DNA of 45,918 bases from Cyclobacteriaceae bacterium. Its GTDB lineage: Bacteria > Bacteroidota > Bacteroidia > Cytophagales > Cyclobacteriaceae. The notes below the pieces were generated by a model. The model saw only the letters and a program-made list of their open reading frames with translations, searched no databases and was not told the origin of the DNA. Shown here piece after piece: positions 1 to 45,918 of this stretch. Made by a program: the position numbers and the translations under genes. Numbering within the stretch: position 1 is the stretch's first letter; the number at the start of each line of letters is the position of its first letter. The stretch lies in the NCBI GenBank assembly GCA_021604845.1, contig BQJT01000009.1, positions 1 to 45,918 on the forward strand, in the 5' to 3' direction.

Positions 1-120
1 CGAGACCTGGTCCATTGGTCCTGCTCCCGGCACCCCAAAGCTATGATATGCCTTTCGTCCGCTATCCTGAATGGTAGTTTGTAAGCCCGGGTTAAGTACA
101 GTTACTTCAAGTCTATTCAT
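1..120 (-). CDS. pxpC: 5-oxoprolinase subunit C, N-terminal part (biotin-dependent carboxyltransferase family)
   Basis: Only the first 40 codons are present; the gene runs off the left edge. They begin MNRLEVTVLNPGLQTTIQDS and continue with a GVPGAGPMDQ segment. This is the conserved N-terminus of the PxpC/KipA family (GLxTTxQDxGR...GVPxxGxMD). In known systems PxpA, PxpB and PxpC together cleave 5-oxoproline (pyroglutamate) to glutamate using ATP. The ATG at 118-120 lies inside the last codons of pxpB (8-base overlap), which argues for translational coupling. Function is assigned from the family and from its pxpA and pxpB neighbours. Confidence 0.9.
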   Translation of the reverse strand, partial: MNRLEVTVLNPGLQTTIQDSGRKAYHSFGVPGAGPMDQVS

Positions 121-832
121 AGATAGAGTCCCAGTCAAATATTTGTTCTTTCACTTTCAAGATCAGCTCCTGATAAACGGACAGGCTAATTGATCTGAAC
201 TTTACCTCATCTCCGGGCCGCAATACAAAATTATTTAGTGGGTTTTTCCTCAAAAGCGGCATCGGGGTACGTCCAACAACATACCACCCCCCAGGGGATT
301 CAGCTGGATAAATACCAGTCTGCTTCCCCGCTATCGCTATTGAGCGCTCCGGAATGCGCAGCACTGGTTTTGCTTTCCTTGGTAATTGCAGCGACTCAGG
401 AAGCACTCCCAGGTATGGAAACCCCGGCAGAAACCCAAGCATGTATACTCTGTAGATTTCGTCTGTATGGATGACTATGATTTCTTTTTTACTTAACCCT
501 GATAATCTGGAAACTTCCTCCAAATCGAGCGCAAACTTTTCATGATAGCACACTGGGATGGTCACTTTTCGAGCATGAGTTTTGCCGGAGACTACAGGTT
601 GTGTTGATAGCTCTTTTACTAACTTACCCAGTCTGCTATAGGGAATTTTTACTGGGTCATATCCTATGGTTATTGAGCAATAGGCAGGTGATATAAAGTT
701 TATCCCCTCAACCTTTTTCTGTTCAATTTGCCTGGAAAGGTCCAAAACTTTTTGATGTATAACAGGATTAATTTGTTGCTCAAAATTCACCACCACCGCC
801 TGGTCGCCCAATGGCATAACACTGATCCCCAT
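113..832 (-). CDS. pxpB: 5-oxoprolinase subunit B (KipI family)
   Basis: This 239-residue protein has the KipI/PxpB pattern. It carries an N-terminal 'PLGDQAVVVNF' strand, a central GFLPGFPYLG motif and the C-terminal cyclophilin-like block GKQTGIYPAESPGGW followed by VVGRTP. In Bacillus the homologue KipI also inhibits the kinase KinA, but a pxpA/pxpC context indicates the metabolic role in 5-oxoproline hydrolysis. The open frame extends 31 codons further upstream inside pxpA, but the ATG at 830-832 is the better start. It overlaps the pxpA stop as TAATG, and family homology begins there. It is co-transcribed with pxpA and pxpC. Confidence 0.92.
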   Translation of the reverse strand: MGISVMPLGDQAVVVNFEQQINPVIHQKVLDLSRQIEQKKVEGINFISPAYCSITIGYDPVKIPYSRLGKLVKELSTQPVVSGKTHARKVTIPVCYHEKFALDLEEVSRLSGLSKKEIIVIHTDEIYRVYMLGFLPGFPYLGVLPESLQLPRKAKPVLRIPERSIAIAGKQTGIYPAESPGGWYVVGRTPMPLLRKNPLNNFVLRPGDEVKFRSISLSVYQELILKVKEQIFDWDSIYE

Positions 833-1575
833 TACAAACTTTGTTTTAGTACTCCGTGATGTCGTAGCGTGCGATCCAGACTCCTCAGGATCTCTAGAGC
901 AGCAGGATTGTCTCCATGAATGCAAATAGTCTTTGCATTTACTGCTGTCTTACTGCCGTCATAGGCAGAAACCTGCTGGTCATTAATTATGTCCATTACC
1001 TGTTCACAAGCCAATTCAGGATTGGTAATCACAGCGCCTGGCAATGTCCGGGAACGCAAAGAACCATCCGACTCATATTTGCGGTCGGCAAATGCCTCCG
1101 GAACGAAAGTAAATCCCCTGGACTCAGATAACCTTTCTAGCAGACTTCCAGCTAATCCTACAATTTTCAGGCTTGCATCAGTTGCTGATACTGCATTTAG
1201 AAAAGTTGAAGCAGTATGCTCTTCCACCGACGCCTGGTGATACAAAGCGCCGTGTAATTTCACGTATTTAACGGAAGCACCCAGGTGTTCAGCGATATCC
1301 TTTAAGTCATTCAACTGATGCCTGATGATGTCCTCCAGTTTGTCCACCGGCAGATCCATCCTGTTGCGACCGAATCCTTTCTTGTCCGGGAACCCCGGAT
1401 GAGCGCCCACCTGAACCTTGTACATCATTGCCAATTTTATGGTGTTTTCCATTTGCCGTGTACCGCCGGCATGATAACCACAAGCGATATTGCTGGAGGT
1501 AATCAGGGGCATTATTTGTTCATCAATACCCGTAGCGGTTTCTCCCATGTCGCAGTTAATATCAATGCTTTTCAT
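832..1575 (-). CDS. pxpA: 5-oxoprolinase subunit A (LamB/YcsF family)
   Basis: This 247-residue protein begins MKSIDINCDMGE, the diagnostic LamB/YcsF start, followed by NIACGYHAGG, VGAHPGFPD and KYVKLHGALYH. Family members are TIM-like barrel proteins forming the 5-oxoproline ring-opening part of the PxpABC enzyme in the cytoplasm. The usual HAGD is HAGG here. I chose the ATG at 1573-1575; a TTG four codons upstream (1587) is also in frame but adds no conserved residues. The gene lies 24 bases after the Nramp-like transporter and its stop overlaps the pxpB start. Confidence 0.93.
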   Translation of the reverse strand: MKSIDINCDMGETATGIDEQIMPLITSSNIACGYHAGGTRQMENTIKLAMMYKVQVGAHPGFPDKKGFGRNRMDLPVDKLEDIIRHQLNDLKDIAEHLGASVKYVKLHGALYHQASVEEHTASTFLNAVSATDASLKIVGLAGSLLERLSESRGFTFVPEAFADRKYESDGSLRSRTLPGAVITNPELACEQVMDIINDQQVSAYDGSKTAVNAKTICIHGDNPAALEILRSLDRTLRHHGVLKQSL

Positions 1576-1599
1576 TACAATGCTCAATATTTTCTGGGA

Positions 1600-2805
1600 T
1601 CACCAAAAGCTGTTCACAGCACCTGTCATGCTTTTTATTCCCAGGATAACGGTAACAATAATAACCAAAATACCACAGACATTGAGCCATTTGGAATTGG
1701 TACCAGCTCCCATGATTTTCGTATCATTCATTATCCACAGCAGCAATAAAGCCAGAAGGGGTAGCAGTAAACCATTGGCAAACTGGGCAAACAGGATTAC
1801 CAGGGTAGGTTTGAATCCTAAACTGGAGAAAATCATCCCTGTAATCAGTACCAGTCCCCAAATTATTCGAAATGGAGATGACTTAAGGTTGGAGTCCCAA
1901 CCCATTACCTCGGTGGTAGCGTAGGATGCCGCCAGGGGTGCCGTAATTGCGGAAGAGAGCCCGGCGGCAAGAAAGCCGGTGGTTATAAAAATTGTTGACC
2001 AACTTCCTAACAGGGGAGTTAACTGGCTGGCAAGATCGCCAATGCCATTTATACCGCCGGATGCATCCACCGCCATTGCTGAGGTAATCAGAATAGCCAT
2101 GGTAATTACTCCCCCTCCCAATACAGAAATGATGGTATCCAATCGCGCAGCGGAATAATCGGAATCAGACCAGCGTGTTTTAGCAGTAGATGCGTGGAGG
2201 AATAAATTGTACGGTACCACTGTGGTACCAATCAAACTGATTATCATCACCAATGATCCGTCAGGTACAGAAGGGTAGAATAACCCTCGAAGAATATCGG
2301 GCAGATTTGGTTTTAAGCACAGGGCTGAAACCAAGAAAACCAGCCCCATTGTTCCCACCAGAAACATTAAAGCTTTTTCGATCAGTTTATATTTTCCTTG
2401 CCACAGTAAAAGAAAAGCAACCAGTCCAATTGCCAGGACCCATGGATTGAAAGATCCGACCAGGTCGGGAACGGCCAATCCGAGAACCGCACCGGATATA
2501 TTGCCGGCTTCATAGGCGGCGTTTCCAACAAATATCGCCACAATAACCAGCATAGAACCCATTAATTTCGCAGCCGGATGGCGAATCTTATATCTAATCG
2601 CTTCTCCAAGCCCCATTTGCCCGGTAGTTCCCAGCCTTGCGGCCATTTCCTGAAGCAGGAGCGTGGCTAAGATAGAAAACAGCACTGCCCATAGTAACGT
2701 AAAACCGTAACTGCTTCCGGCAAAGGTTGCAGTTGTGACCGTACCGGGGCCAATAAACGCTGCAGCAACCATGGCACCGGGACCAATGTTTAAGAATCTC
2801 TTCAA
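1600..2805 (-). CDS. Nramp-superfamily transporter of the YcsG type, probably not a metal transporter
   Basis: The protein has 401 residues with about 11 hydrophobic segments. It starts from TTG at 2803-2805 as MKRFLNIGPGAMVAAAFIGP. It clearly belongs to the Nramp fold, but both metal-site motifs differ. Helix 1 reads FIGPGTVTTA where metal carriers have DPGN, and helix 6 reads VVPYNLFLHA where they have MPHN. The metal-binding Asp, Met and His are therefore missing. In Bacillus subtilis the related YcsG sits in the ycsF-ycsG-ycsI-kipI-kipA operon, the same association as here. I infer import of 5-oxoproline or another organic substrate to feed PxpABC. It is the first gene of the pxp operon. 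Confidence 0.8.
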   Translation of the reverse strand: MKRFLNIGPGAMVAAAFIGPGTVTTATFAGSSYGFTLLWAVLFSILATLLLQEMAARLGTTGQMGLGEAIRYKIRHPAAKLMGSMLVIVAIFVGNAAYEAGNISGAVLGLAVPDLVGSFNPWVLAIGLVAFLLLWQGKYKLIEKALMFLVGTMGLVFLVSALCLKPNLPDILRGLFYPSVPDGSLVMIISLIGTTVVPYNLFLHASTAKTRWSDSDYSAARLDTIISVLGGGVITMAILITSAMAVDASGGINGIGDLASQLTPLLGSWSTIFITTGFLAAGLSSAITAPLAASYATTEVMGWDSNLKSSPFRIIWGLVLITGMIFSSLGFKPTLVILFAQFANGLLLPLLALLLLWIMNDTKIMGAGTNSKWLNVCGILVIIVTVILGIKSMTGAVNSFW

Positions 2806-2822
2806 GGGCGGTACAAATTAAT

Positions 2823-2856
2823 TAAATAAAAAGAAGTCACCTTGATATAGGTGACT
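2823..2856 (-). terminator. Rho-independent terminator or attenuator hairpin upstream of the Nramp-like gene
   Basis: AGTCACCT (2835-2842) and AGGTGACT (2849-2856) form a perfect 8-bp stem with a 6-base loop. On the minus strand the stem is followed by a T-rich run (TTCTTTTTATTT). It lies 134 bases after the SelA-like gene and only 29 bases before the Nramp-like start. It may terminate the upstream gene or act as a leader attenuator of the pxp operon. Confidence 0.6.
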
Positions 2857-2881
2857 CTTATGTTTCAGACAAACTGTGCCT

Positions 2882-2959
2882 TCAGCACTCCTGTAAAATT
2901 ACTTTTACAGGAACCTGGTTGGTATCAATGTCAAATACTTCCTTTAGAATTTCACGGGT
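2882..2959 (-). pseudogene. Possible 3' remnant of a small coding sequence
   Basis: After the SelA-like stop, one minus-strand frame is open from 2959 to a TGA at 2882-2884. It reads EVFDIDTNQVPVKVILQEC at its end, protein-like in composition, but has no start codon. A different frame just upstream offers a short ATG peptide beginning MKYEFHKPVKF. This may be a decayed short gene or chance. I do not recognise a family. Confidence 0.2.
2889..2912. repeat. 10-bp perfect inverted repeat
   Basis: TCCTGTAAAA (2889-2898) and TTTTACAGGA (2903-2912) are exact reverse complements separated by TTAC. No T-run follows on either strand, so it is not a simple terminator. It lies in the leader of the pxp operon, upstream of the terminator-like hairpin. 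Confidence 0.6.
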
Positions 2960-2989
2960 TTATGAAATTCATATTTCATTCAACCGGTT

Positions 2990-4606
2990 TTAAGTTGCCA
3001 GCGGTGGCCCACCGGGTATTTGAATAGGCTTTCTGTTCTGCTTGTAACTGGTTCTCTTTGCCGAGAACCGGGCAGTAAGATATTCACCCAGGAAAATCGA
3101 CCCTTCCATAGTATCTGAAGCGGCCTTTCCATCGAAAAGAAAGGTCACATTATCTCCGGGAATCCGTACCTGGCTGTGAAGTTTTACCTGATCCCCTTCA
3201 ACCATTCCAATCAAATCCCTTGATGAAAACTCTCCCCGATGGGTACCCTGAATCCAGTTACCATCCTGCTCGATATACAAAGCTTGTTTGCTGGTACTAC
3301 TGAAAAAGTGAACTTCCAGGTCCCAGTGACCTGTGAGTGATACATCAGCCTTCTTTAGCTCGTTTGAAATTGGTTCCCTTTTTGCAGAAAGTAGTGTGTA
3401 AAGCCGGTCCGCGACTATTTTTTCCTGTCCGTCCTGCATCTGGCTGGGGGTAATATTAATAGACGCTTTACCATCCTCATCGTGATCCCCAATAGCCAGT
3501 CGAGGTGGTTTTCGAGCGCAGTCCTCAGCCACCTGATAACCGGTAATGTTTAGCTCCTGAGGATCCCAATTTAGGATCAATCGCGGTGCCCGGTTGTTCA
3601 ACGCCGATACCTGGCTGTCGTCAGGTAATTTAATTTCTGATTCAACACCCTTCAGTTTGGTTACCTTTTTTGCGATATGATCCAATCTGTCCAACCAGGT
3701 TTGCCATTCTTTATCATGATCGCGAGTAGTCCATGCTTCCACGGCAGCCAACATACCCAGCATTTCTTCTTTACCCACTTTATTGTCCCTGCCCGGTCCA
3801 TGATGCGGAGAGCTGGCCTGCCAGGTCGACATCAATAAGTTCTTATCGCCCAACACCAATCCTGCACATTGTGGTCCGCAAATTGCTTTACCGCCACTGT
3901 AGGCCACTACCGTGCCACCTCTTGCCAGATGTACCGGGGGAATTGTCAGGTTTTCAGCCGCCGCATCCACCAGGATTGGCACCCCATGGGGTTTTGCCAG
4001 TTCTGCCATGACTTCTAGTGAAAATGGTTCTCCGGTATTGGATGCGGGGTTGGTCATCATGTAGATCATGGCAGTACGAGGATTAAGGGCTTTGGCCATT
4101 TCATCCGGGGTGTCAACAGTAATTACTTTCACCCCGATGTTTCTTACTGCATGGTCATAGGCATTTCTTGAATGACGTGGAATAATAACCTCGTCCTTAT
4201 CAAACCCTGTGAGATCGGGGATACGAATCAGTTTTTCAGGATTCCCTCCGGTAACACAGGCAGCGGTGACGTGCTTCAATGCTGCTGCACATCCAGCGGT
4301 TACAATGCCCCAGTCCGATTCGGTCAATGCAGCCAGTTTTTTACCAATTCCCTCTGCCAGTTCATCATATTGAACGAAGTGACCGGAAGCTTCCTCTTGT
4401 GCTTTTAATACTTCCGGCCGTTCAATAGAACCACCAATAATGGTAAAAGTACCCCGGCAATTTATCACCGGTTCAATTCCCAACGACCGGTAGATATTTG
4501 CCTCTGCACCTTCTGAAGGGGAGTTTCCAAATATTTCCTGGTGATAAATTGTACCCCCGGCAAACGGTAACACGGAAAGGCTTTTAACTATCTCTCTTCG
4601 ATTCAT
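2990..4606 (-). CDS. Exported SelA-like PLP-dependent enzyme with a C-terminal extra domain
   Basis: The protein has 538 residues. Residues 1-25 (MNRREIVKSLSVLPFAGG) resemble a Tat signal with a twin Arg. Residues 40-415 form a fold-type I PLP enzyme of the SelA/DgaE-like family. The likely Schiff-base Lys is K240 in YSGGKAICGPQ, with the PLP-binding D214 in ILVDAAAE. The usual family length is about 370-400 residues. The extra C-terminus (about 420-525, from DVSLTGHWDL) is beta-rich and resembles the small add-on domains of secreted Bacteroidota enzymes. Such proteins often pair with the amidohydrolase family found next door, so a joint role in degrading an amino-sugar or amino-acid derivative is plausible. 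The substrate is unknown. The start is an ATG at 4604-4606. Confidence 0.8.
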   Translation of the reverse strand: MNRREIVKSLSVLPFAGGTIYHQEIFGNSPSEGAEANIYRSLGIEPVINCRGTFTIIGGSIERPEVLKAQEEASGHFVQYDELAEGIGKKLAALTESDWGIVTAGCAAALKHVTAACVTGGNPEKLIRIPDLTGFDKDEVIIPRHSRNAYDHAVRNIGVKVITVDTPDEMAKALNPRTAMIYMMTNPASNTGEPFSLEVMAELAKPHGVPILVDAAAENLTIPPVHLARGGTVVAYSGGKAICGPQCAGLVLGDKNLLMSTWQASSPHHGPGRDNKVGKEEMLGMLAAVEAWTTRDHDKEWQTWLDRLDHIAKKVTKLKGVESEIKLPDDSQVSALNNRAPRLILNWDPQELNITGYQVAEDCARKPPRLAIGDHDEDGKASINITPSQMQDGQEKIVADRLYTLLSAKREPISNELKKADVSLTGHWDLEVHFFSSTSKQALYIEQDGNWIQGTHRGEFSSRDLIGMVEGDQVKLHSQVRIPGDNVTFLFDGKAASDTMEGSIFLGEYLTARFSAKRTSYKQNRKPIQIPGGPPLAT

Positions 4607-4649
4607 ATCAGTTTAACTTTTGGACGAAGTCCGATTTTACTTAAAAATT

Positions 4650-4870
4650 TTTGGCTGTAAGCTTATTTTGATCCCAAACGACTTAGTGGTAACAATCATA
4701 TTCGGGGCATACCTAAGTTAAGAAACTTTGACATCACATTCAGTATGTTCTTCAATCCAGCGTTCATACTAAACCGATGAAGATCTGTCCCAATGAATCC
4801 GGGCAAAGTCTTTGTTCTAAAGCAGGAACCGCTAATTGGTAATGAATGCTTCCTACTCATGCCCAACATC
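4650..4870 (-). pseudogene. Decayed internal fragment of a second amidohydrolase gene
   Basis: This gap between two genes, read on the minus strand, matches residues 275-329 of the adjacent amidohydrolase in pieces of different frames. It begins with DVGHE in the TGA stop of the intact gene. After a frame change come GSIHYQLAVPALEQ (intact: GSFIWHQAVPSIEQ), then IGTDLHRFSMN (intact: ISTDLHYWSMN), then LNVMSKFLNLGM (intact: ANLLSKFLCMGM), and then an in-frame stop. Similarity is clear from 4870 to about 4705 and weak to about 4650. It is best explained as the relic of a tandem duplicate whose ends are deleted and which carries at least two frameshifts and a stop. Confidence 0.82.
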
Positions 4871-6125
4871 AGTACTTGAGTGGTTCAATGTCCCAGGCAG
4901 GCACCGAGATTCCATTAAGGTCCCACACAACCTCTCCACCCAGAAGAGTTAGTTCGGCCACTACTTTTTGGTTCCCATTCATTTTTCTGCCCCTGGAATC
5001 CATGAAGCCGAATTCACCTTGTTCCAAACTGAATACCGCGATATCCGCAACAGCACCAATTGACAAATGCCCCAGTTCCGGTCGTTGGATCACCTGGGCT
5101 GGTTTCCAGGTGGCCCGGCTGATTACATCCTGCAGACTCATTCCCATACAGAGGAATTTAGATAACAAATTAGCCATATCCTTCATGCCATCATTCATAC
5201 TCCAGTAGTGCAGATCGGTGCTGATTACATCCGGCAAAAAGCCCTGTTCAATCGACGGTACCGCCTGATGCCAGATGAAACTTCCCCCTCCGTGTCCCAC
5301 ATCAAAAATAATACCCCGGTCCTGAGCCTCGAATATAAAAGGTTTTACTTCACCTTGCTCATTCACTACTGTTTCCCGGTTTCGGGTGTAAGAGTAAGTA
5401 TGGGTGAAAATATCCCCGGGCCGCAGGGTTTCCAGGAACAGTTTTTTAATAGAGCGCATTGGATCATGCTCTCCAAAATCCACCATTACCGGCACATTGG
5501 CAATATTTCCGGCCGCCACCGCACGCTCTTCAGGAATAAAATCAGCGCCCCGGTAGTGATGGGCTTTCACTCCTATAATGTGGTCGGGATAGTTGTCTAT
5601 CATGAATGCAGTAAGTGTAGCATCCATATCATTAACGTTTTGTGCTTCCAGCCTTCCGTACATGCCACTTCCTACTATACTAATAAATGCCAGCACCCTG
5701 GTTTTAGCATGATCGATGGTTTGGTGTTTGAATTGCCTGAAAGTACGCCACCCAGATGAGCCGGCGTCAACTACAGTGGTAACTCCAGAACGGAAGGTAA
5801 AGCCATCCGGCGCCAGGCCGCCCGGAGCATTGGCAATGTAGGAATCCATATCCGTACCATTAAACACATGCGCATGCATATCAATCAACCCGGGAGTAAG
5901 ATAAAGTCCAGAGGCATCAATTACTTGCTTGCTTTGAGCGGCTGGGATATTGGTGGTGACGTTGTAGATCATACCATCTTTAACCGCCACGTCCATAATG
6001 CCATCAATGCCATTTTTAGCATCGATCACATGCCCGCCTTTTAATAGAAGATCAATGTCCTGAGCCCGGGTAAGGTTAGTGAACGCCAGCGACAGAATGG
6101 CCAGTAAGAGTAAATGTATTTGCAA
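4869..6125 (-). CDS. Secreted amidohydrolase/deacetylase-family metallohydrolase
   Basis: The protein has 418 residues. A signal peptide (1-21, ending TRAQ) is followed by an amidohydrolase-superfamily barrel. Metal ligands can be read: H84 and H86 (DMHAHVF), the probable carboxylated K187 (GVKAHH), H220, H242 (HTYS) and catalytic D304 (STDLH). The pattern fits the EF_0837-type deacetylase group, which often accompanies SelA-like PLP enzymes, as here. It probably acts in the periplasm on an N-acylated or cyclic amide substrate. No ATG is near the N-terminus; a TTG at 6123-6125 gives a proper signal peptide. A ruined second copy lies immediately downstream. Confidence 0.85.
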   Translation of the reverse strand: MQIHLLLLAILSLAFTNLTRAQDIDLLLKGGHVIDAKNGIDGIMDVAVKDGMIYNVTTNIPAAQSKQVIDASGLYLTPGLIDMHAHVFNGTDMDSYIANAPGGLAPDGFTFRSGVTTVVDAGSSGWRTFRQFKHQTIDHAKTRVLAFISIVGSGMYGRLEAQNVNDMDATLTAFMIDNYPDHIIGVKAHHYRGADFIPEERAVAAGNIANVPVMVDFGEHDPMRSIKKLFLETLRPGDIFTHTYSYTRNRETVVNEQGEVKPFIFEAQDRGIIFDVGHGGGSFIWHQAVPSIEQGFLPDVISTDLHYWSMNDGMKDMANLLSKFLCMGMSLQDVISRATWKPAQVIQRPELGHLSIGAVADIAVFSLEQGEFGFMDSRGRKMNGNQKVVAELTLLGGEVVWDLNGISVPAWDIEPLKY

Positions 6126-6157
6126 ATTTTTGAGATTTGTTGTTGTCTGATTTAAAC

Positions 6158-6910
6158 TTAACCCTGTTCCAAAAATACCCGCCTGATGTTAGAAACAGTA
6201 TTTGCATAGATCTCCTTATCTCTCATAACCAACCAATCCGGATGTTCCAGAAAATCCTTCCAGGCCTGATCACGATGTTCCATATCCCGATAATTTAACA
6301 TATAAACCAAAGAGGGAACATAGGAGCCAACCATCATAGAACCGAAGAAGACAGGGTTAAGATCTACCTTATAAAAAAGTTCAAGTTCTTCATCATTGAA
6401 CATTTTGGTTTTTCGTCTAACAGCATCTTCATTAACACCTTCATAGATTCTAAGCTCGAACAGAGCGGCATTTTCAATGGGAGTTTTCATTTGCTTCAGG
6501 CCATCAAACGCATATAATAACGAAGAAGAGATGCGGTTAAAGGTTTGACCCGATTCAGAATAACCCTTGGATTGCTGAACAAAGCGCTCATTCGACCTGT
6601 TGGAAAAGGCATTTTGATAGCTGGCAAAGTCAGGGAATGAGGTAAGTGTCCAGAGTTGGGAGGGAAGTGCCTGGCCAGATTCCACAAAAGTCATAAAGTG
6701 GTTTGCTCCGTGGTTCTGAACATAAGGCTTCTCAACATCATTCAAATAAGCAGTTAAGGCCCCTCTATTACCTCCCCAGGAGAGTTCGTAGGTGCGTAGC
6801 TCATATATCTCGTTCTCAGACGCTGCATCTTGACCAAATGAACCTCCTGCGGTATAAGGTGCTACCAGCGGGGCAGCTGCAGCTGTGGTGACAAACTTTC
6901 TTCTTTTCAT
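6158..6910 (-). CDS. Tat-exported NIPSNAP-family protein (two domains)
   Basis: This 250-residue protein starts MKRRKFVTTAAAAPLVAPYT, a Tat-type signal. It contains two ferredoxin-like NIPSNAP repeats: one from about 34 (YELRTYELSWG) and one from about 147 (FELRIYEGVNED). NIPSNAP proteins are small alpha/beta-barrel proteins of unclear biochemical role that occur beside catabolic dehydrogenases and hydrolases in Bacteroidota. It lies 32 bases upstream of the amidohydrolase and in the same direction, so it is probably in one transcript with it. Confidence 0.85.
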   Translation of the reverse strand: MKRRKFVTTAAAAPLVAPYTAGGSFGQDAASENEIYELRTYELSWGGNRGALTAYLNDVEKPYVQNHGANHFMTFVESGQALPSQLWTLTSFPDFASYQNAFSNRSNERFVQQSKGYSESGQTFNRISSSLLYAFDGLKQMKTPIENAALFELRIYEGVNEDAVRRKTKMFNDEELELFYKVDLNPVFFGSMMVGSYVPSLVYMLNYRDMEHRDQAWKDFLEHPDWLVMRDKEIYANTVSNIRRVFLEQG

Positions 6911-7002
6911 AATTGTAACTTAAGCACTTCTAAGTAAGTTGAAAAAACTTTTTATTAAAAGAAAGCACCAGTATTTTCCCCGAAACCATCACCAGATAAA
7001 GA

Positions 7003-7566
7003 TTAATTACCCAGATAGGAGTTCTTGATATCATTCAGGGTTTCAATAAAAAGTTTACGGTCACCAAAGATATTGCTTAGTACCAGTGAGCCCTGAATTT
7101 TAATCAGGGATTCCAGTGCCAGAAGTTTCGATTTTTTCTTTTTAAACCCAAAGTCTTTTCCGATGTGCTCAAAAGACTTCAACCATTTCTGACAGTTTTC
7201 ACGAATCTGTGCACCAAATATTTCCATTCCCGATTGCATCGACAAAGCCCGGTAAAGACAATTTGCCCCTCCGTTGTCATAGATCAGAGCAATACTTCTC
7301 AGAGCAGCAGTCAACTTTTTTTTTGGTTTCTTCTTTTTTGCTGTTAGTACGCTGAATACACGATGCTCAAATTCACCGGTAAAATGGTCAAGCACGGATT
7401 GAACCAGGGTTTCTTTACCACCGGGGTAGCGGTGATATAAACTGGCTTTTTTTAGTCCACCAACCAATGCCAGATCATTTAAACTAGATCCATCATAGCC
7501 CCTGGATCTGAGAATTTCTAACATGTTTACAGTTAGTTCCTGATCACTAATTTTTTGTGGTCTCAT
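7003..7566 (-). CDS. TetR/AcrR-family transcriptional regulator
   Basis: This 187-residue protein has an N-terminal helix-turn-helix: MLEILRSRGYDGSSLNDLA, then GLKKASLYHRYPGGKETLV. The SLYHRYPGGKE recognition helix is typical of TetR regulators, with the usual YxYF region altered to YHRYPG as in one subgroup. The ligand domain (60-187) is alpha-helical and Lys-rich (AKKKKPKKK at about 76-84). It lies upstream of the NIPSNAP, amidohydrolase and SelA-like genes on the same strand and may control them. The palindrome at 7610-7621 is a candidate binding site. Confidence 0.88.
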   Translation of the reverse strand: MRPQKISDQELTVNMLEILRSRGYDGSSLNDLALVGGLKKASLYHRYPGGKETLVQSVLDHFTGEFEHRVFSVLTAKKKKPKKKLTAALRSIALIYDNGGANCLYRALSMQSGMEIFGAQIRENCQKWLKSFEHIGKDFGFKKKKSKLLALESLIKIQGSLVLSNIFGDRKLFIETLNDIKNSYLGN

Positions 7567-7609
7567 GATGTTCAGTTTAGGCGCTTCCGGTTAATTTACT
7601 AAAATTACT

Positions 7610-7621
7610 TACCGAATGGTA
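7610..7621. promoter_or_regulatory. Candidate TetR operator
   Basis: TACCGAATGGTA is a 12-base sequence with TACC and GGTA arms, 44 bases upstream of the TetR gene start. A short TACC-N4-GGTA element just ahead of a TetR-family gene fits an autoregulatory site. One short palindrome alone is weak evidence. Confidence 0.35.
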
Positions 7622-7660
7622 GGCATTTACAATGCGTCCGGGATGAAAAGAGGTAATGTT

Positions 7661-8647
7661 CTACACGGAATAGTAAAAGGAATCCCTCAGAAGTTCCAGA
7701 CTTTTCGGAATAGCAGTGATTGGATCTTCATTTCCTTCAAACTCCAGTGAGACATACCCTTTGTAATTTACCGCTCGTAGTATTGATGCAATCCTTTGAT
7801 AGTCCAAATCGAGTGAATACCATTTCCCTCCACCATAATAGGTTTTTGCCTGTACCAATATAGTTTGGTCCGCCAGGGTTTCCATTTGAGCATAACCTTC
7901 CTCCAAAAAATTTCCGGTATCCAGGGTTATCCTCAGCCAGGGTGAATCAATCTCATCTACAATTCGCTTTACTCCGGCAGCGGTACGTCCGAGTCCCCAA
8001 TGGTTTTCCAGTCCAAGTTGTACCCCGCATTTTTCCGCAGTAGGCAGGCATCGTTCAATGGCATCAATTACCCACTTAAATCCATCTTCGTCACTATATC
8101 CCGCAATAGCCGGCTCTATACCCTGGTTCGCCATGAACTCATCGAAGTCTTTGATTGTCCCCCAACGTCCTGTATTCAAACGCATGGTTGGGATGCCCAG
8201 CTGGTATGCAAGCTCGATCTGGTGGATGGTCAATGCTATATTTTCTTCACGATCTGCTTTGTCCGGGCTAACAAATCCCTGGTGGGTTGAAAATCCGCAT
8301 AAGTCAAGACCGTTATGAAAAGCCCGCTTTTTTAACTTCTGTAGATAACTGTTTTCTTCAGATGTCATTTGCCACAACAGTAGCTCAACGCCATCGAAGC
8401 CCATAGCGGCGGCCTGGTCAATGCACAGTTCCACCGGGGTTTGTTCCTTTGGGCCATTGAATTGCCAGAAAGAGTAGGTGGAAACAGCTATGGGGTTATG
8501 TCTGACCGTGGGCTCTTTCAAAGGACGCTCTTCTGAAACTTCCGGTGGTGCTTGCTGTTGACAACCGATTATAGTGGATCCTATGGCGGCAACAGCGCCG
8601 CCTTTCAGGAAATCTCTTCTGGTTTTGTTGGGTATTTTTGATTTCAT
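7661..8647 (-). CDS. Tat-exported sugar phosphate isomerase/epimerase (TIM-barrel) lipoprotein
   Basis: The protein has 328 residues. Its N-terminus carries both a Tat motif (TRRDFLKGG) and a lipobox (STIIGC, Cys about 29), so it is probably exported folded and anchored as a lipoprotein. The rest matches the xylose-isomerase-like TIM-barrel family: DQAAAMGFDGVELLLW, LGLENHWGLGR, ITLDTGNFLEEG and GYVSLEFEGNEDP carry the usual Glu, His and Asp metal ligands. Such proteins are abundant in Bacteroidota sugar-catabolic loci. The substrate cannot be told. It is divergent from the VCBS protein gene that follows. Confidence 0.85.
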   Translation of the reverse strand: MKSKIPNKTRRDFLKGGAVAAIGSTIIGCQQQAPPEVSEERPLKEPTVRHNPIAVSTYSFWQFNGPKEQTPVELCIDQAAAMGFDGVELLLWQMTSEENSYLQKLKKRAFHNGLDLCGFSTHQGFVSPDKADREENIALTIHQIELAYQLGIPTMRLNTGRWGTIKDFDEFMANQGIEPAIAGYSDEDGFKWVIDAIERCLPTAEKCGVQLGLENHWGLGRTAAGVKRIVDEIDSPWLRITLDTGNFLEEGYAQMETLADQTILVQAKTYYGGGKWYSLDLDYQRIASILRAVNYKGYVSLEFEGNEDPITAIPKSLELLRDSFYYSV

Positions 8648-8771
8648 AAGGGCATGTTAATGAATTTAGCAGGATCTGTCTGTCAAGGATTTGTTATATT
8701 ATACGGATAATATTTTCCAGGCTATTAGAATTACTCATAAATCCTTGACTGACCTGATCTTCTCAAGTTGG

Positions 8772-9938
8772 ATGCTGTTAAAAGCTACTCAGAAAATAAG
8801 CCTGATACTAATAGTATTGCAGTTAAATGCAGCGTTAGCCACAGCCCAACAGCCCAGACAATTATCCTTTACTCCCCAATTATTATGTATTGACAATAAC
8901 GAAGCCTGCGCGGTAGGGGATATCAACCAGGACGGCTTGCCCGATATAGTGGCAGGACGCCTTTGGTATGCCGCACCTGATTTTGTGCCCAGGCCGGTAA
9001 GACCCTTGGAATTACAGGGGCTGGAATACGCCAAGAATAACGGAGAGCATTTATGGGATATGAATGCGGATGGTTGGCCGGATATCGTGACTTCAGGTTA
9101 TGAAGAACCCAGCATTCGCTGGTTCGAAAACCCCGGTTTAGATTACTTAAACAAAGGTCTGGAATGGGAAAAACACCTTTTAGTCAAAACGGAAATAATC
9201 CGCAGTGAGATCGGATTGTTTGAGGATCTAGATGCTGATGGAGTACCGGAATACATTCTAAACAGTTGGCACGACCCTAATCCTTTTCATTTTTGGAAGC
9301 TGAAAGCAGGAGGGTCAGGCATTGAATACGCCACCTCCATCCTGGTAGGTCCCCGCAATGGGCATGGGGTAGGGGTTGGAGATATAAACGGTGATCTTCG
9401 ACCGGATATTCTTTTTGATGAAGGATGGTACCAGCAGCCAGATGATTGGGAAACCGATTGGATCTGGCATAAAGATTGGAAGTTAGATGATTCCAGCTGT
9501 CCCATGCTGGTTCAGGACGTGAACAAAGACGGCAGAAATGACATTATATTCGGCCGGGCTCATAATTACGGGTTGTACTGGATGGAACAAGGGATTCCCG
9601 TGGGCGATTCCACGGTGTGGATCAAACTTGTAATCGATGACTCCTGGTCACAGGTTCACACCATGAGCTGGGCAGATTTGGATGGAGACGGACATGGGGA
9701 GCTGATTACCGGCAAAAGGGTATGGGCACATTTGGGAAAGGACCCGGGGGCCAATGAACCTCCGGTTATTTACAGATATGTGTGGAGTAGTGAAAAACAG
9801 ATATTCGAACGATTTGAGATCAATATTGGTGAGGTTAGTACCGGATTGTTTATTCAGGTAGCGGATTTGAATCAGGACCAGAAACCAGACCTTGTAGTGG
9901 CGGGCCGACTAGGGACTTTCATCCTTTGGCAAGACTAG
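8772..9938 (+). CDS. Secreted VCBS/FG-GAP repeat protein
   Basis: From the ATG at 8772 this is a 388-residue protein with a signal peptide (MLLKATQKISLILIVLQLNA, then ATAQ). The rest is a series of FG-GAP/VCBS repeats with calcium-binding-like loops: GDINQDGLPDIVAG, WDMNADGWPDIVTSG, EDLDADGVPEYI, GDINGDLRPDILFD, QDVNKDGRNDIIFG, ADLDGDGHGELITG and ADLNQDQKPDLVVAG. These form a seven-bladed beta-propeller, a secreted or cell-surface fold used for binding. The frame is open to a TTG at 8691, but that would precede the signal peptide with a charged tail, so I prefer 8772. Confidence 0.85.
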   Translation: MLLKATQKISLILIVLQLNAALATAQQPRQLSFTPQLLCIDNNEACAVGDINQDGLPDIVAGRLWYAAPDFVPRPVRPLELQGLEYAKNNGEHLWDMNADGWPDIVTSGYEEPSIRWFENPGLDYLNKGLEWEKHLLVKTEIIRSEIGLFEDLDADGVPEYILNSWHDPNPFHFWKLKAGGSGIEYATSILVGPRNGHGVGVGDINGDLRPDILFDEGWYQQPDDWETDWIWHKDWKLDDSSCPMLVQDVNKDGRNDIIFGRAHNYGLYWMEQGIPVGDSTVWIKLVIDDSWSQVHTMSWADLDGDGHGELITGKRVWAHLGKDPGANEPPVIYRYVWSSEKQIFERFEINIGEVSTGLFIQVADLNQDQKPDLVVAGRLGTFILWQD

Positions 9939-10003
9939 GGCAATATTCGAAGCGCTGAATTACCTCGTGAGTGATAACATTGAAATTTACCAAAAATGAA
10001 TGT

Positions 10004-10579
10004 TCAGATCCTGGTGCATACGATTACCCCGGTGGACCATTCCAGCGTGGAGCTCACCAGGTCTTTTCTTTGGGCAAGGTGTTCCAGCAAGATGCTGGCT
10101 TTTTCCGCATGACCATCCGGCCAATTTGGCTGTGGAAGCATATCGTCAATCACGTAGAAACCTCCTGGTTTAATGAGGTCTAAAGTTTCTTCAAGTAAGG
10201 AGTATTTACCCGGCCAGGCGTCTGCAAAAACCAGGTCAAAAGGGACTCCCTGGTATGATTTTATCCATTGAGCACCATCTTCACAAAGCAGCGATAGGCG
10301 AGAATCTTTACCAAATAGCTTCTCTGAAACCGATATCAGCTCCGGGTCATTGTCAATTGAGATTATCGATGACCCTTTATCCATACCATCCAGCATCCAG
10401 CACAAGGAAGCACCAATTCCGGTTCCTAATTCCAAGAACCGACCATTTGACCTGGAGGCCACCAGTACCCGTAACAAAGAGCCAGCTTTTTCATCTGAAG
10501 CCATGTCAAATCCTAATTCCCGACACTTGAACTGTACCTGTTTAAGAATGGGTGGTGGGGTGATTTGCCTTTGGTTCAA
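10004..10579 (-). CDS. SAM-dependent O-methyltransferase-like protein
   Basis: This 191-residue protein is a class I methyltransferase: FLELGTGIGASLCWML is the SAM-binding glycine motif, IISIDNDPEL the acidic end of strand 2, FDLVFADAWPGKY motif II, and LIKPGGFYVIDD motif III. It resembles catechol-type O-methyltransferases, but the substrate is unknown. The start is taken as TTG at 10577-10579, giving the usual family N-terminus. There is no ATG, and the same frame stays open for 53 codons back to the stop of the AIM24 gene. Confidence 0.8.
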   Translation of the reverse strand: MNQRQITPPPILKQVQFKCRELGFDMASDEKAGSLLRVLVASRSNGRFLELGTGIGASLCWMLDGMDKGSSIISIDNDPELISVSEKLFGKDSRLSLLCEDGAQWIKSYQGVPFDLVFADAWPGKYSLLEETLDLIKPGGFYVIDDMLPQPNWPDGHAEKASILLEHLAQRKDLVSSTLEWSTGVIVCTRI

Positions 10580-10700
10580 GTAGAAATCGTTAAAATTAAA
10601 AAGCTTTTCAATTCTTCCGGCGCCCGGAATAACAAGTAGTATTTTGATATTGTTGGGGTAATTTGCAGGCCGGTGATAAACACCACTGTAAGAACTAACA

Positions 10701-10735
10701 TGCTCTATGCTCCCTGCTCTATGCTCCCTGCTTAT
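10701..10735. repeat. Imperfect heptanucleotide repeat (five units)
   Basis: Five consecutive 7-base units, TGCTCTA and TGCTCCC alternating and ending TGCTTAT, fill the gap between the methyltransferase and AIM24 genes. The first 14-base pair is exactly duplicated. The same words recur in the aldo/keto reductase gene at 18271-18305. Confidence 0.85.
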
Positions 10736-10738
10736 TTC

Positions 10739-11530
10739 CTAGTTATCTCCATCAATCATTCTTCCCAACCCGCCAAGTACTGAACCTTCACCTTTAGATG
10801 ATCCGCCCGCTCTTGGAGCATGCTTTATAATTCGATCTGCCAGCCGGGAAAAGGGTAAACTTTGGAGCAGCACTTTACCAGTACCCCGGACAGTTGCCAG
10901 AAATAAACCTTCGCCTCCAAAAAACATGGATTTCAAATTTCCCGCTCTTTCTATACTGTAATCCAAACCAGGTGTAAATGCAACAATACAACCAGTATCA
11001 ATTAATAGTGATTCATTGTTTAGCTGCTTTTCTACTACCGTCCCACCGGCGTGTAAAAACGCCAGCCCATCACCTCTTAATTTTTGAAGGATAAACCCTT
11101 CACCCCCGAAGAATCCGGTACCCAATTTTTTGGTAAAGGCAATGGAGACTTCCGTCCCTTTGGCAGCGCATAAAAACGCATCTTTCTGACATAAGATCTC
11201 TCCATTAACAGTACTCAAGTCGATGGGAATAATTGACCCGGGGTAGGGGGCGGCAAAGCTTACTTCCTTTTTCCCCTGTCCAACATTGGTAAAATGAGTT
11301 AGGAATATTGATTCTCCAGTCAATACCCTTTTCCCTACATTAAGCAGTTTACCAAATATGCCTTCATCGGGCTGCGAGCCATCCCCCAATTTCGCTTCGA
11401 ATTTAATATCCCGGTCCATCCAGTTCATAGTGCCTGCTTCCGCAATTACCGTTTCCTGTGGATCCAGTTCAATGGAAACTACCTGCATATCATCTCCATG
11501 GATGGTGTAGTCAATTTTGTGTGAATTCAT
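10739..11530 (-). CDS. AIM24 / TIGR00266-family protein
   Basis: The protein has 263 residues and starts at the ATG 11528-11530. It shows the AIM24 (DUF124) family pattern: [12 protein letters not shown] near the N-terminus, [49 protein letters not shown] and the second [15 protein letters not shown]. These form two pseudo-repeats of a tryptophan-RNA-binding-attenuator-like beta fold. The Gly-rich tail ([18 protein letters not shown]) is typical. The family is widespread in bacteria and linked to mitochondrial inner-membrane organisation in yeast; its bacterial biochemical role is not established. Confidence 0.88.
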
Positions 11531-14038
<2,508 letters not shown>

Positions 14039-14058
14039 AACATAAAACAAGTGAAATC

Positions 14059-14091
14059 GAAAAAGGTGGATGGCTAACATCCACCTTTTTC
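14059..14091. terminator. Bidirectional Rho-independent terminator
   Basis: A perfect 14-bp stem, GAAAAAGGTGGATG (14059-14072) with its reverse complement at 14078-14091, surrounds a 5-base GCTAA loop. The A-run and T-run at the stem ends make it work in both directions, ending katG (stop at 14038) and the convergent acetyltransferase (stop at 14120). Confidence 0.92.
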
Positions 14092-14119
14092 AATTGAAGT
14101 GGTTACCATTGTTGAAATA

Positions 14120-14665
14120 TTACCGGACGGTTTCCAGCCAATCCCGTTTATCTATACGATAAATATTTACCGGCATATTTTTAAATACACTTCGTTTTGT
14201 TTTCACCATTCCGTTTTTTAAGGCTACCCTCGCTGACCGTTCATTGTCAACATGAATTGTGGAAATCAGGGAATCTGTAAAATCGTTTTCAAACGCATAA
14301 TTGCGACATTTAATCGCCGCTTCTGATGCATATCCGTTATTCCAAAATTGTGGCATTATCGAATATGAAACTTCAAGCTCTGTCAAACCGTCTACCTCCT
14401 GTATCAACAGTCCAGATTGCCCGATGAATTCGTTGGAACTTTTGTCAATTAATACGTTCATCCCCCCTAAATCATTTTCATATCTGTCCATCATTTTATC
14501 AAACCATAGTTTGCATTGTTCATTAGCCGATTTAATATCCTGCATTCCTAAAAACCTTGCAGCATCGGAGTTTTTAAAGAACTCAACCCATTTATTAAAA
14601 TCGGATTGCTTTAAAAGCCTGAATTTTAACCTGGCTGTTTCCTGACCTTCCAGCAAATATTTCAT
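14120..14665 (-). CDS. GNAT-family N-acetyltransferase (RimJ/RimL-like)
   Basis: This 181-residue protein is of the Acetyltransf_3 type: RLKFRLLKQSDFNKWVEFF at the start, FIGQSGLLIQEVDG in the central strand, and FWNNGYASEAAIKCRNYAFEN, the acetyl-CoA-binding (R/Q)xxGxG/A-like segment, here NNGYAS. It ends with ISTIHVDNERSARVALKNGM, in which N-x-x-S-x-x-x-x-x-K-x-G-M is the family hallmark. The acceptor could be a protein N-terminus or a small amine. It converges on katG with the shared terminator between. Confidence 0.88.
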   Translation of the reverse strand: MKYLLEGQETARLKFRLLKQSDFNKWVEFFKNSDAARFLGMQDIKSANEQCKLWFDKMMDRYENDLGGMNVLIDKSSNEFIGQSGLLIQEVDGLTELEVSYSIMPQFWNNGYASEAAIKCRNYAFENDFTDSLISTIHVDNERSARVALKNGMVKTKRSVFKNMPVNIYRIDKRDWLETVR

Positions 14666-14721
14666 TTATCTATCATATTTCATTGACAATATACATCGGT
14701 TTATCAGCCGGTACAGAATAC

Positions 14722-16599
14722 TCACGACAGTTCATCCAATTCTAACCAGCGCAGCGTTTTTTCATCAATCAGTTGTGTCAAGGTTCCCATCCGTTCTGTA
14801 ATCTTTTGAATTTCACTATAGTCAGAAGATCCCTGGTTGAGGGACTGGTTCAGCACCTCCTGTTCCAACTCCAGGTTTTCAATCTCTTTTTCAAGTGACT
14901 GGTATTCCTGCCTTTCCTTGTAAGTCAGTTTTTTCCTGACCGGTGTGGACCTGGATTTAGGTGGGGATTTTTCTATAGTTTTATCTACCCGGGATGAACT
15001 GGTGGCCGCCTTGGTTTCTCGATACCCTGAATAGCTGTCGATGGTACTTTTCACTTTTCCATCACCCTCAAATACTAATAGCTCATCCACCAGTTTGTCC
15101 ATAAAATAGCGATCATGGGACACCAGCAGCAGGCAGCCCTTAAAGTTTTCCAGGAATGACTCAAGTTTGTTAAGGGTCATAAGATCCAGATCATTAGTAG
15201 GTTCATCCAGAATCAGAAAGTTGGGATTACGGATCAATACCGTCAGTAAATAAAGTCTTCTTTTTTCGCCTCCACTTAATCTGGAGTAATAGGTGCGCTG
15301 CATTTTTGGTGGAAATAAAAAGTATTCTAAAAATTGAGAAGCGGTAAGTTGCTTTCCATTTCCCAGGGTGATTACTTCGGCGATATCAGTTAACACTTCA
15401 AGCACACGCTTATCCTCATTAAGTACCAGACCTTTTTGTGAATAGTAGCCGAAGACCGTAGTGGCTCCGTAGTCAATTTTGCCAGAATCTGCTTCCAAAG
15501 TACCAGTAACTAAATTGAGGAAGGTACTTTTTCCTACCCCGTTGGGCCCAACGATTCCAATTCGGGAACCCTTCTTAAATGTGTGGGAAAAGGTGTCAAG
15601 CATCAGATTGGTGCCAAAACTTTTCGATACCTTGTGCATCTCTACTATTTTTCCGCCAACTCTAGACATTTTAACTTCCAACCGCAGTGAGTCTTTGCTG
15701 GTTTTGGTCTGAGCTTTTTCTTTGATTCCCTGATAAGCATCAATTCTGGATTTCGATTTGGTGGTTCGTGCTTTGGGGCTTCTTCGCAACCATTCAAGTT
15801 CTTTTTTCATCAGTTGCTGCGCTTTGTGCACCTCAGTTTGCAGGTTGGCTTCCCGCTCTGCTTTCTTTTCCAAAAAGTGCGCGTAATTGCCCCGGTAATG
15901 AAATAGGCTACCCTCGTCCAATTCCATGATGTGATTACAAACCCGATCCAGGAAATATCGATCGTGAGTCACCATCAAAAGGGTAATGGAAGATTTAGAC
16001 AGGTACTGCTCCAGCCACTCGATCATTTCGACATCCAAATGATTGGTGGGTTCATCCAGAATCAGCAGGTCAGGATCATCCAGCAGCGTCACGGCCATCG
16101 CCAATCTCTTTTTTTCACCGCCGGACAGCGTTCCCAATATTCGATGGAGACCGGTGATGTTAAATCGACTCAACAATTGCTCTAGTCTTCTTTTATAGTC
16201 CCAGGCATTTTGCGCATCCATTTCAGCAGAGACATGTTCAAAAACCTTTTGATTTTCTTCAGACTGGTTCTTTTCCTGCATTTCCAGCGCTAACTGGTAG
16301 TTTCTGATTGTCTCGGCCAGGTCGGTTTGTACAGTATCTATAAATTCCCTGATACTTACGGAATTATCAATCTGCGGATCCTGCTCCAGATAGCCCAATT
16401 TAATACCCTTTCTTAAATGGACCTGACCTTCTTCCGGTGCATCCTGCCCGGCTAGTATTCTTAAAAGGGTGGACTTCCCGGCGCCATTCCTGGCAATTAG
16501 GCCTACCTTGTGGCCTTTGTTGATACCCAATTTCAGGTCCTTAAAAAGGGGATTCTCGCTATATTGTTTGGTAAGGCCTTCAGCCGATAAAAAAATCAT
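14722..16599 (-). CDS. ABC-F family ATPase (Uup-like)
   Basis: The protein has 625 residues with two ABC domains and no membrane segments. The first Walker A is ARNGAGKST (the usual leading Gly is Ala), followed by LSGGEKKRLAMA and LLILDEPTNHLD. The second is GPNGVGKST with LSGGEKRRLYLL and FLILDEPTNDLD. The linker (about 240-310) is charged and helical, and the C-terminus (about 540-625) is a coiled coil rich in Glu and Lys, as in Uup. ABC-F proteins act on ribosomes or on branched DNA intermediates. Uup type is the best guess, and an antibiotic-resistance role is not indicated. Confidence 0.9.
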   Translation of the reverse strand: MIFLSAEGLTKQYSENPLFKDLKLGINKGHKVGLIARNGAGKSTLLRILAGQDAPEEGQVHLRKGIKLGYLEQDPQIDNSVSIREFIDTVQTDLAETIRNYQLALEMQEKNQSEENQKVFEHVSAEMDAQNAWDYKRRLEQLLSRFNITGLHRILGTLSGGEKKRLAMAVTLLDDPDLLILDEPTNHLDVEMIEWLEQYLSKSSITLLMVTHDRYFLDRVCNHIMELDEGSLFHYRGNYAHFLEKKAEREANLQTEVHKAQQLMKKELEWLRRSPKARTTKSKSRIDAYQGIKEKAQTKTSKDSLRLEVKMSRVGGKIVEMHKVSKSFGTNLMLDTFSHTFKKGSRIGIVGPNGVGKSTFLNLVTGTLEADSGKIDYGATTVFGYYSQKGLVLNEDKRVLEVLTDIAEVITLGNGKQLTASQFLEYFLFPPKMQRTYYSRLSGGEKRRLYLLTVLIRNPNFLILDEPTNDLDLMTLNKLESFLENFKGCLLLVSHDRYFMDKLVDELLVFEGDGKVKSTIDSYSGYRETKAATSSSRVDKTIEKSPPKSRSTPVRKKLTYKERQEYQSLEKEIENLELEQEVLNQSLNQGSSDYSEIQKITERMGTLTQLIDEKTLRWLELDELS

Positions 16600-16626
16600 G
16601 AATAAACAGAGTTAGTCGAAATTATT

Positions 16627-16668
16627 CTAAATCACTAAACCACTTAACCACCAACCCCCAATTTACTT
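16627..16668. repeat. Intergenic heptanucleotide-periodic tract (six units)
   Basis: Between the ABC-F and TRIC genes, six consecutive 7-base units can be aligned, for example CTAAATC, then ACTAAAC, later CCACCAA and CCCCCAA. The units drift gradually rather than being exact copies. The same kind of tract occurs at 33338-33393. Confidence 0.6.
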
Positions 16669-16748
16669 ATTCGGTCATCATCAAATAGTTTATCATCCCT
16701 GATTTAATCATGCTTCTTTCCCCAAATGATGATTATAGTGATTTACCA

Positions 16749-17366
16749 TTACTTCAAATACGGAAGCTGAATGTTCATACTTACCGCGATAATTCGGATG
16801 ATAACCACGGTAACTGCCGCAAGCAGTTCTGTGACCAAAGCAGACATCCCTATTAGATGACAGACAGAATAGACTATACCGCCGGCAACACACGCCAGGG
16901 CATATATATCTTTGCGGAACAACAGGGGTATTTCATTGATCAGGACGTCTCGAAGCACACCCCCAACGGATCCGGTTATAGCACCCATCATAATACAAAC
17001 CCAGAAGGGATAACCGGCGGCCAGACTTTTCTCGAACCCTACTACCGTAAATAGACCTAATCCAATAGAATCAAAGAGAAATAAGGTCTTGCCCCAACGG
17101 AATAAACCGGTTTTGAATATTTGGGTGGCCAGCAGCGCTACACCGGTAACCACTACGTAACTTGGTTCATGCATCCAAAACGGCGATACCCCCAATAGGA
17201 TATCCCGTACTGTTCCACCACCGATTGCGGTTATCAGACCTATTACATACGCGCCAAACAAGTCGAATTTCTTGTACGAGGCCAGGCGTATGCCACTTAC
17301 GGCGAAAGCAAAAGTGCCCAGCAGGTCAAAGATGTTGTTAATATTCAATGTTGACAGGTATTCCAT
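16749..17366 (-). CDS. TRIC-type cation channel (UPF0126 / YicG family)
   Basis: This 205-residue integral membrane protein has about seven hydrophobic helices and two copies of the family signature: AIGGGTVRDILLG (about 47-59) and GSVGGVLRDVLINEIP (about 132-147). Prokaryotic members form trimeric, K+-permeable channels related to animal TRIC. The GGG/GG-x-RD motifs are intact. The ATG lies 3 bases after the aldo/keto reductase stop, so it belongs to the same transcript. Confidence 0.9.
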   Translation of the reverse strand: MEYLSTLNINNIFDLLGTFAFAVSGIRLASYKKFDLFGAYVIGLITAIGGGTVRDILLGVSPFWMHEPSYVVVTGVALLATQIFKTGLFRWGKTLFLFDSIGLGLFTVVGFEKSLAAGYPFWVCIMMGAITGSVGGVLRDVLINEIPLLFRKDIYALACVAGGIVYSVCHLIGMSALVTELLAAVTVVIIRIIAVSMNIQLPYLK

Positions 17367-17369
17367 ATG

Positions 17370-18371
17370 CTAACGATGCGCCAGGTACTTGTTGGGTTCA
17401 AGCACCAATCTTAACTGCTGGTACTCCTGTTCCGTTAAGCGTGTCGCTGCAGTTGCCCCCGCATTCTCCATTAGTTGCTCCTGATTGCGCATGCCTGCTA
17501 CCACCGAGCAAACTGCCGGCCCCCTCAGTGCAAATTGTATTGCGGTCTGGGCCGGCGATCGGGTCTCGTTTGCGGAACTATCCATATTTACTTCCTGCGC
17601 CTCGAGTCTCACCCCTGGGCTTTGCTCTCCCGACCTTTGGCCCTGGTCCTCAATTCCTGCAACTAATCCGGCCATTCTTGCAACTGCTTCCTGCGGATAA
17701 CCAAGATATTCTTTCGGGGGCTTATTTACCAGCAAGCCCTTAGCCACCGCCCCACGTACCATCACTGCAATATTGTTCTTTTCAAGCAACCCCAGGCAAC
17801 TTTCTTCCGGTCGACGATCCAATAGACTGTACTGCATCATCACGCTTACCATGCTCGAGCGCTTAACATATTCCCTTATCACATTGGGCCTGATAGAACT
17901 GATCCCATAGGCTCTGATCTTACCCTGTTGTTTTAGTAGTTCAAATGCTTCGATGGTTTCGTCTATGGGGTCTTCAATGGTGCCTCCATGTAGTTGGTAT
18001 AGATCAATGTAATCGGTTTGCAGACGCTTTAAACTGCCTTCCACTGCCTGCAGAATATATTCTTTTCGGGGATTCCAGTCCCATCCTGATCCATCGGGCC
18101 GTAATTGATTACCCACTTTGGTAGCGAGATATACCTCTTTGCGTTTTGCGCGCAACGCCTGGCCCACGGTGGTTTCGTTCTCGCCTTTATTATAGATATC
18201 AGCAGTATCGAAGTAGTTAATACCCAAATCCACCGCCTTATGGAGCAGCCGTTCATTCAGTTTATATACCTGCTCCCTGCTCTTTCCTCCCTGCTCCATG
18301 CTCAAAGACATGCATCCAAAACTGATGCAGCTCAGCTTCCAGCCGATTCGAGGGAGTACTCTGTATTCCAT
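17370..18371 (-). CDS. Aldo/keto reductase with two low-complexity inserts
   Basis: This 333-residue cytoplasmic NADPH-dependent oxidoreductase has INYFDTADIYNKGENE with D55 and Y60 of the catalytic tetrad, ATKVGNQL with the Lys (about 85), and DYIDLYQLHGG with the His (about 128). The cofactor region is near GPAVCSVVAGMRNQEQL. The ATG at 18369-18371 overlaps the stop of the gamma-glutamyltransferase gene as TAATG; the frame is open 16 codons further but inside that gene. Two stretches look inserted relative to the usual family pattern: residues 23-34 (LSMEQGGKSREQ), encoded by heptanucleotide repeats, and residues about 241-271 (EDQGQRSGEQSP onward). The substrate is unknown. Confidence 0.88.
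   Translation of the reverse strand: MEYRVLPRIGWKLSCISFGCMSLSMEQGGKSREQVYKLNERLLHKAVDLGINYFDTADIYNKGENETTVGQALRAKRKEVYLATKVGNQLRPDGSGWDWNPRKEYILQAVEGSLKRLQTDYIDLYQLHGGTIEDPIDETIEAFELLKQQGKIRAYGISSIRPNVIREYVKRSSMVSVMMQYSLLDRRPEESCLGLLEKNNIAVMVRGAVAKGLLVNKPPKEYLGYPQEAVARMAGLVAGIEDQGQRSGEQSPGVRLEAQEVNMDSSANETRSPAQTAIQFALRGPAVCSVVAGMRNQEQLMENAGATAATRLTEQEYQQLRLVLEPNKYLAHR
18271..18305. repeat. Heptanucleotide repeat inside the aldo/keto reductase gene
   Basis: On the plus strand this reads as five 7-base units: TGCTCCC, TGCTCTT, TCCTCCC, TGCTCCA, TGCTCAA. It shares the 13-base word TGCTCCCTGCTCT with the intergenic tract at 10701-10735. Five heptads are 35 bases, but the frame of the host gene stays open. 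Confidence 0.8.
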
Positions 18372-20209
18372 TACCAGCCTATCCCGTAATCTTCTCCATA
18401 ATTGCTCGACCCACCCCACATGCTTCCATGATTCCGGTCGAAATAGATGGCATTCATGGGTCCTGAAGTTCTTTCCCTAAAATCGAGTTTGTAGCCTTTC
18501 TGATTTAGTTCATTTCGTACCCACGGTGGAACATTCTGATTTAGGGTCAGGTAACCGGGCTTGATCTCATGGCCCCCGAAGCTGTTACGCATCTGGTAGC
18601 TTAGAAAGTCTGCAGCTTCAGTAGCTTGCTGCACACTCATCCCGAACTCCACCATATTGAGGAAAAACTGCAGGCTGTTCTGGTCCTGGGCATCACCACC
18701 CTGAATGGCAAAGGAAAGGTGAGGTTTTCCATCTTTCAATACCATACTGGGGGTAAGCGTGGCCCGCGGTCTTTTACCCGGTTCCAACACATTATATGGA
18801 TTTTGCCGTGGATCAAGTACAAAGCTTTGCATCCGTTGACTCATGCCAATCCCGGTGCTACCGGCAATCGATGCAGGGATCCAGCCACCACTGGGAGTGA
18901 CACTTACTACCCAGCCCTCCGCGTCCGCAGCCTGTATCGAAGTAGTTCCCGCGAAGAAATTATCTGTCTGCATGGGATCCTTATGGATTGAGGGGGAAAC
19001 ATGACTGACTTTGTTGCTCCATTGCTCGATATAATGCAGGAATGGGTTTTTTTGTTCCCCCTGAAACGGATAGGGATCACCTGGTTTAACCAAAGTATCG
19101 TTGCGTTCCCAGTTTATTTCCTTCAACCGTTCTTTGGCGTATTCTTTCGACAGCAGTCCCTTCACAGGTTCTTCGGGAGGAAAGTAAGGGTCCCCGTAAT
19201 AAAAATCGCGATCGGCATAAGCCAGGTTCATCACCTGGTATAATGCGTGGATGTAGGCCGTGCTATTATATCCCATGGATCCTACATCCATCTGTTCGAG
19301 CATGTTCAAAGCCTGCAGCATCACCGGTCCCTGAACCCAGGTAGTTAGCTTATACACCTCCAGTTCCTTATATGTGGTCTTCACCGGCTCCTCCAGATGC
19401 ACTTTCCAGTTGGCCAGATCTTCCTTAGTAATCAATCCCCCCATTTCCTGGCAACCTCTGGCAAATTCTGCCGCAATGTCTTCCTTATAAAACCGATCAT
19501 AGGCGGCATAGATAGCTTCTTCCCTGGATTTTCCCGCATTCAGTGCGGCAGTTTCCGCTTCAACTAATTTGTTCAAGGTGGCTAAGAGGTCCTTTTGTAC
19601 AAATATTTCACCCGCTTCTGGCGCTTCTCTTTCTCCTTGATGTACCAGGAAGACCGCCCTGGAATAGGGCCATTTACGAAGGTTTTCTTTCTGAACCTCC
19701 AGCCAGTTGGCTGTCTGTGCTTCGATAGGATAGCCTGAAGCTAACTGAATGCTGGGCTCGAGTACTTGCTTAAGGCTCATGCTGCCAAATTCAGCCAACA
19801 TGGTCATTAATCCACCGGGCGTACCGGGTGTTACTGCGGCCAGCGGCCCTAAATCGGGCGGAAATTCCATCCCCTTTTCGGTATAGAACTGAGGCGTTGC
19901 TCCGCTGGGAGCTACCCCCAATGCATTTACCCCAATCACCTTTCCTGTATTGGGGTTGTAAATCAATGCCTGGGTTTCCCCGCCCCAGCTCAGGGCATCC
20001 CACATGGTAGATGTGGCGCCCAGCATGGCACAGGCAGCATCCACTGCATTACCGCCTGCATGAAAAATGGCCGCACCGGAGCTGGCAGCCAAGGGTTTAC
20101 CGGTTATGGCCATCCAGTTTTTCGCATGCAGCACTGGTTTTTGGGTACGCTGCGCCATTGCAGCTGTACTTAATAGAGCTGCTACTAATAGGGTCATCGT
20201 TTTTTTCAT
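18371..20209 (-). CDS. Exported gamma-glutamyltransferase-family Ntn hydrolase
   Basis: The protein has 612 residues with a signal peptide (MKKTMTLLVAALLSTAAMAQ). The gamma-glutamyltranspeptidase fold is clear: AIFHAGGNAVDAACAML, then VTPGTPGGL, and the autoprocessing site FFAGTTSIQAADAEGWVVSVT. T422, the first Thr of the TT pair, is the expected nucleophile. Later motifs SQRMQSFVLDP, KRPRATLTPSMVL and AIQGGDAQDQNSLQ are also typical. It should hydrolyse or transfer gamma-glutamyl groups of glutathione or gamma-glutamyl peptides in the periplasm. It starts 10 bases after the asparaginase-like gene. Confidence 0.9.
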   Translation of the reverse strand: MKKTMTLLVAALLSTAAMAQRTQKPVLHAKNWMAITGKPLAASSGAAIFHAGGNAVDAACAMLGATSTMWDALSWGGETQALIYNPNTGKVIGVNALGVAPSGATPQFYTEKGMEFPPDLGPLAAVTPGTPGGLMTMLAEFGSMSLKQVLEPSIQLASGYPIEAQTANWLEVQKENLRKWPYSRAVFLVHQGEREAPEAGEIFVQKDLLATLNKLVEAETAALNAGKSREEAIYAAYDRFYKEDIAAEFARGCQEMGGLITKEDLANWKVHLEEPVKTTYKELEVYKLTTWVQGPVMLQALNMLEQMDVGSMGYNSTAYIHALYQVMNLAYADRDFYYGDPYFPPEEPVKGLLSKEYAKERLKEINWERNDTLVKPGDPYPFQGEQKNPFLHYIEQWSNKVSHVSPSIHKDPMQTDNFFAGTTSIQAADAEGWVVSVTPSGGWIPASIAGSTGIGMSQRMQSFVLDPRQNPYNVLEPGKRPRATLTPSMVLKDGKPHLSFAIQGGDAQDQNSLQFFLNMVEFGMSVQQATEAADFLSYQMRNSFGGHEIKPGYLTLNQNVPPWVRNELNQKGYKLDFRERTSGPMNAIYFDRNHGSMWGGSSNYGEDYGIGW

Positions 20210-20219
20210 GATTATATAC

Positions 20220-21200
20220 CTACTTTTTTAAGAAATAATCAGCGGGATTTAACCTGAGGGATCCATTTTGAGATAAGGTGTATTCAAAACCTTTTTCTGT
20301 CCCGTAAGCGCCCTTTTGGCCTTGCTTGTTTATTGCCAGGTAACCCACCTGAAAGTCTTTGAAACGTCGCGGATGCCTGGTTACGATACGTTCTATGGCT
20401 TCTTCACAGGCTTGCTGGGGTGACGCACCTTGTCTCATCAATTCTACAATGAGAAAGGAGCCCAGTGTCTTCATAACGTATTCGCCTACCCCGGTTGCAC
20501 AAGCTCCACCTACCTCATTATCAACATACATACCAGCACCAATAATTGGCGAGTCACCTACCCGGCCGTGTTTTTTATAAGCCATCCCGCTGGTGGTGCA
20601 GGCTCCTGCGATATTTCCTTGTTTATCGATTGCCAGTATACCAATAGTGTCGTGGTTTTCGAAATTGGTTTCACCAAAAGGTTTTTTCTGCTTCGACCAG
20701 GCTTCCCAGGCTTTTTTAGAATCCTCAGTTAGCAATTTTTCTTTTCGGAAACCCTGTTCCAGCGCAAAGTCCAATGCCCCCTGGCCACTAAGCATCACGT
20801 GTGGCGTTTCCTCCATCACCTTGCGGGCAACAGATATGGGGTGCATTATGTGCTGAAGAAATGTAACCGAGCCGGCGTTGCCCTGGTGATCCATGATACA
20901 GGCATCCAGGGTAACTACACCCGATTCATCCGGTAAACCTCCGTAACCTACACTTTTGTCAAGGGGGTCTTTTTCAGGTACCCTGGCGCCGGCTTCAACA
21001 GCATCCAGCGCATTACCTCCGGCAGCAATAACTTTCCAGGCAGTATCTACTGCTGGTGAGTTGTCCCATGTGGCCATTACTATGGGGTGTGGGACAGGTT
21101 GCTCCAATAATCTACTTTTCGCAGATAAATTGTGATATCCAAGCATTCCCGTGCCTGTTACCACGGAATTTCGCAAAAACTTTCTTCTTTTAATCTTCAT
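20220..21200 (-). CDS. Tat-exported glycosylasparaginase / isoaspartyl-peptidase-like Ntn hydrolase
   Basis: The protein has 326 residues. Its N-terminus (MKIKRRKFLRNSVVTGTGML) is a Tat signal. The catalytic domain matches the type 2 asparaginase family: AAGGNALDAVEAGARVPE, YGGLPDESGVVTLDACIMD, the autocleavage site ENHDTIGILAID with nucleophile T185, GACTTSGMAYKKHGRVGDSPIIGAG and GEYVMKTLGSF. The VxxxP-SVGYGGLP pattern is closer to aspartylglucosaminidase than to plain isoaspartyl dipeptidase. It would remove N-linked GlcNAc-Asn or beta-aspartyl bonds in the periplasm. It is in one transcript with the gamma-glutamyltransferase. Confidence 0.9.
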   Translation of the reverse strand: MKIKRRKFLRNSVVTGTGMLGYHNLSAKSRLLEQPVPHPIVMATWDNSPAVDTAWKVIAAGGNALDAVEAGARVPEKDPLDKSVGYGGLPDESGVVTLDACIMDHQGNAGSVTFLQHIMHPISVARKVMEETPHVMLSGQGALDFALEQGFRKEKLLTEDSKKAWEAWSKQKKPFGETNFENHDTIGILAIDKQGNIAGACTTSGMAYKKHGRVGDSPIIGAGMYVDNEVGGACATGVGEYVMKTLGSFLIVELMRQGASPQQACEEAIERIVTRHPRRFKDFQVGYLAINKQGQKGAYGTEKGFEYTLSQNGSLRLNPADYFLKK

Positions 21201-21294
21201 TTAAAGGATCGATTAATCAGTGCTCCAGGAACCATTACCCTATAACCCGAAAAGTCAAGTTAGCTAATTTTCCGTCAATTTGCAGAGAATTTGG

Positions 21295-22218
21295 CTACAG
21301 CACTGAACTAACCTTGTCATGGGAGTTTGGTAGCTTTTTAGACCATATCCAGCCAATGGTAAGTCCGGATACAATGTCCCATACACCCCACCATCCTGCT
21401 ATCAGGGCCATACCTCCCAAGCCATCAAAAAAGGTAAAAATAAGCACCAGCCCCAGCCCTGAATTTTGGATGCCGGTTTCAATGGTAAGCGCTTTCCTAT
21501 CAGCAACCGATAAAGAGCATAACCTGGCCAGCAGATAACCCGAGCCTAAAGCCAAGGCATTATGAGCCAATACAATCAAAGCGATAATGTGGATAACCTG
21601 GAGAAAAATATCAAAATTTGCACCAAACGCAGCTCCAACAAATCCAACCAGAATCAGAATGGAGAGCGGCTTTAACCACTTGGCGAGTTTGGCCGCGGAT
21701 TTAGGGCGATAGTATTGCCAACCCATACCGATGATCAGGGGAACCCCCAAAATAAGACTTACTGTTTTGAACATCGATAATGCATCCATGTGGACGACTT
21801 GAAGAATACTTCGCGTTGGTTCATACAAATTTCCCCAGAACTGAAGGTTGACAGGCGTGATAACTATCGCTGCTAAACTTGCAAATGCCGTCAAACTGAC
21901 GCTCAACGCGGTGTTGCCCCCAGACAGGTGAGTCATAAAATTTGAAACATTACCGCCCGGGCATGCAGCGACCATAATCATACCCAGGGCAATACTTGGA
22001 TGCGGTTCGAGTAGGACAACCAGCAAAAATGTAAGAGCCGGTAGTAAGAGGAATTGAGAAATGATCCCTATAATTGATGGCAAGGGATTGTGCCAAAGGT
22101 TTCTGAAATCATCAAAACGAACACCCAGAGCAACTCCAAACATTACTATGGCTAAACAAATATTCATCAGCCAAACAGCATCCTGGTTGAAACGGATGTG
22201 TATAGAATCAATTTCCAA
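21295..22218 (-). CDS. Bile acid:sodium symporter (SBF/BASS) family transporter
   Basis: This 307-residue membrane protein has 9-10 hydrophobic helices. The two sodium-site motifs are readable: MVAACPGGNVSNFMT (about 83-97) and TIETGIQNSGLGLVL (about 245-259). Family members import organic acids such as bile acids, pantoate or pyruvate-like anions with Na+. The start is TTG at 22216-22218; the first ATG lies at residue 18 inside helix 1, so the TTG is more likely. It is the first gene of the Ntn-hydrolase series and may import one of their products; the substrate is not known. Confidence 0.87.
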   Translation of the reverse strand: MEIDSIHIRFNQDAVWLMNICLAIVMFGVALGVRFDDFRNLWHNPLPSIIGIISQFLLLPALTFLLVVLLEPHPSIALGMIMVAACPGGNVSNFMTHLSGGNTALSVSLTAFASLAAIVITPVNLQFWGNLYEPTRSILQVVHMDALSMFKTVSLILGVPLIIGMGWQYYRPKSAAKLAKWLKPLSILILVGFVGAAFGANFDIFLQVIHIIALIVLAHNALALGSGYLLARLCSLSVADRKALTIETGIQNSGLGLVLIFTFFDGLGGMALIAGWWGVWDIVSGLTIGWIWSKKLPNSHDKVSSVL

Positions 22219-22437
22219 AATAGAGGCAGTTTTCGGTTAACCAATCTAAGGTAATACTAATTCGCCGCTGGATATGCCAACAACTCGAGGGCCGCTCCTC
22301 AAACAGATCTGACAAGGTGATACTTTTGCTGATAAATACTAAAATATCATAAATTAATGCTATTTCATAGGAACATTATAGCCTGAAAATACGTTATAAA
22401 TTAACCACTAAACACTTTTTGACCAAGAACCACTATC

Positions 22438-22974
22438 ATGATTTCTAAAGAGCAAGCCGTTATCAGGCATAAGTACCGAAATCAATTACTGGCCACACCT
22501 CCATCAAAACAGATCAAGGTGCTGATGATCGGTAACAACCCCAGGGAAATGGGTTGTTTGAGTCTGCATTTGCGAAATTTCAGATGGAAGCGATTCGTGG
22601 TGAATGCCACGTTCGACCTTAAAGAAGGCTGGCGAATAGCCCAGTATTATAAACCGGATTATGTGCTGATCGAAGGTTCGTTCGAGGTCGATGATATCAA
22701 GGAGTTTATCAACCAGTTGAGGTCTAACAAGAGTACCAAATTGGCCATAGTAACTTTGTTGAAGGAGAATAATCACACCGAACTAATGATCCCTGGTGTT
22801 CAGGATTATTTATTGAAGGACAATATAGCCTCCGATACTTTTGCATTTGATATTTTAAATGCCATTGCTCACAAAGTGCAGACCGAGGAGCATTCGGTAG
22901 TCAATATAGCACAGCCTGAGTCATCCTGGTTCCCGGGAATGGTCTTTAGAAAAAGAGCCCTGTTAAATCACTAA
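22438..22974 (+). CDS. Degenerate receiver-domain (pseudo-response-regulator) protein
   Basis: This 178-residue protein has the beta/alpha layout of a CheY-like receiver: IKVLMIGNNPREM, KPDYVLIEGSF, KLAIVTLLKE and GVQDYLLKDNI. The conserved Thr (T106) and Lys (K127) remain, but the acidic pair is N33-N34 and the phospho-acceptor Asp position is E79. It is therefore unlikely to bind Mg2+ or be phosphorylated; E79 could mimic the phosphorylated state. No output domain follows; residues 140-178 are a short tail. It starts at a clear ATG, is divergent from the SBF transporter, and overlaps the end of the convergent protease gene by 4 bases. Confidence 0.72.
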   Translation: MISKEQAVIRHKYRNQLLATPPSKQIKVLMIGNNPREMGCLSLHLRNFRWKRFVVNATFDLKEGWRIAQYYKPDYVLIEGSFEVDDIKEFINQLRSNKSTKLAIVTLLKENNHTELMIPGVQDYLLKDNIASDTFAFDILNAIAHKVQTEEHSVVNIAQPESSWFPGMVFRKRALLNH

Positions 22975-24212
22975 ATAACCCTTTCAAGCCGGATTTTCCG
23001 GCTTAACTTTTCATTATCACGCAGCAAGTCAATTCTAACCTTTCTGTTTGGTTTGGTTCTGAAATAACTATTTATCTGGCCCAGGGTCATGTCTTTGGTA
23101 GTATGCCCGTTTATTGCGGTAATCTTATCACCAATTAACATGTCCACCTTACCGGCAGGTGAATCTTTACTTATTTTGCTTATAACGTATACGTTTAACT
23201 TAGGACCCAGAGCTTTTACTGTAATTCCAGACATATTGTACTCAAAACTGTTTTGGAAATTATGGTTCCTGCGGTAATACAGGTTTCCGTTGAAATAATC
23301 AATAACCAGAGTAAAACGCGTCATCAAACCGCCACCTATGGTTCCCTGCCTACCGGTTTTTCTTAGAATGTCCGTAAAGCTACCTCTGTCAGGCCAGGAT
23401 GCGATTACCCCTTCAAACTCGAATTTGCCAAATTCCATGCTGCCAATTCTTCCGATATGGCCGTCTATATCACCACCCAGCCCACGTCCCAGATTGGTCC
23501 GTACAACTTTTTCCGGAAGCTTTAAAGACTTGTGTGAGTCCATGTCCAATAAAAGTGAGTGACTGGCTCCTGTATCCAGCATTAGTTTGGCAGCTATGGA
23601 GGTACCGTCTTGAAGCTTCAGCGTGCTATAAATATACGGTTTGGTATCCTTTACCTCAAGGGGTATCACGTTGCGCCTTTTCTTTGGTTTATAAGAGAAA
23701 GGTTCATGCAGGATCAGCATTTTATTTTCGTAATTGATCTCAACTATAAACCTGCTGAATAATTCATATCCAAGAATACCGTGAACCTCAGTTCCCAGGT
23801 AATTCTTTAATTGCAGGTAGTCTTCTTCAAGCACCAGTAACGCTTGACCCTGTCCCACTACACCAGGGAGTTTTAAGGAAATGCCGTTAGCAACGTAGGC
23901 CACAATCTGGCGGTCGCCATCAGCCCCGACCAGGGGAATTTTTCTGTTGTATGAAATATTTAGAATATCAGAGAATGTACGGTCTGTCAGTATTGAGGTA
24001 CGTACACCGGTATCAAGCACAAACCGCAGTGGCATACGGTGATTCAGCACCACCGGAATCACAATCAGATTGTTATAACTCTCAAACGGTATTGAAATCC
24101 GGTCCTTCCCGTTCATAATGTCAAACCCAATAGTTTGAGACCAAGCACAGAAAGTAACTGCCCCCTGAGATATCAAAGCTAACAATAGACCGAAAACGTA
24201 CTTCTTCACCAT
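22971..24212 (-). CDS. Secreted retropepsin-like aspartyl protease with a PDZ domain
   Basis: The protein has 413 residues with a signal peptide (1-26, ending CAWSQT). Two pepsin-type half-domains each carry a catalytic triplet: D67-T-G in FVLDTGVRTS and D213-T-G in LMLDTGASHS. Each is followed by a hydrophobic-Gly motif (GILGYELFSRF and GTIGGGLMTRF). The C-terminal part, about 335-405, is a PDZ domain (VISKISKDSPAGKVDMLIGDKITAING). This arrangement is common in Bacteroidota and suggests periplasmic, PDZ-guided proteolysis. It is transcribed divergently from the iron transporter. Confidence 0.88.
   Translation of the reverse strand: MVKKYVFGLLLALISQGAVTFCAWSQTIGFDIMNGKDRISIPFESYNNLIVIPVVLNHRMPLRFVLDTGVRTSILTDRTFSDILNISYNRKIPLVGADGDRQIVAYVANGISLKLPGVVGQGQALLVLEEDYLQLKNYLGTEVHGILGYELFSRFIVEINYENKMLILHEPFSYKPKKRRNVIPLEVKDTKPYIYSTLKLQDGTSIAAKLMLDTGASHSLLLDMDSHKSLKLPEKVVRTNLGRGLGGDIDGHIGRIGSMEFGKFEFEGVIASWPDRGSFTDILRKTGRQGTIGGGLMTRFTLVIDYFNGNLYYRRNHNFQNSFEYNMSGITVKALGPKLNVYVISKISKDSPAGKVDMLIGDKITAINGHTTKDMTLGQINSYFRTKPNRKVRIDLLRDNEKLSRKIRLERVI
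22986..23011 (+). terminator. Terminator of the pseudo-receiver gene, inside the protease coding region
   Basis: AAGCCGG (22986-22992) and CCGGCTT (22998-23004) form a 7-bp stem with an ATTTT loop, followed by AACTTTT on the plus strand. It begins 12 bases after the receiver gene stop and overlaps the last codons of the convergent protease gene. The T-run is short. Confidence 0.55.
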
Positions 24213-24281
24213 AAACTCATTTCACTGTCCCACTTAATATAACGCATACAGCTGATCCGGGGTTGAAAATTGACAATTTTC

Positions 24282-24304
24282 TTATTTAGAATTATTCCAA
24301 ATAA
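24282..24304. promoter_or_regulatory. Palindromic operator over the iron-transporter promoter
   Basis: A 23-base palindrome with 11-base arms and a single central base has only one mismatched pair. Its core is ATTTAGAAT-T-ATTCCAAAT (24284-24302). The 9-1-9 geometry is that of Fur- or DtxR/IdeR-type iron-regulator boxes. It covers the -33 element (TTAG, 24286-24289) and part of the spacer of the transporter promoter, a place where a repressor would block transcription. Confidence 0.72.
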
Positions 24305-24317
24305 TTATTTACATTTG
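24286..24317 (+). promoter_or_regulatory. Promoter of the ferric-iron ABC transporter operon
   Basis: TTAG (24286-24289), a 20-base spacer and TACATTTG (24310-24317) match the Bacteroidota TTTG / TANNTTTG pattern, with a perfect -7 element. Transcription would start near 24323, about 25 bases before the ATG at 24348. Confidence 0.7.
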
Positions 24318-24347
24318 TCAGCCCTTACCATTTAAATAATTATATCA

Positions 24348-25403
24348 ATGAATTTATTAAGGATTTCAAAGGTTGTAATTCTATCAACATTGCTGTTCGG
24401 CATGTGTACTCCCGAAAAAGGAGAAAATGCAGAAAATCAACAAGTTACAGAAGAGGTTGTTAATGTATATACCCATCGTCACTACGAGCCTGATCAGAAA
24501 CTTTTTGAAGCATTTGAGAAAAGCACCGGTATTAAGGTCAATGTGGTCAATGCCAGTGCAGATGAATTAATCAACCGAATGGAAATGGAAGCTGAAGCAT
24601 CACCTGCGGACGTATTAATTACAGTGGATGCAGGAAGGTTGCACCGCGCCAAAGAGAAGAAATTACTGCAACCCATAGAATCTCAGATCCTCAACGAAAA
24701 CATACCCCCGGTTTTTAGGGAAAAGCAAGGATACTGGTTTGGCCTGACTTACCGTGCCAGGGTGATTGCCTATGCACTGGATCGGGTGGATCCAGGGGCA
24801 GTGCCCGACTATGAATCATTGACTGACCCACAGTGGAAAGAAAAGGTGTTGATTCGGTCATCCGGTAACATTTACAATCAGTCGTTATTGGCGTCAATAA
24901 TAGCTGGTACTGGTACTGAAAATGCCAGGGATTGGGCTTCCGGAGTGGTCGCAAATATGGCTCGGGAACCAAAAGGTAATGATCGAGATCAAGTGAAGGC
25001 GGTAGCAGCAGGGGTGGGTGATCTTGCAGTTTTAAATACCTATTACATTGGTAAAATGCTGACTTCGGACAATGCCGAAGAGGTAGCTGCCGGAGAAGCA
25101 ATTGGAGTTATATTTCCAAATCAAAGCGGCCGGGGTACGCATATAAACGTAAGTGGTGCGGGAGTTGCCAGCCATGCACCAAATAAAGAAAATGCCATCC
25201 GATTTATTGAATACCTGTCATCAGCCGATGCACAGAAAGTATTCGCCGAGGCCAATTTTGAATTCCCGGTGAGGCCCGGTACCGCCAAAGCTGCCTTATT
25301 GGAATCTTGGGGTGACTTCAAGATAGATACCCTTGACCTGGGTCAACTTGGCGTCCACAACCGTGAAGCGGTAATGTTGTTCGACGAAGTCGGCTGGAAG
25401 TAG
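24348..25403 (+). CDS. Ferric-iron ABC transporter, substrate-binding lipoprotein
   Basis: The protein has 351 residues with a lipoprotein signal (LLFGMC, Cys20). It matches the FbpA/FutA family: VVNVYTHRHYEPDQKLFEAFEK near the N-terminus, SPADVLITVDAGRL, and the adjacent iron-ligand tyrosines Y232 and Y233 in VLNTYYIGKM. The C-terminus has NVSGAGVASHAPNKENAIRFIEYL, also typical. It should bind Fe3+ in the periplasm and deliver it to the permease encoded 7 bases downstream. The promoter carries the palindrome at 24282-24304, so repression by iron is likely. Confidence 0.93.
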   Translation: MNLLRISKVVILSTLLFGMCTPEKGENAENQQVTEEVVNVYTHRHYEPDQKLFEAFEKSTGIKVNVVNASADELINRMEMEAEASPADVLITVDAGRLHRAKEKKLLQPIESQILNENIPPVFREKQGYWFGLTYRARVIAYALDRVDPGAVPDYESLTDPQWKEKVLIRSSGNIYNQSLLASIIAGTGTENARDWASGVVANMAREPKGNDRDQVKAVAAGVGDLAVLNTYYIGKMLTSDNAEEVAAGEAIGVIFPNQSGRGTHINVSGAGVASHAPNKENAIRFIEYLSSADAQKVFAEANFEFPVRPGTAKAALLESWGDFKIDTLDLGQLGVHNREAVMLFDEVGWK

Positions 25404-25410
25404 TTTTGGT

Positions 25411-27060
25411 TTGATTTCCACCAACAGACTGCCATTTAGAATCGGGCCTGTCAGTAAATGGCTGATTGCCGCCCTGGTAGTGATGCTGTTGCTGGGCATA
25501 CCCATTTATACTGTTATTGCCGGGCTCTTTAAAGGACCCGGAGCCAATTGGGAGCATTTGCAAAAGTTTTTGCTCCCTGATTATGTTAAAAATTCTTTGC
25601 TGCTGGTATTTGGTACCGGTCTACTTACACTTTTTTGGGGGTTACCCACTGCATGGTTAGTAAGTACCACACAATTTCCAGGCCGTCGGTTGCTGGAGTG
25701 GCTTTTGATCATGCCATTGAGCATACCCACCTACATTATGGCTTTCACCTATGCCGGAATATTTGATTATACAGGGTTTATTCAAACCAGCTTAAGAAAA
25801 GCATTTGGGCTAAAGGTGCTGCATTTGGATATATTGAACCTATACGGAGTAATGGTTATTATGTCCCTGGCTTTGTTTCCATATGTTTATGTAATAGCCA
25901 GAACAGCTTTCCTAACCAGATTCCGGTCCCTGATAGAGGCCAGTCAGACCTTAGGGGCATCTGTCACCCAATCCTTTTTCAAGGTTATTCTACCGGTTGC
26001 CAGGCCAGCACTGGTGGCAGGGTTAACTCTGGTATCTATGGAAGTACTTAATGATTATGGAGCGGTAACTTATTATGGTGTCACCACGTTTACCACCGGG
26101 ATCTTTCATAGCTGGTTTTCCCTGGAAGATATTCAAGCGGCAATTTATCTAAGTGCTACGCTGCTAATGACTGTATTCATTATACTGCTGTTAGAAAAAT
26201 ATTTTCGCGGGCAGGAACGGTTTTACAATCCGGTGTTAGCGGAACGACCGCTAAAAAAGAATAGACTGACGGGGAGTTCTAAATGGATGGCATTTTTATG
26301 TTGCTTACTGCCAGTATTTCTGGGGTTTATATTACCCTTATTTCAATTGGCGGTTTGGTGCTTGTCGTCTTTTGCAGACGTTTCCCATATAGATTTCATT
26401 ACCACCATTTTTAACAGCTTTACACTGGCATTTGGAGCATCGGCGGTATGTACTGCAGTTAGTTTACTGTTATTATTTGTAAGCCGATTGCAGCGGAACC
26501 GAGTTTATGACGGACTTATGAAACTTTCTACCATGGGTTATGCGATACCCGGGGCAGTTGTCGCCATAGGTGTGTTGGTGCCCTTCCTGTTGGTAGATAA
26601 GAATATCATAAGTTTGTTTCGGCAGTTGAATCTGACAACACCGGGCCTGGTTTTAACCGGTACGGTGTTCGGTCTTCTTTTTGCCTTCACCGTACGTTTT
26701 CTGTCGGTAGCCTTTAACCCCGTAGAGTCAGGATTTGAAAAAGTTGCCCGGTCAATGGATGAAGCGGCCGCCACATTAGGTGTTGGTAACTGGAGAAGAT
26801 TGATGAATATAAACCTGCCTTTACTAAAAGGCGCGCTGGGTACCGCCTTGCTGCTGGTGTTCGTTGATATTTTGAAAGAATTACCATTAACTTTGATCTT
26901 AAGGCCTTTCAATTTTAATACCCTGGCAACCCGGTCGTTTGAGCTGGCCAGTGACGAGCAGATGGCTGCTGCTGCGGTTCCCAGTCTGGTAATTATACTG
27001 GTAGGTATGGTGCCGGTTTATATTTTAAACACCATCCTTATTAAAAGAAAATCGCCGTGA
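25411..27060 (+). CDS. Ferric-iron ABC transporter, permease
   Basis: This 549-residue permease has about 12 hydrophobic helices, being a fusion of two binding-protein-dependent permease domains as in FbpB. Each half has an EAA loop: EASQTLGASVTQSFFKVILP (about 176-195) and EAAATLGVGNWRRLMNINLP (about 451-470), which contact the ATPase. The start is TTG at 25411, just after the stop of the binding protein. The stop overlaps the GTG start of the ATPase gene by 4 bases. Confidence 0.92.
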   Translation: MISTNRLPFRIGPVSKWLIAALVVMLLLGIPIYTVIAGLFKGPGANWEHLQKFLLPDYVKNSLLLVFGTGLLTLFWGLPTAWLVSTTQFPGRRLLEWLLIMPLSIPTYIMAFTYAGIFDYTGFIQTSLRKAFGLKVLHLDILNLYGVMVIMSLALFPYVYVIARTAFLTRFRSLIEASQTLGASVTQSFFKVILPVARPALVAGLTLVSMEVLNDYGAVTYYGVTTFTTGIFHSWFSLEDIQAAIYLSATLLMTVFIILLLEKYFRGQERFYNPVLAERPLKKNRLTGSSKWMAFLCCLLPVFLGFILPLFQLAVWCLSSFADVSHIDFITTIFNSFTLAFGASAVCTAVSLLLLFVSRLQRNRVYDGLMKLSTMGYAIPGAVVAIGVLVPFLLVDKNIISLFRQLNLTTPGLVLTGTVFGLLFAFTVRFLSVAFNPVESGFEKVARSMDEAAATLGVGNWRRLMNINLPLLKGALGTALLLVFVDILKELPLTLILRPFNFNTLATRSFELASDEQMAAAAVPSLVIILVGMVPVYILNTILIKRKSP

Positions 27061-28094
27061 GCCTTCTGGAGCTTCAAAGTGTAACCAAAACATTCACCGG
27101 GAATTCCCTGGCAGTTGAGAATGTAAGCCTTCAGGTTACCCAGGGAGAATTACTTGCTTTAACCGGAGAAAGCGGCTGTGGGAAAACCACCCTGTTGCGA
27201 ATAATTGCCGGACTTGAACAACCGGATGGTGGCTCGGTTTATCTGGACAACCAACTGGTAGCAGGCAACGGGCACTTTATCCACCCGCAACACCGGCAAG
27301 TGGGCCTGGTTTTCCAGGATTATGCCCTATTCCCTCATATGACAGTGGCCAAGAATATTATTTTCGGTTTGGGATCATGGAGTAGAACGGAGCGCCATTC
27401 ACGATTAATGGAAATGTTGAAACTGGTTGAATTAAAGGGTTTTGAGGATCGCTACCCGCATCAGCTGTCAGGCGGACAGCAGCAGCGAGTAGCTATAGCC
27501 CGTGCGTTAGCGCCAAAACCAAAATTGTTATTGTTGGACGAACCGTTCAGTAATTTAGACACCCTGTTAAAGGACCAGGTGAGACGCGAAGTTTCTGCTA
27601 TTCTCAGACTTTCCGGAACCACAGCCATTCTGGTTACTCACGATATTCAGGATGCCATGTCGATGGCCGACAGAATCGCCATACTACGCAATGGAAGGTT
27701 ACTACAGGTAGGCGTTCCCAATCAATTGTACGATCACCCAATGGACAGCTATATTGCCTCCTTTTTTGGAAAGGTCAATCTAATTCCCGTAACCAGCGAT
27801 GGCGGTAGGGTCAATAGTGAAATTGGCTCATTAGATTTGAATGAGATCGGAGATAAAACGGGAATTTTATGTTTAAGACCACAGCATATAACTATCGTCA
27901 AAGACAATGAATCCGCGACATTGTCAGAAATCATTGGCGTTACCTATCTGGGTAACTGTCAGCAACTTGAACTAAAGACCGGCGGTTGTCAGCTTTGGTG
28001 CATACAACCCTTAAATGTAAAGTATTCCCCAGGTCAGGAGGTCAACCTGCGATTTGACCTGGGTGGTGCCCACGTGATCTGGGACCAGCATTAG
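27057..28094 (+). CDS. Ferric-iron ABC transporter, ATP-binding protein
   Basis: This 345-residue ABC ATPase starts from GTG at 27057 in the overlap GTGA. Walker A is GESGCGKTT, the Q-loop region VGLVFQDYALFPHM, the signature LSGGQQQRVAIARAL, Walker B LLLLDEPFSN, and the H-loop LVTHDIQDAM. The C-terminal part (about 240-345) is a TOBE-like domain, as in FbpC and PotA. The substrate is inferred from the iron-binding protein of the same operon. Confidence 0.93.
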   Translation: MSLLELQSVTKTFTGNSLAVENVSLQVTQGELLALTGESGCGKTTLLRIIAGLEQPDGGSVYLDNQLVAGNGHFIHPQHRQVGLVFQDYALFPHMTVAKNIIFGLGSWSRTERHSRLMEMLKLVELKGFEDRYPHQLSGGQQQRVAIARALAPKPKLLLLDEPFSNLDTLLKDQVRREVSAILRLSGTTAILVTHDIQDAMSMADRIAILRNGRLLQVGVPNQLYDHPMDSYIASFFGKVNLIPVTSDGGRVNSEIGSLDLNEIGDKTGILCLRPQHITIVKDNESATLSEIIGVTYLGNCQQLELKTGGCQLWCIQPLNVKYSPGQEVNLRFDLGGAHVIWDQH

Positions 28095-28124
28095 CCCTTT
28101 CAATCAGATTTGGTATATTTATTC

Positions 28125-29009
28125 ATGGGGTCCTCTCACCATAATCATCATCACAATACTGCCAACATCCGGGTTGCGTTCCTGCTAAACCTGGTTTTTA
28201 CTGTTATTGAGATAATCGGAGGTTTCCTGACCAACAGTATGGCTATACTTTCAGATGCTTTACATGATCTGGGTGATAGCATTTCGCTGGGACTTTCCTG
28301 GTATCTGGAAAAATATTCCAATAAGGCACGAGACTCTCACTATACACATGGTTATGCCCGGTTTTCATTATTATCTGCACTTATCAACGCAGTGGTATTG
28401 ATTTCAGGGTCTTTATTAATACTAATTGAAGCCATTCCACGAATTCTCAATCCGGTGCAACCCGATACCAAAGGAATGATGCTACTGGCCATATTAGGAA
28501 TCATTTTTAATGGTATAGCGGTGATTAAGCTGCGCAAGGGTGAATCATTAAATCAGCAGATGGTGAGTTGGCATCTTTGGGAGGATGTATTGGGGTGGAT
28601 TGGTGTACTGGTTATATCCATAGTAATGCGCCTCTATGAAATACCGGAATTAGACGGTATCTTTTCAGTACTTTTTACCTTATTCATCCTATATAACGTA
28701 ATCAAGGTTTTAAAAAAGACTCTCAAAATTTTTTTACAACGCATGCCAGAGAACCTGGATATTGAACAACTCACTATCGACCTACGGGCAATTCCCAGCG
28801 TGATATCCAGCCACGACTTAAGAGTATGGAGTATGGATGGGATGCAAACCGTGATGACCTTACATGTGGTAGTACCTGAAACCATTTCCAAGCAACAAGT
28901 GATTAAAGTAAAAAGTCAGGTGCAGTCAACCGCTGAAAATCATGGGATTACCCATGTTACCACTGAAATTGAGTACGATGGCGAAAACTGCAATCTGGTA
29001 CCCGTTTAG
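28125..29009 (+). CDS. Cation diffusion facilitator (CDF) metal-efflux transporter
   Basis: From the ATG at 28125 (an in-frame TTG at 28110 is less likely) this is a 294-residue protein. It has a His-rich N-terminus (MGSSHHNHHHN), six membrane helices and a cytoplasmic C-terminal domain. The transport site is the HxxxD pair of zinc-type CDFs: H47-D51 in SDALHDLGDS (helix 2) and H150-D154 in WHLWEDVLGW (helix 5). It probably exports Zn2+ or a similar divalent cation in exchange for protons. It follows the iron ATPase by 30 bases and may share its transcript, linking iron uptake with efflux of other metals. Confidence 0.9.
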   Translation: MGSSHHNHHHNTANIRVAFLLNLVFTVIEIIGGFLTNSMAILSDALHDLGDSISLGLSWYLEKYSNKARDSHYTHGYARFSLLSALINAVVLISGSLLILIEAIPRILNPVQPDTKGMMLLAILGIIFNGIAVIKLRKGESLNQQMVSWHLWEDVLGWIGVLVISIVMRLYEIPELDGIFSVLFTLFILYNVIKVLKKTLKIFLQRMPENLDIEQLTIDLRAIPSVISSHDLRVWSMDGMQTVMTLHVVVPETISKQQVIKVKSQVQSTAENHGITHVTTEIEYDGENCNLVPV

Positions 29010-29428
29010 TGTCTGGCCATAGAACTACACTCGATCAGCCACGCTTCTGCTTCTTCCAGCGATCCGAAAGATTTGAATTCAAACCCAAGCACCCTGCTAG
29101 CCAGGTCCTGCGAGGTAAACGCTGATGGCGCTGAAGGGGCGGTTACGTTAGCCACACCGCGTAACCCTGCTTCAACTGCAGAAGAAGCCCATTTATGCTC
29201 TATAAAGTGACTCAACTCAAAAAGATTACCCTCTGATTTACTTCTGTCGCTTAGCACGTATTGACAATTGATTTCTTTAAGAAAATTGATATTCTGGGTC
29301 ATCACCTTTTTTATCTCGTCTACCTTTAACACACCAACCCACTGGATGTAAATCCACGGTTTATCATGGTCTTTCCGTACAAAAGCAAATGTATTGCCCG
29401 TTGAATCCTTGAATTCAATAGTTTTCAT
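29006..29428 (-). CDS. Small STAS/SEC14-like (SpoIIAA-like) protein of unknown role
   Basis: From the ATG at 29426-29428 (an upstream GTG at 29449 is in frame) this is a 140-residue soluble protein starting MKTIEFKDSTGNTF. The pattern YVLSDRSKSEG, then a Trp followed by AVEAGLRGVANVTAPS, and the closing FKSFGSLEEAEAWL is typical of the small STAS/SEC14-domain proteins common in Bacteroidota. Their role is unknown. The 3' end overlaps that of the convergent CDF gene by 4 bases. Confidence 0.6.
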   Translation of the reverse strand: MKTIEFKDSTGNTFAFVRKDHDKPWIYIQWVGVLKVDEIKKVMTQNINFLKEINCQYVLSDRSKSEGNLFELSHFIEHKWASSAVEAGLRGVANVTAPSAPSAFTSQDLASRVLGFEFKSFGSLEEAEAWLIECSSMARH

Positions 29429-29559
29429 AGTTAGCGGCTCCCTGCCCACGATAAATGTAAATTAATTATAAAAATAATACAAAATAATTCATATAAAATT
29501 CAAATTTTTATCACTTATGAAGAAATTTCTAGATTTCCGGTGACGCTCCACTGGTATTA

Positions 29560-30429
29560 TTGGTTATCTTATTGGAATGTAAAAAGGTGAATTACTTGAA
29601 CTGTCTGCAAAAATATACTAATGACGATTCCCGTTTCCTGGTAATCGATGGATCCCTGGTTCACTACCGGGTGGAGGGAGCAGGTGAACCTTTACTGCTG
29701 ATCCATGGAGCATTTTCCAGCTTACATACTTTCGATAAGTGGTCAAAAGCGTTATCCGGCTCTCACCAAATAATTAGACTGGATTTGCCAGGGTTTGGTC
29801 TGTCCGATTCAATGGATGGGTATGATTACAGTATTAAGGCGCTGGTAAAGTTTATGACGCGGTTTATGGACCAGTTGGGCATTCAAAAATGCAGTATAGC
29901 CGGAAGTTCACTGGGTGGCTGGCTGGCCTGGGAAATGGCTATTAGCAAACCTGACAGGGTTGAAAAACTGGTACTGATTTCTTCCGCAGGATTTATGGAA
30001 GAACAGAATATTCCACTTCCTTTCAAAATGGCACGAACACCGGTTTTGGGGAAAGTGATGAAGTATGCCATCAAAAAAAATGTTTTAAGGAAGTTTCTCA
30101 ACCAGGTATTTGTAGATCAGAAACAGGTTACTGATGAATTAGTAGATAGATATTATGACCTGATCAGTCGAGCCGGGAACCCCGAGGCCTTCCATGCGCT
30201 TGCAAATGGTAAATACAAGAGCCGCAGTAATAAATTGAAAGATATTACCGCTCCTACACTCATCATGTGGGGTGAAGAAGATGCATGGGTCCCCATCGAA
30301 AACGGATATTGGTTTCAGGTCTGTATTCCTAACTCACAGTTAATTGTGTATGAGGGTGTGGGACACATTCCTATGGAAGAAATTCCTGAACGAACTGCCA
30401 GGGACCTGCGTAAATTTCTAAAAAGTTAA
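29560..30429 (+). CDS. Alpha/beta hydrolase
   Basis: The protein has up to 289 residues. The fold is plain: EPLLLIHGAFSS with the oxyanion HG, the nucleophile elbow AGSSLGGWLA, the acid in MWGEEDAWVP and the catalytic His in YEGVGHIPMEE. A helical cap lies between about 150 and 220. No ATG occurs before the first conserved block, so the start must be TTG (29560, 29572 or 29596) or GTG (29587). I list the longest form. No substrate can be named. Confidence 0.82.
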   Translation: MVILLECKKVNYLNCLQKYTNDDSRFLVIDGSLVHYRVEGAGEPLLLIHGAFSSLHTFDKWSKALSGSHQIIRLDLPGFGLSDSMDGYDYSIKALVKFMTRFMDQLGIQKCSIAGSSLGGWLAWEMAISKPDRVEKLVLISSAGFMEEQNIPLPFKMARTPVLGKVMKYAIKKNVLRKFLNQVFVDQKQVTDELVDRYYDLISRAGNPEAFHALANGKYKSRSNKLKDITAPTLIMWGEEDAWVPIENGYWFQVCIPNSQLIVYEGVGHIPMEEIPERTARDLRKFLKS

Positions 30430-30478
30430 GCACCCTGGGCAGTGTGCCTTGCTCCAGGCGCTTTGCGTAATGTTACCC

Positions 30479-30513
30479 TGCCCTCAATTCTCTGCCCTCT
30501 TGCCCTTGCTGCT
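30479..30513. repeat. Degenerate heptanucleotide tract
   Basis: TGCCCTC recurs 14 bases apart (30479 and 30493) with AATTCTC between, followed by TTGCCCT and TGCTGCT. It resembles the 7-base-periodic tracts elsewhere in the window, but with weaker unit identity. It overlaps the upstream part of the glnS promoter. Confidence 0.45.
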
Positions 30514-30531
30514 TTAATTGTATTATCTTTG
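30499..30531 (+). promoter_or_regulatory. Promoter of glnS
   Basis: CTTG (30499-30502), a 21-base spacer and TATCTTTG (30524-30531) fit the Bacteroidota promoter pattern, with a perfect TANNTTTG -7 element. Transcription would begin about 30538, leaving a leader of roughly 10 bases before the ATG at 30549. Confidence 0.6.
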
Positions 30532-30548
30532 CCGCTAAATTAGACAGC

Positions 30549-32228
30549 ATGTCATCAGATATTCCAAAGGAAAGATTCAATTTCATTGAAGAGATAATTA
30601 ACAAAGACCGGGAAAACAATAAACATGATGGTCGGGTCCATACCCGTTTCCCTCCGGAACCCAATGGATACCTCCATATTGGGCATGCTAAATCCATATG
30701 TCTGAATTTTGGGATTGCCGAGAAGTATCAGGGCTTATGTAATCTCAGGTTTGATGATACCAACCCCGAAAAAGAAGAAGTTGAGTATGTTGAATCCATC
30801 CAGGCCGATATTAAATGGCTTGGTTTTGATTGGGGGGACCGCCTGTATTATGCCTCTGATTATTTCTCAGAGCTGTATCAGTTGGCGGTTAATCTAATTG
30901 AAATGGGTAAAGCATATGTGGATGATCAATCTGCAGAGGAAATTAGTTTAGGTCGGGGTACACCCACGCGCCCTGGTATAGAGAGCCCTTTTCGCAATCG
31001 CTCGGTAGATGAAAACCTGGACTTATTCAAGAGGATGAAGGACGGTGAATACCAGGAGGGGGCCAAAGTGCTGAGGGCAAAAATAGATATGTCCTCACCA
31101 AATATGCACCTGCGGGATCCAATTATGTACAGGATACGTCACACCCCGCATCACAGGACCGGGAATGCATGGTGTATATATCCTACTTATGACTGGGCTC
31201 ATGGACAATCGGATGCCATTGAGGGTATTACTCATAGCGTGTGTACTCTGGAGTTCGAGGTGCACCGTCCTCTTTACGAATGGTTTATCGAACAACTGGA
31301 CCTGTTCCCTTCGAAACAGTATGAATTTGCCAGACTGAATATTGGTTTTACCATTATGAGCAAACGAAAACTTCTGGAACTGGTGCAGGAAAAAGTAGTG
31401 AGTGGCTGGGATGACCCTAGAATGCCCACCATCAGCGGTTTAAGAAGGAGGGGATATACCCCGGAGGCGATCAGGAATTTCTGCGACCGGGTTGGAGTGG
31501 CCAGAAGAGATGGAGTAATTGATGTCGCGTTGTTAGAATTCAGTATCAGGGAAGACCTTAATGCCAAAGCACCTCGTCGTTTTGGTATTTTGGACCCGTT
31601 GAAAGTAGTTATCACCAATTATCCGGAAGAAAAGGAAGAGTGGTTGCCGGCAGTTAATAATCCTGAAAACCCAGATGCAGGCACCAGAGAAATTCCCTTT
31701 ACCCGGGAGCTGTATATTGAACGGGGAGATTTTATGGAGGACCCTCCCAGAAAATTCTTTCGCCTGGGCCCCGGCCGCGAAGTTCGTTTGAAATACGGAT
31801 ATATTATCAAATGTGAAGATTACCAAAAAGATCCTGAGACCGGCGAAGTAACCACTTTGCTCTGTACCTACGACCCTCAAACTAAAAGCGGCTCTGATAC
31901 CAGTGGTAAAAAAGTAAAAGGAACGTTGGGATGGGTATCCGCAAAATACACCCTGGATGCACAGATCAGGCTGTATGACCGACTGTTTTCAAGCGAGGAC
32001 CCGGCTGGGCATCCGGAAAAAGATTTTAAAGAATTCCTTAATCCCAACTCGCTGGAGATCGCTCAGGGCAAGGTGGAATACAGTTTTAAGAATGCCCGGC
32101 CCTGGGACTTTTTTCAATTTGAAAGACAAGGGTACTTTATTATCGACCAGGATTCCGAACCCGGAGCATTGGTTTTCAACAGGACAGTAACCTTGAGGGA
32201 CAATTGGGCAAAACAGCAGCACAAGTAG
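30549..32228 (+). CDS. glnS: Glutaminyl-tRNA synthetase
   Basis: This 559-residue class I synthetase charges tRNA-Gln. It has [15 protein letters not shown] with the HIGH signature (43-46), [12 protein letters not shown], and the KMSKS-equivalent IMSKRKL (about 266-272). [20 protein letters not shown] and [15 protein letters not shown] distinguish it from GltX. The C-terminal beta-barrel anticodon-binding part is complete, ending [12 protein letters not shown]. Length matches the bacterial enzyme (about 550). Confidence 0.97.
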
Positions 32229-32231
32229 GAA

Positions 32232-32324
32232 CTACCGGTTTTTCTCTGCTTTTTCCAACCATATACCTATTACTGCGCTGATTGCCAGCAGAATTAAAAA
32301 GAAGAGTGAACCAACAATTCCCAT
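32232..32324 (-). CDS. Small single-helix membrane peptide (30 residues)
   Basis: An ATG at 32322-32324 opens a 30-codon frame ending TAG at 32232. It encodes MGIVGSLFFLILLAISAVIG followed by IWLEKAEKNR: one hydrophobic helix of about 20 residues and a charged C-terminal tail. That is the form of genuine bacterial small membrane proteins. It lies opposite to glnS, 3 bases past its stop. The clean helix-plus-charged-tail composition supports coding; function is unknown. Confidence 0.5.
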   Translation of the reverse strand: MGIVGSLFFLILLAISAVIGIWLEKAEKNR

Positions 32325-32526
32325 GATTTCGTTTTGTCAGGGACAAAGTAAATATAATTAATGTACTAGAACAAGAGATACTTGCAAATGCTCAATAAAT
32401 GGAAAAATATTACTTCGGTAATTTAAACCAGCATCCTCGGTTGGTGGTGCATCGGCCACCATCTATTATTGTATGAACAAGCATAGCTTATTTCATAGTT
32501 TATTTTTTTAAGGGTGTTAAACAGGT
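32325..32526. other. Intergenic stretch with a hairpin; candidate small RNA
   Basis: No coding frame is convincing here. A hairpin TGGTGGT (32442-32448) / GCCACCA (32455-32461) with one wobble pair is visible, and an intrinsic terminator follows at 32527-32563. No protein gene ends nearby on the plus strand except glnS, 300 bases upstream. A short RNA ending at the terminator is possible but unproven. Confidence 0.3.
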
Positions 32527-32563
32527 AATCCTTATCGATGTTCGGTAAGGATTCCCTTTTTTT
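32527..32563 (+). terminator. Rho-independent terminator
   Basis: AATCCTTA (32527-32534) and TAAGGATT (32546-32553) form a perfect 8-bp stem, followed by CCC and seven Ts (32557-32563). It works on the plus strand. It lies 299 bases after glnS and 85 bases before msrA, so it either ends a long glnS 3' region or a separate short RNA. Confidence 0.7.
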
Positions 32564-32604
32564 AGCCCTTCTGGTAACCACAATTAGTACCCACAGGAAC
32601 TTTA

Positions 32605-32612
32605 TACCTTTG
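32605..32612 (+). promoter_or_regulatory. Promoter -7 element of msrA
   Basis: TACCTTTG matches TANNTTTG exactly, 36 bases before the msrA ATG and downstream of the terminator at 32527-32563. A -33 element is weak (TTAG at 32584-32587, spacer 17). Confidence 0.5.
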
Positions 32613-32648
32613 AAGACGTTAATTAATCTATAACCTGAGCAAAAAAAT

Positions 32649-33293
32649 ATGAAGTTTGGCTTTCCTATTTTACTGGTACTTTTCATTTCCTGCGTTGACG
32701 GTAAGGATACTTATCAGGCAGGTATTTCCGCTGTTAACCTGGCTGATGCCCAGACACAGAAACAGGCAACGTTTGCCGGCGGCTGTTTTTGGTGCACTGA
32801 AGCGGTGTTCGAACGGGTGATAGGAGTACAGGATGTTATTTCGGGTTATACTGGAGGTTCACAAAAGAACCCCACTTATAAACAGGTTAGTTATGGCAAG
32901 ACAGATCATGCAGAGGCGGTGCAAATAAATTTTGATCCCAACCAAATAACCTATGCCGAACTGGTGGAGATTTTCTTTGCCACTCATGATCCGACCACCT
33001 TAAACCGGCAAGGACCTGATATAGGGAAGCAATACCGTTCGGCAGTATATTATCATGATGAACAACAAAAGGAAATCACAGAAGCATACATAAGCAAACT
33101 CACCAGTGACCAGGTTTACGCCGATCCTATAGTGACCGAGGTACAGCAATATAGTATCTTCTACCCAGCTGAAGATTATCACCAGGATTATTACCAGAAA
33201 CACCCCAACCATCCTTATATCGTAGCTATTGCGAAACCAAAGGTTGAAAAGTTCAAAAAAAGGTTCAAAGATAAATTGAAAACTTCGTCCTAG
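32649..33293 (+). CDS. msrA: Peptide-methionine (S)-S-oxide reductase, exported lipoprotein form
   Basis: The protein has 214 residues. A short lipoprotein signal (MKFGFPILLVLFISC, Cys15) precedes the MsrA domain. The catalytic Cys is C46 in FAGGCFWCTEAVFE. VISGYTGGSQKNPTY, HAEAVQINFDP, FFATHDPTTLNRQGPDIGKQYRSAVYY and FYPAEDYHQDYY are all conserved. It reduces methionine S-sulfoxide in proteins, here probably in the periplasm. It has its own promoter and is not obviously linked to an msrB. Confidence 0.95.
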   Translation: MKFGFPILLVLFISCVDGKDTYQAGISAVNLADAQTQKQATFAGGCFWCTEAVFERVIGVQDVISGYTGGSQKNPTYKQVSYGKTDHAEAVQINFDPNQITYAELVEIFFATHDPTTLNRQGPDIGKQYRSAVYYHDEQQKEITEAYISKLTSDQVYADPIVTEVQQYSIFYPAEDYHQDYYQKHPNHPYIVAIAKPKVEKFKKRFKDKLKTSS

Positions 33294-33337
33294 TTGCACT
33301 GAAGCAACAACAGTTTAGAGTGTATAAATCCCCTGTG

Positions 33338-33393
33338 AACACTCAACACCCAGCACCAAATACTAATTCTTAATTCCTAACTAATAATTTTAA
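33338..33393. repeat. Intergenic heptanucleotide-periodic tract (eight units)
   Basis: Eight consecutive 7-base units run without a break in phase, from AACACTC and AACACCC through AGCACCA and AATACTA to ATTCTTA, ATTCCTA, ACTAATA and ATTTTAA. Neighbouring units differ by one to three bases, so the sequence drifts along the tract. It ends 30 bases before the prephenate dehydrogenase start, just before the TATCTTTA element (33401-33408) that may be its -7 box. Confidence 0.65.
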
Positions 33394-33423
33394 AACCTTC
33401 TATCTTTAACAGCAAAAAATTCT

Positions 33424-34260
33424 ATGCGAATTTCAATAGTTGGACTAGGTCTTATTGGTGGTTCGATGGCTTTGGACCTGAAAGCATCAGGATTCGCGAC
33501 CGAAGTGATTGGGGTCGATATCAGTGAGAGTCATTGTCAACAAGCACTGCAAAGAAACCTTGTAGATCGTATTCTTCCGATTGAGCAGGCAATAGATCAA
33601 AGTGAACTCATTATTCTGGCAATGTCTGTTCACCACATCATTAAAACGCTACCTCAGGTATTGGATCAAGTAGAATCTCAGGTTGTTATTGATGTCGGCT
33701 CCACCAAACAACTGATATCTGAGGCGGTTAAGGATCATCCTAAAAGAGCAAACTATCTGGGTACCCACCCTATGGCAGGAACGGAATTCTCAGGCCCGCA
33801 AGCGGCACTGAAAAACCTTTTCAGGAATAAAGTTGTAATTTTTTGTGACGTTCAGGAAAGCAGCAAGAGCGCTATACTAATAGCTAATGAAGTCTACGAT
33901 TGCCTGCGAATGCCCATCGTAAAAATGACCAGCAGGCAACATGACAAACATGTGGCATATGTATCGCATATCTCACATATAAGCTCGTTTGCACTAGCAT
34001 TAACCGTTCTAAAAAAGGAAAAGGATGAACAACATATCCTTAATCTTGCCAGCGGAGGATTCGACTCTACGGTCAGATTGGCCAAAAGTAATCCGGAAAT
34101 GTGGTCTTCTATCTTCGTTCAAAACAGCGAAAATGCCATTGAGGTGCTGGATAATTACGTAACCCAACTGAAAAAGCTTAGGAAAGCCATTGAATCGCGT
34201 GATTTACACTTACTCAATAGCATTATCATGGAGGCCAATAAGATTAAGAAAATCCTGTAA
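33424..34260 (+). CDS. tyrA: Prephenate dehydrogenase
   Basis: This 278-residue protein starts MRISIVGLGLIGGSMALDL, an NAD(P)-binding Rossmann motif (GLGLIGGS, 7-14). Family motifs follow: VIDVGSTKQLI, LGTHPMAGTEFSGP (substrate-binding His), HDKHVAYVSHISHISSFAL and LASGGFDSTVRLAKSNPEMW. It makes 4-hydroxyphenylpyruvate for tyrosine synthesis. It lacks a chorismate mutase or ACT domain, which fits a monofunctional cytoplasmic enzyme. No other aromatic-pathway gene lies beside it. Confidence 0.9.
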   Translation: MRISIVGLGLIGGSMALDLKASGFATEVIGVDISESHCQQALQRNLVDRILPIEQAIDQSELIILAMSVHHIIKTLPQVLDQVESQVVIDVGSTKQLISEAVKDHPKRANYLGTHPMAGTEFSGPQAALKNLFRNKVVIFCDVQESSKSAILIANEVYDCLRMPIVKMTSRQHDKHVAYVSHISHISSFALALTVLKKEKDEQHILNLASGGFDSTVRLAKSNPEMWSSIFVQNSENAIEVLDNYVTQLKKLRKAIESRDLHLLNSIIMEANKIKKIL

Positions 34261-34348
34261 ATTTATTATGGACCACGGTTTATCAGAAGAACCTATGGTT
34301 GAATTATCCCATTATGAAAATGGTATGGAGTTTCCTTCAATGCTTCCT

Positions 34349-35206
34349 CTAGTGGGGGTCCATGTGAATCGTAAGTACCGGTACGTCCGAGTCGCGTACC
34401 AGCCGCTCTGAAAGACCTCCCACAAATAAATGCATCAGACCCTTTCGACCATGGTTTACTGATGCAACTATATCTGCATTTTTCTCCTTGGCGAACTCAA
34501 GAATAGCCTGCTCTACCTTTCCACCACGGATCGGGTTTATGGTAAGTTCCGGTACCTGATGAGGGGTCTCATGTTCCTCAGCAAATGCTTCCATGCGTTT
34601 ACGTACCTTTTCAGGATCATCGTTACTTACATGCACCATATGTACGGTAGCGCCATAATAAGTAGCAAATTTTTCAATCTGATCCACACCCTCTTTAGCA
34701 ACCGTTTTTAAATCGGTGGCGAATACGATATTTTTTACCTTAAAGTCGGTAGTTGGGTTACGGATAGTAAGTACCGGGATATGGGTAATTCGAATCACAC
34801 GTTCAGTATGGTTTCCTTCAAAATATTCAGTCCAGGTGTTTTCACCGCTAGTCCCCATAACCACCAGATCGCAGTTCAATCTTTCGGCGAAATGATTAAC
34901 ACCTTCATCCAAATCGTCAATTTCAATAAATGGATAGACCGGTACCTCTCCATGCTGATGTTTGGCGATCAGAGTTCTTAAGCGTTTTTCATTGGAACGG
35001 TGTAATTCCAGTACAAATCGGTCATCTTCTGAGACATACTCATCTGTAACGCCACCCCCCATTGAGCTGAAAGAGTAATTCTTATTAGCCCCAATTACGT
35101 TGAGCAGGAAAACCGCGCCATTGGTCTTTCGGCCTATATCCAAGGCAACATCCAGTGCGTGTTCTGAAAGTTTGGAAAAATCAGTAGGAACGACAATCTT
35201 ATACAT
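34349..35206 (-). CDS. Universal stress protein with two tandem Usp domains
   Basis: This 285-residue protein has two UspA folds. The first starts MYKIVVPTDFSKLSEHALDVAL and ends with the nucleotide loop VVMGTSGENTWTEYFEGNHTERVI. The second starts about 155 with VKNIVFATDLKTVAKEG and ends ASVNHGRKGLMHLFVGGLSERLV. The first loop resembles the ATP-binding G-2x-G-9x-G pattern; the second starts NHGRKG, so its first Gly is missing. Tandem Usp proteins of this kind are common in Bacteroidota under stress. An 8-bp inverted repeat lies upstream at 35253-35278. Confidence 0.9.
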   Translation of the reverse strand: MYKIVVPTDFSKLSEHALDVALDIGRKTNGAVFLLNVIGANKNYSFSSMGGGVTDEYVSEDDRFVLELHRSNEKRLRTLIAKHQHGEVPVYPFIEIDDLDEGVNHFAERLNCDLVVMGTSGENTWTEYFEGNHTERVIRITHIPVLTIRNPTTDFKVKNIVFATDLKTVAKEGVDQIEKFATYYGATVHMVHVSNDDPEKVRKRMEAFAEEHETPHQVPELTINPIRGGKVEQAILEFAKEKNADIVASVNHGRKGLMHLFVGGLSERLVRDSDVPVLTIHMDPH

Positions 35207-35252
35207 AACTGCTGGTTTTATTAAAATTAAAAAATTCCCCTATATATACTTT

Positions 35253-35278
35253 AAAAGTACGTAAAACATGGTACTTTT
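35253..35278. repeat. Inverted repeat upstream of the usp gene
   Basis: AAAAGTAC (35253-35260) and GTACTTTT (35271-35278) are perfect complements with a 10-base centre. It sits 47-72 bases before the usp start, where a regulator could bind or a leader hairpin could form. No regulator can be assigned. Confidence 0.5.
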
Positions 35279-35375
35279 CTAATATGACAAAATTCTTCTA
35301 TTATTTCCAGAATATCAGATAGATATCGGTTTATTCATTGCCAATGTAATATTATTATGTAATTGAGCTACAGAA

Positions 35376-36110
35376 TTAAATCGACTGATCCTGATCCGAT
35401 GCTGCTTTCACCGGGCGGATGGTTCCCAACCCGGAAACTTTTTCGTCAACAGAACCAGGGTTCCCTTTATAACTGATACTTCCTACACCATTAACGCGCG
35501 CATATAGATTTTCTTTTACATTTACTTCAGCACCACCCATACCGCTGACGGTAACCTCGCAGAATTGGCTTTCAAGATTAAAAGCCTCTACGTTCCCAAC
35601 CCCATTAAGCGAAAGGTGTTGGTTAGCGGCCCGGCCTCTTAATTTAACCGAACCGGCACCGGCCAACATAATTTCCAGGTCTGTGACATCAACATCCAAA
35701 TCGATCAGACTGGCCCCTGGTATGTTGATTTCCAACCTTTCCGAGACAATAGGTCCTTCAGCCGTAATCATTGAAGCTCCGGTGGATATTAATTTATTGA
35801 GATCTTCATAGGTTACAAATATCTTAATTCCATGTTCACTGTGTAACTTTTTACTGGTGGTTACCACCAGTACTTCATTTTCAACTTCAGTTTCAATGTA
35901 CTCCAGCAAATTGTCGTCGGTAACAATAACCACTTGACTTTTAGGACCATTCTTCAAACCGATTTCATAGTTTCCGGTTAAATGAATCTCCGAGAAATGA
36001 TCGGTTAGACGCTTTTCAGAATTAACTTCTCCATTGCCCTTCTCTATACCAATCAGGTGACAACCGGTGATAACAATCAGCATCATTGAAGACCAAAAAG
36101 CATTCTGCAT
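35376..36110 (-). CDS. GIN-domain (DUF2807) lipoprotein
   Basis: The protein has 244 residues with a lipoprotein signal (MLIVITGC, Cys about 17). The rest is a head-GIN domain: short repeating beta-strands such as FSEIHLTGNYEIGL, NKLISTGASMITAEG, LEIMLAGAGSVKLRG, LSLNGVGNVEAF, VTVSGMGGAEV, ARVNGVGSISYKGN and KVSGLGTI. The repeating Gly-x-Gly/Ala-Gly steps suggest a beta-helix. These proteins are abundant in Bacteroidota, placed in the periplasm or outer membrane, and their function is not established. Confidence 0.85.
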   Translation of the reverse strand: MQNAFWSSMMLIVITGCHLIGIEKGNGEVNSEKRLTDHFSEIHLTGNYEIGLKNGPKSQVVIVTDDNLLEYIETEVENEVLVVTTSKKLHSEHGIKIFVTYEDLNKLISTGASMITAEGPIVSERLEINIPGASLIDLDVDVTDLEIMLAGAGSVKLRGRAANQHLSLNGVGNVEAFNLESQFCEVTVSGMGGAEVNVKENLYARVNGVGSISYKGNPGSVDEKVSGLGTIRPVKAASDQDQSI

Positions 36111-36173
36111 AGATCACAGATATTTCGTTGTTTAAGATAAGTTACAGAAAATTAGCATGAAATATCGGTGTTC

Positions 36174-36205
36174 TTTGATTAATTCTGTACCATCTTTTAT
36201 TTTTG
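36174..36205 (+). promoter_or_regulatory. Promoter of the glyA-tatC-rpiB operon
   Basis: TTTG (36174-36177), a 20-base spacer and TATTTTTG (36198-36205) match the Bacteroidota sigma-70 consensus perfectly. The expected transcript start is about 36212, 16 bases before the glyA ATG. It is the clearest promoter in the window. Confidence 0.8.
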
Positions 36206-36227
36206 GCCAACTTTACAAATCCCTAAC

Positions 36228-37502
36228 ATGCAAAGAGATCAGGAAGTTTTCGAATTAATAAAAAAAGAGCGTGAGCGACAGGAGAATGGTATCGAGCTAA
36301 TTGCTTCTGAAAACTTTGCTTCGCCTCAGGTAATTGAGGCCATGGGTACGGTACTTACCAACAAGTACGCAGAGGGGCTGCCTGGGAAAAGATACTATGG
36401 AGGTTGTGAGTTTGTAGACGAAATTGAGCAATTGGCCATAGATCGTGCCAAGAAGTTGTTTGGGGCATCCTGGGCCAATGTGCAGCCACACTCCGGAGCT
36501 CAGGCCAATGCAGCGGTAATGCTGGCAGTGCTGAACCCCGGTGATAAAATTTTAGGATTTGACCTTTCACATGGTGGACACTTAACCCACGGTTCACATG
36601 TTAATTTTTCCGGAAAATTGTATCAGCCTAGCTTTTATGGTGTCGATCCTTTGACAGGCACCATCGATTGGGATGAATTGGAACGCTCGGCACTTAAGGA
36701 ACGCCCCAAATTGATCATAGCTGGTGCCTCCGCATATAGCAGAGACTGGAACTACCGAAGAATGAGAGAGGCAGCAGATAAAGTAGGGGCGTTGCTAATG
36801 GCGGACATTGCTCATCCCGCAGGATTAATCGCCCGGGGTTTATTAGATGACCCATTAGAGCATTGTCATATAGTTACTACTACCACCCACAAGACATTAC
36901 GAGGTCCTCGTGGTGGTATGATTATGCTTGGAAAAGATTTCGACAATCCCTTTGGCATTAAAACTCCTAAAGGAATTATCAGAAAAATGTCGTCGGTATT
37001 AGATTCCGGGGTGTTTCCGGGTACCCAAGGTGGACCATTGGAACATGTCATCGCATCGAAAGCAGTTGCATTTAAAGAGGCTCTCAGCGACCAGTACCTG
37101 GAATACGTTATCCAGGTAAAGAAAAATGCCGCTTCCATGGCAGAAGCATTTAAAAAACTTGGGTATAAGATTATTTCTGACGGAACCGACAATCATCTGA
37201 TCTTAATTGATTTACGGTCCAAGGATCTCACCGGAAAGCTGGCTGAAGAAACTTTAATCAAAGCGGATATCACCATTAATAAAAATATGGTGCCCTTTGA
37301 CGACAAATCTCCGTTTGTTACTTCGGGAATGCGACTAGGTACACCCGCAGCAACCACCCGGGGTATGGTCGAAGCAGACATGATCCGAATCGTGGGCCTA
37401 ATCGATAAAGTGCTGGTTAATCACTCCGATGAAGGGGTACTATCTTCAGTAAAAGAGGAAGTGAACGACTGGATGAGTATCTTCCCACTTCATAAAGAAT
37501 AA
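36228..37502 (+). CDS. glyA: Serine hydroxymethyltransferase
   Basis: This 424-residue PLP enzyme interconverts serine and glycine with tetrahydrofolate. It starts [20 protein letters not shown] and then [10 protein letters not shown]. Typical motifs follow: [33 protein letters not shown], and the PLP Lys K222 in [26 protein letters not shown] has the PLP-pyridine Asp, and [15 protein letters not shown] is near the C-terminus. Length is standard. It heads an operon with tatC (3 bases downstream) and rpiB. Confidence 0.97.
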
Positions 37503-37505
37503 TCA

Positions 37506-38324
37506 GTGGAAAAGGAAATGTCTTTTTTGGATCATCTTGAGGAGCTTAGATGGCATCTCATCCGATCAATTGCTTCAATATTGGTATTTGCCATAGCGGC
37601 CTTTTTATCAAAAGACCTGATATGGGATACCATCATTTTAGGGCCCTCCAAGCCGGATTTCTGGACCTACCGCGCTATGTGCCAGATGGGTGAGAAAATT
37701 GGCTTTGGAGTATTTTGCATCGAAGAGCTACCATTTATCATTCAAAGCCGTCAGATGACCGGTCAGTTTACCATGCATATTCTTTCATCACTGGTAATCG
37801 GGTTAATGTGTGCGTTTCCTTATGCTTTTTGGGAAATGTGGCGTTTCATCAGGCCAGGACTATATGATACCGAGCAGAAAGTTTCCAGAGGCGCCACTTT
37901 TTTTGTAAGCCTGCTGTTCATTACTGGCGTGCTATTCGGCTATTTCATAGTGACTCCCCTGGCAGTAAATTTTCTGGCCAACTATCAGGTAGCTGAGTCT
38001 ATTTTGAATGAGTTCGACATTATTTCCTATGTGTCCACCGTATCCATGCTGGTATTAGCCTGTGGGTTGATGTTCCAATTGCCAATAGTAGTATACTTTC
38101 TGACAAAGGCAGGATTAGTTACTCCTGAATTGATGAGGACCTATCGAAGGCATGCCATAATCGTGATCCTTCTGGCCTCGGCAATTCTCACGCCACCGGA
38201 TGTTATAAGCCAGGTGCTAATAGCATTTCCATTGGTATTTCTTTACCAAATAAGTATCTATATTAGTAAAATGGTAATCAAAAAATCGGAGGAACAAGAA
38301 GCGCTTTCTAAAGAAAATAATTAA
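37506..38324 (+). CDS. tatC: Sec-independent protein translocase subunit TatC
   Basis: This 272-residue protein has six membrane helices. The N-terminal MSFLDHLEELRWHLIRS carries the conserved FxxHLxELR motif that binds the twin-arginine signal. FRPGLY-type MWRFIRPGLYDTEQK, YFIVTPLAVNF and the last block YRRHAIIVILLASAILTPPDVISQ are also characteristic. The start is GTG at 37506 or the ATG four codons later (37518). Several Tat-signal proteins are encoded in this window (SelA-like, NIPSNAP, epimerase, asparaginase-like), so the pathway is well used. Confidence 0.95.
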   Translation: MEKEMSFLDHLEELRWHLIRSIASILVFAIAAFLSKDLIWDTIILGPSKPDFWTYRAMCQMGEKIGFGVFCIEELPFIIQSRQMTGQFTMHILSSLVIGLMCAFPYAFWEMWRFIRPGLYDTEQKVSRGATFFVSLLFITGVLFGYFIVTPLAVNFLANYQVAESILNEFDIISYVSTVSMLVLACGLMFQLPIVVYFLTKAGLVTPELMRTYRRHAIIVILLASAILTPPDVISQVLIAFPLVFLYQISIYISKMVIKKSEEQEALSKENN

Positions 38325-38325
38325 T

Positions 38326-38754
38326 ATGAAATTAGCCATTGGAGGAGATCACGCTGGTTTTGACTACAAGCAGTCAATTTATCAGCATTTGGATTCGAGC
38401 GGTCATGATATCCAGGATTTCGGTACTCATGATCCGTCATCTGTAGATTATCCGGATTTTGCCCACCCGGTAGCCTCATATGTGGAGGCAAACCCTGATA
38501 GCCTGGGTATTTTGGTCTGTGGTAGTGGTAATGGGGTAGCTATGGTAGCCAATAAGCACGCTGGGATTAGGGCCGCACTTTGCTGGAACGAGGAATTGGC
38601 CAAGCTGGCACGACAACATAACAATGCAAATGTTTTGTGTATTCCAGCTCGTTTCGTCTCTCCTGAAATGACCCGGGCAATGATAGACGTGTTTCTCTCC
38701 GAACCTTTTGAAGGCGGGCGCCATGCTAACAGGGTGGGAAAAATCAGTTGCTAG
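38326..38754 (+). CDS. rpiB: Ribose-5-phosphate isomerase B
   Basis: This 142-residue RpiB/LacAB protein starts MKLAIGGDHAGFDYK and has VDYPDFAHPVASYV. The active-site C65 lies in LVCGSGNGVAMVANKHAGIRA, with CWNEELAKLARQHNNANVL after it. It interconverts ribose 5-phosphate and ribulose 5-phosphate in the cytoplasm. The ATG follows the tatC stop after 1 base. Its 3' end overlaps that of the convergent membrane-protein gene by 11 bases. Confidence 0.94.
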   Translation: MKLAIGGDHAGFDYKQSIYQHLDSSGHDIQDFGTHDPSSVDYPDFAHPVASYVEANPDSLGILVCGSGNGVAMVANKHAGIRAALCWNEELAKLARQHNNANVLCIPARFVSPEMTRAMIDVFLSEPFEGGRHANRVGKISC

Positions 38755-40153
38755 ATTTTAACAAATACGCATTGCCCTGCTTTTGATAAAGTGATGCCAC
38801 TGTCGGCATGTGGTTGAATAAACCGGGGACCAAATTCTGTTGATCAATTATTATTTCAGGCAGATCATTTCTTAGATTATTATAAATCATCGATAGATTA
38901 TCAAAAGCGTTTATTCGTTCCAAATGCTCTTTGGACAAGTTCCAGTTCAGATAGGGAGTTACCGGATAAGCATGTAAATATGCATCTGGTTCATTGCCAA
39001 CAATTAGTAATTTCTTTCCGCTGACCAATTCGTCCCAGGGAGTGGGCTGAACGATTAATTGTTCAATGTTAAAAATACCTGTTGGAATGGCAAAGCGGTA
39101 AAGTACTCCGTAATTGACCGTAATTGAAACTGCCAGAAAACCAATAAAGACCAATTCTGCCAGTAGCTTCCTCCTTATCAACAGGAAATAATGGCTGAGA
39201 AAAAAAGCCATTGGGGCCGCGAAAATCATCAACTGGTGGGGCACACGCTCGCGGCTAAGGAAAATCATTATCCCAGAACCCACTAGAAATAGTACCATTA
39301 CCTGAATGAAATTGGTTTGGTGGTTATTATATCTGCCCTTGCTGTAAATTTTGAGCCAGGATAAAACTAATAAAACCAAAGATGCCGCTGAGATTAATAA
39401 CATAGTCCTTAGGCTTACCATTTCTGTAAAAGGAAGGTTCATCCAGGCAAAGAAGTAACTTTCAATAAAATTTAGCAGCGCTCCGTGCCAAAAGAAGTAT
39501 ATACCAACCAAAACCATCGGGAACAGGAAACCAAAGAATAAAAGGATGTATTTTTTGAAAGTCATGGAACTAAACAATCCCAGCGCCAGAATGCTGATAG
39601 GAAAGTAGGCCAATGTAGGTAAATAAAGCAGCGCCGAAAGCCCAAGGGCCAGTCCAATATTCAGAAATTGTTCGTCCCTGGCTTTAACCGCGATATGGTG
39701 AAAGATGCCGTTAATAACCAGTAACTGAAAGGTACAACTCATTAAAACAGGGGAGAGGGTGAAAAAATCAAAGAACGAACCCATCAGGATCATGTAAATC
39801 AGTGCAGGAATGTAGGTATTTTCGTTATAGGCCTTATTTGAGATCAACAGTTGATTAAACAGGTAGCACTGTAATAGTAATATCAGCGCTGCCAGCATCT
39901 GGTACCCCCATTGAGTGCGGCCACCAATAGTATCGATCAGCGAATAAACCATTGCAGATAGTGGTCCAATATCGTCCCAGACATCCAGATAAAGAATATG
40001 ACTTAGTGAAACAGATTCTCCAACCAGCATCCATTGAAGTTCGGGGATAGTCAAAGGCATTTCACCAAGGAAAAAGGGCAGCCTGATTAAAATAATTAGC
40101 AGAAATACTCCAATTAACCGGTACGGATCGTTAATTCTAAAAAATGCCAGCAA
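38744..40153 (-). CDS. Polytopic membrane protein of the DUF6427 type
   Basis: The protein has 469 residues with about 11-12 hydrophobic helices (for example AALILLLQCYLFNQLLI and FLFPMVLVGIYFFWHGALL) and a short soluble C-terminal tail of about 90 residues. The layout and the N-terminal FFRINDPYRLIGVFLLIILI are typical of a Bacteroidota-only family often named DUF6427. The overall shape recalls glycosyltransferase-type or O-antigen-type membrane proteins, but I see no catalytic motif. The start is TTG at 40151-40153. No function is assigned. Confidence 0.68.
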   Translation of the reverse strand: MLAFFRINDPYRLIGVFLLIILIRLPFFLGEMPLTIPELQWMLVGESVSLSHILYLDVWDDIGPLSAMVYSLIDTIGGRTQWGYQMLAALILLLQCYLFNQLLISNKAYNENTYIPALIYMILMGSFFDFFTLSPVLMSCTFQLLVINGIFHHIAVKARDEQFLNIGLALGLSALLYLPTLAYFPISILALGLFSSMTFKKYILLFFGFLFPMVLVGIYFFWHGALLNFIESYFFAWMNLPFTEMVSLRTMLLISAASLVLLVLSWLKIYSKGRYNNHQTNFIQVMVLFLVGSGIMIFLSRERVPHQLMIFAAPMAFFLSHYFLLIRRKLLAELVFIGFLAVSITVNYGVLYRFAIPTGIFNIEQLIVQPTPWDELVSGKKLLIVGNEPDAYLHAYPVTPYLNWNLSKEHLERINAFDNLSMIYNNLRNDLPEIIIDQQNLVPGLFNHMPTVASLYQKQGNAYLLKSSN

Positions 40154-40247
40154 GGATAATCAAGGTTAGTGTACGTCCTAAGAAGAGATTCTTTAAATTT
40201 GATTAATAATGAAGAAAATACAAAATTAATAGAATATTTGAAGGGTA

Positions 40248-40619
40248 ATGGCAGACAGTAAAAGACAGTTAAAGGTAGGCAGGCAGTTGCAAAAGGATCT
40301 GAGTGATATATTCAGGTTAAAGTTGAGTAATTCTATAAAGAATACGCTACTTACCATAACGCGGGTCCAAATGAGTCCTGACCTAAGTGTAGCAAGTATA
40401 TATATTAGTGTAATGGCGACAGGCAAGATCGAAAATGTGATTGATGTAGTCAACCAGCATAAAAGCGAAATCCGAAAGGTATTGGGAAACAGAATTGGCA
40501 AACAGGTAAGGAAAATACCGGAGCTGATCTTCATAGAGGATCATGGTTCGGAACATGCCCAAAATATTGATGATATACTTTCCAAGCTGGACATTCCGCC
40601 TCAATCTGAAAAGCCTTGA
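40248..40619 (+). CDS. rbfA: 30S ribosome-binding factor A
   Basis: This 123-residue KH-fold protein starts MADSKRQLKVGRQLQKDLSD. It has TITRVQMSPDLSVASIYISV, the family core strand, and ends IPELIFIEDHGSEHAQNIDDILSKL, the conserved PxLxFxxDxSxxxxxxIxxLL pattern. It helps mature 16S rRNA and the 30S subunit. The stop overlaps the TTG start of the permease gene (TTGA), and this pairing of rbfA with a LolC/E-like permease is common in Bacteroidota. Confidence 0.93.
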   Translation: MADSKRQLKVGRQLQKDLSDIFRLKLSNSIKNTLLTITRVQMSPDLSVASIYISVMATGKIENVIDVVNQHKSEIRKVLGNRIGKQVRKIPELIFIEDHGSEHAQNIDDILSKLDIPPQSEKP

Positions 40620-41839
40620 ATACCTCCCTTTTTGTAGCCAGAAGATATTTTCTCTCAAAAAAGAAAAGAAATTTCATTCATGTGATCTCGTTAATTTCCA
40701 TGCTTGGGGTGGCTTTCGGCACTGCTGCATTGGTTATTGTTTTATCAGTTTTCAACGGGTTAGAGGGATTGATACGGTCTCTGTACAGCTCGTTCGATCC
40801 TGAGTTGAAGATTGAGTCGGCGGAAGGGAAATATTTCGAAAGCAGCACCTCACTACTGGATAGTGTACGTGAAGTGCCCGGTGTTGATGTAGTTAGTGAA
40901 GTTATAGAGGACAACGCATTGATCCGATATAAGGATGCTGAAATGGTTGCCAGGATCAAGGGTGTTAGCGAGAATTTCAGAAAGCAGCAAAGACTGGATA
41001 ATGTAATCGTACATGGAGAGGCTACATTAACCAAAGGTGATATTAACTATGCTATCCTGGGGTTGGGCGTTTCACACAGATTGTCCATTTCACCTAAAGA
41101 CCAATTTTCGGCCCTCCAGATTTATTATCCAAAGCACGGCACGGTAAGCACTACCAATCTTACCAACCTGTATACTCAAAAGTCTATCTTGCCCGGTGGC
41201 ATATTTGCCATTGAAAAGCAATACGACGAACAATATATTTTTGTACCGCTCAATTTTGCAATCGCATTGTTCGAATATCAACAAAGAAGAACCTCACTGG
41301 AAATTAAGATCGCTGAGGGCTATGATATGATTAAAGTACAAAACGCCCTTAACCAAACACTGGGAGATCAATATCTGATCACCAACAAGGATCAGCAACA
41401 TCCAAGTTTGTTTAAGGCGATCAAAATTGAAAAGTTGTTTTCGTTATTTACTTTCTTCTTTATACTTGCCCTGGCCTCATTGAGTATATTCTTCACCTTG
41501 AACATGCTGGTTATTGAAAAGCAAAAGGATATTTCAGTTTTAATGGCTCTGGGGGCATCGGGGAGACTTATAAAATCAATTTTCTGGTTCGAGGGTGCCA
41601 TCATTAGCTTAAGTGGGGCAATAATTGGACTATTGCTAGGATTCACCGTTTGCATCATACAAATAAACTTTGGGATTGTTTCTATGGGGATGCAGACCAG
41701 CGTAATTAATGCTTATCCGGTTAAGATGCAGTTTTTGGATTTTTTATATACCGCGATATGCGTTATTATCATAACTATCCTAGCCAGTTACCGGCCAGCA
41801 TCACTGGCTGCCAAAACCAGCATGATACCGCACCTATAA
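40616..41839 (+). CDS. FtsX/LolE-type ABC transporter permease
   Basis: This 407-residue protein starts (TTG at 40616) SLFVARRYFLSKKKRNFIHV, the motif of LolC/LolE permeases. It has one N-terminal membrane helix (about 25-47), a large periplasmic MacB-like domain (about 48-275), and three C-terminal helices (about 280-395) with DISVLMALGASGRLIKSIFW, the coupling segment. It probably moves lipoproteins from the inner membrane, but no LolD ATPase lies next to it. It is translationally coupled to rbfA. Confidence 0.88.
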   Translation: MNTSLFVARRYFLSKKKRNFIHVISLISMLGVAFGTAALVIVLSVFNGLEGLIRSLYSSFDPELKIESAEGKYFESSTSLLDSVREVPGVDVVSEVIEDNALIRYKDAEMVARIKGVSENFRKQQRLDNVIVHGEATLTKGDINYAILGLGVSHRLSISPKDQFSALQIYYPKHGTVSTTNLTNLYTQKSILPGGIFAIEKQYDEQYIFVPLNFAIALFEYQQRRTSLEIKIAEGYDMIKVQNALNQTLGDQYLITNKDQQHPSLFKAIKIEKLFSLFTFFFILALASLSIFFTLNMLVIEKQKDISVLMALGASGRLIKSIFWFEGAIISLSGAIIGLLLGFTVCIIQINFGIVSMGMQTSVINAYPVKMQFLDFLYTAICVIIITILASYRPASLAAKTSMIPHL

Positions 41840-41922
41840 AGACTGCTTGAATGTAATTTTTTATTTCTATAACTGGATATTTTTTATAAATTACTGGTTT
41901 TAATTTGGTATCCATGTGCTAA

Positions 41923-44847
41923 ATGAAAGTATCCACGTCTAAATCGTTTACGCTAGTATATTCGTTGTTCGAACATGAATATCTGGGATATCTCTTTGAG
42001 TCCTATGTAATTCAGCTCGATACCAAAGATCGTTTAACTTTTTTGCATCAGAATATTTCGTCACAGAATGCTAAAGAGTTTGAGCAGGTTCTGGACCAGG
42101 ATGACTATGAGCTCATTGGTCTGATGGACTCCATGCAGCAGGATAAAGTCATCCAAAAATTTTACAATCGAAAGATCAAAACCAGTGATTTCTTTCTTAA
42201 AATGTACGACCCCAAAAAGGGCAACAAATTAGTACAAAAGGAGATAGACAGTTACCTCGAATCAAAACGGGCAAAGATCCTGGCCCTAATAAAAGGTAAG
42301 AACCTATATGAAATGGGTAATGACGGGGAACCAGCATGGAAACAAATTGAAGTAGTGGGTGAGAAAGCCTCGGTACTGTTTCATTTCAGACGCAACCATG
42401 AAAACACCCATTATTTTCCAACTATCAAATGCGAAGACAAAAAAATAGATTTCCAGTATAACAATGCAATCGTAATTTGCGACAGCCCGGCCTGGATGAT
42501 GGTGAATGGCAGGCTGTATAATTTCGAAAAAAATGTGGACGGCAAGAAACTGCGTCCGTTCCTCAGTAAAAAGTTTATCGTAATACCACAACAGGTGGAG
42601 CACACCTATTACCGAAAATTCGTAGCGCCACTGATTGCTTCCTATGATGTGTACGCCCGCGGTTTTGAAATTACCAGTGATCATTTTCCTATCCGGCCGG
42701 TCTTGACATTTTCACAGATTGCTCATTCGTCACCCAATGGAAACGGATCCGGCAGCCACCACCAGAATGGCGCTCCTGATCGGATAATGTTTGAGTTATC
42801 ATTTAGTTATGGCCCCTATAATTATCGTGCTGATAAATTCCCCAAGGTTAGTGTTAACCTGGAACAATCCGATAACCAGTACATATTTCATAGGATAAAC
42901 CGGGTCACACACCGGGAAAAAAAGTACGTCAGTTATCTATCCGACCTGGGTTTGTCGTTTAAAAATGGATTTAACGCCATGCCAAAGTCGGACGCTTTTT
43001 CATGGTTACAAAAGAACAAGCATGATTTGGAAGAGCGTGGATTTACAGTACGTCAAACGCAGTTAGATGCGAAAAGATACTTTCTTGGCAGGTCCTATAT
43101 AAGCATTGATGTTCGGGAAAATATTGACTGGTTCGATATTCATACCGTGGTCCGGTTTGGGGAATATGAGATTCCCTTTTTGAAACTTCGAAAACTGATC
43201 CTTGCCAAAAAGAATGAGGTGATGCTTCCCAATGGTGAAGTTGGTGTAATCCCGGAGCACTGGTTCAAGGAGTACTCCGAATTGTTTGCCTTTATGGAGG
43301 AAAGGGATCACACCAAAGACATGAAGCTTAAGAAGCATCATCTGGCCCTGGTGCAGGAATTGGGCCGTGCGGAGCTGGCAGAGGTGAGCATCAGTAAAAA
43401 ACTGGAAGACCTTAAGAGGTTCGAGCAAATCGAGGATACCCCATTGCCCAAAGCATTTCATGGGGACCTGAGACCCTATCAGAAAGCAGGGTATAACTGG
43501 CTGCTCTTCCTGAATAAGTTCAACTTTGGCGGCTGTCTGGCAGATGATATGGGGCTGGGAAAAACCGTCCAGACTCTGGCGATCTTGCAATGTCAGAAGG
43601 AAATGGGGCAAAAGAAGGCTACTTTGTTGATCATGCCAACTTCCTTAATTTATAACTGGCAAATGGAAGCCAGGAAATTTACCCCTAATTTAAAAGTGTT
43701 TATTTATACCGGTACTAACCGGATAAAAGACATTGCTCAATTCGATGGCTATGATCTGGTACTTACCTCTTACGGCATAACCAGGTTGGATATAGCCACC
43801 CTAAAGGAGTATTTTTTCAATTACATTATATTGGATGAAAGCCAGGCAATTAAAAACCCAAATTCGCATATTGCCAAAGCAGTCAAGCAATTAAACTCCA
43901 ATTACCGGTTAATTTTAACTGGCACGCCTCTGGAAAACAGTACCCTGGACCTTTGGTCACAGATGACTTTCATAAATCCGGGATTGCTCGGAAATCAAAG
44001 TTATTTCAAATCAGAATTTCTGAACCCCATTGAGAAAAAACAGGATGACCAAAAAACTCAGAAGCTTAACACCATAATTAAGCCATTTATTCTTAGACGG
44101 AATAAATCTCAGGTAGCCACGGAATTACCGGAAAAAATCGAAAATGTACAGTACTGTACCATGACTACCATGCAGGAAGATCATTATGAATCGTCCAAGT
44201 CATTTTTCCGAAATAAAATTCTAAAAAGTATAGAGAGCCATGGAGTCAATAAATCGCAATTTCTTTTACTTCAGGGGTTGACCAGACTAAGACAAATAGC
44301 TAATCATCCCAAATTGGTAGATCCGGAATATGCCGGAGATTCCGGGAAACTGGAAGATGTAACCCACATGCTTAACAACGCCATTAGTAAGGGGCATAAG
44401 ATTTTGATATTCAGTCAATTTGTAAAACATTTGTCATTATTAAAGGCTTATCTACTGAACAATCATATACCGTTTAGCTATTTGGATGGGAGCACGAAGG
44501 ACCGGCAGCAACAGGTAAATAACTTCCAGACACACAACCATGTCAGGGTCTTTTTGATTTCCCTGAAAGCAGGGGGGCTGGGTTTAAACTTAACCAAAGC
44601 GGACTATGTATTCCTGCTGGATCCCTGGTGGAATCCCGCAATCGAAGCCCAGGCTATAGACAGAGCCCACCGCATAGGTCAGGAAAACAAGGTATTCACC
44701 TATAAGTTTATCACAAAGGGTACCGTGGAGGAGAAAATTCTGGCACTTCAGAAAAACAAAATCAAACTGGCCAGGGATTTAATTACTATAGATGAGGGGT
44801 TTGTTAAGACCTTGAGTAGGGATGATATTGAAAGTTTGCTGCAGTAG
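41923..44847 (+). CDS. SNF2/Rad54-family helicase-like ATPase
   Basis: This 974-residue protein has an N-terminal half (1-500) of the bacterial SNF2-associated type with no recognised catalytic motif. From about 515 comes the SNF2 ATPase: LRPYQKAGYNWLLFL, Walker A DDMGLGKTVQTL (about 541-552), PTSLIYNWQMEARKF, the DESQ box (about 638) in ILDESQAIKNP, and LTGTPLENS. Then the C-terminal helicase half has ILIFSQFVKHL, FLISLKAGGLGLNLTKAD, and the closing DPWWNPAIEAQAIDRAHRIGQ. It remodels DNA-protein complexes using ATP; the partner is unknown. A single gene, with no defence-system neighbours. Confidence 0.92.
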   Translation: MKVSTSKSFTLVYSLFEHEYLGYLFESYVIQLDTKDRLTFLHQNISSQNAKEFEQVLDQDDYELIGLMDSMQQDKVIQKFYNRKIKTSDFFLKMYDPKKGNKLVQKEIDSYLESKRAKILALIKGKNLYEMGNDGEPAWKQIEVVGEKASVLFHFRRNHENTHYFPTIKCEDKKIDFQYNNAIVICDSPAWMMVNGRLYNFEKNVDGKKLRPFLSKKFIVIPQQVEHTYYRKFVAPLIASYDVYARGFEITSDHFPIRPVLTFSQIAHSSPNGNGSGSHHQNGAPDRIMFELSFSYGPYNYRADKFPKVSVNLEQSDNQYIFHRINRVTHREKKYVSYLSDLGLSFKNGFNAMPKSDAFSWLQKNKHDLEERGFTVRQTQLDAKRYFLGRSYISIDVRENIDWFDIHTVVRFGEYEIPFLKLRKLILAKKNEVMLPNGEVGVIPEHWFKEYSELFAFMEERDHTKDMKLKKHHLALVQELGRAELAEVSISKKLEDLKRFEQIEDTPLPKAFHGDLRPYQKAGYNWLLFLNKFNFGGCLADDMGLGKTVQTLAILQCQKEMGQKKATLLIMPTSLIYNWQMEARKFTPNLKVFIYTGTNRIKDIAQFDGYDLVLTSYGITRLDIATLKEYFFNYIILDESQAIKNPNSHIAKAVKQLNSNYRLILTGTPLENSTLDLWSQMTFINPGLLGNQSYFKSEFLNPIEKKQDDQKTQKLNTIIKPFILRRNKSQVATELPEKIENVQYCTMTTMQEDHYESSKSFFRNKILKSIESHGVNKSQFLLLQGLTRLRQIANHPKLVDPEYAGDSGKLEDVTHMLNNAISKGHKILIFSQFVKHLSLLKAYLLNNHIPFSYLDGSTKDRQQQVNNFQTHNHVRVFLISLKAGGLGLNLTKADYVFLLDPWWNPAIEAQAIDRAHRIGQENKVFTYKFITKGTVEEKILALQKNKIKLARDLITIDEGFVKTLSRDDIESLLQ

Positions 44848-44927
44848 TTACGTAGTTTAACACCCTCCTGGACTTAACCAGAGACTAAAATTAACTATCT
44901 TTCCCGGAAGCAACTTTATAAAGATTT

Positions 44928-45918
44928 TTGGCCAAAGTAAAATCCACGTTCGTTTGCAGCAGCTGCGGAGTTCATTCTGCAAAATGGCAGGGGCAATGTC
45001 ACGGCTGTGGTGAATGGAATACCTTGCATGAGGAGGTGTTGGAACCGGTAGCAGCCAGTGCCAACTGGCGGCAGGAAGAAAATAAGCCTCAGAACAAACC
45101 GTTGAAACTGTCGGAAGTAGACCTTGCTCCACACTCTAAAATATCGACCACTGATAAAGAACTTAATCGTACGCTGGGAGGTGGTATAGTTCCGGGTGCG
45201 ATGGTACTAATAGGAGGTGAGCCGGGAATTGGTAAGTCCACCCTGATGCTACAGGTCGCTTTACAGCTAAAAAACCTAAAAGTGTTGTATGTTTCAGGTG
45301 AGGAGAGTCAGCAACAAATTAAAATGCGGGCGCAAAGAATGCGCCTGGACTCGGAGAACTGTTTCCTGCTTACAGAAACTTCAATTGAGCAAATATTTCA
45401 ACGAATAAAGGAAATTTCCCCTCAATTACTGGTTATTGACAGCATTCAGACACTACAAACCATTCAATCGGATTCTGTTGCCGGTAGTATAACTCAAATA
45501 AGGGAATGCGCCAGCCAGTTAATCCGGTTTGCCAAGCAGAGCAACGTCCCGGTTTTTATGATTGGACACATCACTAAGGATGGCGCTTTGGCCGGACCTA
45601 AGGTGTTGGAGCATATGGTAGATACCGTCTTGCAATTTGAAGGAGACCGCCATCTGTCATATCGCATTCTTCGAACCTCGAAAAATCGTTTTGGACCCAC
45701 CTCCGAGTTAGGAATTTATGAAATGCAAGAGCAAGGTTTGCGGGGTGTGGATAACCCTTCGGAAATTCTTATATCGCAGCGGGAGGAGGATCTGAGTGGG
45801 GTGGCTATTGCTGCCAGCCTGGAAGGTAACAGACCGCTATTAATCGAAACCCAGGCGTTGGTTAGTCCTTCTGTTTATGGTACTTCCCAAAGAACATCCA
45901 CCGGATTTGACAATCGAC
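44928..45918 (+). CDS. radA: DNA repair protein RadA, N-terminal two thirds (partial)
   Basis: The start is TTG at 44928, reading MAKVKSTFVCSSCGVHSAKW. The zinc finger is C10, C13, C24 and C27 (CSSC and CHGC). Then come the lexA-like LSEVDL region, Walker A GGEPGIGKST, YVSGEESQQQI, Walker B LLVIDSIQT and the RadA-specific KNRFGPTSELG motif. The last 330 codons shown are open and the gene continues past the window, so the C-terminal Lon-protease-like domain is missing here. RadA helps branch migration in recombination. Confidence 0.95.
   Translation, partial: MAKVKSTFVCSSCGVHSAKWQGQCHGCGEWNTLHEEVLEPVAASANWRQEENKPQNKPLKLSEVDLAPHSKISTTDKELNRTLGGGIVPGAMVLIGGEPGIGKSTLMLQVALQLKNLKVLYVSGEESQQQIKMRAQRMRLDSENCFLLTETSIEQIFQRIKEISPQLLVIDSIQTLQTIQSDSVAGSITQIRECASQLIRFAKQSNVPVFMIGHITKDGALAGPKVLEHMVDTVLQFEGDRHLSYRILRTSKNRFGPTSELGIYEMQEQGLRGVDNPSEILISQREEDLSGVAIAASLEGNRPLLIETQALVSPSVYGTSQRTSTGFDNR

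Follow-up and report, generated by a model that had tools for sequence, protein, structure and literature searches.

The heptad tracts described here are best read as the product of phase-locked replication slippage with a step of about 7±1 nt and with strand polarity, in which drift arises by mutation and local duplication and some copying between tracts probably takes part, a reading to which we assign a probability of roughly 0.6. The window that was analysed is a stretch of 45,918 nucleotides, contig C9 of a draft genome of 5.22 Mb in 462 contigs (G000), and it was compared with the rest of that genome, with four congeners (G001-G004) and with the closed genome of another member of its order (G028, 8.98 Mb). 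Such tracts bear on an open question, the preference of bacterial simple repeats for a 7-base unit, and a genus with drifting tracts at orthologous places, polarity and motif turnover offers a direct test of slippage, strand and inter-locus copying, its genomes holding hundreds of natural replicates.

The first-pass annotation had claimed strict heptads in four gaps of the window (Table 1), and at 33338 and 10701 this was borne out. In the gap between msrA and tyrA the best lag-7 score was 17, a value that none of 5000 gap shuffles reached, and over the whole claimed span 32 of 49 positions matched at lag 7; seven of the eight in-phase units claimed there hold, while the eighth (ATTTTAA) contributes little. 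The tract at 10701 scored 14 at lag 7 (0/5000 shuffles as high), can equally be written as a perfect 14-base unit, TGCTCTATGCTCCC, and belongs to the TGCTCNN family of G000. The other two places did not hold as heptads. The tract at 16627 has a period of 8, as lag 8 matched at 21/34 positions (P=0.0002) vs 14/35 for lag 7 (P=0.055) and TRF returned a period of 8 with CTAAACCA as the unit, and the one at 30479 was rejected as a repeat of any kind (lag 7 12/28, P=0.46; any lag from 5 to 9, P=0.31), the orthologous gap in two relatives being likewise free of heptads. A heptad-like stretch at 18269 lies inside an aldo-keto reductase CDS on the minus strand, identified by its translation and a Pfam match. 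Scans against Rfam and for tRNAs gave no matches in the window.

Table 1. Features in the window (positions of the whole stretch) and repeats in the gap before tyrA of the four congeners
Feature	Position	Strand	Units	Basis or remark
Heptad tract	10701..10735	+	TGCTCTA TGCTCCC TGCTCTA TGCTCCC TGC	
Octad tract	16627..16668	+	CTAAATCA CTAAACCA CTTAACCA CCAACCCC	lag tests, TRF
Heptad-like TGCTC stretch	18269..18303	+	CCTGCTC CCTGCTC TTTCCTC CCTGCTC CATGCTC	absent from the earlier list
Claimed heptad tract, unsupported	30479..30513	+		shuffles, orthologous gaps
msrA, methionine sulfoxide reductase	32649..33293	+		upstream neighbour of the 33338 tract
Drifting heptad tract, msrA-tyrA gap	33338..33393 (significant 33338-33387)	+	AACACTC AACACCC AGCACCA AATACTA ATTCTTA ATTCCTA ACTAATA (ATTTTAA)	shuffles, orthologous gaps
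tyrA, prephenate dehydrogenase	33424..34260	+		downstream neighbour of the 33338 tract
G004 repeats	gap before tyrA		TAATTCC	
G003 repeats	gap before tyrA		CTCGTCC/TTCGTCC	
G002 repeats	gap before tyrA		CCTGCAA/CCCGCAA, about 25 units	reaching contig end
G001 short remnant	gap before tyrA		AATTCGT AATTCAT CATTTGT	

Beyond the window we used an unselected sample of G000, 1.23 Mb of its largest contigs with 581 gaps, the genes being called by a simple longest-ORF rule that limits every gap count given here. The proposed check, autocorrelation of gaps against shuffled gaps, came out in favour of a genome-wide process: identity at lag 7 was 0.2935 vs 0.2732 after shuffling (z 12.7), its harmonics at lags 14, 21 and 28 stood at z = 11.9, 9.5 and 8.8, and lags 6, 8 and 9 showed a weaker excess (z 4 to 6), so that the peak at 7 has shoulders. 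Coding sequence of the same sample had no excess at lag 7, only the lag-3 series. When tracts were scored individually (threshold, a score of at least 14), the sample yielded 3, 14, 52, 12 and 3 tracts of periods 5, 6, 7, 8 and 9, respectively, with about 50 heptad tracts in gaps, while shuffled gaps yielded none at any of these lags. In 1.54 Mb, 94 heptad tracts lay in gaps vs 3 in ORFs. Some arrays reached 20 or more units. With a 7-nt tandem unit at many loci, above chance and mostly intergenic, these tracts agree on both counts with the general class of heptanucleotide STRR or LSSR. A strict step of 7, as had been supposed, is too narrow a description, since tracts of the same style with periods of 6 or 8 are also present, and of the four places named in the window one holds an octad; octads (AACTCACC, TGGTGAAT) and hexads (ACCCAA, GTGTGA) are seemingly repeats of the same kind with another step. 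Hexads and octads make up families of their own. One gap of G000 (L065, contig C13, 7020-7151) carries a perfect GTGTGA hexad array of ~13 units beside a degenerate part, and telomere-like octads, CACCCTAA / AGGGTGTT, lie beside or near heptad tracts in G003 (L183 1740-1860) and G004 (L187 3023-3115).

Within arrays the sequence drifts and the register is kept. The array at L033 passes from TAATGAA through CGATGAA, CCATGCT and CCCTGCT to ATAATTC, and arrays of the relatives change motif in register in the same manner (GAATTAC GAAGGAC GAGGGAC; AATTACG to AGGGACG). A neighbour-similarity test over all arrays is biased by the way in which arrays are found, and it was hence rerun on 19 strong arrays, in which neighbouring units were 0.853 identical and units eight apart 0.715, against 0.725 for neighbours in shuffled order. 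This fall of identity with distance is the pattern expected from local duplication of mutated units. The two halves of the arrays did not differ in a test for growth polarity. The earlier proposal of a slippage- or template-driven process in gaps is upheld as far as a process in gaps is concerned, by the lag-7 excess, the in-phase drift and the local clustering of variants; between its two forms slippage is favoured, and a template-driven part is suggested by the sharing of motifs across a species. Slippage would duplicate or delete whole units and so keep the register, and a point mutation may be duplicated along with its unit, giving drift and finally replacement of the motif. Loops of 7 nt would evade mismatch repair. 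The reading by slippage does not account for the step of 7.

Motif replacement is most evident in orthologous gaps, for which tyrA served as an anchor. TyrA is 65-72% identical between the window and its four congeners, and the gap upstream of the gene exists in five motif versions in the five species: the congeners have three clear heptad tracts and one short remnant there, in motifs unlike that of the 33338 tract. All four skewed tracts of this gap agree in which strand is C-rich. Among 92 syntenic gaps compared with G000, tracts were present in both genomes in 9, in the relative only in 7, in G000 only in 3 and in neither in 73 (Fisher P=2e-6), and the association persisted in gaps of at least 100 bp (7, 3, 1 and 27, in the same order; P=7e-5); the contigs of the relatives and 20 contigs of G000 were partly picked for holding tracts, which inflates the margins and should not create the association. 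Three orthologous gaps have TAATTCG in G000 and TCGTCCC in G003 on the same strand (L164/L183, L160/L180, L068/L179). At a second nearby place, the gap after tyrA (window 34257-34352; L176 1068-1179), G002 carries two tracts, one heptad and one octad, and G001 a short AATTCGT pair, while G000, G003 and G004 have no scored tract, so that gain or loss has occurred there.

Motifs are also shared among unlinked loci of one species. Among 50 heptad tracts from the unselected sample there were 93 pairs with an identical consensus, where 2.4 are expected from random gap heptamers and 12.9 from letters shuffled within motifs, and the spectra of the congeners differ: in whole-genome counts for G000 to G004, TGCTCNN x3 occurs 233, 29, 10, 2 and 0 times, TCGTCC x3 0, 6, 13, 37 and 18 times, and TAATTC x3 42, 1, 3, 0 and 10 times. 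We argued that if slippage were purely local, certain heptamers being intrinsically slippage-prone, the same motifs should arise independently and no transfer between tracts would be needed. Local events do suffice for register and drift, and the TAATTCN type recurs in distant groups (G000, G028 and 28 of the 296 Bacteroidota sampled). But local slippage does not predict motif sharing within a species together with difference among congeners (in G003 about 12 loci carry TCGTCC, in G000 none), nor the exchange of TAATTCG for TCGTCCC at three orthologous gaps on the same strand, and some inter-tract copying or a species-specific bias is needed. We hold purely local slippage to be possible but rather unlikely, and within our own reading the counts of TGCTCNN x3 (233 in G000 vs 2 in G003) and of TCGTCC x3 (0 vs 37) weigh against slippage alone. 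Template switching or gene conversion via short common words, such as ACG in AATTACG/AGGGACG, may carry units from one tract to another, and such copying could give many unlinked loci of a species a common motif; this step is put forward more tentatively than the slippage steps. A stronger form appears improbable to us, in which short repeat units would be copied in trans by a templated process, either dedicated or associated with the fork, and each species would rewrite its tracts genome-wide with its own motif while position, register and strand stay as they are; it would liken the tracts to telomere repeats, which change when their template changes. We give very little credence to a dispersed mobile repeat, a small element inserting in gaps and spreading tracts, although unlinked loci share motifs and in several orthologous pairs the tract-bearing gap is longer than its empty counterpart, because no flanks outside the repeats are shared, save those of orthologues or of further repeat, and lengths and motifs grade continuously.

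Preferred slippage with strand polarity is borne on by the orientation of the tracts relative to replication. For each contig the leading strand was assigned by the GC skew at third positions, tracts being masked. On well-determined contigs of the unselected sample the C-rich strand of the tracts was leading in 20 and lagging in 3 cases (contig-sign permutation P=0.0006), and ordinary gaps on those contigs ran the opposite way, 43:65 vs 20:3 (Fisher P=5e-5); all sampled contigs gave 30:6 (permutation P=0.002). That the leading strand rests on GC skew in draft contigs with an unmapped origin weighs against the slippage reading. In the closed genome G028, the TAATTCG tracts with at least four units, 13 in all, are ordered +++++|-------|+ along the chromosome. 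By our calculation a circular order with two switches has a chance of 13/1716, and both switches are close to those of the GC skew (about 2.0-2.7 and 7.9-8.5 Mb). The dnaA gene of G028 (883 kb) was considered as the origin and dropped, as it is not at a skew switch, and a 16S search to set the replichore direction gave no match, the gene being probably masked. G028 also has about 20 perfect AATTACG units (G028:C1 6983268-6983412) and is a useful genome for testing polarity; AATTACG-type tracts are common in Nostoc. The G-rich strand folds more stably than the C-rich one in 36:10 tracts, and the nascent lagging strand would then be this somewhat better-folding one, in which looping-out of a unit may lead to expansion. 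Against this stand the small size of the folding differences, the many tracts in which neither strand folds, and the motif AATTCG, which has no C/G skew and is without polarity in G000 (5:6), yet strongly polar in G028. That the tracts run in the same direction relative to DNA copying, and that related species keep a tract in the same gap under another motif, suggests that the copying machinery yields them as by-products and that they are not switches; the genome would tolerate them without selecting their sequence.

The tracts are unlikely to have a function that depends on their sequence. Tracts with two flanking genes in 1.54 Mb occupied convergent gaps 30 times, co-directional gaps 75 times and divergent gaps 9 times, these kinds of gap numbering 88, 450 and 152, respectively; convergent gaps are thus enriched for tracts (OR 3.2, P=1e-5) and divergent ones depleted (OR 0.26, P=2e-5). 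In co-directional gaps the tract was closer to the upstream stop in 46 cases and to the downstream start in 26, and transcription imposed no bias, the C-rich strand being coding in 30 and template in 28. If the tracts were regulatory, serving as tandem binding sites of a protein that recognises DNA or RNA, a role suggested for the TAACTGA repeats, most of which directly precede start codons in a Beggiatoaceae genome (PMC4679880), their intergenic position would be explained; depletion in divergent (promoter) gaps, proximity to stops rather than starts, the unbiased transcription strand and a motif not conserved across orthologous gaps make such a role highly improbable. Chance or base composition fits the claimed tract at 30479 and is refuted genome-wide by the 52 lag-7 tracts against none in shuffled samples and by the reversed control of TGCTCNN x3, which gave 0 matches vs 233 in G000.

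Heptad repeats of this kind are an already known class, represented by cyanobacterial STRR, GGGAATC of Xanthomonas and TAACTGA of Beggiatoaceae. As with the tracts here, cyanobacterial STRR are degenerate 7-nt tandem units, and in trnL P6b of Nostoc and Calothrix one heptad class has repeatedly displaced another (PMC4476775), so that a change of motif at a single locus has a precedent; unlike them, our tracts are genome-wide and intergenic, change their motif at several orthologous gaps and are polar relative to replication. The GGGAATC heptads of Xanthomonas are about 90% intergenic, scarce between divergent ORFs and closer to the upstream ORF, and their neighbours are constant between species while length and sequence vary (PMC4692102); the tracts here share the 7-nt unit, the intergenic location, the rarity in divergent gaps, the closeness to the upstream ORF and a conserved place with varying sequence. 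In Xanthomonas and Nostoc, GGGAATC or GGGGA(C/T)T forms one main motif per genome with G-quadruplex capacity (PMC4692102), whereas here there are many motifs; tandem pairs of either were absent, and four three-G runs occurred in only 3 of the 94 heptad arrays. The Xanthomonas heptads were reported to lack a leading/lagging preference (PMC4692102), which differs from the preference seen here and speaks against the slippage reading. TAACTGA repeats occur in Beggiatoaceae, cyanobacteria and some Bacteroidetes, some of the latter with other heptamers mixed in, and two close Cyanothece strains differ mostly by 7-nt indels in them (PMC4679880). They too are intergenic heptamer tandem repeats, but our tracts lack the upstream-of-start placement, and no TAACTGA tandem pair was found in 1.99 Mb sampled from five species. 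According to PMC4679880 and PMC4692102, Mrazek (2007) found heptanucleotides to be the commonest class of long simple sequence repeats (LSSR, 5-11 nt) in most genomes and proposed slippage with a 7-nt polymerase contact; drifting degenerate tracts like 33338 would probably be missed by a search aimed at long near-perfect repeats. Three features go beyond the descriptions that we found, in a search that covered little of the subscription literature: another motif in the same gap of congeners, motif sharing among unlinked loci within a species, and a leading C-rich strand.

The attribution of the process to this lineage alone was too narrow, as tracts are present in the member of the same order and in an outgroup Bacteroidetes genome and are known from published work on Xanthomonas, cyanobacteria and Beggiatoaceae. 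Inverted repeats are no more frequent in gaps that bear tracts than in ordinary ones. In three convergent gaps (L045 13197-13306; L047 3983-4058; L076 7359-7416) two tracts stand in opposite orientation and could form a stem-loop, resembling the inverted pairs reported in Xanthomonas. A TTGTTCC-type heptad tract lies at L092 8818 in another Bacteroidetes MAG, so that such tracts are not confined to the genus.
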